Shown: positions 1-64,000 of the stretch, piece after piece
Numbering within the stretch: position 1 is the stretch's first letter
How the letters are laid out: every line of letters starts with the position of its first letter
NCBI GenBank assembly: GCA_945876745.1
Contig: CAMCPL010000002.1
Location: 124,001-188,000 of the forward strand
Source: an uncultured Clostridia bacterium
GTDB taxonomy: Bacteria > Bacillota > Clostridia > Oscillospirales > Acutalibacteraceae
DNA length: 64,000 nt
Reading direction: 5' to 3'
The notes under the pieces: generated by a model
Told to the model about the DNA's origin: nothing
Seen by the model: the letters and a program-made list of their open reading frames with translations, nothing else
Databases searched by the model: none
Made by a program: the position numbers and the translations under genes

Positions 1-1156
1 AAAAACAGAGAGCTTTTTGGATTTTGATACAGAAAAAGAGGAATATAGCTGGGATTTTTCAAGGGATAAAAATGCCGTAAACGTTATGAAGCGCGCATTG
101 GAGCTTGGGAATATTGATACTCTGATTTTCTTTGCCAACTCTCCGCATTGGTCGCATTGCTCAACAGGTCAGGCCTCGGGCAGCTTTTTGTATCACACCT
201 GTAATATTCCGAAAATGAACTACAAAAAATTTGTCGATTACTTTTTGGACGTAACTCAGCATTTTATAGACGAGGGCTATCCCGTAAAATATGTCAGCCC
301 CATTAACGAGCCTCAATGGAAGTGGGGCGGCAAATATGTTTGGCAGGAGGGCTGTCATTATGAAACTCAGGAGCTTGTCGAAATTTATCACCTTTTCGCC
401 GAGGAAATATTAAGACGAAATATGACTGTAAGGCTTTACGGTCCCGAAAGCGGCGAAATACTCGGTCTTACACCCGAATACTTAAATGCGCTGATTGAAG
501 ATGAAACTATTATGAAGGTGCTTGATGTTTTTGCGTTTCATTCTTATCACGCTGATGATAATCCGAGCATTAGAACAGAATTCAAGCAAAGATGTGTTGA
601 TGCGCATCCCGAACTTCGATTTGATATGAGCGAATGGTGCGAACTGCCTAATAAGAGCCATACGAAAGATTTTAAGGGCGCTTTGATTACCGCAAGAATT
701 ATAGGTCAGGATATTGCGCTTGCAGGTGCCGAAAGCTGGACCTCGTGGGTTGCTGTAAATAACTTTGCAATAAATGAAGACGGCTTCGATTATTCCGACG
801 CTTTGATTACTGCAAATCACGATTTCTCCGAATGGTATGTTGCCGAAAGGTATTACGGTGTTGCCCATTTTTCAAAATATATTCCGGTAGGCTCGTATTG
901 CCTTTATTTGGGCATTTTACCTGATAGCGAGCATAACACATTTAATGCTTTCGGTTTTGAAACGCCCGACGGCGAAACGGTTTTGGTTATAGTTAATGAG
1001 GGTGACGATAAAAGCGTTGAAATAAACGGCGATTTTTCAAATATGAAAATCATCGAAAGCACTGCCGAAAGAAAGCTTGATACCGTATATAACAGTGCAA
1101 TGCTTAAAAAAATCACTTCAAAAGCTAACAGTATTCTCACCGTTATTATGAAATAA
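1..1156 (+). CDS. GH30-like glycoside hydrolase, 5' truncated by window edge
   Basis: This is the C-terminal part of a clan GH-A glycoside hydrolase resembling family GH30, whose members cleave beta-linked glycans such as beta-1,6-galactan or xylan. The reading frame is open to the left edge, so the true start lies outside the window. Counting from the TTG at 17, the likely acid/base glutamate is E98 in SPINEPQW and the likely nucleophile is E206 in MSEWCEL. The segment FFANSPHWS is typical of the family's beta-3 strand region. The barrel ends near residue 290, and the last 85 residues look like the usual beta-sandwich cap. No C-terminal anchor is visible, and the signal peptide, if any, is off-window. 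Family assignment is from motifs and the substrate is unknown. Confidence 0.85.
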   Translation, partial: KTESFLDFDTEKEEYSWDFSRDKNAVNVMKRALELGNIDTLIFFANSPHWSHCSTGQASGSFLYHTCNIPKMNYKKFVDYFLDVTQHFIDEGYPVKYVSPINEPQWKWGGKYVWQEGCHYETQELVEIYHLFAEEILRRNMTVRLYGPESGEILGLTPEYLNALIEDETIMKVLDVFAFHSYHADDNPSIRTEFKQRCVDAHPELRFDMSEWCELPNKSHTKDFKGALITARIIGQDIALAGAESWTSWVAVNNFAINEDGFDYSDALITANHDFSEWYVAERYYGVAHFSKYIPVGSYCLYLGILPDSEHNTFNAFGFETPDGETVLVIVNEGDDKSVEINGDFSNMKIIESTAERKLDTVYNSAMLKKITSKANSILTVIMK

Positions 1157-1162
1157 AAAATA

Positions 1163-1199
1163 AAAGTCTTGCGATTGGATTTGCAAGACTTTGTTTTTT
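1163..1199. terminator. bidirectional intrinsic terminator
   Basis: A 10-bp stem (AAAGTCTTGC at 1163 with GCAAGACTTT ending at 1192) has a T-run on its right and an A-run on its left. It sits between two convergent genes and can serve both. Confidence 0.85.
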
Positions 1200-1201
1200 G
1201 T

Positions 1202-1684
1202 CTATTCAAATTTCAATACATCCGACTTCGTCAACTCCTGCTCACCGCAGTAAAGTGAGCTGTCTTTGACGGTCAATTCAAATTCCTTTATAGGAATTTC
1301 GTCGGGCAGGTATTCAAGAATTATTGCATTTTCGTTTTGCCTGTAAACGCTGTAACCGCTGTGAACAATCTTGCCGTCAAAAAAGTAAATATCAACCCTG
1401 TTGTTTTCGCTGAATTTGAAGGCGTAGTGACTGATTTCGTCTGTATTAAGAAGCCAGTAGCAGTTTTCAATTTGACTTAAGCTGTCATTATTTGAGCTGT
1501 CAAAGCCCTGTATGTCGCTTTGCTCAAATTGAAGCGGATGTTCGGGCACGGTTGTTACGGGGGCGTTTACCTGTGTGTTGTCCAATACCGTGCGTTCGCC
1601 GTTTATTGTAAATGCGATTATAATTGTAAACACGACAACCCAAAATACCGCAAGCACGGCATTAAGCCGATTTTGATTTTTCAT
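1202..1684 (-). CDS. membrane-anchored extracytoplasmic protein of unknown function
   Basis: A 160-aa protein with one N-terminal hydrophobic segment (about residues 8-27) preceded by basic and polar residues, so it is probably anchored with the C-terminus outside. Residues 30-70 are low-complexity and rich in Asn, Asp, Ser and Thr, like a linker. The rest (from about residue 72, YWLLNTDEISHYAF) looks like a small beta-rich domain of the kind found in Clostridia membrane-anchored proteins of unknown function. The start codon overlaps the stop of the upstream DUF1858 gene by one base (TAATG), so the two are translationally coupled. I do not recognise a named family. Confidence 0.7.
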   Translation of the reverse strand: MKNQNRLNAVLAVFWVVVFTIIIAFTINGERTVLDNTQVNAPVTTVPEHPLQFEQSDIQGFDSSNNDSLSQIENCYWLLNTDEISHYAFKFSENNRVDIYFFDGKIVHSGYSVYRQNENAIILEYLPDEIPIKEFELTVKDSSLYCGEQELTKSDVLKFE

Positions 1685-1884
1685 TATTTGCTTGCGAGGT
1701 ATTCGTTGATTTTTGCGAGAACCTCGTCGGCGTCAAGACCGTGTACCATACACGCTTCCTCCAACGATTCACCGATGCTTGCAGGACAGCCTACACAGTG
1801 CATACCCGACTCCATAAGCACAACTGCAATTCCTCTGTCATATTCAATCATTTCACCCATTTTTGTTTGTTTTGTAATTTCCAT
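1684..1884 (-). CDS. DUF1858 / hybrid-cluster-associated redox disulfide domain protein
   Basis: A 66-aa protein consisting of a single DUF1858 domain. A CVGC pair (C30, C33) follows a hydrophobic helix, within the family pattern in which a helix ends in GMHCxGC. Family members are small putative redox proteins that often occur beside hybrid-cluster protein or other Fe-S enzymes. Their exact substrate is not established. Here it is the first gene of a two-gene unit with its own promoter at 1918-1946, and it overlaps the membrane-protein gene that follows. The ribosome-binding site AAAGGAA lies about 8 nt upstream of the ATG. Confidence 0.88.
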   Translation of the reverse strand: MEITKQTKMGEMIEYDRGIAVVLMESGMHCVGCPASIGESLEEACMVHGLDADEVLAKINEYLASK

Positions 1885-1917
1885 AATATGTTTTCCTTTC
1901 AGTATTTTTCATCGGAT

Positions 1918-1946
1918 ATACTACCACAACAAGAATTGATAGTCAA
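1918..1946 (-). promoter_or_regulatory. sigma-A-type promoter for DUF1858 gene
   Basis: Reading the minus strand: TTGACT, 17-nt spacer ending in TGG, then TAGTAT, giving an extended -10. It lies just downstream of the luxS-like stop codon and drives the two genes ending at 1202. Confidence 0.7.
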
Positions 1947-1953
1947 TACCGTA

Positions 1954-2427
1954 TCATTTCTCAATTTGCTCAACAGGGTATTCCAAATCATTTTTAGTAA
2001 GGTCGGCAATGATTTTTGAAAAATGCTTTGCCTCCTCCTTTGCCTGCGGCAGATTGTGCTCCAAGCAGCTTGAGCAGGCGTTTACTGTTGCATTCGGTAT
2101 TCTTCCCCAGAATTCCTCGACATATGTGAATGCGTTTTTTATAAGCTCAACGCAGTACTTGTCGCTTAGATTTCTTGTTACAAGAAAGAAGCCTGTTCTT
2201 GACGCCATAGGAGCAAAGTGAATAATATTGTCGGCAAACTCGGTTTTTGAAAGATAATCATTTATGATATGCTCCATAGTGTGAAGCGCGGAATTTGTTA
2301 AAACGGGCTCCTTATTAGGCTCCTTCATTCTTATATCATAAGTAGTAATATCCTCGTTTATGCCTGCAATATAAATTCCCGGCTTCATAACATTTCTGTC
2401 TGCCGATTTAAGCGGTGATGTTTTCAT
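1954..2427 (-). CDS. divergent LuxS-family protein lacking catalytic cysteine
   Basis: A 157-aa protein of the S-ribosylhomocysteine lyase (LuxS) family, whose members cleave S-ribosylhomocysteine to homocysteine and the AI-2 precursor DPD. The metal ligands are kept: H49 and H53 in HTMEH, and C118 in the segment ATVNACSSC. E52, a general acid/base in the family, is also kept. The catalytic cysteine, normally in PMGCRTG (Cys84 in Bacillus subtilis numbering), is replaced by Ser76 (PMASRTG). Near the N-terminus, the positions of the substrate-contacting Ser6 and His11 appear as Leu and Arg. Length is normal for the family. The start overlaps the stop of the phospholipase-like gene by 4 nt. Family membership is clear. 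Activity as a true LuxS is doubtful, so no symbol is given. Confidence 0.85.
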   Translation of the reverse strand: MKTSPLKSADRNVMKPGIYIAGINEDITTYDIRMKEPNKEPVLTNSALHTMEHIINDYLSKTEFADNIIHFAPMASRTGFFLVTRNLSDKYCVELIKNAFTYVEEFWGRIPNATVNACSSCLEHNLPQAKEEAKHFSKIIADLTKNDLEYPVEQIEK

Positions 2428-3350
2428 TGTAATACCTCTCTTCCTGTTAAAAACGATATGTTTTTTGTAACGGCTTTTCCGTTTGACAAAGAATTTTTTA
2501 TTTGTTCAAGACCGAAAATAAGCTCAAAGGCTTCTCTCCTCGCTTCGTCATAAAGCTGCTTAAACGACAACCTGCTTTCGCATTCGGTATCAAACGGCGA
2601 GCGCCATTCGTCGTTGTTTATATTAGCATATTTTTCCGTACCTTTCCAACTGTTCGGTCTAATCATTGAAGAAAATTTGAAAAATTTTATAAACGGTGCG
2701 GCTATATTTTCGATGATAATACAAATAATCCTTAACGCTCCTGCCCTGTCACGCAGAATTTTTTGCATTTTTTTCGTGCTTTTGATAGCGCCGATTATCC
2801 TTTTTGACGGTACAGTCTGACCGGTGACGCTTTTTATCAAGTAGGACATCAGCTCGCCGATTTCGTTCAGCGCACCGTCGTTTAGCGTGATTGTTGCGGC
2901 GGTGTCGAATTTTGACGGTCTTTCTATTTTGAGCTTCTTATGAAGCATATAAGCGTCAAGCGACATTTCAACCTTGTTATGAGCCGAGGAGTGATGAATA
3001 AAACGGTTGCTTTTCAGTATTTCCTCCTGCTTTGCATATACATACGGATGACATTTTCTATCAAGCGCATAGTGCAAAACAAAGCCGTAGGCATATGAAT
3101 TTGCAATATTGCTTGAGCTCGATTTTAAGTATTCTGCGAGAGCGTCAAAAATCAGTTCCGGCTTTGTACGGTGAAGCGTTGAGCCGAGCTTTCTCATAGG
3201 TCTTACGCTCAACGGGTTTGCAAAAAAGAAAATGTCAGGCCCCTGCGAGCCGAGAGAAAGTGCGTCAAAATCAATTTCAAAATCCGAAAATCGCTGTATT
3301 TCCTCCTTGCAATCAAGCGCAAAAAGATAATGCGTTATAAATGCAGGCAC
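2424..3350 (-). CDS. zinc-dependent phospholipase C-like protein
   Basis: A 308-aa protein of the Zn-dependent phospholipase C / PF00882 family. A probable metal-binding set is visible: H7 near the N-terminus, D39 in SQGPDIFF, H60, H93 and D97 in LHYALDRKCHPY, H101, H124, E128 and D132 in HNKVEMSLDAYML. There is no signal peptide, unlike secreted clostridial alpha-toxin, so this is the intracellular variety common in Clostridia, whose natural substrate is not known to me. Its start lies 16 nt inside the end of the pseudouridine synthase gene, and its stop overlaps the luxS-like start, so the operon is tightly coupled. Confidence 0.85.
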   Translation of the reverse strand: MPAFITHYLFALDCKEEIQRFSDFEIDFDALSLGSQGPDIFFFANPLSVRPMRKLGSTLHRTKPELIFDALAEYLKSSSSNIANSYAYGFVLHYALDRKCHPYVYAKQEEILKSNRFIHHSSAHNKVEMSLDAYMLHKKLKIERPSKFDTAATITLNDGALNEIGELMSYLIKSVTGQTVPSKRIIGAIKSTKKMQKILRDRAGALRIICIIIENIAAPFIKFFKFSSMIRPNSWKGTEKYANINNDEWRSPFDTECESRLSFKQLYDEARREAFELIFGLEQIKNSLSNGKAVTKNISFLTGREVLQ

Positions 3351-4195
3351 CTAATCACCTCTTTTATATCGTCGCTGAAATCGCAGAAAATATGCATATT
3401 TTCCTGCGTTATCGGGTGTGTGAAATATATGTCGCGGCAATGAAGCGCCTGGCGGCTTATATGCTCACATTCTCCGCCGTATAGGTCGTCGCCCAAAAGC
3501 GGATGACCCAAATATTCAAAATGAACCCTTATTTGATGAGTTCGTCCCGTAAGCAGATTGCATTTTACAAGACTTGCGTTTTCGTTCGACGAAATAACGC
3601 TGTATTGAGTGATGGCTTTCTCGCCGCCCTCGTAAACTCTGCGTTTTATTATACTGTCGCCGCATCTTGCAATCGGTGCGTCGATAACGCCGTCGCCGCT
3701 GATTTTTCCACCGACTGTCGCATAATAATCCTTTTTTATTTTACCTGCTAATTTTGAAGCCGCAAGCTCGTTTTTAGCAGCCAATACTGCGCCGCTTGTG
3801 TCCCTGTCAAGGCGGTATACGGCACGAAATGCCGTGTTCTCGCCGATGTGATATGCGGCAAAATTTGAAAGCGTGTCTCCGAGATGATTTCTGCTTTCGT
3901 GAACAGGCATACCCGATGGCTTGTTGAAAACGATAATATCCTCGTCCTCGTATAAAATTTCGATATCCATTTTTACGGGAGTAGGCATTTTTCCGTGTGC
4001 TTCGATTCGTATTTTCAGCACGTCGCCCTCGTATAGCGGCTCGATTGTTTTTGCAAATTCGCCGTTTTTTGTAACGCCGTTTTCTGTTTTTTTAAGCCTT
4101 GTAAGGAGCGAGGATGAGACGCCGAAATCCTTTAGAAAATCCTTTATTTGCCTGCCGTCGTCCTGCTTTGTAATTTTGAATTCTATTTCTCTCAT
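3335..4195 (-). CDS. RluA-family 23S rRNA pseudouridine synthase
   Basis: A 286-aa pseudouridine synthase that isomerises specific uridines in structured RNA, most likely 23S rRNA. An S4-like RNA-binding region covers about residues 14-62. The catalytic core begins near residue 84 (EDIIVFNKPSGMPVH), and the catalytic aspartate is D130 in YRLDRDTSG. The segment GRTHQIRVHFEYLGHPLLGD near the C-terminus is the family's conserved motif. A second family member lies at 52039-52962. It is the second gene of the degV operon, preceded by a strong hairpin at 4206-4227. Which uridine is modified cannot be told from sequence. Confidence 0.92.
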   Translation of the reverse strand: MREIEFKITKQDDGRQIKDFLKDFGVSSSLLTRLKKTENGVTKNGEFAKTIEPLYEGDVLKIRIEAHGKMPTPVKMDIEILYEDEDIIVFNKPSGMPVHESRNHLGDTLSNFAAYHIGENTAFRAVYRLDRDTSGAVLAAKNELAASKLAGKIKKDYYATVGGKISGDGVIDAPIARCGDSIIKRRVYEGGEKAITQYSVISSNENASLVKCNLLTGRTHQIRVHFEYLGHPLLGDDLYGGECEHISRQALHCRDIYFTHPITQENMHIFCDFSDDIKEVIRCLHL

Positions 4196-4205
4196 AATTT
4201 TAACA

Positions 4206-4227
4206 GGGCAAGAGAAAACTCTTGCCC
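4206..4227 (-). terminator. intergenic hairpin between degV and rluA-like gene
   Basis: A perfect 9-bp stem (GGGCAAGAG / CTCTTGCCC) with a 4-nt loop. On the minus strand it is followed by TGTTAAAATT, a weak U-tract, so it may be a partial terminator or an mRNA processing or stability element within the operon. Confidence 0.55.
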
Positions 4228-4232
4228 AATGC

Positions 4233-5087
4233 TTATTTAGTATAGGATACTATAAGACCGCCGTTTGCGGCATAAACGGAATTAAGTCCGCTTGCTCTTA
4301 TGATTTCAACCTTGCCGAAGCCGACGCTCTCTAATTTTTGAGCAACCGTTTTTGCCTTCTCCTCACAGCATACGTGAGAAAGTACAATGTGCTTGTCGGA
4401 CGCGTCAATGCCTTTCATATCGTTTGCGATAATATTTGCCATTTTAACAAGCGCTCTGTTGCCGCTGAACTCCTGTCCTGCGAGCTTTACCGAGCCCTCC
4501 TGTGTTCTTTCGCAAATGAGCTTTAGCTTGATTTTTTGAAGAATACTTGCCGCCATTGCATACAGTCTGCCGTTTTGGTGCAAAACATCGAGAGACTCTA
4601 AGCAGAAATAAAGCGCAGTATGGTTAACGATAAAATCTTCTACCGTGTCGACTATAGTTTTGAAATCTGCGCCGCTATCGGCAAGCTCAATTATCTTTTC
4701 GGCAACGAGACTTTCTATACCCGACGTTGCAAGGGAATTGAAGACGTGAATATTCTTCTTATCGCCGTTTTCCTCTTCGAACAAAGCCTTACCCTGAAGC
4801 GCGCTGTTATATGTTCCCGAAAGTTTGTCGGTAATTGTTATAACGTAAATATCGTCCTCGTCACATTCTATAGCCTGTGCAAATGCATTAGGTGCCGGAC
4901 AGGCGGATTTTGCAATAGTGTCGCTTGCGAGCGTTCTTGCAATAAAATCTTCTTGGTCGAAATTTTCATCGTCGGCGATTGTGTAATCTCCGACAGAAAG
5001 AGTGAGAGGCACAAATGTTATTTTCTCGGTTTCATTTAGTTTCGCCGTGCGGTCGCAACAGCTGTCTGCAATAATTCTAAAGCTCAT
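4233..5087 (-). CDS. DegV-family fatty-acid-binding protein
   Basis: A 284-aa DegV-family protein. Members bind a single fatty acid, and in Firmicutes the related FakB proteins present it to the kinase FakA for phosphorylation. The N-terminal RIIADSCCD segment matches the family's IxxDSxxD opening. The central region ITDKLSGTYNSALQGK carries the S/T-rich fatty-acid carboxylate-binding motif. FYFCLESLDVLHQNGRL-like text (from about residue 157) is the conserved 'L..L..GGRI' region, here with QNGR rather than KGGR. It heads an operon under the promoter at 5125-5153. No fakA is present in the window. Confidence 0.9.
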   Translation of the reverse strand: MSFRIIADSCCDRTAKLNETEKITFVPLTLSVGDYTIADDENFDQEDFIARTLASDTIAKSACPAPNAFAQAIECDEDDIYVITITDKLSGTYNSALQGKALFEEENGDKKNIHVFNSLATSGIESLVAEKIIELADSGADFKTIVDTVEDFIVNHTALYFCLESLDVLHQNGRLYAMAASILQKIKLKLICERTQEGSVKLAGQEFSGNRALVKMANIIANDMKGIDASDKHIVLSHVCCEEKAKTVAQKLESVGFGKVEIIRASGLNSVYAANGGLIVSYTK

Positions 5088-5124
5088 AATAAATATTATT
5101 CCTGTAATTTATTTTGCCGATACT

Positions 5125-5153
5125 ATTATATATTATTCTTGTGGTTTCGTCAA
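5125..5153 (-). promoter_or_regulatory. strong sigma-A-type promoter for the degV operon
   Basis: Minus strand: TTGACG, 17-nt spacer, TATAAT. It starts 5 nt beyond the stop codon of the upstream 818-aa gene, so degV and the three genes after it have their own transcription start. Confidence 0.85.
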
Positions 5154-5157
5154 GGAA

Positions 5158-7614
5158 TTAAAATCCCAATTTCTGTATTTTGGAAATAATGTAGACAAAT
5201 AAATTCCAAATGCCCAAAAATACGGTGCACGCCGTAGAGGTAAGCTGATTAAAGCCGCCGAGAATACACATCAACACAACTGCAAAAATTCCCAATGCAC
5301 TGCCGAAGCTTGTCAAAAAGTAAATCAGCTTTTTGCACGAGCTTGTCGAAAAAGCGCCGCGTACTGCGCCGATAAAGCTTTTTGCCGAGCCGTCGTGAAT
5401 AATATAGCAGGGTGATTTTTGAACCGTCATATCCGAATATTTTTCATATACTCTTGAAGCGGAGTAGTTCATAACCCTGACAAAGCCCTTGGGAAGCGCA
5501 AAAAGTTTTGTCAGACTCTCCTCATTTATGTTTGGATCACAGCTTTTTACAATGAGTGTAATACCTGATTTTTCGAGCTTTTTGAGCTCTCTTTTCAAAT
5601 CCGGGTCGGCGCTGTATGACACAACGAACATTGCCATAATTTTTCCGTTTACTGCAAGATATAGGGCTTTCCTGTTTTTTGTTGTGTGCTGTTTTTCAAA
5701 CGTCTCGGTCGGCACTTCAACGCCGTGATGAATAAGAAGATTTCTGTTTCCGACAAGCACCTTTTTTCCGTATACCCAAGCACTCGTTCCCATACTTTCC
5801 TCATAAGTGATTTTTTCAACCTTAGGCAGGATTGATTGCTTGCCGATAATAACGTCGTCGAATGCGCTTGCAAGCGGACTCTTTGTTTGAGTAATAACTG
5901 CGGCGGCGTAGATGATGGCGTCGTCAACCTTTGTGTTGTTGAAAACCTTGATTCCGTATATGTCGCAGCTTTGTTTGCCGAAAAGGCTTGACGCTTCTAA
6001 AACCATAGCGTCTGTCGCTATTGCCATATTCACTCCGTCGAAGCCGCATACTCTTGAAGAATATTTTTCAAGCTGCTCGGATAAATCGGTGAGCAGACTG
6101 TTCATCATAAACAAAAGTGTTGCAGGCGTAGATACGGCAAGGGCACAGATGGCGGCGTTAATTCCCGCATTTATGCCCTGCGTTAAGCCGACAAAAGCAA
6201 GCACGATTGCGCTTATTAGCCAGGATATCGGCGCCAATATCCTAACAAGTCTGTTGCTCGGCTCCGTTTTACAGCTTATTTCCATAAAGTTTGTCGGAAA
6301 ATCAGTTTTAACGCTCGTTTTGATTATCGGGTTTTCGTCGTCCAAAATCCCTCTTGAAATAATTTGCGAGTCTATCTTGTTTGCAATATTTTCAAGGCAG
6401 TATTTGTCGCCCTCGCTTATGATGAAATCGAAGTTGTCTATAACCCTAACGACAATTTGCAGCTTGCCGAGCTGGGAAGCAAAAAGAGTAAAAGCGCTGA
6501 CTATTCCCATAAACGAGCCGTTATCGAGCCATAAATTGTTGTTTGCCAAAAAGCCGATTGTCTGCGCAAGTATGCAGATGTTCAGTATTGCAACCGGCAG
6601 GTCACAGTTGAGACCCTTTTTGAAATTAAAGGCGTGGATAAAAATGTTGTAGTTAACGAGCATCGTTAATACGAGAAGTGCGAGATTTGTTGCTAAAAAT
6701 ACCTCGGTAGGCGCAAGAAACAGCGGAAAATACTCGCTGTCCCTGAACAACGTCATAAGCAGCATTAATACGCCTGTTATTATGGTTGTTATTATTTGGA
6801 TTTGCGCTTTTGATTTTTTTGCAAACAGCGATGATAAAATGATGCCCTGTTGGTTTTCGCTTTTGTAATCCGAGGATTGAAATTCCTTGTCGCCGAGCTT
6901 AACGTCTGTTTCGTCGGGACCGAAAAGCCTGAACTTGTCAACCTTTTCTCTGCGGTGCTCTATGAGTATCTGCTCGGCAATTTCCTCGTCGATTGACGGC
7001 ACCTCTTCAACCTCGTCGTCAAATCCGTCAAAGCTGATTTGAACTCCTATTTCAGCTTCAAAATCCGTATTTTGCGACGGCTCGCCGTTGAGATAATTTT
7101 TCAGCTCGTTTCGTGAAATGATTGTCGGTACCTCTTGAAGTGAATCCGGATCGTCCTCCTTGCTTGAGCTTAATATAACGGGCTTTGTTTTGTCGTTCGG
7201 GAACAAAACGGTATCGTCGGATTTTTCTCTGACGATTTTCATATCGTCGTCGTTTTCATTGTCCTTGATAATTTTCATATCGTCGTCGTTTTCCTCGTTG
7301 CTTTCATTTTTGAAAGCCTTTTTTATTGTTGAAAACGATTTTGTCCTGTCGATTTTCGGCAGAGTAAGCCTTACCGTTTGTGTTTTTTCGGCGCTTTTCG
7401 GGGAAGATGTAAAGGTTTTTACATCCTCCTCCTGTGCGCTGAGCTGCTCAACCTTTTGCATAACAGCCTCGGTATCTACCGTTACCTCGTCTATTGCTGT
7501 TTTTGCCATTTCGTCAAGGCTTTTTTGAGCCTGTGCAAGATGCTGTTCCGCCTGTGCCTTTATTTGCTCTGCTCGCTTTATGATTTCGTCAATTGATAAA
7601 TCTCTGTCGCTCAT
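5158..7614 (-). CDS. P-type ATPase-like membrane protein without catalytic aspartate
   Basis: An 818-aa protein. Residues 1-60 form a helical, Gln/Ala-rich coiled coil. Residues 60-235 are highly acidic and disordered and contain an imperfect repeat around ENDDDMKI. From about residue 270 there are paired hydrophobic segments. The second half resembles a heavy-metal-type P-type ATPase: a TPATLLFMMN segment stands where transport ATPases have a conserved Pro in the membrane (about residues 495-505), an N-domain-like segment contains VYGKKVLVGNRNLL, and a HAD-like region starts VVSYSADPDLKREL. Two more hydrophobic helices end the protein. The phosphorylation motif DKTGT is replaced by ATDAM (residues 533-537), and the hinge motif GDGxND is not found. 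It is therefore probably a non-transporting pseudo-ATPase with an unknown, possibly scaffold, role. It follows rlmB by 11 nt. Confidence 0.75.
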   Translation of the reverse strand: MSDRDLSIDEIIKRAEQIKAQAEQHLAQAQKSLDEMAKTAIDEVTVDTEAVMQKVEQLSAQEEDVKTFTSSPKSAEKTQTVRLTLPKIDRTKSFSTIKKAFKNESNEENDDDMKIIKDNENDDDMKIVREKSDDTVLFPNDKTKPVILSSSKEDDPDSLQEVPTIISRNELKNYLNGEPSQNTDFEAEIGVQISFDGFDDEVEEVPSIDEEIAEQILIEHRREKVDKFRLFGPDETDVKLGDKEFQSSDYKSENQQGIILSSLFAKKSKAQIQIITTIITGVLMLLMTLFRDSEYFPLFLAPTEVFLATNLALLVLTMLVNYNIFIHAFNFKKGLNCDLPVAILNICILAQTIGFLANNNLWLDNGSFMGIVSAFTLFASQLGKLQIVVRVIDNFDFIISEGDKYCLENIANKIDSQIISRGILDDENPIIKTSVKTDFPTNFMEISCKTEPSNRLVRILAPISWLISAIVLAFVGLTQGINAGINAAICALAVSTPATLLFMMNSLLTDLSEQLEKYSSRVCGFDGVNMAIATDAMVLEASSLFGKQSCDIYGIKVFNNTKVDDAIIYAAAVITQTKSPLASAFDDVIIGKQSILPKVEKITYEESMGTSAWVYGKKVLVGNRNLLIHHGVEVPTETFEKQHTTKNRKALYLAVNGKIMAMFVVSYSADPDLKRELKKLEKSGITLIVKSCDPNINEESLTKLFALPKGFVRVMNYSASRVYEKYSDMTVQKSPCYIIHDGSAKSFIGAVRGAFSTSSCKKLIYFLTSFGSALGIFAVVLMCILGGFNQLTSTACTVFLGIWNLFVYIISKIQKLGF

Positions 7615-7625
7615 CTTTTCTCCGA

Positions 7626-8381
7626 TTAATCTAATCTTTGCTTTGCTATTTCGTACATTAAAACGCCTGCGGCAACGCTTGCATTAAGGCTATTTACCTT
7701 GCCGAGCATCGGCAGACTGACTGTAACGTCGCATTTCTCTTTTATAAGTCTGCCTACTCCGTTGCCCTCACTGCCGACAACAAGACAGCAGCCGCCCGAA
7801 AAATCGGTTTTGTCCCAGCGCTGACCGTCCATATCTGCGGCGTAAACCCAAATATTTTTCTTTTTCAGCTCGTCAATAGTTGAAGCAAGATTTGTAACCC
7901 TTGCAACCCTCATATATTCGAGTGCGCCGCAGCTTGTTTTTGCGACAATGTAGTTAAGCCCTACGTTTCTGCGCTTCGGAATAATTATTCCGTGAACGCC
8001 GCAAGCCTCGGCGGTTCGAATAATCGCACCTAAATTGTGACTGTCTTCAATTTCGTCGCACAAAACGATAAACGGAGCCTCGCCCTTTTCCTCGGCATAA
8101 GTCAAAATATCGTCAATACTGCTGTATTCGTGGGCAGGAACATTTGCCGCAACGCCCTGATGATTTCCGTCAGGCGCCAAAAAGTCGAGCTTTTTTCTGT
8201 CAACATTCTTAATTACAATCTTCTTTTCCTTGCAAAGGGCGATAATTCTGTTTATTGAGCCTTCACGCTCTCCTTTTGCGATAAGCACGTTTTCGACCTC
8301 TCTGTCGCTTTTGAGAAGCTCTAAAACCGCATTTCTTCCTATGATTAAATTGTCGTTTGTTCTGTTGTTTTCCTGTTTCAT
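7626..8381 (-). CDS. rlmB: TrmH/RlmB-family 23S rRNA 2'-O-methyltransferase
   Basis: A 251-aa SPOUT-class RNA methyltransferase. Residues 12-80 form the small substrate-binding domain (IIGRNAVLELLKS start). The catalytic knot follows, with the three family motifs: NLGAIIRTAEACG, VVGSEGNGVGRL and LPMLGKVNSLNASVAAG. RlmB methylates the ribose of G2251 in 23S rRNA, and the same family includes other rRNA and tRNA sites, so the target is inferred. In many Clostridia the gene sits near cysS and mrnC, which are not here. It has its own promoter at 8411-8439 and leads into the 818-aa gene. Confidence 0.9.
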   Translation of the reverse strand: MKQENNRTNDNLIIGRNAVLELLKSDREVENVLIAKGEREGSINRIIALCKEKKIVIKNVDRKKLDFLAPDGNHQGVAANVPAHEYSSIDDILTYAEEKGEAPFIVLCDEIEDSHNLGAIIRTAEACGVHGIIIPKRRNVGLNYIVAKTSCGALEYMRVARVTNLASTIDELKKKNIWVYAADMDGQRWDKTDFSGGCCLVVGSEGNGVGRLIKEKCDVTVSLPMLGKVNSLNASVAAGVLMYEIAKQRLD

Positions 8382-8410
8382 ATTTTTGACCGTCCTGTAT
8401 AATTATTTTT

Positions 8411-8439
8411 ATTATAACATCAATTACGTCAATATACAA
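8411..8439 (-). promoter_or_regulatory. promoter for rlmB
   Basis: Minus strand: TTGTAT, 17-nt spacer, TATAAT, 30 nt upstream of the ATG. Confidence 0.7.
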
Positions 8440-8445
8440 CATAAA

Positions 8446-8476
8446 AAAGACTGCTTCGAAAAATGAAACAGTCTTT
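8446..8476 (-). terminator. intrinsic terminator after ECF S-component gene
   Basis: An AAAGACTG / CAGTCTTT stem. On the minus strand it is followed by a run of T residues before the rlmB promoter. Confidence 0.8.
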
Positions 8477-8491
8477 GAAAAAATTTGTTTG

Positions 8492-9076
8492 TTATGCCTT
8501 TGTTTTTGAGTTGAGCTGTTTTTTGCCGAGGTCGATAATTTTTACGATAGCGGTTGAAAGAACCATATTTATTCCCAGTTCTACAAGGAAGTTAACCCCT
8601 ACAAGTCCTGCAACTACCGTAACAAAGCCGGTTGTACCGAATACTGCGACAAGCCATTCCTGAAAGAAAATGTAGCAGCCTGCCAAAAATATTCCCGTGT
8701 TAACGATAGGGCAAACGACGCCCGCAACGATAACGCCGGCAAGCGAGCTTGCCTTTGAAATCAGGGAATAAATAAAACCTGCCGCAAGACCTGCAAGCAT
8801 ACCCTTTAGCAAAACGATAATAATCGTTCCGATGGGATTAATCGTCAAAAAAGCCGCCGCGTCGCCCGAAATAAGCACCGTCGCACCGAAAACCAAGCCC
8901 AAATAAGCACCTGCGCCTGTTCCGTAGAGTGCGGCCCCGATTACTATCGGTGCAAGCACGAGTGTAATCGAAAACGGACCGAATTTGATGAATGAGCCTA
9001 AAAACTGTAATACTACAACTATTGCGGTGAATAAGCCTAAGCCTACTACCTTACCTGTTTTTGTGTTTTTTTTCAT
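8492..9076 (-). CDS. ECF transporter substrate-binding (S) component
   Basis: A 194-aa integral membrane protein with about six hydrophobic helices, glycine/alanine-rich throughout. It fits the S component of an energy-coupling-factor vitamin transporter (ECF_trnsprt / DUF3816 type): it captures a vitamin or precursor and docks onto a shared EcfT/EcfA module encoded elsewhere. The N-terminal basic residues followed by VGLGLFTAIVVVLQFLG are typical of the docking helix. The substrate cannot be told from sequence. Thiamine, folate, pyridoxine and other precursors all remain possible. It is monocistronic, with its own promoter (9183-9211), a structured leader of about 100 nt and a terminator. 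Confidence 0.85.
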   Translation of the reverse strand: MKKNTKTGKVVGLGLFTAIVVVLQFLGSFIKFGPFSITLVLAPIVIGAALYGTGAGAYLGLVFGATVLISGDAAAFLTINPIGTIIIVLLKGMLAGLAAGFIYSLISKASSLAGVIVAGVVCPIVNTGIFLAGCYIFFQEWLVAVFGTTGFVTVVAGLVGVNFLVELGINMVLSTAIVKIIDLGKKQLNSKTKA

Positions 9077-9176
9077 ATTAAATTTTCCTTTCTGCTACTG
9101 TTCCAAGCACCGCCGAGGCTAACACAAAAGCCCTGCGTATGCCGAGAAATAATATTTTTTCTCACGGATACAATGC
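9077..9176 (-). promoter_or_regulatory. structured 5' leader of ECF S-component gene (unidentified)
   Basis: From the predicted transcription start to the ATG there are about 100 nt with recognisable structure on the minus strand: a hairpin CCGTGAGAAA / TTTCTCGG, then GGGCT / AGCCT around a TTTTGTGT loop, then TGCT / AGCA just before the AGAAAGGA ribosome-binding site. This resembles a small riboswitch in position and size. I could not match it to the TPP, FMN, preQ1, THF or cobalamin consensus. Confidence 0.4.
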
Positions 9177-9182
9177 AATGGT

Positions 9183-9211
9183 ATTATATTACAAAGGCTT
9201 TAAGATTTCAA
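9183..9211 (-). promoter_or_regulatory. promoter for ECF S-component gene
   Basis: Minus strand: TTGAAA, 17-nt spacer, TATAAT. It is divergent from the ktrB promoter 33 bp away. Confidence 0.75.
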
Positions 9212-9243
9212 TATTATCAATACGTTTTTTCAAACTTTTTTGA

Positions 9244-9272
9244 TTGATTATTTAAGCGAGATGTATTATAAT
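9244..9272 (+). promoter_or_regulatory. promoter for ktrBA
   Basis: TTGATT, 17-nt spacer, TATAAT. The -10 box overlaps the first possible ATG of the ktrB frame (9271), so that ATG would not be in the mRNA. This is why the start at 9313 was chosen. Confidence 0.8.
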
Positions 9273-9312
9273 GTATTGTGTTGATAAAAAACGAAACAGC
9301 GGCAGGTGTCGT

Positions 9313-10662
9313 ATGAAAAAAAGAGAACGAAACAAATCATCTATAACCTATCCGAGAATAGTAGTGTTCGGCTTTGCGGTGCTTATTCTGCTGGGCTCTG
9401 TTCTTTTGAGCCTTCCGATAAGCTCGAAAACAGGCGGCGCGTCATATATTGACGCTTTGTTTACGGCAACCTCGGCAACCTGTATTACAGGTCTTGTACC
9501 GTTTGATACCTACACAAACTGGAGCGTTTTCGGTCAGCTTGTAATACTTTGTCTTATCCAGATAGGCGGTCTGGGCTTTATTACAATTCTTTCGATTATT
9601 TCCCACCTTTTGAGAAAGCGTATGGGACTTAAGGAAAAAATGCTTTTGAAGGAAAGCGTCGGCTCGATAAATATCGGAAACGTAAAAAAACTTTCACGCT
9701 CGGCTGTTTTGTTTACGCTTTGCTGTGAGCTCACGGGCGCATTGCTTTTGAGTATTCGTTTTATTCCGCTTGCCGGTGTAAGACGAGGAATTTATATGTC
9801 CGTTTTCACGAGTATTTCCGCTTTTTGTAACGCCGGCTTTGACCTAATGGGAATGTTCTCGCCGTCGTCAAGTCTGACAACCGTTAATGACGACCCGATA
9901 ATTTTGATAACGACTATGCTTCTTATAGTTTTCGGCGGACTCGGATTTTTCGTTTGGGAGGATATGCGTGAAAACCGTTTTAGGCTCAAACGCCTTGCGC
10001 TTCATACAAAGCTCGTGCTTGCAACCACGACGGTGCTGATATTCGGCGGTGCGGCGCTTATGCTCGTGTTTGAAAACGACTCAAGCCTTGCAGGAATGAA
10101 CGTATTTGAGAAGCTGCTCAACGCAATGTTTTGCAGTATAACGCCGAGAACGGCAGGCTTCAACAGTGTTGATATTCCGTCTATGAGCAATACAGGAAAG
10201 CTACTGACGATACTTTTGATGTTTATCGGCGGCTCGACGGGTTCAACTGCGGGCGGCGTAAAAACTTCAACCGTTGCCGTGCTCGTTTTATGCGCCGTTG
10301 CAACCTTCAAAAACAAAAATGATATAGAAGTTTTCGGCAGACGTCTTGACGCAAAGGTGCTTAAAAGCGCCGTTTCAATCTGCCTTGTGAATATGATGAA
10401 CATACTGCTTGCATCGTTTGTAATTTCAGTTAATCAAGGCGAATTTACGCTGCTTGATATCGTGTTTGAGTGTACCTCGGCAATGGGAACCGTCGGCATT
10501 ACGGCAGGAATAACGCCGAGCCTTAACACGCTTTCAATGGTTGTTATAATTATATTGATGTACATCGGACGATTGACGTCGTTGATTTTTGCGCTTTCGT
10601 TCGTTGTTTCAAAGCCCGCTGTAACTACGAAAAAGCCGCTTGGCAATCTTATGGTGGGTTAG
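9313..10662 (+). CDS. ktrB: KtrB-type potassium uptake channel subunit (TrkH family)
   Basis: A 449-aa integral membrane protein of the TrkH/KtrB family, the ion-conducting dimer of a sodium- or proton-linked K+ uptake system. The selectivity-filter loops of the repeated pore units are visible: TATSATCITGL near the N-terminus, SAFCNAGFD, TPRTAGFNS and SAMGTVGITAG. A frame-longer start at 9271 was rejected because the -10 box of the promoter overlaps it. The ATG at 9313 has an AGGTG element 5 nt upstream and starts with a typical basic MKKRERNK. It is followed 26 nt later by its regulatory partner ktrA. Confidence 0.93.
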   Translation: MKKRERNKSSITYPRIVVFGFAVLILLGSVLLSLPISSKTGGASYIDALFTATSATCITGLVPFDTYTNWSVFGQLVILCLIQIGGLGFITILSIISHLLRKRMGLKEKMLLKESVGSINIGNVKKLSRSAVLFTLCCELTGALLLSIRFIPLAGVRRGIYMSVFTSISAFCNAGFDLMGMFSPSSSLTTVNDDPIILITTMLLIVFGGLGFFVWEDMRENRFRLKRLALHTKLVLATTTVLIFGGAALMLVFENDSSLAGMNVFEKLLNAMFCSITPRTAGFNSVDIPSMSNTGKLLTILLMFIGGSTGSTAGGVKTSTVAVLVLCAVATFKNKNDIEVFGRRLDAKVLKSAVSICLVNMMNILLASFVISVNQGEFTLLDIVFECTSAMGTVGITAGITPSLNTLSMVVIIILMYIGRLTSLIFALSFVVSKPAVTTKKPLGNLMVG

Positions 10663-10688
10663 TCTGAAAAAGAGGTGTTTCAAAAATT

Positions 10689-11330
10689 ATGAAAAGTATT
10701 TTGGTAATCGGAGCAGGAAAATTCGGAACTCATCTCGCACTTGACCTTTATAAGCTCGGTAACGAGGTTATGCTCGTTGATCGTGACGAGACGAAAATCA
10801 ATGAGGTTTCGCATCTCGTTACTGCCGCTGAAATAGGGGATTATACCGTAAAAAGTAATTTGGAGGCGCTCGGTATTTCGGATTTTGACAATATATTCGT
10901 ATGTACGAGTGATTTCAAGAGCAGTCTTGTAATAATCGACTACCTTAAAGAACTCGGCGCTTCAAGCATTATTGCAAAAGCTGCGAGCGAGCTTCACGAA
11001 CGCTTTTTGCTGAAAAACGGTGCTGATAAGGTTATTTATCCTGAACGCGATTTTGCTTTTACAACCGCAGTTGAGTATTCAAACAGAAAGATTTTCGACT
11101 TCATTAAGCTTTCCGACGACACCGGAATATATGAAATCGAAACGCCCGATAAATGGTGCTCGCATACTCTTGTAAGCCTTGATGTACGTCGTAAGCATAA
11201 TGTCAGCGTGCTTGCTTCAAAAAGCAACGGCAGGGTAACCGCAATTAACAGTGCGGATTATATGTTCAAAAAGGATGAGCATATATATGTTATGGGCACT
11301 CCAAAGGATATTTCAAAGCTTACAAAGTAG
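10689..11330 (+). CDS. ktrA: KtrA-type potassium uptake regulatory subunit (RCK domain)
   Basis: A 213-aa cytosolic protein with an N-terminal Rossmann RCK_N domain (ILVIGAGKFGTHLA nucleotide-binding loop, acidic residue at the end of strand 2 in LVDRDE) and a C-terminal TrkA_C domain from about residue 140. It forms an octameric ring that binds ATP/ADP or NAD(H) and gates the KtrB channel. The ribosome-binding site AAGAGGTG is upstream of the ATG. It is second in the ktrBA operon and ends at the terminator at 11345-11380. Confidence 0.95.
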   Translation: MKSILVIGAGKFGTHLALDLYKLGNEVMLVDRDETKINEVSHLVTAAEIGDYTVKSNLEALGISDFDNIFVCTSDFKSSLVIIDYLKELGASSIIAKAASELHERFLLKNGADKVIYPERDFAFTTAVEYSNRKIFDFIKLSDDTGIYEIETPDKWCSHTLVSLDVRRKHNVSVLASKSNGRVTAINSADYMFKKDEHIYVMGTPKDISKLTK

Positions 11331-11344
11331 CTTTTGTTTTTCTG

Positions 11345-11380
11345 AATCGTTCGGTTAATTCCGGACGATTTAATTTTTTT
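11345..11380 (+). terminator. intrinsic terminator of ktrBA
   Basis: A 10-bp stem (AATCGTTCGG / CCGGACGATT, one G-T pair) with a TTAATT loop, followed by TAATTTTTTT. Confidence 0.9.
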
Positions 11381-11453
11381 GTTTATATTTGTTTATACTT
11401 GTTTTACAATTCTTAAATTTTGTTTACTTATTATTAAAAAATATCGTGAAATA

Positions 11454-11482
11454 TTGAATAATTTCGAGTTATGTGGTAGTAT
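11454..11482 (+). promoter_or_regulatory. promoter for giant secreted protein A
   Basis: TTGAAT, 17-nt spacer ending in TGG, then TAGTAT (extended -10). The transcript start is about 57 nt upstream of the ATG, which has an AAGGGGG ribosome-binding site. The paralogous gene has the same promoter layout. Confidence 0.7.
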
Positions 11483-11545
11483 TTAATCAACAATTAATAT
11501 GGATTACAAGCGTAATTCATTGCTAAATTATAAGGGGGTATGTAA

Positions 11546-14500
11546 ATGAAAAAAACATTGAAAAGAGTTCTCGCGAGCTTGATTGCCGTTATTATGGCGT
11601 TTTCGTCTATGCCGATAACGACATTTGCGGCTAATAAAACTTCGGGAACAGTTCCGTTTGATGCGTCCGGTGTGTTTAAGTATAACGCAAACGCCGACCG
11701 TCTTAACACAAGCCTTTCCGAGGGCTACTATAATGTTTGTAACGACGGTAGCGACAGTAACTTTACTATGGCTTTCTTTAAGTATGATGTGTCGAACATC
11801 AGAAAAGCCGGTATAACCGTGACCTCAGCAAAGTTCGGTATTCAGCTTAGGGGAACTCCGGGAAGCGACTGTCAGGGTCTTACCTTCTCGTATACAACAA
11901 ACGATAAGGCAGACAGCTTTACAAACGGATATGTAAACTCGACCGATCCGCTTATTTTCGGTAGAAACGATGCTCACCTTGCAGGTGCAACCTCGTATTT
12001 CGGCTTGCAGAATATTCAAAGCTTTGCTTATGATTCCGCAACTTGGAAAACGGGCTATACATTCACCGTTAATATCGCCGGTGCGATTAACGCCGCTGTT
12101 GCGCAGGGTAGAGATTATGCTGTAATTATGATTCATCAAACAACCTACGGCGGCAGAGATCAAGCCGGTAAAAACGGCGGAACTAACAGTTGGACTGATA
12201 CAAAGCTCAGATACGGTCCCGTAACCGTTGCTTACGACGGTACTACGAATAACAGTGTCTACAAGATTAAGGAAGTATCGAAGGTCGGCGTTATTGACGG
12301 CACTAACGGTAGCCGTCTTGACAAGACCGGTCAAACGATGAACATTGTAAACGATTCTCAGGACGATAACTTTTCTATCGGCTTTTGGCAGTATGATATC
12401 TCACAGCTTCTTGAGATGAACGCTTACACAAAGACGGCTCAGCTTGTTCTTGATGTCCCGTCAACGCCCGAAAGCGAATGTCAGGGCTTGACGTTCTATT
12501 ACGCGCTCGATCCGGATGCCGAGGGTCTTGTCGACGGTGCAAACTCGCAGCCTGCAGTTATGGGCACAGCAGGAGGACATATTCAAAAAGCGATATCTTA
12601 TTACAATCTTGTTTCGTTCGCAACAGTAGCGAAAGAAAAAATCGTAGTCGGCAACAAGATTTCACTTGATGTTTCAAGTGCTATTAATCATACGCTTTCA
12701 AATAACAGCAGCGTTTTGACTATTATGGTTATGCAGTCTCAGGCAGGCAGCACCGGACAAACTAACGGTTGGACCGATACACGTCTTAGCTACGGCAAAA
12801 ATCCGCTTACCTGCACTATCGACATCAACGTTCCGTCCTTTGAAGCAGGCGTTGAAAGTCTTAATGCCGCTATTACGGCTTATGAAAATAAGATGAGGAA
12901 TATCGGCTCAAGCAACGCTACTCTTTATAGAAATATGGCTAACGCTTACGAGGCTTATATTAAGGCGCTTAGATACCGCGACGCTTATGTATACGGCAAA
13001 AACACCTCCGCATATAATGCAATGCAAACCGTTACCAGCGATTTGATTAAAGCAACCTCGCTTATGATTCCGTGGACTGACGAGGTAACAGGTCAGTACG
13101 AATCCAAGGTGCCTGTTTTCCATAACGATTCATCAACCGATATGGCGGGCTATACCGATTTCTACGGCAATGTATTATATACCGAAACCTGTTCGTCCGG
13201 TAACTACGACAAAACGAACGGCCATACGGACGGTGCTTCCGTACTATTCCAACCGAGAATAGATGTAAGCATTAATGTTCAGCTTTATTATCCTAATACC
13301 GTTTTAGTATATGACGGCTCCTCCAATAAGGCTGTAATTCCTGTTGTTCTTATGGAGAAAAGAACAACAACCGACAATAGATATACTTATACCGTATATC
13401 CTGCCGCAGAGGGCTGTGACTCGACATATACCTCGACTATGGCAGGTATAGATTCCGATTTGATTTCGTTATCAACCGCAAAGGGTGACGGCGCCTATGA
13501 CTTTAGGGGTGGCAGAACAGGTAACGTTCTTTCGTTCACAAGCGCCCGTGCAAATAACACCGACTTAATCGGTACAACTGTCGGCAACCCGTATAAGAGA
13601 GCGGCACAGCCGTATAGCGATATCTTTGGAAGTTGGTGGAACTGCTATGCAACTGCGTTTCAGGTTTCCGACAACATTAAGTTTAACGGCGAGGGCGTTA
13701 AGGAAGTCGGCAAATACTGGGCTTGGTACGGCGGTAGTGACGCAGGCCTTTGCCAGAGTATCGACGCAAATATGCGCGACTATAAGCCGTCACAGCATAA
13801 GATTTATGTAGTAAACTACAAAGAGCTTGCCGATAAAATGAAGGACGCTACCAACCTTTCAAAGCTTATGAGCATCTCCAACTACACAGAGGGCGGAATG
13901 CTTGATGCACTTAAGGGCTATGACCTTGCAACCTCGTTTGATCTTTCCTCAATCACTCTTGCAAATGTTGAGGAAAAGGGCGAGCAGATTAAAGCCGCTA
14001 TTCAGGGAATGAGCAGTGCGATTACCGAGGACAAGAATCTCAGAGCTTATCCGGAGCTTAGAAGCGCAGTTGAAAGCGCAAAGAAGATTTTTGACCAGGG
14101 TAATAAGAATAATGAAAATTATACTGCCGAATCCTGGAGCACATTTGTTACCGCTTATGCAAACGCTACCGAGCATTTTGCAATCCTTTCTGCAAATCCG
14201 TACGATACCGAAGCGGCGTTTGCACTTATTGAGCCTTTGAAAACTGCTCAAAACAACCTCGTTCTTAACAAAGAGGTTGTTGATACCACTCTGCTTCAGT
14301 ATGCTATTGACAATGCAGACGCAGTTGTTGACAACGCAAATTACTTTGTAAGCGGTACAATCCCCGCAAATCTTGCCGCTGTTATTCAGCAGGCTAAAAC
14401 CGATATTTGGACGTCCGAGGCTTACTACGGTCTTGACGCTAAAAAGATTGTAAAAACCGAGGAAAATCAAGCTAAGGTTGACGGCTATGTTAATCAGTTT

Positions 14501-17500
14501 ATTGAGCTTCTTAAGGATGTTATAATAGATACTTCCTCTATTGTTGCAACGTATAATTATTCGCTCGACAGCGCAATTACTGAAGCCGCAAAGTATGAGA
14601 GCAAAAAGGATAATTATTCCAACTATGCAACCTTGCAAACTGCTGTAAACAATGCAGTTGCATATAAGGAAGCGCTTCCGAAAATCAATGCAAAAATTGA
14701 GGGTCAGGCTGCTAACTTAATTAATAACTATATTAACTATGTTGATGCAATCGGCTACGCAATAGCAACTCTTCGTCCCGCATTTAAGCTTGTTGCAAAC
14801 GGCACTATTGCAAATCCGGGAACAGAAACCACAACAAGAATTTATTCGTCCTCAAGACCGAATAACTTCAATTTCTACTGGAAGCATACAACCGATATCG
14901 TATACTTCAAGACGACCCGTGATGCACTTACCGTAAAACTTCCGAAATCGGAGTGGGGTGCATATTGTAAGCAAACCGCAAGCAACTTCGACTTGGTTCT
15001 TGATTCAATTAATATACACGCTCAGGATGTTTCAACCGGCGAGCTTACGAGTGCATATACAACAGGCTGGGGCAACATCAGCGGCTACGGCTTGAGCGCA
15101 ACCCAAAAAACGGAGCATCCTGGTGTTCTGTCCGTTAACAGCAGTAACCTTGAAATTGTTCTTAATAACTTTAAGGTTACAAATTCAACGGGTCAGGCAT
15201 ACGGTGTTGATAAAAACGGCGCAAATGTAACGAATGCAAACTACGACTTCACCGAGGAATTAGGCTCGACTGAAGGTACCGATCCGAGAAGCGGCGGTAT
15301 TTACGCACTTAACGGAACAACAGTATTTAACTCTAATGTTGTAATCACTGCGCCTGTAACATCGGGTGCCCCGAATCTCGACAATATCACATCTGCAAAG
15401 TCAAATCAGCTTGACCTTGCTTCAACAAATACCGAAGTCGGCGTTCTGTATTACTGGAGATACGCAGAAACTCTTGTAAACAGCTGGGCAGGCTACGGAT
15501 ATGATAAGACTCCGCTTAACCTTAAAATCGGTGTAGTAGATCTTTCAACTTTGTTTGACCTTATTTCAGAATGTGAAGACCCAACATTTACCGCCACAGC
15601 GAATAACTATACAACAGCTTCTTGGAACGCATTCTTAAATGCTTTGCAGCTTGCAAATGATGATATGAATTATTCGACGATGTCTTATGAGGATATTGTC
15701 AATGAATGTGACAGAAGATATACAAACCTCTATAACGCAAGAGAAAATCTTCAGGCACCTGCGTCTAACGCAAAGCTCAAGGAAGCTGTGCTTGCCGCAA
15801 AGAGTGCATACGAAAACGACCAACAGAGAATTAAGCCCGAAACCTGGACTGAATTTGAAACGGCATATGAAGCTGCACTTTCAAAGTATCAGGGCATTTA
15901 CAGCGATACAGGCGTGCGTGATTATCCGAAGAGTGAGCAGGCAACTATTGATGCTTTTGCAACAGCTCTTACAGCTGCAATGAGCAAGCTTGCTTATCTT
16001 GTAGACTTCTCACCTGTTGATAACGCAGTAAGCGCACTTGTTACTTCGATTGAAAACAACAAGTATACATCTGCTTCAATGCAGGCGTTGACTCAGGCAA
16101 TCAACAATTTGACCTACTACAAGATGTCGGTTTACGACAGGTCACAGCATTATGACGACGAAACAGATTTCGTTGCCGCACTCAATCAGGAAGCAACCGT
16201 AACAATCCCCGGTTTGAAAGCACTACTTAAGCAGGGTACATACACAACCGAGATTATCGACGCACTCAAGGTTGCAAGAAGAACAAGCTTCTCCGATCCC
16301 GATGCTTATGACCAGGATGTTATCGACAACGCTTTGAATTCGCTTCAGGCATTTGAAAATGTAAGCGTTCTCAATAGACAGATTAGCTGTTATAAGTACA
16401 ACTCGCAGGAAGAGGTTGACGCTGATATTGCAAGCGCGCTTTCGGCTATTAACTTAAAGCAGTATCAGGTAACACTCAACGGTGAGGCTTACGGCACATT
16501 CGATTACGGTACTCAAATTACGGTGCCGTCGCCGACAAATGCCGATATTGATTGGTACTATGCATCATCTTCAACAACCTCATCAACTGCTAAAAAGTAT
16601 CTTACAACAACAGATAGCCTGACCTTTATCGTAAAGGGTAATACCGACCTTACAACAAAGAGGGCGTCTCAAACCGAAACAGTAAAGGTTAGTTACGTAA
16701 ACGGCAGAAGTATGGCGATTACCGATGTTCAGTTCGTTGAGCCGGGTACAACCATTACCGTTCGTTGCGATAATGCACAGAAGATTCCGTTTTACAGCTG
16801 TAACGGCTTTACCGTAAACGGCACACCATATGGCGACGGCGACAGCGTAACTGTAAACGAAAATACGATGATTGTATACACATATGTACTTGTTAAGTCA
16901 ACCTCGTATTCGGTTTACGTTGCCGATATCGCATACAGATATCCTGCCGGTGACGTATTAATTAACGACCTTTCGTATAACGATGAGGTATCGTTCATCG
17001 GTGATAAGTACGGTAATGACGATATGGTATACTCCGTAAACGGTGTTGAAACTGTTGATGCTGGTAACGGAAGATACGGTAATGACAGTGTTTACGCATG
17101 GGTAGAGGTTAACGCTCCCGATGTACAGGCATGGCGTGACGCCGCCGCAGATGAAGAAAACGGAATTATTAATACAAACAGTGAATTCTCGGAAATGGCT
17201 TACAGTACTAACGGTAAGGTAGTTGCTTACGGCCCTGACTATACATTCAGAGTATATAAGGATACAACCTTGTTTGCTCTTGATGAAGCTGCATACAAGG
17301 ATGCAGTTGCAAAGGGTATTGTTACCGAGCCGGGCGACGACAACGGCGCAAGGGTTGACACAAGTGATACTCTTATTATTACACAGGGAGTTAAGTTTGC
17401 TTTCATTTCAACGTTTACACTTCCCGATAACTGCTCAATGGTTGAGTCCGGCTTGCTCTTTGCGGCAAATAAGAATAGCTCGGAAATCCCGACAGTTGAC

Positions 17501-17731
17501 CTCACTCTTGCTAATGCAGATAAAAACGGCATCAAGAGAGTTAAGTCAACCTCCCATACGGCAGGTAATCAGTATGTTGTTTCCGTAAATTCACCGTCGC
17601 TTATCGGCAAGACAGTCGGCGATGTCGGAATTAAGTGGGTTGCATACTTAGTTTATACCGACCCAAGCGGAAATTTAATCACCGTATATTCCGACCCGAA
17701 AACACCGTCGAATTTAACGGATGAATTTTAA
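11546..17731 (+). CDS. giant secreted modular repeat protein A (2061 aa)
   Basis: A very large secreted protein. The signal peptide covers residues 1-29 (basic start, hydrophobic core, cleavage after TFAA). Residues about 35-230 and 240-432 are two related beta-sandwich-like modules, each with an ...SDSNF/QDDNF...FxxYDxS... opening and a GWTDTRLSYG-type ending. They resemble DNRLRE/CBM96-like domains. From about 435 the protein is colinear with giant protein B: helical region, beta domain (about 1085-1335), helical modules with TWxxFxxAYxxA signatures like FIVAR (about 860-930 and 1345-1500), a small beta domain with YGTQITVPSP (about 1640), and a C-terminal region ending TDEF. No LPXTG signal, terminal membrane helix or obvious S-layer repeats were found. 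A glycan- or surface-binding role is inferred. It is followed after 12 nt by a 45-aa peptide gene. Confidence 0.85.
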   Translation: MKKTLKRVLASLIAVIMAFSSMPITTFAANKTSGTVPFDASGVFKYNANADRLNTSLSEGYYNVCNDGSDSNFTMAFFKYDVSNIRKAGITVTSAKFGIQLRGTPGSDCQGLTFSYTTNDKADSFTNGYVNSTDPLIFGRNDAHLAGATSYFGLQNIQSFAYDSATWKTGYTFTVNIAGAINAAVAQGRDYAVIMIHQTTYGGRDQAGKNGGTNSWTDTKLRYGPVTVAYDGTTNNSVYKIKEVSKVGVIDGTNGSRLDKTGQTMNIVNDSQDDNFSIGFWQYDISQLLEMNAYTKTAQLVLDVPSTPESECQGLTFYYALDPDAEGLVDGANSQPAVMGTAGGHIQKAISYYNLVSFATVAKEKIVVGNKISLDVSSAINHTLSNNSSVLTIMVMQSQAGSTGQTNGWTDTRLSYGKNPLTCTIDINVPSFEAGVESLNAAITAYENKMRNIGSSNATLYRNMANAYEAYIKALRYRDAYVYGKNTSAYNAMQTVTSDLIKATSLMIPWTDEVTGQYESKVPVFHNDSSTDMAGYTDFYGNVLYTETCSSGNYDKTNGHTDGASVLFQPRIDVSINVQLYYPNTVLVYDGSSNKAVIPVVLMEKRTTTDNRYTYTVYPAAEGCDSTYTSTMAGIDSDLISLSTAKGDGAYDFRGGRTGNVLSFTSARANNTDLIGTTVGNPYKRAAQPYSDIFGSWWNCYATAFQVSDNIKFNGEGVKEVGKYWAWYGGSDAGLCQSIDANMRDYKPSQHKIYVVNYKELADKMKDATNLSKLMSISNYTEGGMLDALKGYDLATSFDLSSITLANVEEKGEQIKAAIQGMSSAITEDKNLRAYPELRSAVESAKKIFDQGNKNNENYTAESWSTFVTAYANATEHFAILSANPYDTEAAFALIEPLKTAQNNLVLNKEVVDTTLLQYAIDNADAVVDNANYFVSGTIPANLAAVIQQAKTDIWTSEAYYGLDAKKIVKTEENQAKVDGYVNQFIELLKDVIIDTSSIVATYNYSLDSAITEAAKYESKKDNYSNYATLQTAVNNAVAYKEALPKINAKIEGQAANLINNYINYVDAIGYAIATLRPAFKLVANGTIANPGTETTTRIYSSSRPNNFNFYWKHTTDIVYFKTTRDALTVKLPKSEWGAYCKQTASNFDLVLDSINIHAQDVSTGELTSAYTTGWGNISGYGLSATQKTEHPGVLSVNSSNLEIVLNNFKVTNSTGQAYGVDKNGANVTNANYDFTEELGSTEGTDPRSGGIYALNGTTVFNSNVVITAPVTSGAPNLDNITSAKSNQLDLASTNTEVGVLYYWRYAETLVNSWAGYGYDKTPLNLKIGVVDLSTLFDLISECEDPTFTATANNYTTASWNAFLNALQLANDDMNYSTMSYEDIVNECDRRYTNLYNARENLQAPASNAKLKEAVLAAKSAYENDQQRIKPETWTEFETAYEAALSKYQGIYSDTGVRDYPKSEQATIDAFATALTAAMSKLAYLVDFSPVDNAVSALVTSIENNKYTSASMQALTQAINNLTYYKMSVYDRSQHYDDETDFVAALNQEATVTIPGLKALLKQGTYTTEIIDALKVARRTSFSDPDAYDQDVIDNALNSLQAFENVSVLNRQISCYKYNSQEEVDADIASALSAINLKQYQVTLNGEAYGTFDYGTQITVPSPTNADIDWYYASSSTTSSTAKKYLTTTDSLTFIVKGNTDLTTKRASQTETVKVSYVNGRSMAITDVQFVEPGTTITVRCDNAQKIPFYSCNGFTVNGTPYGDGDSVTVNENTMIVYTYVLVKSTSYSVYVADIAYRYPAGDVLINDLSYNDEVSFIGDKYGNDDMVYSVNGVETVDAGNGRYGNDSVYAWVEVNAPDVQAWRDAAADEENGIINTNSEFSEMAYSTNGKVVAYGPDYTFRVYKDTTLFALDEAAYKDAVAKGIVTEPGDDNGARVDTSDTLIITQGVKFAFISTFTLPDNCSMVESGLLFAANKNSSEIPTVDLTLANADKNGIKRVKSTSHTAGNQYVVSVNSPSLIGKTVGDVGIKWVAYLVYTDPSGNLITVYSDPKTPSNLTDEF
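16985..17351 (+). repeat. copy 1 of 367-bp perfect duplicated segment
   Basis: This stretch of giant gene A (codons about 1814-1936) is identical base for base to 25930-26296 of giant gene B, including third codon positions. The sequence on both sides diverges at many synonymous sites. Confidence 0.92.
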
Positions 17732-17743
17732 GGAGGGTTTGAA

Positions 17744-17881
17744 ATGAAAAAGCTTTATTCACAACCTGAATTAGAAATCAGAAAGTACACAATGCTTTCT
17801 AACTCGGTTACTACCTCCGACCCGGCGGTAAATCCGGATAACGACCTTAATAAGGACGACAACGTAGATTACTTTGAATAA
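17744..17881 (+). CDS. 45-aa acidic peptide paired with giant protein A
   Basis: A 45-aa peptide with a consensus AAGGAGGG ribosome-binding site, beginning 12 nt after the giant gene's stop. The N-terminal half is basic to neutral with PELEIRKYTML at residues 8-18. The middle is VTTSDP, and the last 15 residues are acidic (11 of them Asp, Asn or Glu) and end in DYFE. There is no signal peptide and no membrane segment. It differs from the peptide at 26689-26826 at only 4 of 45 residues, with many synonymous changes, which shows that it is a real, selected gene. The leader-plus-short-core appearance recalls ribosomally made peptide precursors, but no modification enzyme lies nearby. The Asp/Asn-rich tail could also bind calcium. 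The function is unknown to me. Confidence 0.85.
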   Translation: MKKLYSQPELEIRKYTMLSNSVTTSDPAVNPDNDLNKDDNVDYFE

Positions 17882-17890
17882 ACAAACACA

Positions 17891-17920
17891 AACGGTCTTG
17901 GGATTTTTCCCAAGACCGTT
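17891..17920 (+). terminator. hairpin after peptide gene
   Basis: A perfect 12-bp stem (AACGGTCTTGGG / CCCAAGACCGTT) with an ATTTTT loop and no U-tract. Probably an mRNA 3' stabilising hairpin or the first part of a tandem terminator. Confidence 0.7.
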
Positions 17921-17941
17921 GTAGCGTGTCGAAAAAGTTAA

Positions 17942-17980
17942 ATTAAAACCGCAGTTCAAAGCCTGCGGTTTTAATTTTTT
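17942..17980. terminator. bidirectional terminator between peptide A and argH
   Basis: A 13-bp stem (ATTAAAACCGCAG / CTGCGGTTTTAAT) followed by TTTTTTA on the plus strand. Its minus strand is also followed by a T-rich run, so it can end argH transcription as well. Confidence 0.85.
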
Positions 17981-19352
17981 ATTTTATAGCATTTCGTGCA
18001 ATTTCAACCTGCTTTAGCACATTTTCGCTGCACGGAGAGCCGACGACCTTTCTGTCGTTTACGCATTTGTCAAGGTTGATAGCCTCGTATACGCCATCGT
18101 CGAATAAATCGCAAATTGCCTTGTATTCGCCAATAGGCAATGTTTCGAGCGTCAGTCCCTTGTCAATGCAAAGTGCAACAAGCTCGCCTGTGCATTTGTA
18201 GGCGTCCCTAAACGCAAGTCCCTTGCCGACGAGATAATCGGCGCAGTCGGTAGCATTTATGAAGCCCTTTGCCGCCGCAAGGCGCATATTGTCCTTTAAT
18301 ACGGTCATTGTATCAATCATCGGTGTGAACGCCGTAAGGCACATTTTAACCGTGTCTACTGCGTCGAATATCGCTTCCTTGTCCTCTTGCATATCCTTGT
18401 TGTATGCGAGCGCAATACCTTTCATAACCGTCAAAAGAGTCGTCAAATCGCCGAATACACGACCGCTTTTTCCTCTTACAAGCTCCGCAATGTCGGGGTT
18501 TTTCTTTTGCGGCATAATTGATGAGCCGGTAGAAAATGCGTCGTCAAGCTCAACAAACTTGAATTCCCAGCTGCACCACATTATAATCTCCTCGCTGAAA
18601 CGGGAGAGATGCACCATAATAAGCGATAACGCCGATGCAAGCTCAATGCAAAAATCCCTGTCCGATACGCCGTCAAGTGAATTTTGAGTAACACCGTCGA
18701 AGCCGAGCAAATCGGCAACCATCTCCCTGTCAAGCGGATATGTCGTTCCTGCCAATGCGCCGGAGCCGAGCGGACAGATGTTCATTCTTTTCTTAACGTC
18801 CCCCAGCCTGTCGATATCCCTCAAAATCATACTGCAATACGCCATAAGATGATGACCGAACGTAATCGGCTGCGCTCTTTGAAGATGTGTGTAGCCGGGC
18901 ATAATGGTTGAGCTGTGCTCCTGCGCCTTGTTGCATAGAACTTCAACAAGTCCTTTTAGTTGCTCACTTATTTCGTCAATCTCCCTGCGAAGCGTGAGAC
19001 GGATATCAAGCGCAACCTGGTCGTTTCTTGACCTTGCTGTGTGAAGTCGCTTGCCTGTCTGACCGAGCCTTGATGTCAGCTCACCCTCAATAAAGGTGTG
19101 AATGTCCTCTGCCGTCATATCAATCGAAAGCTCGCCGCTTTTGATTTCACCGAGAATTTTATCAAGCTCGTTTACGATTTTTTCGCTCTCGCTTTTTTCG
19201 ATAATTCCCGTTGCACCGAGCATTGTTGCGTGTGCTATTGAGCCTTTAATATCCTCCTCAAACATTCTGCTGTCGAAGCCTATTGAGGAGTTGAAATCAT
19301 TTGTTTCCTTTGCAAGCTCTTTTTTGAACCTGCCCTTCCATAGCTGTGCCAT
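17979..19352 (-). CDS. argH: argininosuccinate lyase
   Basis: A 457-aa enzyme of the fumarase/aspartase superfamily that splits argininosuccinate into arginine and fumarate, the last step of arginine synthesis. The signature loop GSSIMPQKKNPD carries the catalytic serine (the second Ser), and HTARSRNDQVA is the second conserved region. TAEDIHTFIEGEL is also typical. Length is normal. It lies 258 nt downstream of argG, a gap filled with palindromic repeats, and the two may be cotranscribed. No separate strong promoter was found. Confidence 0.97.
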   Translation of the reverse strand: MAQLWKGRFKKELAKETNDFNSSIGFDSRMFEEDIKGSIAHATMLGATGIIEKSESEKIVNELDKILGEIKSGELSIDMTAEDIHTFIEGELTSRLGQTGKRLHTARSRNDQVALDIRLTLRREIDEISEQLKGLVEVLCNKAQEHSSTIMPGYTHLQRAQPITFGHHLMAYCSMILRDIDRLGDVKKRMNICPLGSGALAGTTYPLDREMVADLLGFDGVTQNSLDGVSDRDFCIELASALSLIMVHLSRFSEEIIMWCSWEFKFVELDDAFSTGSSIMPQKKNPDIAELVRGKSGRVFGDLTTLLTVMKGIALAYNKDMQEDKEAIFDAVDTVKMCLTAFTPMIDTMTVLKDNMRLAAAKGFINATDCADYLVGKGLAFRDAYKCTGELVALCIDKGLTLETLPIGEYKAICDLFDDGVYEAINLDKCVNDRKVVGSPCSENVLKQVEIARNAIK

Positions 19353-19610
19353 AAATATAGCCTTTCATTATTTAATAAGGCTCCCCTTGTTTTCTCAAGA
19401 GGAGCTATTAGTTTTTCACTCTTCAATTTTCACTTTTCACTCGGCGTAAGCCGTTTTGCCTCCCTTGTTAAAGGGAGGGATTCATTACGGGTCGTTTCTT
19501 AAACAAACCGTAGGGGAGGGTCTCACCTGTCGGTTCGGTCGGAGCTTCTGCATAAATGCAGAGGTGTCCACTGGACACCCGCACCGTCCTCGACCTCCCG
19601 TTAATAATTT
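19353..19610. repeat. palindrome-rich intergenic repeat cluster (argG-argH gap)
   Basis: Contains GGCTCCCCTTG...AAGAGGAGC, CCTCCCTTGTTAAAGGGAGG (a 20-nt palindrome-like unit), a CTGCATAAATGCAG palindrome, and a perfect GGTGTCCA-C-TGGACACC palindrome (19563-19579). No coding sequence is evident. The units resemble the GGGAGC-type repeats at 21057-21191. Confidence 0.6.
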
Positions 19611-20843
19611 TTATTCCTCGTTTCTCTTTTGGTCAAGCAACGCCTTAACCTTTATCGACAAACCGAACAGATTAATAAATCCTGCCGCGTCAGCCTGATT
19701 GTAAGCGCCGCCGTCGTCGCCGAATGAAGCAACATTTTCGTCGTAAAGTGTATATGGTGAGGTGATGCCTGCGTTGATTACATTGCCTTTGTAGAGCTTT
19801 AATTTTACGTCGCCTGTAACCGTCTTTTGTGTTTCGTCAACGAAAGCCGAAAGAGCCTGACGAAGCGGTGTAAACCATAAGCCGTTGTATACAAGCTCGC
19901 CGAATTTTTGAGCTACGAGCTTTTTGTAGTGCTGTGTTTCCTTGTCGAGCGTGATAGTTTCGAGCATATCGTGAGCCTTGTAAAGGATTTCACCGCCCGG
20001 AGTTTCATATACGCCACGCGATTTCATTCCTACAAGACGGTTTTCAACGATGTCGAGAAGACCGATGCCGTTCTCGCCGCCGAGCTTGTTGAGTGTCTCA
20101 ACTATTTTAAGAGGAGACATTTCCTCTCCGTTGATTGCAGTAGGAACGCCCTGCTCAAAATGAATTGTGATGTAGGTTGGCTTGTCGGGTGCCTGTTCTG
20201 GCGATACTCCCATTTCAAGGAAGCCGTCCTTGTTGTACTGCGGCTCGTTTGCCGGATCCTCAAGGTCAAGCCCCTCGTGTGAAAGATGCCATACATTCTT
20301 GTCCTTTGAGTAGTTTGTCTCACGGTTTATTTTAAGCGGAATGTTGTGCGCCTCTGCGTATTCGATTTCCTGCTCACGCGAAACGATATCCCACTCACGC
20401 CACGGTGCAATGATTTCCATTTCGGGTGCAAACGCCTTTAATGTAAGCTCAAAACGTACCTGGTCGTTGCCTTTACCGGTACAGCCGTGACAAATTGCAT
20501 CTGCGCCCTCCTTCTTTGCAATTTCTGCAAGTCCCTTTGCAATGCACGGTCTTGCGTGTGATGTGCCGAGCAAATATTTTTCGTAATCTGCGCCCGCCTT
20601 TAAGCAGGGGAAGATGTAATCGGCAACATATTCCTCTTTGAGGTCAAGAACGTAGAGCTTTGATGCGCCTGTTGCAAGAGCCTTTTCTTCAAGTCCGTCA
20701 AGCTCCGTGCCCTGTCCTACATCACCGCTTACCGCAATAACCTCGCAGTTGTTGTAGTTTTCCTTGAGCCACGGAATGATGATTGATGTATCAAGTCCGC
20801 CGCTGTATGCAAGCACAACCTTTTTAATATCCTTCTTGTCCAT
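19611..20843 (-). CDS. argG: argininosuccinate synthase
   Basis: A 410-aa enzyme that joins citrulline and aspartate with ATP to give argininosuccinate. The N-terminal ATP pyrophosphatase loop is [30 protein letters not shown], the citrulline/aspartate-binding region, and the W-R-EW segment APWREWD follow. Length and order are normal. It is preceded by a promoter at 20883-20910 and by candidate ArgR palindromes at 20925-21006. It is the upstream gene of the argG-argH pair. Confidence 0.97.
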
Positions 20844-20882
20844 AATAAGAACTCCTTTTCGCTTAATTTCGTAACTGTTCCT

Positions 20883-20910
20883 ATTATATCATCATAATTT
20901 GTAATTGCAA
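20883..20910 (-). promoter_or_regulatory. promoter for argG
   Basis: Minus strand: TTGCAA, 16-nt spacer, TATAAT, with the -10 box about 40 nt upstream of the argG ATG. Confidence 0.75.
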
Positions 20911-20924
20911 CCCCTTTTTGTAAA

Positions 20925-21006
20925 TTTATACATAAAATTCAAATATTTCTTAAAAATATAGCCTTATTATGTATACATTACCAATAATTAATGTATATTT
21001 ATACAT
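20925..21006 (-). promoter_or_regulatory. candidate ArgR operator cluster upstream of argG
   Basis: Three copies of the half-site TATACAT: TTTATACAT at 20925, the palindrome ATGTATACAT at 20969-20978, and ATGTATA-TT-TATACAT at 20991-21006. AT-rich palindromes of about this length upstream of arginine genes are typical ARG boxes. Assignment is by position and shape only. Confidence 0.45.
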
Positions 21007-21056
21007 AATAATACCTCTGTCATACATCACCTTATACAAACTTAATCATCTTTTAT

Positions 21057-21191
21057 CCCCTCAGTCGCTAATGCGACAGCTCCCCTTGATTCTCAAATCA
21101 AAGGGAGCCTTATTTTTCAAGACGAAACGCCGTTTACCGAACAAAGGCTCCCTTGTTAAAGGGAGCTGTCGCATTAGCGACTGAGGGATTC
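21057..21191. repeat. 135-bp inverted-repeat (MITE-like) intergenic element
   Basis: A 29-bp left arm (21059-21087) and right arm (21158-21186) are reverse complements with one mismatch, both built around AGCTGTCGCATTAGCGACTG. The left arm runs into an inner hairpin CTCCCCTTGATT...AATCAAAGGGAG. No reading frame is present. Similar GGGAGCTGTCGC repeats occur in many gut Clostridia, from general knowledge. Confidence 0.8.
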
Positions 21192-21535
21192 AATTGACGG
21201 ACGATTAATAATCGTCCCTACGGCAGTTTGAATATTTAATAAGTCGTTTCTTTTTTGCGACTTCTCGTAGCGACGAGCATTGCTCGTCATAAAATTCAAC
21301 CAATATCAAACCGATATAATATGTAATTAATTTATAATAAATTTATATAAGATTAATACATTCTTTATCCTATTTTAATAATCAATTTATAAATAAAACA
21401 ACAGTTTTTTGCTTCAAATTCGTAAAAATGACCGATTTTTGTACAATAATTAAAATCTGTAACACACCCAAATATTAACAATTTATTAATTTTCAAAAAT
21501 TAGTTACAATTTGGAAAAAATGTTATGTAAAAGTA
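21192..21535. other. AT-rich non-coding stretch with two palindromes
   Basis: Holds GGACGATT-AAT-AATCGTCC (21199-21217) and GACGAGCA-T-TGCTCGTC (21272-21288), then about 240 bases of AT-rich sequence with no gene before the promoter of giant gene B. I see nothing coding here. Confidence 0.7.
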
Positions 21536-21564
21536 TTGAACTTTTATTAAAGATATGATATTAT
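21536..21564 (+). promoter_or_regulatory. promoter for giant secreted protein B
   Basis: TTGAAC, 17-nt spacer ending in TGA, then TATTAT (extended -10). The geometry is the same as for giant gene A. The leader is about 150 nt. Confidence 0.75.
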
Positions 21565-21570
21565 CGATTT

Positions 21571-21720
21571 GTATATTAAGGGGTATACTATGTCCAAATT
21601 GGTGCCAAAGAAAGACGGTGCCGCGTATTCAGCTTCGGGCTGTTGGTCAGATACGAAAAACTGAAATTTGGGTTGTAAATCCCTGTTGCAAATTTTATTC
21701 CGAAAGGGGAATGCTTTATT
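21571..21720 (+). ncRNA. structured leader RNA of giant gene B (unidentified)
   Basis: The leader contains a long-range stem CCAAATT (21594-21600) with AATTTGG (21665-21671). This encloses a CGTAT/ATACG stem (21624-21628 and 21651-21655) capped by CAGC-TTCGG-GCTG (21630-21642). A further hairpin, ATTCC/GGAAT (21697-21712), contains the AAAGGGG ribosome-binding site in its loop and 3' arm. The layout suggests a regulatory RNA that could hide the ribosome-binding site. No known riboswitch consensus was recognised, and giant gene A has no such leader. Confidence 0.45.
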
Positions 21721-24700
21721 ATGAAACGCTCATTGAAGCGCACTTTAAGTGTGCTCTTGGCTGTAGTTATGGTAATCAGCGCATTGCCGTTTACAGCTAT
21801 TTCGGCTTTCGCAGAGGAGGATATGTCCACTGAATTGCAGACGGCCATTTCCGACTATGAGGAAGTTATGACAAGAATGACCACTGACAATAAAGTCTAC
21901 AAAAATCTTACTGCCGCTTACGATAGCTACGTAAAGGCAAACAGATATGTAGATGCATATAAATATGGTAAGAAAGATATTACTGCGTCGGAATTTTCGG
22001 CTATGACAACCGAGCTTCGCAATAATACTGCCGCTATGACCGAATGGACTGCCCAAAAGGGTGAATATAAGCAGGGCTTTTCTTCGGGTGATACAGTTCC
22101 GGATGTAACTGCAAACAACAGTATCAATATTCTTTATACAACTCAGACATCCAACTCTGTAGGTACAAGTGAAGGCGGAAATGTTAGAAGAATTATGTAT
22201 TATTCATCTGCCGTACTTCTTTACGACGGTATAACAAAGCCCCGTATGCCTGTTATGATGTCTGCTCAGGTAACAGCAAATAAGACAAGATATCTTTATG
22301 CAGCTTATCCTGTTGCTTCTGATGTAACCGACCCACGTACAATGCAGGCTGCCGTAGACCACTCGGATATTATTCTTATCGGCGGTTGGAGAGGTTGGGA
22401 CGGCACCAACAGAGGTGAAACTCTTGACTGGGGCTGGAACTATCAGCTTGCAGGTAGCCCGACTGCTTATACGGCAGGTGCCGGCTTTGCAGGTCTTGAC
22501 GATACCGGTACAAACGGTGTTCAGTCAACGAGCACTCGTTCAGCTGCGCTTCCTACCGGTATTCTTTCAAGTGCAAAAAAGCTTGTAATGTTCTCGAATG
22601 CGCTTCAGCTTACAGACAGCTTTGCGTTTAACGAGGGCGAATACTACCGTGATATATCAACAAACTGGTATGTATCGACCTCTGCTGATCCTAACTCTGG
22701 TCAGGACGCAGGTATTATCGACCCTACCGCAACAATTACAGTTCTTAACTATAAGGTGCTCATCGACGCTCTTACAGGTACGAAGAAGGCTATCTTTGCT
22801 GACTTCAAGAACTATAAGCAGGGCGGCTTGAAGGCTCTTTGCTCGGCATTCGATACTGCAACAAGCGTTGATATTTCCGATACAACAACCGATAACGTAT
22901 CTGTTAAGGCTCAGCTTATTCAGCTCGCCGTAAACGGTATCAATAATTCAACCAGTCCCACAAAGGATGCAACAGGCTATGCTGCGCTTCGTAAAGCACT
23001 CGACGATACCGCAAAGGTTTACGGCGCAGGTAACACAAATAACGCAAACTACACAGCAGAGACTTGGGGTCCGTTTGAGACTGCCGTTCTCGCTGCACAA
23101 AGCCGTATGGCAAATCTGTATTCAAACGCATACAGCACGTCCGACGCAGATTTGGCACAAGCAGAGGCAACAACTCTTACAAACGCTTTCAATGCGTTGG
23201 TTCTCAACAAGGTACCTGTTGATACAACAAGCCTCGACGTTATTATGTACAACGCTCACGTTATTGCAAAGAATTCAAACTTCTTTACTGCCGAGTCAAT
23301 GGCTGCTTCAAATATCGTAGAGCTTACCCGTCAGGCAAAGATTGCAATTTGGCAGGAGGAGGAAAACTATCCTCTCGAAGCGCAGAAGATTGCAGACTCT
23401 GAGGAATCACGCAGAATCGTTGCTTCCTATGTAGAATCACTCAGTGCCGCAATCAGACTTTGCGTGCTTGACTACGATGCAAATATTGCTCAAATCGGCT
23501 ACTCGCTTACAGGCGCAGTTGCAAAGGGACAGTCCTATGAAGCAACCAAGGACGACTACGGCAACTATGCTATCCTCGACGAGGCTGTTAAGCAGGGTGT
23601 TGCATTTATGGCAAAAGATAACTCCATTGACCCTGAGGTTGCAGAAAACGCACTCAACGTTATCACAGCTTATGCAAACGCAACAAACAACATCATCAAG
23701 GCAGTCAACGGCTTGAAGCCTTCATTTGCAAAGATTTCAAACGGTACAATCGCTAACGAGGGCTATACAGCAACTACAAAGATTGACTCTGCAAGAGCTT
23801 CGGGTGTATGGACGCTTACTTGGAACCGTTCCGACCAAGTTATCTTCTTCAAGACGGTTCGTGAGCAAAGCGTATTCGAGCTTCCTGTATCAAATATGTC
23901 TTTCTACAATGACTGTAAGTATGACGCAATGCTCGACTCAATCAACCTTAACTCCGCAACAGACGTTGCAACAGGTGAGCTTACTGCCGATGTAAACTAT
24001 TTAAGCAGTAATGTATCGCTTAACGCATATGGCGGAATTGCTTCGTATCCGGGTAAAACGGCTATCACAAGCGGTAACCTTGAGCTCAAGCTTGCCGGCA
24101 TTAAGGTAGCTTCATCGAGCGGTTCATCAATCGCAAAGGATATGGCAGGTAATGATATTACCGATATCAATACCGACCTTACCTCGCTTCTTGAGACAAC
24201 AGAGGGTACTTCTCCGATTTCCGGCGGTATTCTTGCAAAGAAGGGTACAACCGAATTTGCCTGCAAGACAACCATTACCGCTCCTCAGGTAACAGGTTCA
24301 ATCAGTGAAGAATCTATTCCGTCTGCAAAGTCCTGTGTATTTGATATTTCTCAAAGTGCTTTGACAATGGGTATGTTCTATTATTGGAAGAGAATGCCTA
24401 CCGGCGCACTTCCTTGTTATGCAGGTTGGTCTTATGATACTGCAAAGTATTCCGAGACAGTATATGTAGTTGATATTTCAACTCTTCTTGCTCTTATCAA
24501 GGAGTGCGAGGCACTTACAGATAATTCCGCTGATTATTCAACAAGCTCATGGAACAACTTCATCGGTGCGCTTTCGGGTGCAAAGGCTGAAATGGACTAT
24601 GCAGGTATGACATACAGCGAAATCGTCGGCGAGTGCGACACAAGATACAACGCTCTTTGGAACGCAAGACAGGCTCTTGTTGCTCCTGCTTCAAACAAGG

Positions 24701-26676
24701 CATTGTCGGAAGCTCTTACAGCAGCAAAGGACGCTTACAACAACGACGAAAGCAAGGTTAAGCCGTCCACCTGGAATGCCTTCAAGGTTGCTTACCAAAA
24801 TGCTCAATCTGCATACCTCGGTAAGTACAACGATACAAATATCCGCAACTACGACAAGACAGACGCAACCGTTATTGCAGAAATCAACGAGCTTGTAACT
24901 GCTCTTAACACTGCAAAGAACAATCTTGTCTATAAGATTGACTTCACTGCTGATGAATTCAACGTTGACGGTGCTGTAGCTTCGCTTATTGCTTCCATTG
25001 CAAACGAGACATACACCGCAACATCTGTTCAGGCTGTTGCAAAGGCTATTTCAACATTGACCTACTACAATATGTCTGCTATCGAAAGAGCAACTCACTA
25101 TATGGACGAGGCTGACGTTGTAGCTGCTGTTAAGGCAGAGGTTATTGAAATTGGTCAGCTTGCTTCACAGCTTGTTGAAGGAACAGTTGACACTGAGGCA
25201 CTTAAGGATGCAAAGGCAGAGGGCAAGTCAAAGCTTTCCGACCCTGACGCATATGACCAAAACGAAATCGCAGAAAAGCTTGCAGCTTTAACCGAATTTG
25301 TTGATGTAAATGTAGCGGGCACAATTATAAGCGCATATAAGTACAATACTCAAGAAGAGCTCGACGCAGACGTAACCGCTGCTTTGTCGAACATCTCGAT
25401 TCAAAAGTATGCAGTATATGTTGACGGCGTTGAAGAGCGCGTATGCGACTACGGTACTCAAATTACCGTTAAGTCCCCGACAGGCGCACAGGTTGACTGG
25501 TACTATGCTTCGGCTTCTACAACTTCAACAACCGCAAACAAGTATTTCACAACCTGCGACGAGGTAACCTTTATCGTTAAGGGCGAAACTCACCTTGAAA
25601 CAAAGAAGGCAAGCGACACCGAAACCGTAAAGGTAACTTATGTAAACAGCATTAATATGAAGAATGTTGACGTACAGTATGTTGCACCGGGCACAGAAAT
25701 AACTCTCTCTGTTGCAAATGCACCGAGCGTAGTATTCTACACCTGCAACGGCATACAGATTAACGGCGCTTCATACAATGACGGCGACACATATGTAGTT
25801 AACGAGAACGTTATCGTTCTTTACACCTACAACCGTACCGTAACACAGTCATACAGCGTTTATGTTGCTGATATCGCATACAGATATCCTGCAGGTAACG
25901 TATTAATCAACGACCTTGCTTACAACGACGAGGTATCGTTCATCGGTGATAAGTACGGTAATGACGATATGGTATACTCCGTAAACGGTGTTGAAACTGT
26001 TGATGCTGGTAACGGAAGATACGGTAATGACAGTGTTTACGCATGGGTAGAGGTTAACGCTCCCGATGTACAGGCATGGCGTGACGCCGCCGCAGATGAA
26101 GAAAACGGAATTATTAATACAAACAGTGAATTCTCGGAAATGGCTTACAGTACTAACGGTAAGGTAGTTGCTTACGGCCCTGACTATACATTCAGAGTAT
26201 ATAAGGATACAACCTTGTTTGCTCTTGATGAAGCTGCATACAAGGATGCAGTTGCAAAGGGTATTGTTACCGAGCCGGGCGACGACAACGGCGCAAAGGT
26301 TGACACGAGTGATGAGCTTGTTATTACGGAAGGCGTTAAGTTTGCCATTATTTCTAACTTCACGGTTCCTGAAAACTGCAAAATGGTAGAAACAGGTATT
26401 CTCTTCGCTGCTAACAAGAACAGCTCCGACATTCCTACAGTAGACCTTACTCTCGGCAATGCCGGCACAAACGGTATCCTCAGAGTTAAGTCAACTGCTC
26501 ATACACCGGGTAATCAGTATGTTATCTCCATTAACACTCCGAAAATCGCAGGCAATAAGGTCGGCGAAGTAGGAATGAAGTGGGTAGCATATATGACCTA
26601 CACCGACAAGGACGGAAATATGATTACCGTATACTCCGATCCTACATCTCCGACAAACACAACTGATACATTCTAA
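21721..26676 (+). CDS. giant secreted modular repeat protein B (1651 aa)
   Basis: A paralogue of giant protein A, without the two N-terminal beta-sandwich modules. The signal peptide covers residues 1-31 (cleavage after SAFA). A helical region follows at about 36-110 (YEEVMTRM...YDSYVKANRYVDAYKYG), then a beta-rich domain with LLYDGITKPRMPV-type text. FIVAR-like helical modules occur near residues 425-505 and 930-1080 (TWGPFETAVLAA, TWNAFKVAYQNAQ). The beta domain is at about 675-925, and the YGTQITVKSP domain lies near 1235. The C-terminal region from residue 1404 aligns with protein A without any indel (constant offset of 410 residues) and ends TDTF. No cell-wall sorting signal or terminal membrane helix is seen, so it is probably secreted or non-covalently surface-bound. 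A 45-aa peptide gene follows after 12 nt. Confidence 0.85.
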   Translation: MKRSLKRTLSVLLAVVMVISALPFTAISAFAEEDMSTELQTAISDYEEVMTRMTTDNKVYKNLTAAYDSYVKANRYVDAYKYGKKDITASEFSAMTTELRNNTAAMTEWTAQKGEYKQGFSSGDTVPDVTANNSINILYTTQTSNSVGTSEGGNVRRIMYYSSAVLLYDGITKPRMPVMMSAQVTANKTRYLYAAYPVASDVTDPRTMQAAVDHSDIILIGGWRGWDGTNRGETLDWGWNYQLAGSPTAYTAGAGFAGLDDTGTNGVQSTSTRSAALPTGILSSAKKLVMFSNALQLTDSFAFNEGEYYRDISTNWYVSTSADPNSGQDAGIIDPTATITVLNYKVLIDALTGTKKAIFADFKNYKQGGLKALCSAFDTATSVDISDTTTDNVSVKAQLIQLAVNGINNSTSPTKDATGYAALRKALDDTAKVYGAGNTNNANYTAETWGPFETAVLAAQSRMANLYSNAYSTSDADLAQAEATTLTNAFNALVLNKVPVDTTSLDVIMYNAHVIAKNSNFFTAESMAASNIVELTRQAKIAIWQEEENYPLEAQKIADSEESRRIVASYVESLSAAIRLCVLDYDANIAQIGYSLTGAVAKGQSYEATKDDYGNYAILDEAVKQGVAFMAKDNSIDPEVAENALNVITAYANATNNIIKAVNGLKPSFAKISNGTIANEGYTATTKIDSARASGVWTLTWNRSDQVIFFKTVREQSVFELPVSNMSFYNDCKYDAMLDSINLNSATDVATGELTADVNYLSSNVSLNAYGGIASYPGKTAITSGNLELKLAGIKVASSSGSSIAKDMAGNDITDINTDLTSLLETTEGTSPISGGILAKKGTTEFACKTTITAPQVTGSISEESIPSAKSCVFDISQSALTMGMFYYWKRMPTGALPCYAGWSYDTAKYSETVYVVDISTLLALIKECEALTDNSADYSTSSWNNFIGALSGAKAEMDYAGMTYSEIVGECDTRYNALWNARQALVAPASNKALSEALTAAKDAYNNDESKVKPSTWNAFKVAYQNAQSAYLGKYNDTNIRNYDKTDATVIAEINELVTALNTAKNNLVYKIDFTADEFNVDGAVASLIASIANETYTATSVQAVAKAISTLTYYNMSAIERATHYMDEADVVAAVKAEVIEIGQLASQLVEGTVDTEALKDAKAEGKSKLSDPDAYDQNEIAEKLAALTEFVDVNVAGTIISAYKYNTQEELDADVTAALSNISIQKYAVYVDGVEERVCDYGTQITVKSPTGAQVDWYYASASTTSTTANKYFTTCDEVTFIVKGETHLETKKASDTETVKVTYVNSINMKNVDVQYVAPGTEITLSVANAPSVVFYTCNGIQINGASYNDGDTYVVNENVIVLYTYNRTVTQSYSVYVADIAYRYPAGNVLINDLAYNDEVSFIGDKYGNDDMVYSVNGVETVDAGNGRYGNDSVYAWVEVNAPDVQAWRDAAADEENGIINTNSEFSEMAYSTNGKVVAYGPDYTFRVYKDTTLFALDEAAYKDAVAKGIVTEPGDDNGAKVDTSDELVITEGVKFAIISNFTVPENCKMVETGILFAANKNSSDIPTVDLTLGNAGTNGILRVKSTAHTPGNQYVISINTPKIAGNKVGEVGMKWVAYMTYTDKDGNMITVYSDPTSPTNTTDTF
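25930..26296 (+). repeat. copy 2 of 367-bp perfect duplicated segment
   Basis: Identical to 16985-17351 (codons about 1404-1526 of giant gene B). The distance between the copies is 8945 bp, the same as the distance between the two peptide genes. Confidence 0.92.
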
Positions 26677-26688
26677 GGAGGGAACAAA

Positions 26689-26826
26689 ATGAGAAAACTA
26701 TATACTCATCCTGAATTAGAAATCAGGAAGTACACAATGCTTGCAAACTCGGTTACTACATCAGATCCGGCAGTAAATCCGGATAACGACCTTAATAAGG
26801 ACGATAATGTAGACTACTTCGAGTAA
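26689..26826 (+). CDS. 45-aa acidic peptide paired with giant protein B
   Basis: A 45-aa peptide with an AAGGAGGG ribosome-binding site, starting 12 nt after the stop of giant gene B. It differs from the peptide at 17744-17881 only at residues 2, 6, 7 and 19 (K/R, S/T, Q/H, S/A), while the DNA carries many silent differences, so the protein sequence is under selection. PELEIRKYTML and the acidic Asp/Asn-rich tail ending DYFE are unchanged. No signal peptide, membrane helix or cysteine is present. Function unknown; see the paired entry. Confidence 0.85.
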   Translation: MRKLYTHPELEIRKYTMLANSVTTSDPAVNPDNDLNKDDNVDYFE

Positions 26827-26841
26827 GCACAAATAACGATT

Positions 26842-26864
26842 ACGCCTCGGCTTCGCCGGGGCGT
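26842..26864 (+). terminator. GC-rich hairpin after peptide B
   Basis: A 10-bp stem (ACGCCTCGGC / GCCGGGGCGT with one G-T pair) around a TTC loop, without a U-tract. An almost identical hairpin with a U-tract is at 27139-27168. Confidence 0.65.
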
Positions 26865-26975
26865 TAGACTGTCGATAAAGTGGGCTGAACCACACATATT
26901 ATAAAAACATAACCGATTTCTGCCTCCTTTGTGTAAAAGGAGGTGGCAGCACTTATGTGCTGACGGAAGGATTGG

Positions 26976-27017
26976 AAAAATGGCTTGGACATCGAATCCA
27001 AGCCATTTTTGTGTTTT
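26976..27017 (+). terminator. strong intrinsic terminator
   Basis: A perfect 13-bp stem (AAAAATGGCTTGG / CCAAGCCATTTTT, 26976-26988 and 26998-27010) followed by GTGTTTTT. It probably terminates read-through from the giant gene B unit. Confidence 0.85.
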
Positions 27018-27138
27018 TCGTTTTTTGTTCGGTCGAGGTACCGATGTACATCTTCCCTCGCAAGAAAACGAAATTCATCCCATTTCTCAACAGTCTACCA
27101 ACGTGTCGAAATTTATAATTTGACTTTTTCGACACGCT

Positions 27139-27168
27139 GACGCCTCGGCTTTGCCGGGGCGTTTTTCT
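27139..27168 (+). terminator. second GC-rich terminator hairpin
   Basis: A GACGCCTCGGC / GCCGGGGCGT stem followed by GTTTTTCTTT. It is nearly the same sequence as the hairpin at 26842-26864. Confidence 0.75.
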
Positions 27169-27261
27169 TTGACAAAAGGAAGATTCCCTGTCTTATACTC
27201 TAATGTAACATCTATACAAATTGTAATATTTTTCTGCCATTTTTTTCAAATATATTACAAA

Positions 27262-27296
27262 CGTGTACAAGTAGGGACTGTCCCTACTTGTACACG
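27262..27296. repeat. 35-bp perfect palindrome
   Basis: Two 17-bp arms (CGTGTACAAGTAGGGAC and its exact reverse complement) are separated by a single T at 27279. There is no U-tract on either side. It lies about 55 bp upstream of the tyrA promoter -35 box. Confidence 0.9.
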
Positions 27297-27349
27297 CTAT
27301 ACGAAAATAAAACTTTTTATTAAAAATTGCCGGTTTCTTTAATTATAAT

Positions 27350-27378
27350 TTGACATTAGAAAAATAATAATATATTAT
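27350..27378 (+). promoter_or_regulatory. promoter for the aromatic amino-acid operon
   Basis: TTGACA, 17-nt spacer, TATTAT. The leader is only about 45 nt, with no room for a T-box or attenuator. Confidence 0.85.
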
Positions 27379-27430
27379 TAATATGTAATGTTATGCAATA
27401 GATTAATAAATCGAAAATCGGAGTAAAAAA

Positions 27431-28258
27431 ATGAAGATTCTTATTTGCGGATTAGGTCTTATCGGTGCAAGTCTTGCCAAGACCTTGAAAAAGAATACAA
27501 AGCATACTGTTCTCGGTTGGAACAGAACGCAGTCCGTAACTCAAAAGGCGCTACGCGACGGCGTTATCGACAAAAGCGGCGACATTGACGAGCTTATCAG
27601 CGACGCCGATATTACTATTATTAATTTTTATCCGCAGGCTATCGTGCCGTTTATATTGGAGCATAGAAACAGCTTCAAAAAGGACAGCATTGTTACCGAC
27701 TCGTGCGGTATTAAAACAAAGATATGCGATGAGCTTGCTGAATACGATTTTGATTTTTACTACATAGGCGCTCACCCGATGGCAGGCAGAGAGGTTGGCG
27801 GCTATGACAACAGCCTTGACACTCTTTTCGACAACGCAAGCTTTATCGTAACACCGTATGACGATACTCCGAGAAACAAGGTTGACGCACTTGTCGGTCT
27901 TGCGCAGGATATGAAGTTTGCAAGAACGGTAGTTACGACACCTGAGCATCACGACGAAATGATTGCGTTTACGTCGCAGATTGCACACGTTTTGGCTTGC
28001 TCCTACGTTCTTTCACCTCTTGCACCGTCACATCCCGGATATTCCGCCGGCTCATACAGAGATGTGTCGAGGGTTGCAAGAATTAACGCAGATATGTGGG
28101 CAGACCTTTTTGTAGACAACAAGGACGCTCTTGTCAGAGAAATCGACGACCTCGTATCTAATCTTATGCAGTTTAAGTACAATATCGTAAACGAGGACTC
28201 ACAGGCGCTAAAAGACCTTATGAACAAGGCAAACAAAATTAAGGAAGAAATCGGCTAA
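27431..28258 (+). CDS. tyrA: prephenate dehydrogenase (tyrosine branch)
   Basis: A 275-aa NAD(P)-dependent enzyme that oxidises prephenate to 4-hydroxyphenylpyruvate (or arogenate to tyrosine). The Rossmann loop GLGLIGASLAKTL is at residues 7-19. GAHPMAGREVGG is the substrate-binding signature, and SQIAHVLA contains the conserved helix that follows. It is shorter than bacilli TyrA and lacks the C-terminal ACT domain, so direct feedback inhibition by tyrosine through ACT is not expected. It is first gene of the operon, and its stop overlaps the aroB start (TAATG). Confidence 0.93.
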   Translation: MKILICGLGLIGASLAKTLKKNTKHTVLGWNRTQSVTQKALRDGVIDKSGDIDELISDADITIINFYPQAIVPFILEHRNSFKKDSIVTDSCGIKTKICDELAEYDFDFYYIGAHPMAGREVGGYDNSLDTLFDNASFIVTPYDDTPRNKVDALVGLAQDMKFARTVVTTPEHHDEMIAFTSQIAHVLACSYVLSPLAPSHPGYSAGSYRDVSRVARINADMWADLFVDNKDALVREIDDLVSNLMQFKYNIVNEDSQALKDLMNKANKIKEEIG

Positions 28259-29310
28259 TGAAATCATTAAGAGTAAATGTGGGCGACGGATACGATATTT
28301 TTATCGAGCGTGGAATACTGTCCGATTGCTCAAAATACATAAAGAATATTACAAACGCTTCAAAGGTATGTCTTATAAGCGACAGCAATGTATATCCCAT
28401 ATACGGCGAGATAATCAAATTACAGCTAAAAAGCGCCGGATTCGAGGTTTTTGACTACGTATTTGAGGCAGGTGAAGCGTCGAAAACTACCGCAAGCGTA
28501 GTTTCTATGGTTGAGTTTATGGCTCAAAACGAGCTTACGAGAAACGATATTGTCGTAGCCCTCGGCGGCGGCGTAACGGGTGATATGGCGGGCTTTGCGG
28601 CTGCGATATATTTAAGAGGAATAAAATTTGTTCAAATTCCGACCTCGCTTCTTGCACAGGTTGACTCGTCTGTCGGCGGAAAAACGGCGGTGGATTTACC
28701 TCAGGGCAAAAACTTATGCGGTGCATTTCACCAGCCGAGCCTCGTATTGATTGACCCAAATACCCTTGATACGCTTACTCCTCATTTCTTTTCCGACGGA
28801 ATGGCAGAGGCAATCAAGACCGGCTGTATCAAGAGCCTGTCACTCTTTGAAAGGCTCGAAAACGAGGATGCAAGGGAGATTATCGAGGACGTAATTTTTG
28901 AGTGCGTGAGCATAAAGGCAGGCGTTGTTGAGCGTGATGAAAAGGAGCACGGAGAAAGAGCGCTTTTGAACTTCGGTCACACTTCGGGTCACGCTATTGA
29001 AAAGCTCCATAATTTTACAACTGTTTCCCACGGTGAGGCTGTCGGAATAGGTATGGTAATGATTACAAAAGCGTGCGAGGAAAACGGCATTGCCCCTGTC
29101 GGCTCGTCTGACAGAATCGCAAAAGTGCTTGAAAAGTACGACCTTAAAACGAGTGACATTCATTCGGATAAGGAAATTATTTCGGCTATGAACGCAGATA
29201 AAAAGCGTACCGCAAACGCTATTAATTTCACGCTTTTGCACAGTATCGGCAATGCGTTCAGCCAAAAAATAAAGTATGAGGATATACCGAGCTTCTTCGG
29301 TTTGGAATAA
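28258..29310 (+). CDS. aroB: 3-dehydroquinate synthase
   Basis: A 350-aa NAD- and metal-dependent enzyme that cyclises DAHP to 3-dehydroquinate, the second step of the shikimate pathway. LGGGVTGDMAGFAAAIYLRG is the NAD-binding region. FSDGMAEAIKTG and FGHTSGHAIE carry the metal ligands, with the last histidine in VSHGEAVGIGM. Length is normal. It overlaps tyrA by one base and is followed by aroA. Confidence 0.96.
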   Translation: MKSLRVNVGDGYDIFIERGILSDCSKYIKNITNASKVCLISDSNVYPIYGEIIKLQLKSAGFEVFDYVFEAGEASKTTASVVSMVEFMAQNELTRNDIVVALGGGVTGDMAGFAAAIYLRGIKFVQIPTSLLAQVDSSVGGKTAVDLPQGKNLCGAFHQPSLVLIDPNTLDTLTPHFFSDGMAEAIKTGCIKSLSLFERLENEDAREIIEDVIFECVSIKAGVVERDEKEHGERALLNFGHTSGHAIEKLHNFTTVSHGEAVGIGMVMITKACEENGIAPVGSSDRIAKVLEKYDLKTSDIHSDKEIISAMNADKKRTANAINFTLLHSIGNAFSQKIKYEDIPSFFGLE

Positions 29311-29311
29311 A

Positions 29312-30520
29312 TTGAGTAAGGTAGAAATAAGAAAATCACAGCTAAACGGAACGCTTGTAATGCCGCCGTCGAAGTCTGCCGCACACAGAGCCTTGATTTG
29401 CTCGTTTTTGGCAGGTGGAGGGAATGTTTCTCCGATAATTCAAAGCAAGGATATGACGGCTACAACGTGCGCAATTAAGGCTTTGATTAATAACGAAAAC
29501 GAAATAAACTGCATAGAAAGCGGCTCAACGCTTCGCTTTATAATTCCTGTTGCGGCGGCACTCGGAAAAAGCGTTACTTTTGTAGGCGAGGGAAAATTGC
29601 CCGAACGTCCGATAGGCGACTATTTAAGGCTTTTGCCTGAGCATAATGTTGAGTGTGTTAGCAACGGCGGTCTGCCGCTGACGATAAGCGGAAGACTGAC
29701 TGCGGGCAAATTTGAGCTTGCCGGCGACGTTTCGTCACAGTATATCACAGGCTTGCTTCTTGCTTTGCCGCTTCTTGACGGCGACAGCGAAATTGTGCTG
29801 ACAACCAAGCTTGAATCAAAGCCGTATGTTGATATGACAATAAAGGTTATGGCTCATTACGGCGTAAGCGTTCGGCAGACCGAAAACGGTTATTTTGTCA
29901 AGGGTAATCAGCAGTATAAAAAGCGCGATTATGTTGTCGAGGGCGACTGGTCGCAGGCGGCATTTTTCCTTGTCGGCGGCGCACTTTTCGGCGACGTAAC
30001 GCTCACAGGACTGGACATAAATTCCACCCAAGGCGACAAGGCTGTTGTCGATGTTTTAAGGCGCTTCGGCGCAGATATAAAGGTCGGCGAAAACACGGTA
30101 AGCGTAAAAAAATCAAGCCTTAAAGGGTGCGAAATTGACGCAACCGATATTCCCGATATGGTGCCTGCTTTGGCGGTTGCCGGCGCTTTTGCAAGCGGAA
30201 CAACAGTTATCAAAGGCGCGTCACGTCTTCGTTTTAAGGAGTCGGACAGAATTGAAAGCGTTTGCTTTAATCTTAACGAATTGGGAGCCGATGTTACTCA
30301 AACCGACGACGGTATGATTATTCGTTCAAGAACGCTTCACAGCGCGGAATTAAAGGGCTTTAACGACCATAGAATCGTTATGTCAATGTCCGTTTGTGCA
30401 AGCGGTCTTGACGGTGTAACGATTATTGACGACGCGCAAAGTATAAACAAGTCGTATCCCGATTTCTTTGATGATTTTAACAGTATAGGAGGTAATGCAA
30501 ATGTCCTCTGCGATAGGTGA
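29312..30520 (+). CDS. aroA: 3-phosphoshikimate 1-carboxyvinyltransferase (EPSP synthase)
   Basis: A 402-aa enzyme that transfers enolpyruvate from PEP to shikimate 3-phosphate. Motifs: MPPSKSAAHRALI near the N-terminus (the PEP-binding lysine), ESGSTLRF, LRFKESDRIES and FNDHRIVMSMSV. The frame extends to an ATG at 29276 inside aroB, but the added residues do not fit the family. The TTG at 29312, two bases after the aroB stop, gives the normal LSKVEIRKSQLNG start with a GGA element 7 nt upstream. That start is inferred, not proven. The PPSKSAAHRA motif has Ala where many enzymes have SxR. Confidence 0.93.
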   Translation: MSKVEIRKSQLNGTLVMPPSKSAAHRALICSFLAGGGNVSPIIQSKDMTATTCAIKALINNENEINCIESGSTLRFIIPVAAALGKSVTFVGEGKLPERPIGDYLRLLPEHNVECVSNGGLPLTISGRLTAGKFELAGDVSSQYITGLLLALPLLDGDSEIVLTTKLESKPYVDMTIKVMAHYGVSVRQTENGYFVKGNQQYKKRDYVVEGDWSQAAFFLVGGALFGDVTLTGLDINSTQGDKAVVDVLRRFGADIKVGENTVSVKKSSLKGCEIDATDIPDMVPALAVAGAFASGTTVIKGASRLRFKESDRIESVCFNLNELGADVTQTDDGMIIRSRTLHSAELKGFNDHRIVMSMSVCASGLDGVTIIDDAQSINKSYPDFFDDFNSIGGNANVLCDR

Positions 30521-31574
30521 AAAAATAAAATTATCCGTATTCGGCGAAAGCCACGGCGAAGCAATAGGCTGTGTAATCGACGGTCTTCCTGCCGGTGTAA
30601 AGCTCGATTTTGACGAGATTTACAAGGATATGGCACGTCGTGCTCCCGGCAAGGATTTGACTTCAACTCCGAGACTTGAAAAGGATATTCCGAAAATTCT
30701 TTCGGGCGTGCTTGACGGCTTTACAACTGGCGCACCTATTGCGTGCGTTATCGAAAACACGAATACAAAAAGCGGCGATTATTCAAATTTGATGACTGTG
30801 CCTCGACCGTCACACAGCGACTATCCGGCTTATGTGAAGTACAACGGCTTTAACGATATACGCGGCGGCGGTCATTTCAGCGGAAGACTTACCGCACCGA
30901 TAGTATTCGCAGGTGCGGTAGCAAAGCAGGTGCTTAAGGAAAAGGGCGTTTTGATCGGCGCACATATTAAGCAAATAGGTACCGTTTGCGACGGCTTGGT
31001 TGATTATAACGACATTACCGAGGAGCTTGTTCTGTCGCTTGCTTCAAAGAGCTTTTCACTTGTTGACCAAAGCCGTGAGGAGCTTATGAGAAATGAGGTT
31101 GAAAGGGCGAGAATGAGCCTTGACAGTGTCGGCGGAATTGTCGAGTGCTTTGCAATCGGCTTGCCTGTCGGCGTCGGCGGTAATATGTTTGACACGGTGG
31201 AAAGCAGGCTTGCTTCGATTCTTTTCGGCGTTCCTGCCGTAAAGGGCGTTCAGTTTGGACTGGGCTTTGATTTTGCAAATAAAAACGCTTCAAGCGTGAA
31301 CGACGAATATGAGGTTAAAAACGGCGAGGTTAAAACGCTTTCAAATAACAACGGCGGCGTTTTAGGCGGTATGACCAACGGTGCGCCGATTGTTGTAAGC
31401 GCCGTAATTAAACCTACTCCGTCTATTGCAAAGAAGCAAAGAAGTGTAAATTTGCAGACAATGGAAAATACCGAGCTTGAAATTCACGGTAGACACGACC
31501 CTTGCATTGTGCCCAGAGCCGTGCCTGTTATTGAGAGTGCAGTTGCGCTCGGCTTGCTCGATTTAATGATGTAA
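30501..31574 (+). CDS. aroC: chorismate synthase
   Basis: A 357-aa FMN-dependent enzyme that removes phosphate from EPSP to give chorismate. Signatures: SVFGESHGEAIG near the N-terminus, GGGHFSGRLTAPIVFAGA, and RHDPCIVPRAVPVIE near the C-terminus. The start was set at the ATG at 30501 because AGGAGG (30487-30492) lies 8 nt upstream. An ATG at 30495 is only 2 nt from that site. It overlaps the end of aroA by 20 nt. Confidence 0.96.
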   Translation: MSSAIGEKIKLSVFGESHGEAIGCVIDGLPAGVKLDFDEIYKDMARRAPGKDLTSTPRLEKDIPKILSGVLDGFTTGAPIACVIENTNTKSGDYSNLMTVPRPSHSDYPAYVKYNGFNDIRGGGHFSGRLTAPIVFAGAVAKQVLKEKGVLIGAHIKQIGTVCDGLVDYNDITEELVLSLASKSFSLVDQSREELMRNEVERARMSLDSVGGIVECFAIGLPVGVGGNMFDTVESRLASILFGVPAVKGVQFGLGFDFANKNASSVNDEYEVKNGEVKTLSNNNGGVLGGMTNGAPIVVSAVIKPTPSIAKKQRSVNLQTMENTELEIHGRHDPCIVPRAVPVIESAVALGLLDLMM

Positions 31575-31589
31575 GAGGAAAAATAATTA

Positions 31590-32723
31590 ATGGATTTATT
31601 GGAACTTAGAAACGAGATTGATAAAATTGACGATGAATTAGTGCCGCTTCTTTTGAAGAGAATGGATATATCCCGACAGGTTGCGGAATATAAGGTGCAA
31701 AGGGATATTCCTGTTCTCAATGAAGAAAGGGAGCAGGAGGTTTTGGAGCTTGTAGCGAAGAACTGCGGCGAGCAGGGCGAAGCTATGAAAACGATATTTT
31801 CGGCTATTATGGACGCTTCAAGAGCCTTACAGCATAAGATTATCGGCGGCGGTGACGCTTTGAGAAAATCTATTGAAAATGCCGGAACCTGTGCCTCTCT
31901 TACCGCAAACGGTGCACCCGTTGCCTGTCAGGGCGTTGAGGGAGCGTATAGCGCAAAGGCGGCAAACGCTCTGTTTCCCGACTCTCCGGTTGATTTTCAT
32001 AAGAGATTTGAGGACGTTTTTGAAGCGGTAAATCAGAATAAAGCGAAGTACGGCATTATTCCTGTTGAAAATTCAACGGCAGGCTCTGTTCACGAATCGT
32101 ATGATTTGATAATGAAGTATAGATTTTACGTTGTCGGCGCATATGATTTGAATGTTGAGCATTGTCTTTGTACAAGGCAGGATATTGATTTTGAGGATAT
32201 TGAGAATATCTATTCCCATCCGCAGGCTTTGTCTCAATGCAGTATTTTTTTGAAGAACTTTGATTTTACGGGTATTAACTATTCAAATACTGCCGCAGCG
32301 GCAAAATTTGTCAGCGAAAGCCAAAAAACGAATATTGCCGCAATATGCAGCGAGAGTGCCGCAAAGCAGTACGGCTTAAAGGTTATTCGTCGCGGTATAC
32401 AAAACGTTGCGAATAACACAACGAGATTTATCGTTATTTCAAAGGAGCTTGTTATTGACGAGTCGGCTCATAAGATTTCGCTAATATTCTCCGCACCTCA
32501 CCGTACGGGCTCGCTTTACAGAGTTCTCGGCAGATTTTCCATGACGGGGCTGAACCTTACAAAGCTTGAATCACGCCCTGTTGCAAACGGAAAATTCGAC
32601 TACTATTTTTATGTTGATATTTTAGGCTCGGTTACCGATGAAGCAACTCTTGACCTGCTTTGTGCTTTGTCCGACGAGCTTCCCGAATTTACATTTTTGG
32701 GTAATTATTTTGAAAAAGGCTAA
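31590..32723 (+). CDS. pheA: bifunctional chorismate mutase / prephenate dehydratase
   Basis: A 377-aa P-protein. Residues 1-85 form an AroQ-type chorismate mutase (LRNEIDKIDDELVPLLLKR). The prephenate dehydratase follows at about 105-285 (GVEGAYSAKAANALFP, PVENSTAGSVHES, and NTTRFIVIS, whose Thr is catalytic). The C-terminal ACT domain (about 293-370) contains TKLESRP, the phenylalanine-binding motif, so feedback inhibition by phenylalanine is expected. It is the last gene of the aromatic unit, 15 nt after aroC. With tyrA it splits prephenate between Tyr and Phe. Confidence 0.96.
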   Translation: MDLLELRNEIDKIDDELVPLLLKRMDISRQVAEYKVQRDIPVLNEEREQEVLELVAKNCGEQGEAMKTIFSAIMDASRALQHKIIGGGDALRKSIENAGTCASLTANGAPVACQGVEGAYSAKAANALFPDSPVDFHKRFEDVFEAVNQNKAKYGIIPVENSTAGSVHESYDLIMKYRFYVVGAYDLNVEHCLCTRQDIDFEDIENIYSHPQALSQCSIFLKNFDFTGINYSNTAAAAKFVSESQKTNIAAICSESAAKQYGLKVIRRGIQNVANNTTRFIVISKELVIDESAHKISLIFSAPHRTGSLYRVLGRFSMTGLNLTKLESRPVANGKFDYYFYVDILGSVTDEATLDLLCALSDELPEFTFLGNYFEKG

Positions 32724-32747
32724 TTTTAGCAGAGTTGGTTTGATTTT

Positions 32748-33518
32748 ATGAAACAGACAAAACGACATAGAACAGGCTTTACATCGGCTGTAATACTACT
32801 TGTAACAGTCGGTTTGCTTGTGCTTTTGAGTATTGCTTTATATAATCATACAAGGCTTGAAACAAGATTTGATACAATGATTGCGTGGTTTTCAAAGATT
32901 GATAACGCCATTGCGCAGCTTGATACAACTTTTGAAATAGTGCTTTGTATATTCGCTTTGTATATTGCAAAATGCCAGCTTCCCATACCGCTTTCGGCGT
33001 GCTGCGTTATTTCGGGAATGGTTTTTCCGCTTTCGACTGCGCTTGCGCTTAACGTTCTTTTCATTTTCTTCTTCTTTACCGTTAAGTACGTTGAGGGAAC
33101 GTTTTTAGGCGGCGGCTGGACAGGAATGATTTTGAATATAAAAAAGCTGAAATTTGTCCGTGATTGGATTCATTTTAAGGGCAACGGCAATCCGTATGTT
33201 CTTGCCGTAACAAGGCTTGTGCCGTTTATTCCAGTCGGAATGGTGTCGAAGTATTACGGCTCAATGCACTATGATTTTGTATACTATTCGCTTTTGAGCC
33301 TTCTCGGTTTTGCTCCGAGACTGTTCGTTTATACAAAATTAGGCGCTTCGTGGACAAATCCGTTTTCGGTAACGTTCATAACGCTTGTTATGATAATCGT
33401 TGCTTTTTCGGGAATTTCAAGTTTGATATTTAACATCTTTTACGGTATCAGAACTCGCCAAATGACGCAGACCTTGCTCATTTACAGCGAAAAAAATAAG
33501 TATAAAATTGTATTATAA
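32748..33518 (+). CDS. TVP38/TMEM64 (VTT/DedA-like) membrane protein
   Basis: A 256-aa membrane protein with about five to six hydrophobic segments. The first is at residues 13-30. The VTT region begins near residue 67 with ISGMVFPLSTALALN and contains a glycine-rich FLGGGWTG and an LAVTRLVPFIPVGMVSKYYG segment, typical of the SNARE-associated/DedA family. Members have been linked to lipid scrambling and membrane homeostasis. The exact role here is unknown. It follows pheA by 24 nt and precedes galK by 15 nt, so it may be a read-through member of the same transcript. Confidence 0.85.
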   Translation: MKQTKRHRTGFTSAVILLVTVGLLVLLSIALYNHTRLETRFDTMIAWFSKIDNAIAQLDTTFEIVLCIFALYIAKCQLPIPLSACCVISGMVFPLSTALALNVLFIFFFFTVKYVEGTFLGGGWTGMILNIKKLKFVRDWIHFKGNGNPYVLAVTRLVPFIPVGMVSKYYGSMHYDFVYYSLLSLLGFAPRLFVYTKLGASWTNPFSVTFITLVMIIVAFSGISSLIFNIFYGIRTRQMTQTLLIYSEKNKYKIVL

Positions 33519-33533
33519 ATAAAGGGGTATTTT

Positions 33534-34814
33534 ATGAACACAAAAGAAATGATTGCTGCTGTTGAGGCAGGAAAACTGGATGAAAATCTTAAAAGAGTTT
33601 ATGTAACCGATGAAGCTGTTGAGCTTCAAAAGCCGCGATATGTTGAGGCTCTTAATACCTTCGGCGAGCTTTTCGGTTGGGACAGAGAGGTAAAGATTAT
33701 GTCCGCACCGGGCAGAACGGAGGTTTGCGGAAACCATACCGACCATAATAACGGTAAGGTACTTGCGGCTTCAATCAATTTGGATGCTATTGCAGTTGTC
33801 AGCGAAAACGAGGATAATATTATCAGAGTTAAGTCAAAGGGTCACAGAATGAATGTTGTTGACCTTGATAACCTTGAACCCGACGAGGCTAAATACGGCG
33901 ACTCAACTACTCTCGTTCAGGGTGTTGCAAGAGGTATTAAGGATTTAGGCTTTAAGGTAAAAGGCTTTGACGCTTGTACAACGAGTGACGTTATGGGCGG
34001 TTCGGGACTTTCATCGTCTGCCGCATTTGAGGTTTTACTCGGAACGGTTTTGTCATATATGTTTAATGACGGAAAGATAAGCCCTGTTGATATTGCAAAG
34101 GTTGCGCAGTTTTCCGAAAATAAGTTTTTCGGTAAGCCCTGCGGTCTGCTTGACCAGATGGCGTCGTCCGTCGGAACATTCGTTACAATTGATTTTAAGT
34201 CAACCGAAAGCCCTGTTGTTAAAAAGGTAGACTTCGATTTTGCTTCGTCGGGTCATTCTCTTTGCATAGTTGATACTCACGGTAATCACAGCGATCTTAC
34301 AGACGACTATGCCGCAGTTCGTTCGGAAATGGAGGACGTTGCAAAGGCGCTTGGTAAGTCCGTTTTGCGTGAACTTACATACGAGGAATTTTTTGCGGCT
34401 TTGCCCGAGCTTACCGAAAAGGTAAACGACAGAGCGCTTCTTCGTGCAATTCATTTCTTCAACGAAAATAAGAGGGTCGACGCGGCTGTTAAATGTCTTG
34501 AAAACGGCGATTTTGAGGGCTTTAAGCAGGTTATTATTGATTCCGGACTTTCGTCATATATGCTCAACCAAAATGTGTATTCTCCGAAAAATCCGACTGA
34601 ACAAAAGCTCTCTCTTGCACTTGCAATCAGCGAAGAGCTGCTTAAGGGCAAGGGCGCTTGGAGAGTTCACGGAGGCGGCTTTGCAGGTACTATTCAGGCT
34701 TTTGTTCCAAACGATATGCTTGACGAGTATAAAAATACAATCGAGGGCGTTTTCGGTGAGGGTAGCTGTCACGTTTTGATTATCCGACCTGTCGGCGGCA
34801 CCCAGATTATCTGA
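33534..34814 (+). CDS. galK: galactokinase
   Basis: A 426-aa GHMP-family kinase that phosphorylates galactose to galactose 1-phosphate (Leloir pathway). Motif 1, GRTEVCGNHTDHNNG, is the sugar-binding signature. Motif 2, VMGGSGLSSSAAFEV, is the phosphate-binding loop. Motif 3, VHGGGFAGTIQAFV, is near the C-terminus. The N-terminal 50 residues form a longer helical leader than in Escherichia coli. galT and galE are not in the window. The ribosome-binding site AAAGGGG precedes the ATG. Confidence 0.95.
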   Translation: MNTKEMIAAVEAGKLDENLKRVYVTDEAVELQKPRYVEALNTFGELFGWDREVKIMSAPGRTEVCGNHTDHNNGKVLAASINLDAIAVVSENEDNIIRVKSKGHRMNVVDLDNLEPDEAKYGDSTTLVQGVARGIKDLGFKVKGFDACTTSDVMGGSGLSSSAAFEVLLGTVLSYMFNDGKISPVDIAKVAQFSENKFFGKPCGLLDQMASSVGTFVTIDFKSTESPVVKKVDFDFASSGHSLCIVDTHGNHSDLTDDYAAVRSEMEDVAKALGKSVLRELTYEEFFAALPELTEKVNDRALLRAIHFFNENKRVDAAVKCLENGDFEGFKQVIIDSGLSSYMLNQNVYSPKNPTEQKLSLALAISEELLKGKGAWRVHGGGFAGTIQAFVPNDMLDEYKNTIEGVFGEGSCHVLIIRPVGGTQII

Positions 34815-34850
34815 TAGAAATTATCCTTGTGATGAGAGGAAATAAACAAA

Positions 34851-35807
34851 ATGAAATATGTATTTATTATTAATCCTATTGCAGGAAATGATGATAAGCA
34901 AAAAATATTTTCCCGCATTAAATCCACATTTCGTCTCATTGACGATGAAATGATTATTGAAGAAACGAAGAAGCCCGGCGACGCTATGCGTATTTCCCGT
35001 GAATATGCTTCAAAATACGGCGACAAATGCGTTATCGTTTCGTGCGGCGGTGACGGAACTGTACACGAAATTGCAAACGGTCTTGCATCAACAGATACTC
35101 CGCTTATGATTCTGCCGCTGGGCACGGGAAACGATTTTGCAAAAAAGGTTTACGGTACGAATAAAATCAATGTTGAAAATGTCATAAAGGCTTTCGGTCT
35201 GTACTCCGGAAAAATTAAGTATGACATTATGCCTATCGACCTTATCGACTATAACGGCGAAAAATGTATAAATGTTATGTCCTACGGTCTTGATACGTTA
35301 GTTGAAACCATCGGCAGAAAGATTGCCGCAAAGATGCCGTCATTGGGACACAACGCCTATAATATTGCGGTTGTTCCTGTTTTAATGAAACCGTTGCATT
35401 ATAATATTGCATATGAGCTTAATTGTGTAAATAAGGACACGGGCGAGGAATTTTGCGTAAGCGAGGAAAATAAGGATTACGCGCTTATGGCTATTTGTAA
35501 TGCAAGCTGGTACGGCGGCGGCTTTTGCCCTGCACCGAATTCCGTGCTTGACGACGGCTTGCTTGATGCGTGCATAGTTGACGGAATGTCGCTTATTAGT
35601 GCACTTCCGCTGATTGGTAAGTATTCAAACGGTACGTTAAATGAGAATACTTCGTCATTTTGCACAAATTATTACATAAAATCCGGCACAATAAAAAGTG
35701 TTGACGGCACAGCTCTGTTGGGTAATTGCGACGGCGAGAATTTTGACTATTCGCAGGTTGACTTTTTTGTTGACCATAAAGCCCTGAAGCTCTGCGTAAT
35801 TAAATAA
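34851..35807 (+). CDS. diacylglycerol/sphingosine kinase-family lipid kinase (DgkB/YegS-like)
   Basis: A 318-aa protein of the DAGK catalytic family. The N-terminal FIINPIAGNDDK loop, the nucleotide motif VSCGGDGTVHEIANGLA, and PLGTGNDFAKKVYG are all present. These soluble enzymes phosphorylate diacylglycerol or related lipids for recycling to phosphatidate. Substrate is inferred from the family. It ends at the terminator at 35817-35855. Confidence 0.92.
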   Translation: MKYVFIINPIAGNDDKQKIFSRIKSTFRLIDDEMIIEETKKPGDAMRISREYASKYGDKCVIVSCGGDGTVHEIANGLASTDTPLMILPLGTGNDFAKKVYGTNKINVENVIKAFGLYSGKIKYDIMPIDLIDYNGEKCINVMSYGLDTLVETIGRKIAAKMPSLGHNAYNIAVVPVLMKPLHYNIAYELNCVNKDTGEEFCVSEENKDYALMAICNASWYGGGFCPAPNSVLDDGLLDACIVDGMSLISALPLIGKYSNGTLNENTSSFCTNYYIKSGTIKSVDGTALLGNCDGENFDYSQVDFFVDHKALKLCVIK

Positions 35808-35816
35808 ATACACATA

Positions 35817-35855
35817 AAAAACGGCGACTCAGTCCAAAAGCTGAGCCGCCGTTTT
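35817..35855. terminator. bidirectional terminator
   Basis: A long stem AACGGCG-a-CTCAG / CTGAG-c-CGCCGTT with flanking A- and T-runs, between the convergent lipid kinase and malQ genes. Confidence 0.88.
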
Positions 35856-35864
35856 TGCTGTTTT

Positions 35865-37388
35865 TTACTTTTCAAATACTGGATATGTTCGCCTGTAAAG
35901 CGAATTGATGTGCCTGAAATATTCTGCGTCGATATTGTCGATTGTATCTCTTGTGGTGCGGAATCTCCAGTTTTTTTCGGGCACGCCCGGTATGTTCATT
36001 CTTGCGTCCGAGCCGAAGCCGCACATATCCTGAAATGCAATGATTGCAGTATTTGAAGCACTCTGCCAAACCGCCTCGGTTATCGCTCTGCACGATGCGC
36101 TTTTGAAGCCGCCGTCACCCCAATTACTGCCGTTGAAATGACAGTATTCAAGGGCAAATTCGCGCTCCTCTTCGCTTGCCTCCCAAAGCCAGCCGAGGAT
36201 TGTATTGTTGTCGTGAGTGCCTACATAATTTACGCTGTTTTGACCTGCATTGTGAGGAAGATGAGAGCTGTCGGAATTAGGGTCAAAGCCAAACTGAACA
36301 ACCTTCATTCCCGGAAATCCCGTGTCCTCCAAAAGCTCAACTACATCCTCGCCGAATACACCCAAATCCTCTGCGATAATCGGTGCGTCTTTACCGAATT
36401 TTTCGAATACGGCGTTGAAGAAATCCATTTTCGGACCGTCAATCCACTCGCCGACCTTCGCCGTTTTGCTGTCGGCAGGTACTGCCCAATACGAAGCAAA
36501 CGCCCTGAAATGGTCAATTCTTACGGTATCGTAAATTTTGAGCGTGTGCTCAAGCCTTGAAAGCCACCATGTGTAGCCGTCCTTTTTCATACTCTCCCAG
36601 TTGTATATAGGATTGCCCCAAAGCTGACCGTTCTCGCTGAAATAATCGGGCGGAACTCCCGCAACCTTCTCAACCTTCAGCGTTTTTTCGTCTATTAAAA
36701 ACATAGGCAGATTCGACCAAACGTCAACGCTGTCCATAGCAACATATATCGGCATATCGCCAATGATTGCAACGCCCTTTTTGTTGGCGTATTTTTTGAT
36801 TTCGCCCCATTGCAGATAGAAAATATATTGAACAAATTTCCAAAATGCCGCTTCGTTTTCGTATTTGTATATGTTCTTTATGCACTCGTAATAATGTGCG
36901 TGTTCGTCGCTCCATTCCCACCACGGTCTGCCGTTTTCAAGCTCCTTAACAGCCATAAAAACTGCGTAATCCGTGAGCCACGAATTGCTTATTTCAAATT
37001 CCTTTATTTCCTGTGCAAGATTAGAGCCTACGTTCAAAAACGCTTTTTTCAGCGTTTGAAGTCTTGCTTTGCGTGCAAATTCGTAATCAGCCGTGTAGGG
37101 CGTTTCGTAATAGATATTCGCCTTGACGTCGTCCTCGCTTATTAGTCCCATATCGCAAAGTCCCTGCGGATTGATGTAGATGTAATCTCCGGCAAAAGCA
37201 GATACGCTGCAATACGGACTGTTTGCGCCGTCAGTCGGATTTAGTGGTAAAACCTGCCAGTAGCCGAATGACATATCGCAAATTTTATCTATAAAGTGTA
37301 AAGCGTTTTCGTCAAAAACGCCGACGCCGTATGGCGAGGGCATACTGCTTATGTGCATTAAAACGCCCGAGCCTCTTTTTTTCAGCAT
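35865..37388 (-). CDS. malQ: 4-alpha-glucanotransferase (amylomaltase)
   Basis: A 507-aa GH77 enzyme that transfers alpha-1,4-glucan chains between maltooligosaccharides, releasing glucose. The N-terminal GVLMHISSMPSPYGVG and PTDGANSPYC segments are family hallmarks. Catalytic residues: nucleophile Asp in VRIDHFRAF, acid/base Glu in IIAEDLGVFG, and third Asp in VGTHDNNT. It has its own promoter (37424-37452), divergent from miaB. It probably works with glgB and glgC at the other end of the window in glycogen/maltodextrin handling. Confidence 0.96.
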   Translation of the reverse strand: MLKKRGSGVLMHISSMPSPYGVGVFDENALHFIDKICDMSFGYWQVLPLNPTDGANSPYCSVSAFAGDYIYINPQGLCDMGLISEDDVKANIYYETPYTADYEFARKARLQTLKKAFLNVGSNLAQEIKEFEISNSWLTDYAVFMAVKELENGRPWWEWSDEHAHYYECIKNIYKYENEAAFWKFVQYIFYLQWGEIKKYANKKGVAIIGDMPIYVAMDSVDVWSNLPMFLIDEKTLKVEKVAGVPPDYFSENGQLWGNPIYNWESMKKDGYTWWLSRLEHTLKIYDTVRIDHFRAFASYWAVPADSKTAKVGEWIDGPKMDFFNAVFEKFGKDAPIIAEDLGVFGEDVVELLEDTGFPGMKVVQFGFDPNSDSSHLPHNAGQNSVNYVGTHDNNTILGWLWEASEEEREFALEYCHFNGSNWGDGGFKSASCRAITEAVWQSASNTAIIAFQDMCGFGSDARMNIPGVPEKNWRFRTTRDTIDNIDAEYFRHINSLYRRTYPVFEK

Positions 37389-37423
37389 AAAATCACCGTA
37401 ATTTTGTAAAATATTTCCCGATT

Positions 37424-37452
37424 ATTTTAACACTTTGTTACCAATAAATCAA
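37424..37452 (-). promoter_or_regulatory. promoter for malQ
   Basis: Minus strand: TTGATT, 17-nt spacer ending TGT, TAAAAT (extended -10). Confidence 0.7.
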
Positions 37453-37488
37453 CCTGTATATAAATATTATAATAATTAAAATTTTTTA

Positions 37489-37517
37489 TTGAATATAGCG
37501 GTGTGTTCTGTTATAAT
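37489..37517 (+). promoter_or_regulatory. promoter for the miaB-mutS-mutL-miaA unit
   Basis: TTGAAT, 17-nt spacer, TATAAT, 36 nt upstream of the miaB ATG. Confidence 0.85.
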
Positions 37518-37552
37518 AATTTATATTATGTCTAATATGGGTAGGTGTATCT

Positions 37553-38983
37553 ATGGCAGTTGAGATTAAAAGGATTTCCGAGCCGGAGCTGAAGCAACAA
37601 AATGAGTATTCCCAAAAAGTGAATAATCTTTTGCAGTCCCGATATAGCGGCAAGCCTCTCGCCTGCGTAGTTACCTACGGTTGTCAGCAAAATATAGCCG
37701 ACAGCGAGCGTATCAAGGGTATGCTCAGTGAAATGGGATATGCTTTTTGTGAGGAGCGAACACAGGCAAATTTGATTATTTTCAACACCTGTGCCGTAAG
37801 AGAGCACGCCGAGGACAGAGTTTTCGGAAACGTCGGCGCACTCAAGAAGTACAAGCTTTCTCACCCCGACACGATTATTGCACTTTGCGGTTGTATGATG
37901 CAGCAGGAGCATATCGCAAAAAAGATTAAGCAGTCGTTTTCTTTTGTTGATTTGGTTTTCGGAACACACGTTGTTCACCGTCTGCCGGAGCTTTTGTATA
38001 AGGCGCTGACAGGAAAACGCAGAGTGTTTGAACGCCCCGATATCGACGGCGTGATTGCCGAGGGAATACCGGTAAAGCGTGATGAGGAAAACAGAGCGTG
38101 GCTCCCGATTATGTACGGCTGCAATAATTTCTGCTCGTACTGCGTTGTTCCTTACGTTCGAGGCAGGGAGCGAAGCCGAAGGGTAGACGACATTGTTCGC
38201 GAGTTCAAAGATCTTGTTTCTGACGGCTGTAAGGAAATTACTCTGCTCGGTCAGAATGTAAATTCCTACGGCAAAGACCTTGAACCGAAAGTGACATTTG
38301 CCGAGCTTTTGAAAATGCTAAACGACCTTGACGGTGACTTTAGGATTAGGTTTATGACCTCGCACCCGAAGGATTGCACAAAGGAGCTTTTGGAAACGAT
38401 GGCGAGCTGTGACAAGGTTGCAACTCATCTTCATCTTCCGTTCCAAAGCGGCAACGACAGAGTGCTCAAGGCTATGAATAGACAGTACACCCGTGAAAAA
38501 TATCTCTCGCTTATCAACTACGCAAGAGAGCTTATGGGTGATAACCTATCCGTAACAAGCGACATAATAGTGGGCTTCCCCGGAGAAACCTATGAGGAAT
38601 TTCAGGACACGCTTTCTCTTGTCGAAGAAATAAAGGCGACAAGCCTGTTCACCTTTATTTACTCTCCGAGAGTGGGAACGCCTGCGGCTGAAATGGACGA
38701 CCCTATTGCGTATGAAGAAAAGTCAAAATGGATGCGCGAGCTTCTTGCTGTTCAGGAAAGAATTTCGGGCGAGCAAATGGCTTTGCATAAGGGTAAAACA
38801 TTCAAATGCTTTGTTTACGGAAAAGGCAAACAGGGTGATAATTATCTTGCCGCAAGAACAGACGGCAATTTGATTATAGAATTCGAGGGTGACGACGGGC
38901 TCATCGGCACCTTTCAAAATATTAAAGTAACCGAGCCGCTCACCTACGTAATGCTGGGTGAATTAGAAAGGACAGAAAAATGA
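37553..38983 (+). CDS. miaB: tRNA-2-methylthio-N6-dimethylallyladenosine synthase
   Basis: A 476-aa radical-SAM methylthiotransferase that adds a methylthio group to i6A37 in tRNAs reading UNN codons. The N-terminal UPF0004 domain carries three cluster cysteines (TYGCQQNIAD, NTCAVREHAEDR and LCGCMMQQ). The radical SAM motif CNNFCSYCVVPYVRGRERSR is at about residue 185, and the TRAM domain follows after residue 410. Position 4 of the substrate pathway, miaA, lies in the same unit at 43988-44911. Its stop overlaps the YlbF-family gene by 4 nt. Confidence 0.96.
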   Translation: MAVEIKRISEPELKQQNEYSQKVNNLLQSRYSGKPLACVVTYGCQQNIADSERIKGMLSEMGYAFCEERTQANLIIFNTCAVREHAEDRVFGNVGALKKYKLSHPDTIIALCGCMMQQEHIAKKIKQSFSFVDLVFGTHVVHRLPELLYKALTGKRRVFERPDIDGVIAEGIPVKRDEENRAWLPIMYGCNNFCSYCVVPYVRGRERSRRVDDIVREFKDLVSDGCKEITLLGQNVNSYGKDLEPKVTFAELLKMLNDLDGDFRIRFMTSHPKDCTKELLETMASCDKVATHLHLPFQSGNDRVLKAMNRQYTREKYLSLINYARELMGDNLSVTSDIIVGFPGETYEEFQDTLSLVEEIKATSLFTFIYSPRVGTPAAEMDDPIAYEEKSKWMRELLAVQERISGEQMALHKGKTFKCFVYGKGKQGDNYLAARTDGNLIIEFEGDDGLIGTFQNIKVTEPLTYVMLGELERTEK

Positions 38984-39390
38984 GTTTAGAATCAGCACTT
39001 AGAGAATTGGGCAAGGAAATTCAGGCAGATCCAAGATTTGCGGCTCTTCAGGCAGCTGCAAAGGCAAATGACGGCGACGAGGCTTTACAGGCTCAAATGC
39101 AGGAAATGCAGCTTATCTCCCTTAAGTATCAGCAGGAGGCTGAAAAGGGCGAGGAGGCTTCCCAGGACAGAATTGCCGAGCTTCAGCAGGAATATCAGGA
39201 TCTCTATGCAAAGATTATGGAGGGCGAGAATATGAAGAACTATACTAATGCCGCTGCCGATATGGAGCAAATGGCACAGTATATCAGCCAAATGATCGGC
39301 TTGTTCTTTGACGGTCAAGACCCTGCAACCTGCGAAATTCCTGCAAGCAATTGCACACATGATTGCTGCACCTGCGGCGGTTGCCACTAA
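38980..39390 (+). CDS. YlbF-family protein with cysteine-rich C-terminal tail
   Basis: A 136-aa, mostly helical protein of the YlbF/YmcA family. In Bacillus the family members YlbF, YmcA and YaaT form a complex that guides RNase Y and contains Fe-S clusters. Residues 4-105 are helical and rich in Gln, Glu and Ala (DPRFAALQAAAKAN start). The last 20 residues contain five or six cysteines (CEIP, NCTHDCCTCGGCH) that could bind a metal or Fe-S cluster. The ATG overlaps the end of miaB by 4 nt, so it is coupled to a Fe-S enzyme gene. No YmcA or YaaT gene is in the window. Confidence 0.82.
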   Translation: MSLESALRELGKEIQADPRFAALQAAAKANDGDEALQAQMQEMQLISLKYQQEAEKGEEASQDRIAELQQEYQDLYAKIMEGENMKNYTNAAADMEQMAQYISQMIGLFFDGQDPATCEIPASNCTHDCCTCGGCH

Positions 39391-39437
39391 TTAAATCAAC
39401 CCAAAATAATTATTGAAATTTAAGGACGGTGAACAAA

Positions 39438-42074
39438 ATGGCAAAGGAAATGAAGCTGTCGCCTATGATGCAACAGTATTTGGAAATAAAAAAAGAATAT
39501 CCGGGCGTTATTTTGTTCTTCCGTCTGGGTGATTTTTACGAGATGTTTTTTGACGACGCCAAGGTTGCGTCAAATGTGCTTGATCTTGTTCTAACCGGTA
39601 AGGATTGCGGTCAGGGTGAGCGTGCTCCGATGTGCGGAGTGCCGTTTCACAGCGCCGACTCATATATCGCAAAGCTCGTGTCCTACGGCTACAAGGTTGC
39701 GATATGCGAGCAAATGGAGGACCCTGCAACCGCAAAGGGAATAGTTAAAAGAGATGTCGTAAGAGTCATAACTCCAGGTACAGTAATTGAGAACAATATT
39801 CTCGACGACAGTACAAACAATTATCTGTGCGCTCTGTGCAGAAATGCAACCGAAACAGGTATATGCTTCGCCGATATATCAACAGGCGAATTTCATATTA
39901 CATCATTTGGCAGAGACGACGAGGAAAACAAAATAATTAATCAGCTTTCGACATACGCGCCTAAAGAGGTTTTGGCGAACAAAGAGGTCGAGGGGCTTGA
40001 AAATGTTTTGAGATATGCAAAGTCGATGCTTAATATTGAAGTTGAATTTCAAGACGACGAGGCATTTGATTTTAATAATTCAACCGAGCTTATTCTGCAA
40101 ACGATGAACAGAAGCGAGATTGATTCGCTCGGTATCGGCAGAAGTAAGGCTGCTGTTTCGGCACTCGGTGCAGTTATTCTCTATCTGAAAGCAAATCGAA
40201 AAACAGATACGCTTGAGGCTCCGAGCGAGGTTGAGTTTTACGAGGAAACCGAGTTTATGAAGCTCGACGTAAGCGCAAGGAGAAATCTTGAGCTTACACG
40301 CTCAATGATGACCGGCGACAAGCGTCATTCTCTGCTTTGGGTAATTGATAAAACGAAAACCTCTATGGGTAAGCGCCAGCTTCGTGCGTGGCTTGAAAGA
40401 CCTCTTGTGAGCGAGGCACAGATTGCAAAAAGGCAAAACGCCGTTGCGTGCCTTGTTGACGACAGTATGCTTCGTGATACCGTGCGTGAACTGCTCGGCG
40501 GAATAAAGGATATCGAACGCTTGATGAGCCGTGTTGTTTATGGCACGGCAAATGCAAAGGAGCTTCGTTCCCTTGCTTCAACGCTTAAAATATTGCCCGA
40601 AATTAAGTCAAGTCTGACAGGCTGCAAAACAGCATTGCTCAAGAGTATTTACGGCAATATTGACGAGCTTCGTGATGTTTTCAGGCTTATTGACGAAGCA
40701 CTTGAGGACGAGCCGCCGTTTTCCGTAAGAGAGGGCGGTATGATAAGAGACGGCTATAATGAAGAAATTGACTCTCTGCGTGAAATTTTGAATAACGGCT
40801 CCGAGGTGCTTGCGAAAATCGAAGCAAGAGAAAAGGAAGCAACAGGTATTCCAAAGCTCAAGGTATCTTATAACAAGGTTTTCGGCTACTTCATTGAGGT
40901 AACTAATTCCTACAAGGATATGGTTCCCGAAACGTATATAAGAAAGCAAACGCTGACAAACTGCGAAAGATATATAACTCAAGAGCTCAAGGAGCTTGAG
41001 GGTAAGGTTTTGGGTGCAAAGGACAGAAGCGTTGCGCTTGAATACGAGGTTTTCTGTGCAGTTCGCAACAGTGTATCTGCCGAGCTTGAAAGAATACAGC
41101 GTACAGCAAAGGCGCTTTCAACTCTCGATTGTATTGCAAGCCTTGCACAGACCGCATTTGAAAATAATTATTGCTGTCCGCAGATAACGACCGACGGCAC
41201 TCTTGATATCAAGGACGGCAGACATCCCGTTGTTGAGACTATTCTCAATTCATCGCCCTTTGTGCCGAACGATGCATTGCTTGACTGCAACGATAATAAA
41301 TGCTCGATAATTACCGGACCGAATATGGCAGGTAAATCGACCTTTATGCGCCAGACTGCGCTGATCGTTATTATGGCACAGATAGGCTCCTTTGTTCCTG
41401 CAAGAAGCGCAAGGATATCTGTTTGCGACGCTGTGTTTACGAGAGTCGGAGCCTCCGACGACCTTGCAACAGGTCAGTCAACCTTTATGGTTGAGATGAA
41501 CGAGGTGTCGAATATCCTTAAAAACGCAACCGATAAATCGCTCATTATTCTTGATGAAATCGGCAGGGGAACATCAACCTTTGACGGAATGAGCATTGCC
41601 CGTGCCGTGCTTGAATATGTTGTTAAAAAAATCGGCGCAAAAACTCTTTTTGCAACCCATTATCACGAGCTTACCGCTATGGAGGGTATGCTAAAGGGTG
41701 TAAACAACTATTCAATAGCCGTAAAAAAGCGTGGAGATGATATAACGTTTCTTCGCAGAATTGTTCACGGCGGCGCCGACCAAAGCTTCGGTATTGAGGT
41801 TGCAAAGCTCGCAGGCGTTCCCTCGGCGGTAACTAACCGTGCAAAAGCAATCCTAAAGGAGCTTGAAGCAAATAAGATTGAAATCGACTTCAAGGCTGAA
41901 AATGCCGTAATTGAAGAAGAAACACAGGAGGATATTCAGTTTAATTTCAAGACGAAATCGACCGATGAAATCCTTGAACTGATAAAAACCATCGACATCA
42001 ATACCCTAACTCCGATTGAAGCTATGCAAACGCTTTACGATTTGAAGAAAAAGGTGTCGGAGATTACCGATTGA
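39438..42074 (+). CDS. mutS: DNA mismatch repair protein MutS
   Basis: An 878-aa ATPase that recognises mismatches. The mismatch-wedge motif FYEMF is in FRLGDFYEMFFDDA at about residue 30. The core, clamp and lever region is helical, and the Walker A loop GPNMAGKST is at about residue 635, followed by the signature STFMVEMNEVSNIL and the Walker B DEIGRGTST. A short acidic C-terminal tail has the beta-clamp- or tetramer-type helix. The ATG at 39438 was chosen because AAGGA lies 11 nt upstream, while the GTG at 39429 is too near it. Confidence 0.97.
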   Translation: MAKEMKLSPMMQQYLEIKKEYPGVILFFRLGDFYEMFFDDAKVASNVLDLVLTGKDCGQGERAPMCGVPFHSADSYIAKLVSYGYKVAICEQMEDPATAKGIVKRDVVRVITPGTVIENNILDDSTNNYLCALCRNATETGICFADISTGEFHITSFGRDDEENKIINQLSTYAPKEVLANKEVEGLENVLRYAKSMLNIEVEFQDDEAFDFNNSTELILQTMNRSEIDSLGIGRSKAAVSALGAVILYLKANRKTDTLEAPSEVEFYEETEFMKLDVSARRNLELTRSMMTGDKRHSLLWVIDKTKTSMGKRQLRAWLERPLVSEAQIAKRQNAVACLVDDSMLRDTVRELLGGIKDIERLMSRVVYGTANAKELRSLASTLKILPEIKSSLTGCKTALLKSIYGNIDELRDVFRLIDEALEDEPPFSVREGGMIRDGYNEEIDSLREILNNGSEVLAKIEAREKEATGIPKLKVSYNKVFGYFIEVTNSYKDMVPETYIRKQTLTNCERYITQELKELEGKVLGAKDRSVALEYEVFCAVRNSVSAELERIQRTAKALSTLDCIASLAQTAFENNYCCPQITTDGTLDIKDGRHPVVETILNSSPFVPNDALLDCNDNKCSIITGPNMAGKSTFMRQTALIVIMAQIGSFVPARSARISVCDAVFTRVGASDDLATGQSTFMVEMNEVSNILKNATDKSLIILDEIGRGTSTFDGMSIARAVLEYVVKKIGAKTLFATHYHELTAMEGMLKGVNNYSIAVKKRGDDITFLRRIVHGGADQSFGIEVAKLAGVPSAVTNRAKAILKELEANKIEIDFKAENAVIEEETQEDIQFNFKTKSTDEILELIKTIDINTLTPIEAMQTLYDLKKKVSEITD

Positions 42075-42113
42075 TGAATTACCGAAATATATGACAGAAA
42101 GGAAGTGAGGAAT

Positions 42114-43988
42114 ATGCCCGAAATTAATATTTTGCCTAAAGAGGTTTATCAGCTTATTGCCGCAGGCGAGGTAGTAGAAAGACCGTCTTCCGTTATTAAG
42201 GAAATGATAGAAAACTCTATTGACGCAGGTGCAAAAAGCATAACCGTTGAAATCAAAAACGGCGGAACAACCTATATGCGCATAACCGACGACGGCTGCG
42301 GAATCGCAAAAAGTGAGGTAAAAAAGGTTTTCATTCCTCACGCAACCTCGAAGATAAAATACAGCGAGGATTTGGACAAAATAGCAACGCTCGGCTTTAG
42401 AGGCGAAGCTATGGCTTCGATTGCCGCAGTTGCAAAGGTTCAGCTTTTGACCCGTACGCCCGATGAGGAGGTCGGTACACGCTACGAAATTGCCGGCTCG
42501 CAGGAAATTGAATTTTGCGAAGCGGGCTGTCCCGTAGGTACAACCATATGTGTTGCCGATATATTTTTCAACACTCCTGCAAGAATGAAGTTCTTGAAAA
42601 AGGATGTTACGGAAGCAAACGCAGTAGCCTCGGTGGTAGAGAAAATTGCCGTAAGCCATCCCGAAATATCGTTTAGATTTATCCGTGACGGAAAGCAAAC
42701 GCTTATTACATCGGGCAACGGCGAATTAAAGGACGCAATTTACAGCGTCTTCGGCAGGGAATTTGCACAGTCGCTTATTCCTGTTGATTACACAAATAAC
42801 AATATGCGTGTTTCGGGCTTTGTAACGAAGCCGTCTATGTCACGCAAAAGCAGGGGAATGCAGTTTTTCTTTATTAATTCCCGACTTGTTAAGACTCAAA
42901 CCGCTATGGCGGCGTTGGAGCAGGCTTACAGAAATTCGATTATGGTCGGCAAATATCCCGGCTGTGTTTTGAATATAGAATGTGACTCGTCCTTTGTTGA
43001 TGTAAATGTTCATCCTGCGAAGATTGAGGTTCGCTTTGCGAATGAAAAGCCTGTTTTTGACCTCGTTTATTATGCGACTAAATCGGCTATTGAGGCAGGC
43101 GACACTCCGGTTGAAATGCGCTTTAACAAAAATGTGCAAAAGTCTGCGCAGGATTTTTGGGCAAAGCCCGAACCGCCTGTGCAAACAACTTTTACACATA
43201 CCGAAAAAGAGGATTTCGACGATGCGTGGAGCGTCAGCGCTTCAATCGGCGGCAAGGATTATTTTTCAAAAAAAGAAATTGCAAACGAATCGCCGACTAA
43301 AAAATTCAGCCTGAACATTTCCGAAATAATGAAAGCCGAAAACGATGAAGAGAGTGTGCAGGAAGCAAAAACAGATGAGCCGACAGAGCAAAATATTGAC
43401 AATGCTTCACAACCGAGCATACCTGATTTTAAGCTGATAGGTGAGGTGTTCAAAACCTATATTCTCATCGAAATGGAAAGCTCGCTTTACATTATCGACA
43501 AGCACGCCGCACACGAGAGAATGAATTTTGAAAAGCTCAAATCGTCTCTTGAAATTAATTCGCAGGTGCTTTTAAGTCCTGTTACCGTCCGTCTTTCAGC
43601 CGACGAATACAACACGGTTTTGCAGAATATTGACCTTTTTACAAAATGCGGCTTCTTTATTGAGGATTTCGGAAATTCAACCGTTATCGTAAGGGAATGT
43701 CCGTCGATACTTGACGGCGAGGATGTTGCCGGACTTATTGAGGAAACTGCCGAAAAGCTGCTTGACGGTAAGACGGATATCACTCCCGATAAGCTTGATT
43801 GGATACTTCACTCCGCTTCCTGTAGAGCCGCAGTTAAAGCAGGTGATTATACCTCCCGCTACGAAATGGAAATATTTGTCAAAAAGCTGCTTTCAAATCC
43901 CGACATAAGATATTGTCCTCACGGCAGACCTGTTATGATAAAGCTTTCAAGGTACGATATAGAAAAGCAGTTCGGCAGGGTGCAGTAA
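42114..43988 (+). CDS. mutL: DNA mismatch repair endonuclease MutL
   Basis: A 624-aa GHKL ATPase. N-terminal motifs: ENSIDAGAKS (Mg2+-binding Asn), DDGCGIAKSE, and GFRGEAMAS. Residues 330-440 form a variable acidic linker. The C-terminal domain has the endonuclease metal motif DKHAAHERMNFE (DQHAxxExxxxE type, with K for Q), plus ASCRAAVKAGD and CPHGRP. This matches the nicking MutL of organisms without MutH. The start is the ATG at 42114 (MPEINILPKEV), with an AGGAAGTGAGG site upstream. Its stop overlaps the miaA start by one base. Confidence 0.97.
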   Translation: MPEINILPKEVYQLIAAGEVVERPSSVIKEMIENSIDAGAKSITVEIKNGGTTYMRITDDGCGIAKSEVKKVFIPHATSKIKYSEDLDKIATLGFRGEAMASIAAVAKVQLLTRTPDEEVGTRYEIAGSQEIEFCEAGCPVGTTICVADIFFNTPARMKFLKKDVTEANAVASVVEKIAVSHPEISFRFIRDGKQTLITSGNGELKDAIYSVFGREFAQSLIPVDYTNNNMRVSGFVTKPSMSRKSRGMQFFFINSRLVKTQTAMAALEQAYRNSIMVGKYPGCVLNIECDSSFVDVNVHPAKIEVRFANEKPVFDLVYYATKSAIEAGDTPVEMRFNKNVQKSAQDFWAKPEPPVQTTFTHTEKEDFDDAWSVSASIGGKDYFSKKEIANESPTKKFSLNISEIMKAENDEESVQEAKTDEPTEQNIDNASQPSIPDFKLIGEVFKTYILIEMESSLYIIDKHAAHERMNFEKLKSSLEINSQVLLSPVTVRLSADEYNTVLQNIDLFTKCGFFIEDFGNSTVIVRECPSILDGEDVAGLIEETAEKLLDGKTDITPDKLDWILHSASCRAAVKAGDYTSRYEMEIFVKKLLSNPDIRYCPHGRPVMIKLSRYDIEKQFGRVQ

Positions 43989-44911
43989 TGGAAAAAACGA
44001 AAATTATTTGCGTTGTAGGTGCAACCGCTTCGGGAAAAAGCGCACTCGGTATAGAAATAGCAAAGGCAATCGGCGGAGAAATAATTTCTGCCGACTCAAT
44101 GCAGGTCTACAAGTATATGCCCGTAGCAACTGCCGTTGTAACCGAAGAGGAGGCGCAGGGAATACCGCATCATCTTGTGGAATATAAGGAGCCTGACGAG
44201 GTATTTTCGGTTGCCGATTTCGTCAGTCAGGCAAGGATAATAATTAAAGAAATCACCGACGCAGGAAATGTTCCGATTATTGTCGGAGGAACAGGCTTGT
44301 TCGTTGACAGCCTTGTAAAAAACATAGAATTTTCCGACGTTTCAGCCGATAACGAATTGAGGCAGGAATACGAAAGGTATTCGAACGATGAGCTTTATGC
44401 AATGCTCAAGGAGGCTGACGAAAAAGCGGCTAATGATATTCACCCAAACAATCGAAAGCGAGTAATAAGAGCGCTTGAGCTTTGCAGTGCAGGAATATCA
44501 AAGACTGCTCAAAATGAGGCTTCAACCCTAAATGAAAGTCCATATGAAGCGCTTTATATCGGCATAGGCTATAAAGACAGAGAGCGCCTATACGAGCGTA
44601 TTAATCTTCGCGTTGATATTATGATGAAAAACGGCTTGGAGCAGGAGGCAAGACGAATGAGCAGCCGCCTCGGCTCAACCTCACGTCAGGCAATAGGTCA
44701 TAAGGAATTAATGCCTTATATCGAGGGCGAATGTTCTCTTGAACAGGCGGTGGAAAGCTTGAAGCAGGCAACACGCCGATATGCAAAGCGACAGCTTACG
44801 TGGTTTAGGAAAAACGAGAACATCAACTGGCTGTATGCCGACGAGCTTTCAAGCGAGAGCCTTGTCGAAAAAGCCGTATGCCTGTCAAAGGATTTTTTGA
44901 AAAGCCGATAA
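43988..44911 (+). CDS. miaA: tRNA dimethylallyltransferase
   Basis: A 307-aa enzyme that prenylates adenosine 37 of tRNA, the substrate step before MiaB in the same gene cluster. The Walker A loop VGATASGKSALGIEI is near the N-terminus. ISADSMQVYKYM is the conserved catalytic Asp segment, and GGTGLFVDSLV and ATRRYAKRQLTWFRK are the later signatures. The true start is the ATG at 43988, which shares its A with the mutL stop (TAATG). Confidence 0.96.
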   Translation: MEKTKIICVVGATASGKSALGIEIAKAIGGEIISADSMQVYKYMPVATAVVTEEEAQGIPHHLVEYKEPDEVFSVADFVSQARIIIKEITDAGNVPIIVGGTGLFVDSLVKNIEFSDVSADNELRQEYERYSNDELYAMLKEADEKAANDIHPNNRKRVIRALELCSAGISKTAQNEASTLNESPYEALYIGIGYKDRERLYERINLRVDIMMKNGLEQEARRMSSRLGSTSRQAIGHKELMPYIEGECSLEQAVESLKQATRRYAKRQLTWFRKNENINWLYADELSSESLVEKAVCLSKDFLKSR

Positions 44912-44936
44912 GATAACACTATGAAAGGAGTTCGGT

Positions 44937-46166
44937 ATGAAAAAGCTATTGCAGAATGTAAACAAGGGCAATCTTGCCATGATAATTTTCATATTCGTTA
45001 TTCTCGGCATTTTTTTAGTCGAGGTTTACAGCGTAACTCATATTGAACTGAAAACACAGACGGCAGGCATCTCGACCGTTTATGATACGATTAGCGCAAA
45101 CGCCCTTGTTGTAAGGAATGAAACGGTCATTCCGGACAGCGGTGACGGAATAACTGTTGTCGGCTGTGATAACGGTGACAAAATAAAAAAGGGCGGAAGC
45201 GTTGCAATGGTTTTTTCGTCCGAGCAGGAGGCTGTGAGCTATTCAAAATACCGTGAGCTGAGCCGTCAGCTTGCACAGTATGAAAGTCTTGTGTCCCAAA
45301 CCGTCGGTCAGTCGGCAGATTTGGAAACGGTCGATAAGGATATAGAACAAAAGGTTGTTGACTACGCCCTTTCGCTTGATGAAAATAACATTAACGATGA
45401 AAAGGAAAATCTTAATTCCGTGCTTATACGTCGTCAGATTTTGATAGGCGAGCAGGTTGACCTACAATCATATGTCACAAGCCTGACTAATGAGCTTTCG
45501 CAGTATGGCGCAGTTGCTCCGAAAAAGCAAATAACAACCGACGTTTCGGGTGTTTTCAGCACCTATACCGACGGCTTTGAAGGTCTTGTTGATTATGACA
45601 GCGCGGTTAATATGAGCGTCGATGAGTTCAAGTCAATTAAGGAAAAAATCGACTCGTTAACCGTTACCCAAAGCGGAAATATCGGCAAGGTTATTACGGA
45701 ATATAATTGGTATCTTCAAGCGCTTGTTGACTGCGAGCGTGTAAAGGATCTTGGAAACGGAGACTATGTTGAAGTTGTCTTAAAGGGCGACAGTAATACC
45801 GTTTTGAATGCAAAAATCGTAACAGGCGCGGAGCCTGAGCTGAACAATACGCAAACGCTTTTGGTGCTTCGCTGCGACAAAATGGACGAAAGTCTTGCCG
45901 AGCTTCGATGTGCCGATATAGAAATAAGGCTTAAAAAACATGAGGGAATAAAGGTTCCTGCCGACGCACTTCATGTTGTTGATGGCAAAAAGGGCGTTTA
46001 TGTACTCATTGCAAGCCAGGTTAAATTTAGGCAGGTAAATGTTATTTACAGCGACAATGATTACGTATTGGTTGAATACGATTCCTCTGATTCAAATGGT
46101 ATTCACCTTTACGATAAGATAATTACACAGGGAAAGGATTTAGAGGATGGAAAGGTTTATACTTGA
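44937..46166 (+). CDS. HlyD-like membrane protein of the SepF/DivIVA cluster
   Basis: A 409-aa protein with one N-terminal transmembrane helix (about residues 13-33) and an extracytoplasmic remainder. A barrel-sandwich half-motif (GDGITVVGCDNGDKIKKGG) near residue 72 and a long helical stretch with coiled-coil character (about 95-185) give the HlyD-type adaptor appearance. A VPADALHVVDGKKGVYVL segment near 343 closes the sandwich. No ABC transporter lies beside it. It overlaps the YggS gene by 20 nt and is followed by sepF and divIVA, so a role near the divisome or cell envelope is suggested by context. Confidence 0.75.
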   Translation: MKKLLQNVNKGNLAMIIFIFVILGIFLVEVYSVTHIELKTQTAGISTVYDTISANALVVRNETVIPDSGDGITVVGCDNGDKIKKGGSVAMVFSSEQEAVSYSKYRELSRQLAQYESLVSQTVGQSADLETVDKDIEQKVVDYALSLDENNINDEKENLNSVLIRRQILIGEQVDLQSYVTSLTNELSQYGAVAPKKQITTDVSGVFSTYTDGFEGLVDYDSAVNMSVDEFKSIKEKIDSLTVTQSGNIGKVITEYNWYLQALVDCERVKDLGNGDYVEVVLKGDSNTVLNAKIVTGAEPELNNTQTLLVLRCDKMDESLAELRCADIEIRLKKHEGIKVPADALHVVDGKKGVYVLIASQVKFRQVNVIYSDNDYVLVEYDSSDSNGIHLYDKIITQGKDLEDGKVYT

Positions 46167-46872
46167 TGAAAACAGAGTTAAAGCAACTCTTGAAAATTAC
46201 AGGCGAATAAAAAATGATGTTGCCGAAACCGCAATAAAGGCAGGGCGTAATGCAAATGACGTTCGCCTTATGTGCGTGACAAAGACTATTGAGCCTGAGT
46301 ACATCAATCCTGTTTTGGACGACGGCGCCGATTTGATAGGCGAAAACAGAGTTCAGGAGTATTGCTCAAAGCTCAATACGCTTCATCTTGACGGAGTGGA
46401 AAAGCATATTATCGGTCACCTTCAAACGAACAAAATTAAGTATATTGCCGGCAAGGTCGATATGATTGAATCGGTCGACAGCATAAGGCTTGCAAAGGAA
46501 ATTGACAAGGGCTTTTGCAAGGTCGGTGCAAAAGCGAATATTTTGGTCGAGGTCAATATCGGCAACGAGGAGTCAAAAAGCGGTTGCGATATAAGCGTTC
46601 TTGAGGAGCTTTTGCTGCAAATTGCCGAGCTTGAAAATGTGAATATTAAAGGTCTTATGACTATTCCGCCGATTTGCTCTGGTGATGAGGCAAGACGGTA
46701 TTTTGCAAAAATGCACGAAAAATTCCTTGAAATTAAAGAGAAAAATTACTGCGGCGTTGATATGGATATTCTGTCTATGGGAATGAGCGCAGATTATGAG
46801 CAGGCAATTATTGAAGGCTCAAATATAGTAAGAGTAGGCTCTGCGATTTTCGGAGCCAGAAAATATATATAA
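46147..46872 (+). CDS. YggS/PLPBP-family pyridoxal phosphate-binding protein
   Basis: A 241-aa member of the PLP homeostasis family (alanine-racemase-like barrel without racemase activity). The PLP-lysine is in VRLMCVTKTIEPE. IGENRVQEYCSK, HIIGHLQTNKIKYI and DILSMGMSADYEQAI are family signatures. In Firmicutes it is commonly located between division genes, as here just before sepF. The ATG lies inside the end of the preceding gene. Confidence 0.93.
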   Translation: MERFILDENRVKATLENYRRIKNDVAETAIKAGRNANDVRLMCVTKTIEPEYINPVLDDGADLIGENRVQEYCSKLNTLHLDGVEKHIIGHLQTNKIKYIAGKVDMIESVDSIRLAKEIDKGFCKVGAKANILVEVNIGNEESKSGCDISVLEELLLQIAELENVNIKGLMTIPPICSGDEARRYFAKMHEKFLEIKEKNYCGVDMDILSMGMSADYEQAIIEGSNIVRVGSAIFGARKYI

Positions 46873-46897
46873 TTAACAGCTTACGAGGTATGAAAAG

Positions 46898-47383
46898 ATG
46901 GGATTATTTGACAAGATTAAAGACATTATGACAGAGGACGCAGACGATTTCGACGATTTCTACGACAATGCGGACGACGGCTTAAAGCCGCCGCGCAGAC
47001 ACCGTAAGGAAGCAGAACCGACGCCTATTATCGAAAGAGAGGAAAAAAGCGATTTTTCTTCACGCCGTCAAAAAAACGACAAGGTTGTAAATATTCACAC
47101 TACGGCACAGCTTCAGGTTGTTTTGGTTAAGCCGGAGGTTTTCGAGGAAGCGGCTTCTATCGCCGACAATCTTAATGCAAGAAGAACGGTTGTGCTGAAT
47201 TTGGAAAGTGCAAGCCGTGATATTGCAAGAAGATTTTTGGATTTCCTTTCGGGTGTTGCTTATGCAAATAACGGTCAGATTAAGCGTGTTGCAAACTCAA
47301 CATACATCATAACGCCTTATAATGTTGACGTTATGGGCGACCTTATTGACGAACTTGAAAACAACGGAATGTTCGGTAATTAA
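46898..47383 (+). CDS. sepF: cell division protein SepF
   Basis: A 161-aa protein. The N-terminal amphipathic helix (MGLFDKIKDIM) for membrane binding is followed by an acidic and basic linker to about residue 65. The SepF core spans about 70-160 (VVLVKPEVFEEAASIADNL; RRTVVLNLE; RFLDFLSGVAYANNGQI). It forms rings that anchor FtsZ to the membrane in Gram-positive bacteria. It sits between the PLP-protein and divIVA genes, the usual clostridial order. Confidence 0.95.
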   Translation: MGLFDKIKDIMTEDADDFDDFYDNADDGLKPPRRHRKEAEPTPIIEREEKSDFSSRRQKNDKVVNIHTTAQLQVVLVKPEVFEEAASIADNLNARRTVVLNLESASRDIARRFLDFLSGVAYANNGQIKRVANSTYIITPYNVDVMGDLIDELENNGMFGN

Positions 47384-47401
47384 TTTTGGAGGGATGAGAA
47401 T

Positions 47402-48652
47402 ATGATTAGTTCAAAGGAGATTAGACATCTTGATTTAACCGTAACTCAAAACGGTTACAATACAAAAGAGGTTGACTCCGTATTAAGCGAATGTGCGCTT
47501 ACGATTGACGCTTATCAAAAGGAAAACGAGGAGCTTTATCGCAAAATGGAGCTTCTTGCTGCAAAGATTGAGGAATACCGCCTTGAAGAAAATGCAATCA
47601 AAACTGCGCTCGTAACCGCCGAAAAAATGGCAGAGAAGATAAAAAAGGAATCTAACGACGAAGCGACTGAATTGCTTGAAAAGAGCAGGCAGGAGGCTGA
47701 TTCTACTGTTTCAAGTGCAAAGACAGAGGCAGATAAAATCATATCAAGCGCAAGAGAATATTCCTCTACACTCATAGAAGATAAGACAAATGAGGCAAGT
47801 GAGATTATCACCAATGCACAGAATAAAGCTAATGAAGCAATAAATTCCGCCAAGATTGTAGCGCAGGATATTCTTGACCAGGCAAAGCAGATAAGCGAGG
47901 ATCTTATTTCAAAATCAAAGGCTGAAAAGGAAGCCTATGAGATTTTGACAAATACAATCAAGAACGACGCAAAGGAATTTATCGAAAAGGTAAAAGCGCT
48001 TTATAATGCCGAGCTTGAGGCGCTGAACAGCGCAAATCTTGAAACAAGCGACGAGGATACAAAGCAGGCACAAAAGGACGTTGACGATATTGACGACGAC
48101 GTTTCAAGCCTTAAAGAGGAAATCGAAGACGTTTCAAGTTCAATTCCCGACGAGGTTGTAATTGAGTCGACACAAGACGAGGAGATTGAAGTTGAGCAAG
48201 AGGTTGAAGAAGCCGAAGCCTCGCAGGAATCGCAGGACGATTTTGAAATAATCGACGATGAGCCTGAAATCGAGCAGGAAGAAGTTGAAGAGGCAGAAGA
48301 AACTCAAAGCGAGGAATTAAATGAGCCGGCAATAATCGAGCTTGACGACGAAGATGACGAAGACGACGAGCTTACCGACCCGATGGCGGCTGTTGAAGCA
48401 TTTTCAAAAACGAGCGTTACGCCCGTATCTGCGGATGCACGCACGGTTACCGAGATAACGGACGAAGCCGATATGCAATCTCAAAGTTCACTTTTTGACG
48501 ATGAAACGGCACTCCCGTTTGAATCATATTTCAATGTAAAGCGCGAAGACGCTCACACCGATAAATCCCAGGTTATCTCCCTTGTACCGCCCGAGGAAGA
48601 CGAGGAGGATGACGAGCCGAGATTCAGAGGATTTTTCAAGAAAAAGAAATAA
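47402..48652 (+). CDS. DivIVA-domain cell-division/polarity protein with acidic tail
   Basis: A 416-aa protein. The N-terminal DivIVA motif occupies residues 4-55 (IRHLDLTVTQNGYNTKEVDS), followed by a long coiled coil to about 215 that is rich in Glu, Ala, Lys and Ser. From about 220 to 330 there is an extremely acidic, repetitive Glu/Asp/Val segment. The C-terminus ends RGFFKKKK, a basic tip. DivIVA proteins bind curved membrane at septa and poles and recruit partners. The acidic tail is unusually long. It lies 18 nt after sepF. Confidence 0.9.
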   Translation: MISSKEIRHLDLTVTQNGYNTKEVDSVLSECALTIDAYQKENEELYRKMELLAAKIEEYRLEENAIKTALVTAEKMAEKIKKESNDEATELLEKSRQEADSTVSSAKTEADKIISSAREYSSTLIEDKTNEASEIITNAQNKANEAINSAKIVAQDILDQAKQISEDLISKSKAEKEAYEILTNTIKNDAKEFIEKVKALYNAELEALNSANLETSDEDTKQAQKDVDDIDDDVSSLKEEIEDVSSSIPDEVVIESTQDEEIEVEQEVEEAEASQESQDDFEIIDDEPEIEQEEVEEAEETQSEELNEPAIIELDDEDDEDDELTDPMAAVEAFSKTSVTPVSADARTVTEITDEADMQSQSSLFDDETALPFESYFNVKREDAHTDKSQVISLVPPEEDEEDDEPRFRGFFKKKK

Positions 48653-48695
48653 TTTTATAATTGATATACATAACAAATTATAAGGAGAAGGTTTA

Positions 48696-51485
48696 ATGGA
48701 TTACAATCAAACGCTTAATTTACCGAAAACCGATTTCCCTATGAGAGCTTCGCTCCCGCAGAGAGAACCGGAATTTCTGAAATTATGGAATGAAAACGAC
48801 CAGTACAGAAGACTTATGGAGCATAACGAGGGCAAGCCGTTGTTTGTCCTTCACGACGGCCCTCCGTATGCAAACGGCGATATTCATATCGGTCATGCGC
48901 TTAATAAGACTCTTAAGGATTTTATCGTACGATATAAGAATATGACAGGCTTTAATTCGCCTTTCGTTCCCGGTTGGGATACCCACGGTCTGCCGACCGA
49001 GCTTGCGGCTCGCAAAAAGGCAGGAATTACCGCAGAGTCGAATATCTCTGATTTAGAGCTTCGCAAAATCTGCCGTGAAACAGCGCTCGGTTATGTTGAT
49101 TTGCAAAGAGAGAGCTTCAAGCGTATGGGCATTATCGCAGAGTGGGATAATCCGTATATCACTCTCCAAAAGGAATTTGAGCAGGAGCAGATTAAGGTGT
49201 TCGCTTCCATGGCTTCAAAGGGCTATATTTATAAGGGCTTGAAGCCTGTTTACTGGTGCCCCGACTGTAATACTGCGCTTGCAGAGGCTGAAATCGAATA
49301 CGGCGAGGATCCGTGTCATTCAATCTATGTTAAGTTCAGAGTAACCGACGATATGGGTAAGCTTTCGGCAATGGGCGCCGAGCTTGACAAAACCTACTTC
49401 GTTATCTGGACAACAACAACCTGGACGCTTCCTGCAAACGTTGCTATCTGTGTAGGTCCGAATTACGAATACAGTCTGCTTAAAGCAAACGGCGAGTATT
49501 ATGTTATGGCAACCGACCTTGCACCCCAAGCAATGGCTGACGCAGGTATCACAGATTACGAAACAGTCGGCATTATCCGCGGCAGCGAGCTTGAATATAT
49601 GAAAACGGCTCACCCGTTTATCGACAGAACTTCGCTCGTTATTGTCGGCGACCACGTAACTCTTGAAAGCGGTACAGGCTGTGTTCATACTGCTCCCGGT
49701 CACGGTGTTGACGACTTTATCGTGTGCAAGAAATATAAAGAAATTCCTATTGTAGTTCCTGTTGACGAAAAGGGTATTCTTACCGAGGAAGCAGGACAGT
49801 TTGCAGGTCTTTCGACCGATGATGCAAACAAGCCTATCGCACAGCACCTTGATGAAATCGGCGCATTGTTTGCACTTAAAAAGATTAAGCACCAATATCC
49901 TCACTGCTGGAGATGTCATAATCCGATTATCTTCCGTGCAACAAGTCAGTGGTTCTGCTCTGTTGACGATTTTAAGGATGCGGCAGTTAAGGCGGCAGAG
50001 GACGTAAAATGGTATCCCGAATGGGGCAAGGACAGACTTCAATCAATGGTTGTTGAGCGTGCCGATTGGTGTATCTCCCGTCAGAGAAAATGGGGCGTTC
50101 CTATTCCTGTTGTATATTGTAAGGATTGCGGTAAGGAAATCATCGACGAGTCTGTAATGGCAAAGATTTCCGACATCTTCGGCGAGGAGGGCTCGGACGC
50201 TTGGTATGCTCACGAGGCTGAATACTTCCTGCCCGAAGGCTTTAAGTGTCCTCATTGCGGAGCTTCGAACGGCTTTGAAAAGGAAAAGGATATTATGGAC
50301 GTGTGGTTCGACTCCGGCTCGTCACACGCCGCAGTTTGCAAAAACAGACCTTATCTCAAGTGGCCTGCCGACGTATATTTGGAGGGTGCCGATCAGTACA
50401 GAGGTTGGTTCCAGTCCTCACTTCTTACATCTGTTGCAGAAGGTAACGGTGCACCGTATAAGCAGATTATCACTCACGGTTGGACTGTTGACGGCGAGGG
50501 CAGAAAGATGTCAAAGTCGCTCGGAAACGGTATCGCACCTCAGGAGATTATCGACAAATACGGCGCAGATATTCTTCGTTTGTGGGTTGCTTCTGCCGAT
50601 TATCACGCAGATATTCGTATCAGCCCCGAAATTCTTAAGCAAATCTCCGACAACTACCGTAAGATTAGAAATACCGCAAGATACTGCCTCGGCAATCTCT
50701 ACGATTTTGACCCCGATAAGGATATGGTATCTAACGACGAGCTTGAGGAGCTTGATAAGTATGCTCTTATGAAGCTTGACGGCGTTCTCGAAACAGCACG
50801 CAAGGGCTATGAGGAATACGAGTATCACACTACTGCTCACGCACTTCATAATTTCTGCGTTGTTGATATGTCAAACTTCTATTTTGACGTTTTGAAGGAC
50901 AGACTTTATACCTCTGCTCCGAACTCAAAGAGCAGACGTGCGGCTCAAACCGTACTTTATAAGGTTCTCGATGCACTTTGCCTTGTGCTCACTCCTATTC
51001 TTGCATTTACCTGTGATGAAATTTGGAGAGAGATGAAGCACGACAGCTCAAGAAATCCTGAGTCGCCGCTCTTCAATGATATTCCGAACGCCGATTATAT
51101 TGATGCTGACGAGGAATTTATCGCAAAGTGGGATAGAGTTCACGAAATCAGAACCGATGTTCAAAAGGCTTTAGAACTTGCAAGAAACGAAAAGATTATC
51201 GGCAAACCGCTTGAAGCAAAGATTACTCTTTTTGCCGACGGTGAGCTTGCGCAGTTCCTTGAAAGTGAAATCAACGCATTGCCCGAAATCTTCATTACCT
51301 CGGCAGTTGAGCTTGCCGACGGCGAGGGTGCGTTCAAGGGTGATGTTAAGGGACTTAGCATTACTGTTTCAAAGGCGGACGGCGAAAAGTGTGAGCGTTG
51401 CTGGAAGTTCTCCGACACGGTCGGAAGAGACAGCGAGCATCCTACTCTTTGCGCTTGCTGTGCCGAAACAATGAAGCAACTTTAA
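48696..51485 (+). CDS. ileS: isoleucyl-tRNA synthetase
   Basis: A 929-aa class I synthetase charging tRNA-Ile. HIGH motif in NGDIHIGHAL (about residue 58-67). The CP1 editing domain spans about 190-400 (WTTTTWTLPANVAI). KMSKS motif in GRKMSKSLGNG (about 603). The C-terminal zinc finger has CERCWKF and CACCAE. The gene immediately follows divIVA with a normal AAGGAG site 43 nt after that stop. No T-box element fits in the gap. Confidence 0.97.
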   Translation: MDYNQTLNLPKTDFPMRASLPQREPEFLKLWNENDQYRRLMEHNEGKPLFVLHDGPPYANGDIHIGHALNKTLKDFIVRYKNMTGFNSPFVPGWDTHGLPTELAARKKAGITAESNISDLELRKICRETALGYVDLQRESFKRMGIIAEWDNPYITLQKEFEQEQIKVFASMASKGYIYKGLKPVYWCPDCNTALAEAEIEYGEDPCHSIYVKFRVTDDMGKLSAMGAELDKTYFVIWTTTTWTLPANVAICVGPNYEYSLLKANGEYYVMATDLAPQAMADAGITDYETVGIIRGSELEYMKTAHPFIDRTSLVIVGDHVTLESGTGCVHTAPGHGVDDFIVCKKYKEIPIVVPVDEKGILTEEAGQFAGLSTDDANKPIAQHLDEIGALFALKKIKHQYPHCWRCHNPIIFRATSQWFCSVDDFKDAAVKAAEDVKWYPEWGKDRLQSMVVERADWCISRQRKWGVPIPVVYCKDCGKEIIDESVMAKISDIFGEEGSDAWYAHEAEYFLPEGFKCPHCGASNGFEKEKDIMDVWFDSGSSHAAVCKNRPYLKWPADVYLEGADQYRGWFQSSLLTSVAEGNGAPYKQIITHGWTVDGEGRKMSKSLGNGIAPQEIIDKYGADILRLWVASADYHADIRISPEILKQISDNYRKIRNTARYCLGNLYDFDPDKDMVSNDELEELDKYALMKLDGVLETARKGYEEYEYHTTAHALHNFCVVDMSNFYFDVLKDRLYTSAPNSKSRRAAQTVLYKVLDALCLVLTPILAFTCDEIWREMKHDSSRNPESPLFNDIPNADYIDADEEFIAKWDRVHEIRTDVQKALELARNEKIIGKPLEAKITLFADGELAQFLESEINALPEIFITSAVELADGEGAFKGDVKGLSITVSKADGEKCERCWKFSDTVGRDSEHPTLCACCAETMKQL

Positions 51486-51498
51486 TTAATTAATTTTT

Positions 51499-51534
51499 AC
51501 GCAGAACTATGGGATTTTTCTCATAGTTTTGCGT
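51499..51534 (+). terminator. hairpin between ileS and lspA
   Basis: A 13-bp stem (ACGCAGAACTATG / CATAGTTTTGCGT with one G-T pair) with little U-tract, so termination may be incomplete. lspA starts 15 nt after it. Confidence 0.7.
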
Positions 51535-51548
51535 GTTGAGGGAGTATA

Positions 51549-52046
51549 ATGAAGCATACGAAAAAGCACATTTCCTGTTTGATTATGATTGTGTTGATAA
51601 TCATTTTTGACAGGGTGACGAAGTATTTTGCCGTAAAAAATTTGTACGGCGGCGATATAGTGAATTTTATACCCGGCGTTGTTCAGTTCAGATATGCCGA
51701 AAATACGGGTATGGCGTTTTCTATGCTCAGCGGCGCAAGGTGGATTTTTATTTTTGTTACCGTTGTTGCGTGCGTTGGTGTGCTTTATTATATGCTCTCA
51801 AACCGTTGCAAAAGCCTTTGGCTTTATTGGAGCCTCGGTGTTGTCGTATCGGGCGGAATAGGTAATCTTGTTGATAGGATAATGCAGGGGTATGTTGTTG
51901 ATTTTATCGAGCCTACCTTTGTGGATTTTGCCGTCTTCAACATTGCCGACTGTGCCGTAACCTGCGGCGCCGTCTCACTCGTTATCTATCTTGTCTTCGA
52001 TATTATAAAGGATGCAAAAAAGTCAAAGGAGCAAAGTAATGGCTGA
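51549..52046 (+). CDS. lspA: lipoprotein signal peptidase II
   Basis: A 165-aa membrane aspartyl protease that cuts lipoprotein signal peptides after lipidation. There are four hydrophobic helices. The conserved catalytic motifs are present: GNLVDRIMQGYVVDFI and FNIADCAVTCG, each carrying one of the two active-site aspartates. The stop overlaps the start of the RluD-type gene. Its lipoprotein substrates are elsewhere. Confidence 0.94.
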   Translation: MKHTKKHISCLIMIVLIIIFDRVTKYFAVKNLYGGDIVNFIPGVVQFRYAENTGMAFSMLSGARWIFIFVTVVACVGVLYYMLSNRCKSLWLYWSLGVVVSGGIGNLVDRIMQGYVVDFIEPTFVDFAVFNIADCAVTCGAVSLVIYLVFDIIKDAKKSKEQSNG

Positions 52047-52962
52047 TACCTTTAATTTTGTGTCAACTGAAAACGGCGTAAGACTTGATAAACTCTTATG
52101 TGAAAATTTAGATAGCTTTACGCGTTCAGCAGTTCAAAGGCTGATTGAAGGCGGAAATGTAACGGTTAATGATGTAATCGTTGCAAAGAATTATAAATGT
52201 AAGCAAGGGGATAATGTTGAAATTTTCGTCCCCGATGCAAAGCCGCTGGAGGCAACTGCACAGAATATTGCGCTTGATATTGTCTACGAGGACAATGACC
52301 TGCTTGTTGTGAATAAGCCAAAGGGTATGGTTGTTCATCCGGCAAACGGAAATCCCGACGGCACTCTTGTTAACGCTCTGCTTTATCATTGCGGCGAAAG
52401 CCTGTCGGGCATTAACGGAGTAATCCGACCCGGTATTGTTCATAGGATTGATAAGGACACATCGGGGCTTTTGATTGTTGCAAAAAGCGACAAGGCTCAT
52501 ATCGGACTTGCCGAGCAGATAAAGGAGCATAGCTTTTCAAGAGCGTACGAAACAGTTGTTTACGGTAATATAAAGGAGGACAAATTCACCGTTTGTCAGC
52601 CTATCGGCAGAGACAGCCGTGACAGAAAGAAAATGGCGGTCACTCCGAAAAATTCAAAAAAAGCCGTAACCCATTTTGAAGTAATAAAAAGGTACGGCGA
52701 GTTTACACATTTGAGGTGTACCTTGGAGACCGGCAGAACTCATCAAATAAGAGTGCATTGTGCCTATATCGGTCACCCTGTTGCCGGTGACAGCGTTTAC
52801 GGACCCAAAAAGGTTATTGAACGATTGCACGGTCAATGTCTTCACGCAAAGCATATAGGCTTTGTTCACCCTATAACAAACGAATATTTGGAATTTGAAA
52901 GCGAGCTACCCGAATACTTTGTATCGTTTTTGAATTATTTGGATAACAAATACGGAGGATAA
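52039..52962 (+). CDS. RluD-type 23S rRNA pseudouridine synthase
   Basis: A 307-aa RluA-family enzyme with an N-terminal S4 RNA-binding domain (RLDKLLCENLDSFTRS start, residues about 12-65) and a catalytic core with HRIDKDTSGLLIVAK, whose Asp is the nucleophile, followed by GRTHQIRVHCAYIGHPVAGD. The S4 arrangement favours RluD, which modifies helix 69 of 23S rRNA, but the target is inferred. The frame could start at 52012, but the ATG at 52039 has AAGGAG 8 nt upstream and gives the normal N-terminus. Confidence 0.93.
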   Translation: MADTFNFVSTENGVRLDKLLCENLDSFTRSAVQRLIEGGNVTVNDVIVAKNYKCKQGDNVEIFVPDAKPLEATAQNIALDIVYEDNDLLVVNKPKGMVVHPANGNPDGTLVNALLYHCGESLSGINGVIRPGIVHRIDKDTSGLLIVAKSDKAHIGLAEQIKEHSFSRAYETVVYGNIKEDKFTVCQPIGRDSRDRKKMAVTPKNSKKAVTHFEVIKRYGEFTHLRCTLETGRTHQIRVHCAYIGHPVAGDSVYGPKKVIERLHGQCLHAKHIGFVHPITNEYLEFESELPEYFVSFLNYLDNKYGG

Positions 52963-53820
52963 ATGGAAAGAACCTTTGAAAATTGGCTTGTTGTGTCGGA
53001 TATAGACGGAACGCTGAACAATAAACTTCGCCGCCTGCCAAAGCGTAATTATAACGCCATTAAGGAATTTACCGAAAGAGGCGGAAATTTCACTCTTGCA
53101 TCCGGCAGACTTCAGTCAAGCCTTGAAAGAAATTACAACAGAATAACTCCCAATCAGCCTGCTGTTGTACTCAACGGTGCAGGTCTTTACGACTATAACA
53201 ACAGGGAAATGCTATGGCGTAATACAATCGGTAAAAAGGGAAGAGAATTCGTAAAATACATATCCGAGGAGTTTGACGAGATATTCAAGAGCGTCGATAT
53301 CGGCGTATATTTTGACGACTATGTTTATATAGTGAACAAGGGTCTTATGTCGCGCTTTACAATGCACGCTGACAAGGCGAAGTACGAGTATGTTGATTCT
53401 ATTGACGATATTCCCGAGGAGGGCTGGATGAAGGTCATTTTCTGGTCAAATCCGGTTATGATAGGCAAGCTGCGAAAGATTATCGCAACTCTTGAAAACC
53501 CCGACGCAAACTTTATGTCTTCGTCTATTCTCACCCTTGAAATGCTCCAAAAGGATACTCATAAGGGCGTTGGAATTATGAAACTCGCCGATATGCTTGG
53601 GATAGAAAAGAGTCACGTTGCCGCAATCGGAGATTACTATAACGATTGGGATATGCTCAAAACAGTCGGACTTCCTGCCTGCGCAGGTCAGGCTCCGAGC
53701 TCAATACACAAGATTTGTAAATTCGAGGCGTGCCATTGCAATAAGGGCTGTGTTGCCGATTTGCTTGAGTATATTATGAGCGGTAAGGCAGACGACGACA
53801 TAAGAAGGGGAAGAATTTAA
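52963..53820 (+). CDS. Cof-type HAD-IIB sugar-phosphate phosphatase
   Basis: A 285-aa HAD hydrolase. The phosphorylation loop SDIDGTLN has nucleophile D13 and acid/base D15. The cap domain is in the middle (type C2b), and the C-terminal motif [13 protein letters not shown] contains the metal Asp pair. Such enzymes dephosphorylate sugar phosphates or cofactor intermediates with broad specificity. The physiological substrate is unknown. It starts one base after the RluD-type gene stop region and overlaps nfo by one base. Confidence 0.92.
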
Positions 53821-54653
53821 TGATTACTCTCGGTGCTCATTTGTCCGCTTCTAAAGGCTTTGTGAATATGTACGAAACAGCGTTGTCAATAGGCGCAAAC
53901 ACATTTCAGTTTTTCACACGCAACCCCAGAGGCGGCAAGGCAAAGGATATTGATATAGCGGATATAGAAAAATTTTCAGAGCTTGTAAACGCAAATGCTT
54001 CTTTCGGCACCGTGCTTGCTCACGCTCCGTATACTCTTAACGCTTGTTCTGCAAAGGCAGATGTTCGCACCTTTGCGCTTGAAACCTTTAAGGACGATAT
54101 TGCAAGAATGGAGCTTATTCCCAATCAGCTATATAATTTTCACCCCGGCTCTCACGTCGGTCAGGGCGAGGAAAAGGGAATTGAACAGATTGCCGAAATA
54201 CTCAACGAGGTCATTTTTGAAGATATGACGACTACCGTTTTGCTCGAAACAATGGCGGGCAAGGGCAGTGAAATCGGAAAAAACTTTGAAGAGCTTAATG
54301 AAATTATAAAAAGGGTGGAGCTTAACGGTAAAGTGGGCGTTTGTCTTGATACCTGTCATGTTCACGACGGCGGCTATGATATTGTGAACAGTCTTGACGA
54401 AGTGCTTGAACAGTTTGATAAAGTTATTGGTATTGACAGACTTAAAGCGCTTCACCTAAACGACAGTAAAAATCCTGTCGGCGCACATAAGGACAGACAC
54501 GAGAAAATCGGCGAGGGATATATAGGAATAAAATCCTTTGAAAATATAGTTAACCACCCTGTATTGAGTACGCTTCCTATGTTCCTCGAAACGCCAAACG
54601 AGCTCGACGGCTACGCAAAGGAAATTGAACTTTTAAGAAGTCTTGTAAAATAA
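53820..54653 (+). CDS. nfo: deoxyribonuclease IV (AP endonuclease)
   Basis: A 277-aa trinuclear zinc endonuclease of base-excision repair. All nine-metal-ligand motif regions are visible: [70 protein letters not shown] and LETPNE. The start overlaps the preceding HAD gene stop (TAATG). Length is normal. Confidence 0.96.
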
Positions 54654-54685
54654 TTTGACGAATAATCTATAAAGGAGGTGAGCTT

Positions 54686-55723
54686 TTGAACGGATATTTA
54701 ATGCACAAGGATAGTGTCGTTTCACGAATTGAAAATGATATAATTCTTAATGATAACCATCGTCTCCCCTTGATGCTGAAAAAGGGTTCGGATATAACGC
54801 CTTGGATTTGTTCTCGTGCCGTTGACAGACACAGGATAAATTCCCGACTGCTCAAAAAGGTCATCAGGCTTACCGATACAAGTGACGTTTCAACTGTTTT
54901 GAAGGCTCACGCTGCAACAGTAACGGATAATTATTGGATAAAATTTGACAGCGAAAATATTGAATATAAAGATATTTTGCTTAATGATGACAGTCTTGCC
55001 GATGTTGCACTTTTCGGAACCTTTGAAAGTATTTCAAATGCGAAATATATACACTGCGAATATTCAAAATCACCGGAGCTTACAAATATCGGAAGCTTTG
55101 AAAAATGCTGGCGATTAAAAAATAACAAGTGGTATATGTATAAAAAGGAAAGCCCGCAGGAACGCTTTTCCGAGATTTTTATTTATAAGCTCGGCACTTT
55201 TTTCGGCTATGATATGGCTCAGTATGAGCAAGACGGCGATTGTGTTGTTACAGAGGACTTCACGCTTTCGAAAAAATATGATTTTGAAAGCGCCGCTTCG
55301 ATAGTTGGCGACGACGAGGATTATACGCTTAACTACAAAAAACTTTATGAAATCAGTCCAAATATTGCATACGATTATCTAAAGATTATTTTTATGGATA
55401 CCCTTTGTATGAATATGGATAGACATACAAATAATTACGGTATACTGCGAAATTCAGAAAACGGAGCAATCGAAAAATCAGCGCCGAATTTCGATAACAA
55501 TATAGCACTTATTTCAAGAGGCTATACCTCAACGCAAGTATCACAAAATGATTTACTAATCACCCTGTGGCGTGAGCTTTGTGAAAATATTGATGTTGAC
55601 TTCCAATATCCTACACTTAAAAAAGACGATATTATACGAATAGCAAATTCAATTGAAATTAATGTCGATAAGCAATATGTTGTTGATTTTGTATACAATA
55701 GATACCTTGCTTTAACAAAATAA
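54686..55723 (+). CDS. stand-alone HipA-like/CtkA-type kinase
   Basis: A 345-aa protein with the HipA-fold kinase core. The catalytic loop MNMDRHTNNYG gives D245 and N250, with the metal aspartate at D270 in PNFDNN. A probable ATP lysine is in KWYMYKKES (about residue 153). HipA kinases phosphorylate glutamyl-tRNA synthetase or other proteins, and the single-gene CtkA form lacks the HipB partner. The N-terminal HipA domain and a HipB antitoxin gene are absent here. The start is a TTG with a consensus AAGGAGGTG. The kinase fold is well supported, the target unknown. Confidence 0.8.
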   Translation: MNGYLMHKDSVVSRIENDIILNDNHRLPLMLKKGSDITPWICSRAVDRHRINSRLLKKVIRLTDTSDVSTVLKAHAATVTDNYWIKFDSENIEYKDILLNDDSLADVALFGTFESISNAKYIHCEYSKSPELTNIGSFEKCWRLKNNKWYMYKKESPQERFSEIFIYKLGTFFGYDMAQYEQDGDCVVTEDFTLSKKYDFESAASIVGDDEDYTLNYKKLYEISPNIAYDYLKIIFMDTLCMNMDRHTNNYGILRNSENGAIEKSAPNFDNNIALISRGYTSTQVSQNDLLITLWRELCENIDVDFQYPTLKKDDIIRIANSIEINVDKQYVVDFVYNRYLALTK

Positions 55724-55750
55724 AACCTCTCCGATTTGTGGAGAGGTTTT
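55722..55750. terminator. bidirectional terminator
   Basis: A perfect 11-bp stem (AAAACCTCTCC / GGAGAGGTTTT) with a 7-nt loop, between the convergent kinase and purB genes. Confidence 0.9.
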
Positions 55751-55765
55751 GTTCTTGAAATAATG

Positions 55766-57199
55766 TTATACGTTGATTTCAACGTCGATTCCGAGAAGTG
55801 CTTTGTTTTCTTCAAGGATTGGTGCGATGACTTCTTTAAGGAAATCTGCAGTTTGCTCTGGTGCTCTGCCGACGAAATTCGACGGCTTGAGAATAGCGAG
55901 GATTTCTTCCTTTGTTGTCATAAACGCAGGGTCGTTTGCGATTCTGTCAACGAGGTCGTTTTGTCCGCCCTCAACCTTAACTACAGCACCGGCAGCCATG
56001 GAGTGCTGACGGATTTTCTCGTGAAGCTCCTGTCTGTCGCCGCCTTTTTTAACGGCGTCCATCATAATATTTTCGGTTGCCATAAACGGAAGCTCGCTCA
56101 TAAGTCTTGCTTCGATTACCTTCGGATAAACAACAAGACCGCTTGTTACATTAATATAAAGGTCGAGTATTCCGTCGATTGCGAGGAATGCTTCCGCAAC
56201 GCTGACTCTCTTGTTTGCGCTGTCGTCAAGCGTTCTTTCAAACCATTGAGCCGAAGCAGTCCAAGCAGGATTGAGCGCGTCAATCATAACATATCTTGAA
56301 AGAGAGGCAATTCTCTCGCTTCTCATAGGATTGCGCTTGTAAGCCATTGCCGACGAGCCTATCTGGTTTTTCTCAAACGGCTCCTCAATTTCTTTAAGAT
56401 TTTGAAGTAATCTTAAATCGTTGGAGAATTTGCAGCAGCTTTGTGCAATGAGCGCAAGACAGTTGCAAACAATGGTGTCGAGCTTTCTCGCATAGGTTTG
56501 TCCGCTTACAGGGAAGCAAGCCTTGAAGCCCATTTTTTGAGCAATCTTTTTGTCAAGCTCCTTGCATTTTTCGTGGTCGCCGTCAAACAATTCCAAAAAA
56601 CTTGCCTGTGTTCCCGTTGTACCCTTTGAGCCTAAAAGCATAAGAGTGTCGAGAACGTGGTCAACCTCGTTTAAGTCCATAACCAAATCCATAAGCCAGA
56701 GAGTTGCTCTCTTGCCTACGGTTGTCGGCTGTGCAGGCTGGAAATGTGTGAATCCGAGACAGGGCATATCCTTGTATTCATCGGCAAATTTTGAAACGCT
56801 TGCGATTGCGTTAACAAGTTTTTTCTTAACAAGCAAGAGTGCCTCACGCATTGTGATAACATCTGTGTTGTCGCCGACATAGCAGGAGGTAGCACCGAGG
56901 TGAATGATGCCCTTTGCTTTCGGACATTGCTCGCCGTAAGCGTGAACGTGGCTCATTACGTCGTGGCGGAATTTCTTTTCGTATTCCTGCGCAACCTCGT
57001 AGTTTATATCGTCTGCATGCTCCTTGAGCTCGTCGATTTGCTCCTGTGTAACGTTTAGTCCAAGCTCGTTTTCAGCCTCGGCAAGTGCAATCCACAGCCT
57101 TCTCCAAGTCTTGAACTTGAAGTCGGGAGAGTAGATATACTGCATTTCCTTGCTTGCGTAACGGGCGTTGAACGGTGAATTATAGGTATCCTTGTTCAT
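55766..57199 (-). CDS. purB: adenylosuccinate lyase
   Basis: A 477-aa enzyme of the aspartase/fumarase superfamily that cleaves SAICAR and adenylosuccinate, releasing fumarate. The signature loop SSAMAYKRNPMRSERI with the catalytic serine is present. HLGATSCYVGDNTD carries a conserved His, and the TGTQASF segment is the third region. It follows purC with a one-base overlap, so consecutive purine steps are coupled. Confidence 0.96.
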   Translation of the reverse strand: MNKDTYNSPFNARYASKEMQYIYSPDFKFKTWRRLWIALAEAENELGLNVTQEQIDELKEHADDINYEVAQEYEKKFRHDVMSHVHAYGEQCPKAKGIIHLGATSCYVGDNTDVITMREALLLVKKKLVNAIASVSKFADEYKDMPCLGFTHFQPAQPTTVGKRATLWLMDLVMDLNEVDHVLDTLMLLGSKGTTGTQASFLELFDGDHEKCKELDKKIAQKMGFKACFPVSGQTYARKLDTIVCNCLALIAQSCCKFSNDLRLLQNLKEIEEPFEKNQIGSSAMAYKRNPMRSERIASLSRYVMIDALNPAWTASAQWFERTLDDSANKRVSVAEAFLAIDGILDLYINVTSGLVVYPKVIEARLMSELPFMATENIMMDAVKKGGDRQELHEKIRQHSMAAGAVVKVEGGQNDLVDRIANDPAFMTTKEEILAILKPSNFVGRAPEQTADFLKEVIAPILEENKALLGIDVEINV

Positions 57200-57909
57200 T
57201 AGTTTAATCCTACTCTTTTCATCATTTCTTCATATGCTTCCTCAACGCCGCCGAGGTCACGTCTGAATCTGTCCTTGTCAAGCTTTTCGTGGGTGTTGAT
57301 ATCCCAGAAACGGCAGGTGTCAGGGCTGATTTCGTCAGCGAGTACTATTGTGCCGTCAGCGGTTTTGCCGAATTCGAGCTTAAAGTCGATAAGCTCAACA
57401 CCGATTGAAGCGAAATATTCCTTTAATACATCGTTTACCTTGAAAGCCATAGCCTTGATTGTTTCAACCTCTTCGGCTGTTGCAAAGCCGCAGGAAATTG
57501 CGTGATAGCCGTTGATAAGCGGGTCGCCGAGCTCGTCGTCCTTGTATGAAAATTCGATTGACGGACAAACGAAATCCATACCTTCCTCAAGACCTAATCT
57601 CTTGCAGATTGAGCCTGCTGCTCTGTTGCGGATAATAACCTCAAGCGGAACGATAGTAACCTTTTTTACTGCCGTTTCTCTGTCCGAAAGCTCCTCAACA
57701 AAGTGGGTTGGAACACCGTGCTTTTCAAGGATTTGCATAAGGTAGTTGCTCATTTTGTTATTAACAACACCCTTGCCTGCGATAGTACCCTTTTTGATAC
57801 CGTTGAACGCTGTTGCGTCGTCCTTGTAGTCAACGATTACGATATTCTCGTCGTCGGTTGCCCAAACCTTTTTTGCCTTGCCCTCGTAGAGCTGTTCTGT
57901 CTTAACCAT
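57199..57909 (-). CDS. purC: SAICAR synthetase (phosphoribosylaminoimidazole-succinocarboxamide synthase)
   Basis: A 236-aa ATP-dependent enzyme that adds aspartate to CAIR. Signatures: [11 protein letters not shown] near the N-terminus, [26 protein letters not shown], and [15 protein letters not shown]. It is immediately upstream of purB, and the two catalyse successive steps. The start codon follows an AGGAGG site about 8 nt upstream on the minus strand. Confidence 0.97.
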
Positions 57910-57939
57910 TGGTATTACCTCCTAATGTATATGATGTTA

Positions 57940-59157
57940 TTATTTTTTATAAACCGATTTAATTCTTTCGATAGCTTCAACAGTTTTTTCCGCATTGCCG
58001 AATGCAGTCAGTCTGAAGTAGCCCTCGCCTGCAGGACCGAAGCCGCTTCCCGGTGTGCCTACAACTTGACACTTGTCCAAAAGCTCGTCGAAAAATTCCC
58101 AGCTTGTGTAGCCCTGCGGAACTCTGAGCCATACATACGGTGAGTTAACGCCGCCGTAGCATTCAAAGCCTGCATCCTTTAAGCCGTCATAAATAACCCT
58201 TGCATTTTTTTGATAATAAGCGAGTGTTTCGGCAATTTGTTTCTTGCCCTCTTCGCTGTAAACAGCCTCGGCTGCTCTTTGAGTAATGTAGGATACGCCG
58301 TTGAACTTTGTTGCCTGGCGTCTTGCCCAAAGCGGATTGAGTGATGTTCCGTTGAAAACAAGCTCCTTCGGTACAACCGTATAGCCGCATCTCATACCTG
58401 TAAAGCCTGCTGTCTTTGAGAACGAACGAAGCTCAATAGCGCATTTCTTTGCACCCTCAATTTCATAAATTGACTTTGGAATATCCTCTTCAACAATGAA
58501 ACTTTCGTAAGCCGAGTCGAAAAGAATAAGTGAATTATGCTCAAGTGCGTAGTCAACCCATTTCTTGAGCTGTTCTTTGTTTGCAGTCATTCCTGTCGGA
58601 TTGTTCGGGAAGCAGAGATAAATTACATCGGGAACCTCGCTCGGAAGGTCTGGAGTGAAGTTGTTTTCAGCGGTGCAGGGCATATAAATAATGTTGTCCC
58701 AAAGACCGTTTTCGTCTTTGTTACCGCTTCTGCCTGCCATAACGTTTGTGTCGATATATACCGGATAAACAGGGTCGCAGATAGCAACCTTGTTGTCTAC
58801 TGCAAAAATATCACCGATGTTGCCGCAGTCACTCTTTGCACCGTCGGAAAGGAAAATTTCGTCCTTTGCGATGTCGATGCCTCTGTCGGCATAGTCATTC
58901 TTTTGGATTGCTTCAAGAATGAAGTCGTAGCCGTACTCCGGCGGATATCCTCTGAATGTTTCCTCGCTTGCCATCTCGTCAACTGCCTTGTGCATAGCTT
59001 CGATTACAGCAGGTGCAAGCGGCTTTGTAACGTCGCCGATTGAAAGGCGAATAACGTCAGCCTCGGGGTGAGCTGCCTGATATTCTCTTTGCTTCTTTGC
59101 TACGGTAGAGAAAAGATAGCTTGACTCGATTTTTAAGAAATTCTCGTTAATTTTCAT
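57940..59157 (-). CDS. dapL: LL-diaminopimelate aminotransferase
   Basis: A 405-aa PLP enzyme that converts tetrahydrodipicolinate directly to LL-diaminopimelate. The PLP lysine lies in [26 protein letters not shown] and LFDSAYESF are fold-type I signatures. [14 protein letters not shown] near the N-terminus is characteristic of DapL. The gene pairs with dapF immediately upstream (24-nt gap), which completes synthesis of meso-diaminopimelate for lysine and peptidoglycan. This route replaces dapD/E-type genes. Confidence 0.95.
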
Positions 59158-59181
59158 ATAGTTAAACCTCCTATAATTTAC

Positions 59182-60024
59182 TTATATTTCAACCTCACCG
59201 GTGAAAGCGTATGCGGCAGGACCCGTCATAATAACACTGTCGTCCTCCTTGCCGCTCCATTCGATTTTAAGGTCGCCTCCTAAAAGGTGAACTGTTACCT
59301 CGTTGTCGACATAACCGTTGAGAATTGCCGCAACAACAGTTGCACAGGTTCCCGTGCCGCACGCAAGCGTTTCGCCTGCGCCGCGCTCATAAACACGCAT
59401 TTCGATTGTATTCCTGTCGATAACCCTTGCAAATTCCGCATTAACTCTGTCGGGGAATAACGCAGTATTACTCTCGGCAATTTTGCCGTATTTGTTCAAA
59501 TCAAAATCCTTAACGCTCTCGTCTATAAACATAACTGCGTGAGGATTTCCCATTGATACGCAGGTCATTGTGAACTCTCTGTCACCGATTGTAACGGATT
59601 GATTAATACATTTTTCGCCGTCGCAGACAACGGGAATATCCTTGCTTGTCAATATCGGACTTCCCATATCAACTCTTGCGCTGACAGCCTTGCCGTTTTT
59701 GGTAAAAACTTTAATATATTTTATTTTACCCATTGATTCAATAGTGAAATTTGTCGAATCGGTATAGCCGTGGTCGTATACATATTTTGCAACGCAGCGA
59801 ATACCGTTTCCGCACATAGCGCCTCTTGAGCCGTCTGCGTTGTACATAACCATTTCAAAATCGGCAATGGTTCCTTTTTTGATAATAATCAGTCCGTCGC
59901 CGCCTATGCCGAAATGTCTGTCGGAAAGCTTTATTGCAGCTTCGCTTTCGTTAGGTATGCTTTCCTTCATACCGTCAACATAAATGTAGTCGTTGCCGCA
60001 GCCGTGCATTTTTGTAAATTTCAT
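59182..60024 (-). CDS. dapF: diaminopimelate epimerase
   Basis: A 280-aa cofactor-independent epimerase that interconverts LL- and meso-diaminopimelate. The two catalytic cysteines are in AMCGNGIRCVAKY and ETLACGTGTCA. The start at 60024 gives the usual MKFTKMHGCGNDY N-terminus, with AGGA about 8 nt upstream. Longer frames up to 60072 would run into the regulator gene and add unrelated residues. It is second in the operon, after the ANTAR gene. Confidence 0.95.
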   Translation of the reverse strand: MKFTKMHGCGNDYIYVDGMKESIPNESEAAIKLSDRHFGIGGDGLIIIKKGTIADFEMVMYNADGSRGAMCGNGIRCVAKYVYDHGYTDSTNFTIESMGKIKYIKVFTKNGKAVSARVDMGSPILTSKDIPVVCDGEKCINQSVTIGDREFTMTCVSMGNPHAVMFIDESVKDFDLNKYGKIAESNTALFPDRVNAEFARVIDRNTIEMRVYERGAGETLACGTGTCATVVAAILNGYVDNEVTVHLLGGDLKIEWSGKEDDSVIMTGPAAYAFTGEVEI

Positions 60025-60034
60025 AAAAACCATC

Positions 60035-60550
60035 CTAACTGAATTGGGATATAATATCTCTTGCAACTTCAACGAGTTTTTTTGAGGTTCTCATACTTTC
60101 CTGCTGAAGTCGCTTATGAGCCTGCATTTCCGTTATGCCGTGAATGTTCATAAGTATCGTTTTTGCACTCGATATCAGCTCGCTGTCGTCGAGATTGCGA
60201 TTTGTAAAAGATGTTTCGGTAGCAACTAAAACGCGAACAGTGCTTATAAATTCCTGTCTGTCAAGCGGTAGTGGAAGACTGATGAGGTTGCCCATATAAT
60301 CCTCTCGTCCCGAGGGCGAAAGAGCGACAACATCAAAGCCCGGCGGCAGTCTGTCGGCGATTACCGTGGCGGACATATCGCTGAGAATTGAAGCTGTAAC
60401 GACAACTCCGCTTCTCATATCTGCCGCTATGCCCAAGACGCTTGCTCCCGTGGCGCATATATGCGAAACATAAATTCCCTCTTCTTCAAGAGCACTTCTC
60501 AGTTTCATAGCGGTATTTTTCTTTGGATAAGCAACTATTATGCTTTTCAT
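60035..60550 (-). CDS. ANTAR-domain RNA-binding antiterminator with pseudo-receiver
   Basis: A 171-aa protein with an N-terminal receiver-like domain (residues 1-110) and a C-terminal ANTAR domain (about 120-171: ISSAKTILMNIHGITEMQAH, then RLQQESMRTS). ANTAR proteins bind paired stem-loops in mRNA and prevent termination. The expected phospho-acceptor aspartate is absent: the strand reads GVVVTASIL, so it may be phosphorylation-independent like AmiR. The start at 60550 was chosen for GGGAG about 7 nt upstream. It is first in the operon, before dapF, under promoter 60602-60631. No target stem-loops were found in the window. Confidence 0.88.
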   Translation of the reverse strand: MKSIIVAYPKKNTAMKLRSALEEEGIYVSHICATGASVLGIAADMRSGVVVTASILSDMSATVIADRLPPGFDVVALSPSGREDYMGNLISLPLPLDRQEFISTVRVLVATETSFTNRNLDDSELISSAKTILMNIHGITEMQAHKRLQQESMRTSKKLVEVARDIISQFS

Positions 60551-60601
60551 ATACCGTCTCCCGAAAAACATCTGTACCTATCTTTATTATAAGTACATAC
60601 A

Positions 60602-60631
60602 ATTATAACATATTCTGCTTAAAAGTGGCAA
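60602..60631 (-). promoter_or_regulatory. promoter for ANTAR-dapF-dapL-purC-purB operon
   Basis: Minus strand: TTGCCA, 18-nt spacer ending TGT, TATAAT (extended -10). Confidence 0.7.
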
Positions 60632-60786
60632 TAGAAAATATTGCGATATTTAAGAAAATTTTTGTACTATTTGCCATAAATAAAGTTTGATTTGAAAAAT
60701 TTGTCAAATTTAATACAAAATGCACAGAAATTGAAAATTTTTTTTATTTTCTTGTAACAAAATAACCAAATACCACTTGAAATATT

Positions 60787-60816
60787 TTGTTCGTAGTGGT
60801 ATTATTAATTTATAAT
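60787..60816 (+). promoter_or_regulatory. promoter for glgB-glgC
   Basis: TTGTTC, 18-nt spacer, TATAAT, about 55 nt upstream of the glgB start. Confidence 0.7.
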
Positions 60817-60869
60817 ATCGGCGTATTGTAACAAATATACCTATTCATTAAGGAAATCTGGAGATGCTT

Positions 60870-62846
60870 ATGACAAAACTAAAGGAAACATATCAGCTTC
60901 CGGTGTACTTATTTCACAACGGAACGAATTATAAGGCATACGAGTTCTTCGGTAATCATAAGATTGGTAAGGACAAGTATGCATTTAGAGTGTGGGCACC
61001 ACATGCACAGAGCGTCAGCGTTGTAGGAGACTTCAACGGCTGGGACGATACCAAGCACAAATGCTTTCCCATATCCGACGGAATTTGGGAAGCAATAATC
61101 GAAGATGTTAAGGTCTTTGATTGCTATAAATACGCAATCAAAACACCGTCCGGCAAAACCGTGTTAAAGGCTGACCCGTATGCTGTTCATCACGAAACAC
61201 GTCCGGGAACAGGCTCAAAGATATATGAGCTTGACGACTTTAAGTGGAACGACGACGAGTGGCAAAGCGAGAAATCAAAGCAGGATATACTGAAAAAGCC
61301 TGTAAATATTTACGAGGTGCATTTCGGCTCGTGGAAGCAGCACGACGACGGCAATTTCCTTACATACCGCGAAATGGCTGAGCAGCTTGTGCCGTATGTA
61401 AAGGATATGGGATATACTCATATCGAAATGCTGCCTGTTATGGAATATCCGTATGACGGCTCGTGGGGCTATCAGGTAACAGGTTATTTCGCACCTACCT
61501 CAAGATACGGTGTGCCCGAGGATTTGATGTATTTCGTAGACTGCTGTCATAAAGCGGGAATCGGAGTTATTCTTGACTGGGTGCCTGCTCATTTCCCGAA
61601 GGACGGCTTCGGACTTTATGAGTTTGACGGTACCTGCTGCTATGAATACAGCGATATGAAAAAGGGTGAGCATAAGGAATGGGGCACAAGAGTGTTCGAT
61701 TACGAGAAAAACGAGGTTCGCTCGTTCCTGATTTCTTCGGCTAACTACTGGATAGAAAAATTCCATTTTGACGGAATAAGAGTTGACGCCGTTGCTTCTA
61801 TGCTTTATCTTGACTACGACCGCCGTGACGGCGAGTGGACGCCTAACAAAAACGGAGGACGCGAAAATCTTGAAGCGGTTGAGTTTTTCAGACAGCTTAA
61901 TTCTACAATTCTTACTAACCACCCCGGCACTATGATGATTGCCGAGGAAAGCACGGCTTGGCCGATGATTACAATGCCTCCGAGTGAGGGCGGTCTCGGC
62001 TTTAACTTCAAGTGGAATATGGGCTGGATGAACGATATGCTTCGTTATTCCTCTATGGATCCGCTGTTTAGAAAAGGAAATCACAGCTGCATTACGTTCA
62101 GCTTCTTCTATGCGTTCAGCGAGAATTTCATTTTGCCTATTTCTCACGACGAGGTCGTTCACGGCAAGGCAAGCCTGCTCAATAAGATGCCCGGCGATTA
62201 CGATATGAAGTTCGACGGACTGCGCTTGTTTATGGCGTATATGATGGCTCACCCCGGAAAGAAGCTTTTGTTTATGGGCAGTGAGTTCGGTCAGTTCATT
62301 GAGTGGAATTACGAGCAGGGACTTGACTGGGTGCTTCTCGGTTACGATAAGCACAGACAGCTTCAGGGCTTTGTAAAGGAGCTTAACGAATTTTATAAAG
62401 ACCACAGCGAGCTTTGGGAAATTGATTATAGCTGGGACGGATTTCAATGGATTTCGTCCGAGGATAACTGCAACAGCGTTATTGCTTTCAGACGTATAAA
62501 TTCTAAAAAAGAGGAAATTATTGCCGTGTTTAACTGGACGCCTAACAGCTTTGATAGCTACCGTATAGGCGTTCCCGAAAAGGGAAGCTACAAGGTTTTG
62601 CTTGATACCTCGCTTGAAAAATACGGCGGCGATAAACCGAAGGTTGACAGAAGCTACCGTACAAAGGCGAAGAATATTCACGGTTATGAGCAGTATATCG
62701 ACCTGAAGCTTCACGGACTTTCGGCATTGTTCTTAAAGAAGAATCCCGAAAAGCCGAAAATTGAGCCAACAAAAAAGACAGAGAAAAAAGCAGAGCCAAA
62801 AAAGTCTGCTGCTAAAAATAATAAATCAACAAAGAAATCAAAATAA
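60870..62846 (+). CDS. glgB: 1,4-alpha-glucan branching enzyme
   Basis: A 658-aa GH13 enzyme that forms the alpha-1,6 branches of glycogen. The CBM48 domain is N-terminal (about 35-125: [20 protein letters not shown]). The barrel has [19 protein letters not shown], the nucleophile Asp in [15 protein letters not shown], acid/base Glu in MIAEEST, and [13 protein letters not shown] lysine-rich tail (about 625-658) ends in KKSK. The ATG at 60870 has CTGGAG 6 nt upstream. The ATG at 60864 is too close. glgC follows after 15 nt. Confidence 0.96.
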
Positions 62847-62861
62847 TTAGGAGGAATTATT

Positions 62862-64000
62862 ATGGCGAAAACTGATGTTGTTGCTATGCTGTTAGCCGGC
62901 GGACAGGGAAGCCGTCTCGGTGTTCTGACCAAAAGCATTGCAAAGCCCGCAGTACCTTACGGCGGAAATTACAGAATCATCGACTTTCCGCTTTCAAACT
63001 GTGTAAACAGCGGCATTTATACCGTCGGAGTACTTACGCAGTATCAACCGCTTGTTCTCAATGACTATTTGGGCAACGGTCATCCGTGGGATTTGGACAG
63101 ACTTAACGGAGGCGTTCATGTTCTCTCGCCGTATGAAGCAATCGGCGGAGCCGAGTGGTACAAGGGAACGGCTAACGCTATTTACCAAAATATTGCATTT
63201 ATCGAAAAGTATGACCCGGAATATGTTGTTATTCTTTCAGGCGACCATATTTATAAGATGAATTATGCCGATATGATTGAATTTCATAAAAAGAATAATG
63301 CCGACTGCACAATAGCCGTGCTTGAGGTTCCGTGGGAGGAGGCTTCGCGCTTCGGCATTTTGGCAACCGACGAAAACGAAAAGATTTACGAATTTGCAGA
63401 AAAGCCTGCCGAGCCTAAATCAAATAAGGCTTCAATGGGCGTGTATGTTTTCTCGTGGGATAAGCTTAAGAAATATCTTACCGAGGACGAGGCAGATCCG
63501 AATTCCTCAAATGATTTCGGTAAAAATATTATTCCTAATATGCTCGGCGACGGTCAGCGTATGTTCGCTTTCCCGTTCAAGGGTTATTGGAAGGACGTAG
63601 GCACAATCGACTCACTTTGGGAAGCAAATCTTGATATTATCAATCCTAATGTTGATCTTGATTTGTCGGATAAATCCTGGAGAATTTACAGCCGTACTCC
63701 TAATTCACCGCCTCATTACATAGGCGCAAACGCAGTTATTGAAAATTCGTCAGTATCCGAGGGCTGCGATATCGACGGCTTGGTTGATTACTCTGTTGTT
63801 TCCCCGAATGTAACTATCGAAGAGGGCGCAGAGGTTAGATTTTCCGTTATTATGCCGGGCGCAACCGTTAAAAAGGGCGCAAAGATTTATTATTCAATTA
63901 TCGCAGAGGACGCTGTTATTGAAGAAGATGCACAGGTCGGCGAAATCCCCGAAAACCTTACCGATTCGGCAGATTGGGGAGTTGCAGTTGTCGGCTCAGG
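62862..64000 (+). CDS. glgC: glucose-1-phosphate adenylyltransferase, 3' end beyond window
   Basis: The gene runs off the right edge. The 379 complete codons cover most of the enzyme, which makes ADP-glucose for glycogen. The nucleotide loop [20 protein letters not shown] starts near residue 10, and [15 protein letters not shown] follows. [15 protein letters not shown] and [11 protein letters not shown] are the substrate and metal regions. The left-handed beta-helix begins at about residue 285 ([19 protein letters not shown]). The start has an AGGAGG site, and the frame is open to the last base. The last residues are not visible. Confidence 0.95.

Follow-up and report, generated by a model that had tools for sequence, protein, structure and literature searches.

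Two 45-residue peptides encoded behind giant secreted proteins in an uncultured Clostridia bacterium: probable precursors of LPP-type RiPPs

Why should two giant secreted proteins each be followed, at exactly the same distance, by a gene for a small peptide that is nearly the same at both places? The question is raised by the window, the whole stretch of 64,000 nucleotides of DNA that was analysed, which comes from an uncultured Clostridia bacterium (its genome is called G000 here). The original prediction described a 2061-aa and a 1651-aa protein, each with a 45-aa gene 12 nt downstream, and these open reading frames are present as it had described them:

11546..17731, + strand: giant 1, 2061 aa, with an N-terminal signal-peptide-like sequence (by eye)
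17378..17713, + strand: C-terminal Ig-like domain (CTD) of giant 1; profile A2, E 7.2e-32 (itself a row of A2)
17744..17881, + strand: peptide 1 (45 aa), separated from giant 1 by 12 nt; predicted precursor of LPP type and a row of profile A1
17744..17809, + strand: predicted leader of peptide 1, residues 1-22, with the YxxPEL motif (assigned partly from the main-text parts of PMC13381572)
17810..17878, + strand: predicted core of peptide 1, residues 23-45; Ser25, at core position 3, is the predicted phosphorylation site
21721..26676, + strand: giant 2, 1651 aa, secreted-type, paralogue of giant 1
26320..26661, + strand: CTD of giant 2; profile A2, E 3.9e-36 (itself a row of A2)
26689..26826, + strand: peptide 2 (45 aa), separated from giant 2 by 12 nt; predicted precursor of LPP type
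26689..26754, + strand: predicted leader of peptide 2
26755..26823, + strand: predicted core of peptide 2; same amino-acid sequence as core 1, the codons differing silently at 9 positions

The signal peptides of both giants were judged by eye, and at both loci a GGAGG sequence overlaps or touches the giant's stop codon. The giants are 48% identical over 1621 aligned residues. Between the two peptide genes, the 46 codons (stop included) show 12 silent and 4 replacing differences (dN 0.038, dS 0.88), which bears out the claim of few residue changes among many silent ones. Searches of Pfam and NCBIfam at E<=1 gave no match for either peptide and no family for either giant, FIVAR included, so that the FIVAR label proposed for the giants has to be dropped. 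Among solved structures, nothing was found with the peptide profile at E<=10, and a single row each was returned for giant 2 (E 0.43) and for the profile of the giant's last 270 residues (E 0.83). The last 270 aa of giant 2 were modelled by AlphaFold2 with a mean pLDDT of 84.

Of 37 genomes of the same genus that were searched, 32 contain the peptide family, with up to 15 precursor matches at scattered places in one of them (G020). Among 116 peptide matches listed at E<=1, 84 places were examined, and at 59 of these a same-strand ORF ends 12-36 nt upstream of the peptide. Thus the proposed coupling of peptide and giant recurs across the genus, and the homologues do not lie mostly away from giant genes, the outcome that had been set against this proposal. 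The 59 upstream ORFs comprise 43 that are complete and of at least 750 aa, 15 that run off the contig and one of 209 aa. At 11 of the 84 places the peptide stands behind a gene for 351-359 aa with gaps of 104-368 nt, which by its reading in four cases is presumably mnmA, and at 3 further places it lies beside a lipoprotein-like gene of about 440 aa, of the same kind each time. An apparent fusion of peptide and giant in G000 (a 1358-aa frame on contig C12) was rejected as an artefact of masked N.

The upstream proteins share the CTD, as captured by a profile of 28 rows with both window giants among them. Of the 59 upstream ORFs, 58 carry it (the exception is on contig C21 of G005), as do 30 of 31 once the sequences from which the profile was made are set aside. 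Conversely, 64 of 88 CTD places (cut at E<=1e-10) have a peptide match within 250 nt downstream on the same strand, and for none of the 88 does a match lie upstream or on the other strand. In G000 itself, two of six CTD proteins (C5:29117 and C8:39222) have no peptide behind them, and a 1216-aa protein before one peptide (L127) has no CTD match at E<=0.01. In other families, the CTD profile was run on nine large or secreted proteins that precede a peptide; it matched at E<=0.01 in L175, L188, L222 and weakly L204, and gave no match at that threshold in the other five (L129, L203, L216, L220, L230). A strict functional link is weakened by the stand-alone precursors and the peptide-less CTD proteins. 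Therefore, of the idea that the peptide is a dedicated partner of the giant, the recurrent coupling stands and the exclusiveness does not. That the precursor is multi-copy and dispersed, and mostly located behind a CTD-bearing ORF, is new relative to the main-text parts of PMC13381572.

That report, published in May 2026, describes linear polyphosphorylated peptides (LPP), a RiPP family found via gene clustering, with the genes LppA/B/K/S/D/N from Paenibacillus alginolyticus (PMC13381572). According to its main-text parts, the LPP precursor has 35-200 aa with an N-terminal YxxP and a variable C terminus, Ser at core position 3 is the sole phosphorylation site in LppA, capsule loci are frequent neighbours in Bacilli, and the biological role is stated by the authors to be unknown; the terms "Clostridia" and "SLH" do not occur in the main text. 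The 45-aa peptides resemble such precursors in their small size, N-terminal YxxP and variable C terminus. In a 48-row family alignment, built before the LPP paper was known to the analyst, Tyr and Pro are each conserved in 47/48 rows and Ser in 46/48, and peptide Tyr5, Pro8 and Ser25 correspond to LPP Y-16, P-13 and the phosphorylated S3 (PMC13381572, main-text parts).

Nevertheless, the consensus YxxPxVLxHQxIxFETxxS given there is only partly kept in the genus peptides, which have YxxP and the Ser and lack HQ and FET. The spacing from Tyr to Ser is 18 in LPP and mostly larger in the genus: the first Ser at least 15 residues after Tyr is at 19-21 in 52/84 places and at 15-17 in 27/84, an earlier Ser being counted in the latter. 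In addition, one to three precursors occur per LPP cluster as reported in the main text, whereas those of the genus are scattered in many copies and, among the places examined, stand mostly behind large secreted proteins, and in G000 the core genes are not clustered with the precursor. Because clustering is taken as a matter of organisation and not of chemistry, the peptides are called LPP-type and not proven LPPs. Both 45-aa peptides are most likely precursors of an LPP-type RiPP. A modified peptide precursor had been one of several guesses in the original prediction and is the one favoured by the evidence. Its remark that no described system has this shape was half right: the peptide half has been described as the LPP family, while for the coupling to a giant no description was found in the literature searched or in the main-text parts of PMC13381572.

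Comparison of paralogues within one genome indicates where the leader may end. Within genomes there are 46 pairs, and 13 same-core pairs were selected from among the closest of these. Counted relative to the anchor Ser, identity in the 13 is 6/13 at -5, 9/13 at -4, 13/13 at -3, 11/13 at -2, 13/13 at -1 and 13/13 at the Ser itself. The anchor was set by a regular expression and is uncertain for peptides of the CTxPS type (G002, G007, G038 and G051). The jump in identity three residues before Ser fits a leader/core border at this position. In six within-genome pairs without leader indels, 43 silent and 40 replacing codon differences were counted in the leader and 52 and 7 in the core (p 3e-6); by these codon counts, selection acts on the core. 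Some paralogue pairs in one genome have identical or near-identical predicted cores and diverged leaders, which is new relative to the main-text parts of PMC13381572. Other same-genome paralogues have differing cores, and cores differ between genomes. In several genomes, a stand-alone copy has the same core as the giant-linked copy.

If the peptides are LPP-type precursors, enzymes of matching type should be encoded in G000. Three 88-aa PqqD-type proteins, candidate RREs 1 to 3, exceed the PqqD cut-off at C2, C6 and C7 (PF05402, E 2e-16, 1.4e-16 and 2.5e-20). By a constant offset (hand count), N35/Y62/V69/D72/F76 of RRE 1 correspond to N33/Y60/V67/D70/F74 of LppB, whereas RRE 2 has Ile at 76 and RRE 3 has Ala at 72. 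Whether RRE 1 belongs to the LPP RRE clade is doubtful, since phmmer scored the lasso RRE TbiB1 (32.6 bits) above LppB (21.1) and PbaB1 (19.6). An HprK-like kinase is encoded at C10 (profile E 1.1e-76; named families match weakly), 86% identical to that of L207 (uncultured Eubacterium sp.) and 75% to that of L223 (Candidatus Eubacterium faecigallinarum). At C6, a SipW-like peptidase (profile E 4.4e-37; NCBIfam signal peptidase I 1.2e-6 and SipW 4e-4, both below cut-offs) adjoins an MsbA-like ABC exporter, and one of four NTP_transf_5 (PF14907) proteins adjoins an RRE. The discrete PqqD-type RRE, HprK-like kinase, SipW-like peptidase, MsbA-like exporter and NTP transferase are thus features that G000 has in common with LPP as described in the main-text parts of PMC13381572, as is the lack of any B2 peptidase found; in addition, a Ser-His spacing of 39 is shared by LppS (S29/H68) and, by hand count, the L154 peptidase (S25/H64). 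Weak matches of the kinase and RREs to the SynChlorMet cassette (TIGR04249 ScmC, TIGR04248 ScmD) all lie far below the curated cut-offs.

These enzyme genes are dispersed in G000 and do not form one cluster with a precursor. In other families the same types are clustered (e.g., L129, L145, L175 and L188, the last from Acetivibrio alkalicellulosi DSM 17461). For instance, L129 has in a row a large secreted protein of 1256 aa, a 44-aa YxxP peptide, kinase, RRE, peptidase, exporter and NTP_transf_5, and its enzymes are 42% (kinase), 37% (peptidase) and 51% (exporter) identical to those of G000. Across the 37 genus genomes, peptide, RRE and CTD are present in the same 32 and all absent from the same five; kinase and peptidase were found in 30/32 and 31/32 of the peptide-bearing genomes and in 0/5 of the others, a co-occurrence that may reflect a single event since the five genomes without the system may belong to a single clade. 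NTP_transf_5 (PF14907) has one copy in each of these five as well. Among 23 order-level genomes of other families, peptide and kinase occur together in 6, peptide only in 1, kinase only in 2 and neither in 14 (Fisher p 0.0017), and for a standalone RRE in place of the kinase the counts are 6, 1, 3 and 13 (p 0.005), two of the peptide matches being weak (G064, G073, E 0.002-0.003). Maturation by radical-SAM enzymes was rejected: SPASM proteins occur in 55/60 genomes including the five system-less ones and so do not track the peptide.

The gene family, its coupling, the presence and co-occurrence of the enzyme types and selection on the core are established at the level of sequence. On this basis we propose that the leader (about residues 1-22, YxxPEL...) would be bound by a small PqqD-type RRE and that the nearly invariant Ser25 would be phosphorylated by the HprK-like kinase, with NTP_transf_5 proteins possibly adding to the modification. 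The SipW-like peptidase may then cut about before Thr23, and the acidic 23-residue core would be released via the MsbA-like exporter. As the precursor is the last cistron behind a CTD giant, the two products are probably co-produced and may cooperate at the cell surface. To this explanation as a whole, i.e., LPP-type precursors processed in this way and made behind a giant with possible joint surface action, we assign a probability of about 0.82.

Other explanations should be weighed against it. It is improbable that the peptide is an unmodified accessory of the giant and no RiPP, such as a cytoplasmic chaperone, secretion cue or Ca2+-binding partner. The tight coupling at 59/84 places and the acidic C-terminal half would suit such a role, but stand-alone copies retain the core of the giant-linked copy in several genomes, the family co-occurs with RRE, kinase and peptidase, and YxxP is an RRE-type motif. 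Least credible of all is a functionless small ORF carried along by duplication of the giants, even though these are paralogues: dN/dS is about 0.04, replacing differences in the core are few (7 versus 52 silent) and stand-alone copies persist. A secreted signal, with the core as a message specific to the species and the giant merely a convenient expression partner, is unlikely but deserves more attention than these. Stand-alone copies exist, and core identity of at least 70% is found in 13/46 within-genome pairs versus 12/600 random between-genome pairs. Nevertheless, no receptor or regulator was recognised in the neighbourhoods read; some same-genome paralogues differ in their cores, and this reading would not account for the coupling to a single kind of giant.

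A lasso peptide precursor, whose YxxP leader feeds a B1/B2/C pathway, is very improbable. The RREs are discrete and lasso-like with TbiB1 as the best solved match, and one distant relative (G193, L128) adjoins lasso-type genes. Paeninodin- and pseudomycoidin-type lasso peptides share the leader-binding RRE and HprK-like kinase, and pseudomycoidin also the NTP transferase; in the parts of these reports that were consulted, the kinase site is however a C-terminal Ser (PMC9266682, PMC5067487). G000 has no match to the B2 peptidase PF13471 at E<=1e-3, and only 2/37 genus genomes have one (frames of 403 and 437 aa, one over the cut-off). No clear cyclase was found either: the sole full-length Asn_synthase protein of G000 (607 aa) starts MCGIAG like ordinary AsnB, and a second match covers 35 positions only, in a 422-aa frame.

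For the LPP-type reading, the pairing of precursors with CTD giants, copy after copy, provides a concrete and testable partner, ties this peptide family to the cell-surface biology of uncultured Clostridia and hints at what LPP-type peptides might be for. Unannotated ORFs of 35-55 aa become predicted substrates of a known pathway, and for part of the paralogues the core is kept within a genome and not between species. It is conceivable, though we hold it doubtful, that the mature phosphorylated core docks on, or is joined to, the CTD of the giants and perhaps of other surface proteins, and that it acts as a surface tag specific to the species or as an assembly cofactor, not as a free antibiotic or signal.

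Sharing of the core's tail with neighbouring proteins was rejected as a general rule. By 5-mers it was seen at 2 loci, where shuffling gave 1.15 on average and 4 at most, thus without excess, and by 6-mers at 2 of 100 loci, shuffles giving a mean of 0.06 and a maximum of 1. At these two loci (L178 and L230, from other bacteria) the tail of the peptide recurs in a secreted protein encoded nearby.

The two secreted-type giant proteins of the window (2061 and 1651 aa), each followed by a 45-aa gene 12 nt downstream, are present as originally noted, and each 45-aa gene has its own GGAGG sequence. Mostly silent changes, also noted for the peptide gene pair, were recovered as 12 silent vs 4 replacing codons (dN 0.038, dS 0.88), showing selection on the peptide. 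The giants share 48% identity across 1621 aligned residues, and Pfam and NCBIfam gave no match at E ≤ 1 for either giant or for the peptides. A stretch of 367 nt is identical between giant 1 (window 16985-17351) and giant 2 (25930-26296), with flanking blocks at about 71-74% nucleotide identity; this resembles the trace of a recent gene conversion.

A search with peptide 1 gave matches at E ≤ 1 in 50 of 98 genomes (46 of 60 in the genus, own genome included; 4 of 38 others), and settings were examined at 84 of the 116 listed places. The expectation that homologues follow large genes was borne out: 59 of the 84 places have an ORF on the same strand that stops 12-36 nt before the peptide, and these ORFs are complete and at least 750 aa long in 43 cases, run off the contig in 15 and measure 209 aa in one. 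The remaining 25 places comprise 11 behind a 351-359-aa gene, presumably mnmA judging by four sequences (G007, G038, G003 and G006), three beside a lipoprotein-like gene of about 440 aa, of the same kind in G015, G001 and G057, and 11 others (contig edges, a larger gap, an unrelated or opposite-strand gene upstream, or a spurious match in G074). In G000, the genome holding the window, all five peptides with a readable upstream region lie 12-20 nt after a signal-peptide-like protein of 1216-2061 aa, and a sixth lies behind masked sequence. The giant-peptide arrangement is real and recurs through the genus. Peptide genes would be coupled to the giants in translation, probably also in transcription, and the two products may cooperate.

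The giants share a C-terminal domain (CTD), for which AlphaFold2 predicts a beta sandwich of Ig-like type (pLDDT averages 84 over 270 residues and stays >80 throughout the domain). The last ~110 residues of 28 upstream ORFs were used to build profile A2. All of the 59 ORFs except G005 C21 match it at E ≤ 1e-3, giving 58 in total and 30 among the 31 outside its own rows. Of the 88 CTD places at E ≤ 1e-10 in 60 genomes, at least 64 are followed on their own strand by a peptide no more than 250 nt away, counting the peptide matches listed down to about E 3e-4. Among these listed matches, the control that looked upstream or on the opposite strand gave 0. The pairing has exceptions: two CTD proteins of G000, C5:29117 and C8:39222, have no peptide (by eye, both end near terminator-hairpin-like sequence), and the CTD profile does not match the 1216-aa protein that precedes the C5:93793 peptide.

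The set of enzyme genes discussed below has been described for linear polyphosphorylated peptides (LPP), a RiPP family, in PMC13381572 (Nat Commun, May 2026). There, LppB, a small leader-recognition protein (RRE), binds the precursor LppA via Y-16 and P-13, the kinase LppK adds one to four phosphates to the precursor at core Ser3, SipW-like LppS cleaves after T-1, a cyclase is lacking, and the biological role is unknown according to the authors (PMC13381572). W/Y/LxxP/L/I recognition sequences are reported for many RRE groups in PMC12710340. In our peptide-family alignment, which predates the comparison with the LPP paper, Tyr5 (47/48), Pro8 (47/48) and Ser25 (46/48) are nearly invariant besides Met1. 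By hand count, the peptide-binding residues N33, Y60, V67, D70 and F74 of LppB correspond to N35, Y62, V69, D72 and F76 in RRE 1 of G000; position 76 is Ile in RRE 2, and position 72 is Ala in RRE 3. The LPP leader consensus is incompletely kept in the peptides, their Tyr-Ser spacing is mostly 19-21 (52/84), and the best-scoring match of RRE 1 is the lasso RRE TbiB1.

The enzyme types occur together in L129, a locus from another family, as one gene run of a 1256-aa fn3 protein, a 44-aa peptide, an HprK-like kinase, an RRE, a SipW-like peptidase, an ABC exporter and NTP_transf_5. Comparable orders, with variations, were found at L145, L175, L188, L203, L204, L216, L219, L220, L222 and L230, and at L136 a peptide match lies near kinase, RRE and peptidase. 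Among the best 80 of 573 named loci found through the kinase, at least 62 have an RRE, at least 45 a peptidase and at least 12 a peptide profile match, all lower bounds, with many loci being short. G000 has all enzyme types in scattered form: kinase on C10, peptidase and exporter on C6, RREs on C2, C6 and C7, and four NTP_transf_5; identity to L129 is 42% for the kinase, 37% for the peptidase and 51% for the exporter. Judged by enzyme types, the arrangement belongs to the LPP kind, and the best-supported reading is that the 45-aa peptides would be RRE-guided LPP-type precursors, probably modified, cut between a predicted leader (residues ~1-22) and core (23-45), and exported. The gene organisation is new, and there is a plausible clue to function.

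Peptide profile, CTD and standalone PqqD-type RRE above the Pfam cut-off (a single one in G017, three in G000, at most four) each occur in the same 32 of 37 genus genomes and are missing from the same five (G004, G014, G018, G021 and G034). Three of these five have a sub-cut-off PqqD match, in a frame of 474-524 aa. Of the 32 peptide-bearing genomes, 30 have the kinase (absent from G003 and G017) and 31 the peptidase (absent from G013); neither enzyme occurs in any of the five peptide-less ones. None of the 37 lacks NTP_transf_5, which is single-copy in the peptide-less genomes and has two to five copies in the others. For 23 genomes from other families, the joint distribution of peptide and kinase is as follows (p 0.0017, ignoring kinship):
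Peptide and kinase, 6 genomes: G067, G073, G075, G077, G081, G082
Peptide only, 1 genome: G064
Kinase only, 2 genomes: G061, G072
Neither, 14 genomes
The corresponding counts for peptide and standalone RRE are 6, 1, 3 and 13 (p 0.005, likewise ignoring kinship). Peptide matches in G064 and G073 are weak (E 0.002-0.003).

Core identity reaches at least 70% in 13 of 46 within-genome paralogue pairs vs 12 of 600 random between-genome pairs, and mean leader identity is similar (0.44 and 0.41), the ungapped comparison underestimating it in indel-bearing pairs. In 13 pairs, selected from the most similar, identity from three residues before the conserved Ser through Ser is 13/13, 11/13, 13/13 and 13/13, with 9/13 four and 6/13 five residues before it. 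The G031 pair, with zero silent changes, may be a recent copy. Silent changes are present in the identical cores of G006 (25/25 residues, 10 changes, leader identity 36%), G007 (24/24, 7 changes) and the window (23/23, 9 changes), which argues against very recent gene conversion there and for selection on the predicted core. Six pairs have no leader indels (G000, G001, G002, G007, G038 and G051; anchor Ser uncertain in G002, G007, G038 and G051); their leaders differ by 43 silent and 40 replacing codons, their cores by 52 silent and 7 replacing ones (p 3e-6). Core sequences of other paralogues in the same genomes differ, and therefore several core types exist per genome.

At L178 and L230 (Oscillospiraceae), the C-terminal tail of the peptide recurs at or near the end of an adjacent secreted protein that by eye resembles a surface-layer protein, a hint that the tail may act at the cell surface; such sharing is limited to 2 of 100 loci, and 5-mers give no excess.

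In addition, one genus member (G031 C1) has at L150 a further set whose genes are clustered, comprising NTP_transf_5, kinase, peptidase, ABC exporter and RRE and adjoining a 133-aa ORF with a peptide-like start but much longer. Kinase, RRE and peptidase also lie together at L179, L196, L231 and L245, on contigs labelled as planctomycete-group MAGs, with mis-binning possible. By eye, L128 (G193) has lasso-type genes (Asn synthetase-like, W-motif precursor, B2-like and RRE) side by side with one for a radical-SAM-like protein and with two more peptides of YxxP type, which are accompanied by HprK-like and peptidase-like genes. At L134 (4914-6531), about 2-3 kb from a G000 RRE and NTP_transf_5 pair, a cysteine-rich 48-aa peptide, which we take to be SCIFF-like, is followed by a 464-aa radical-SAM-like protein.
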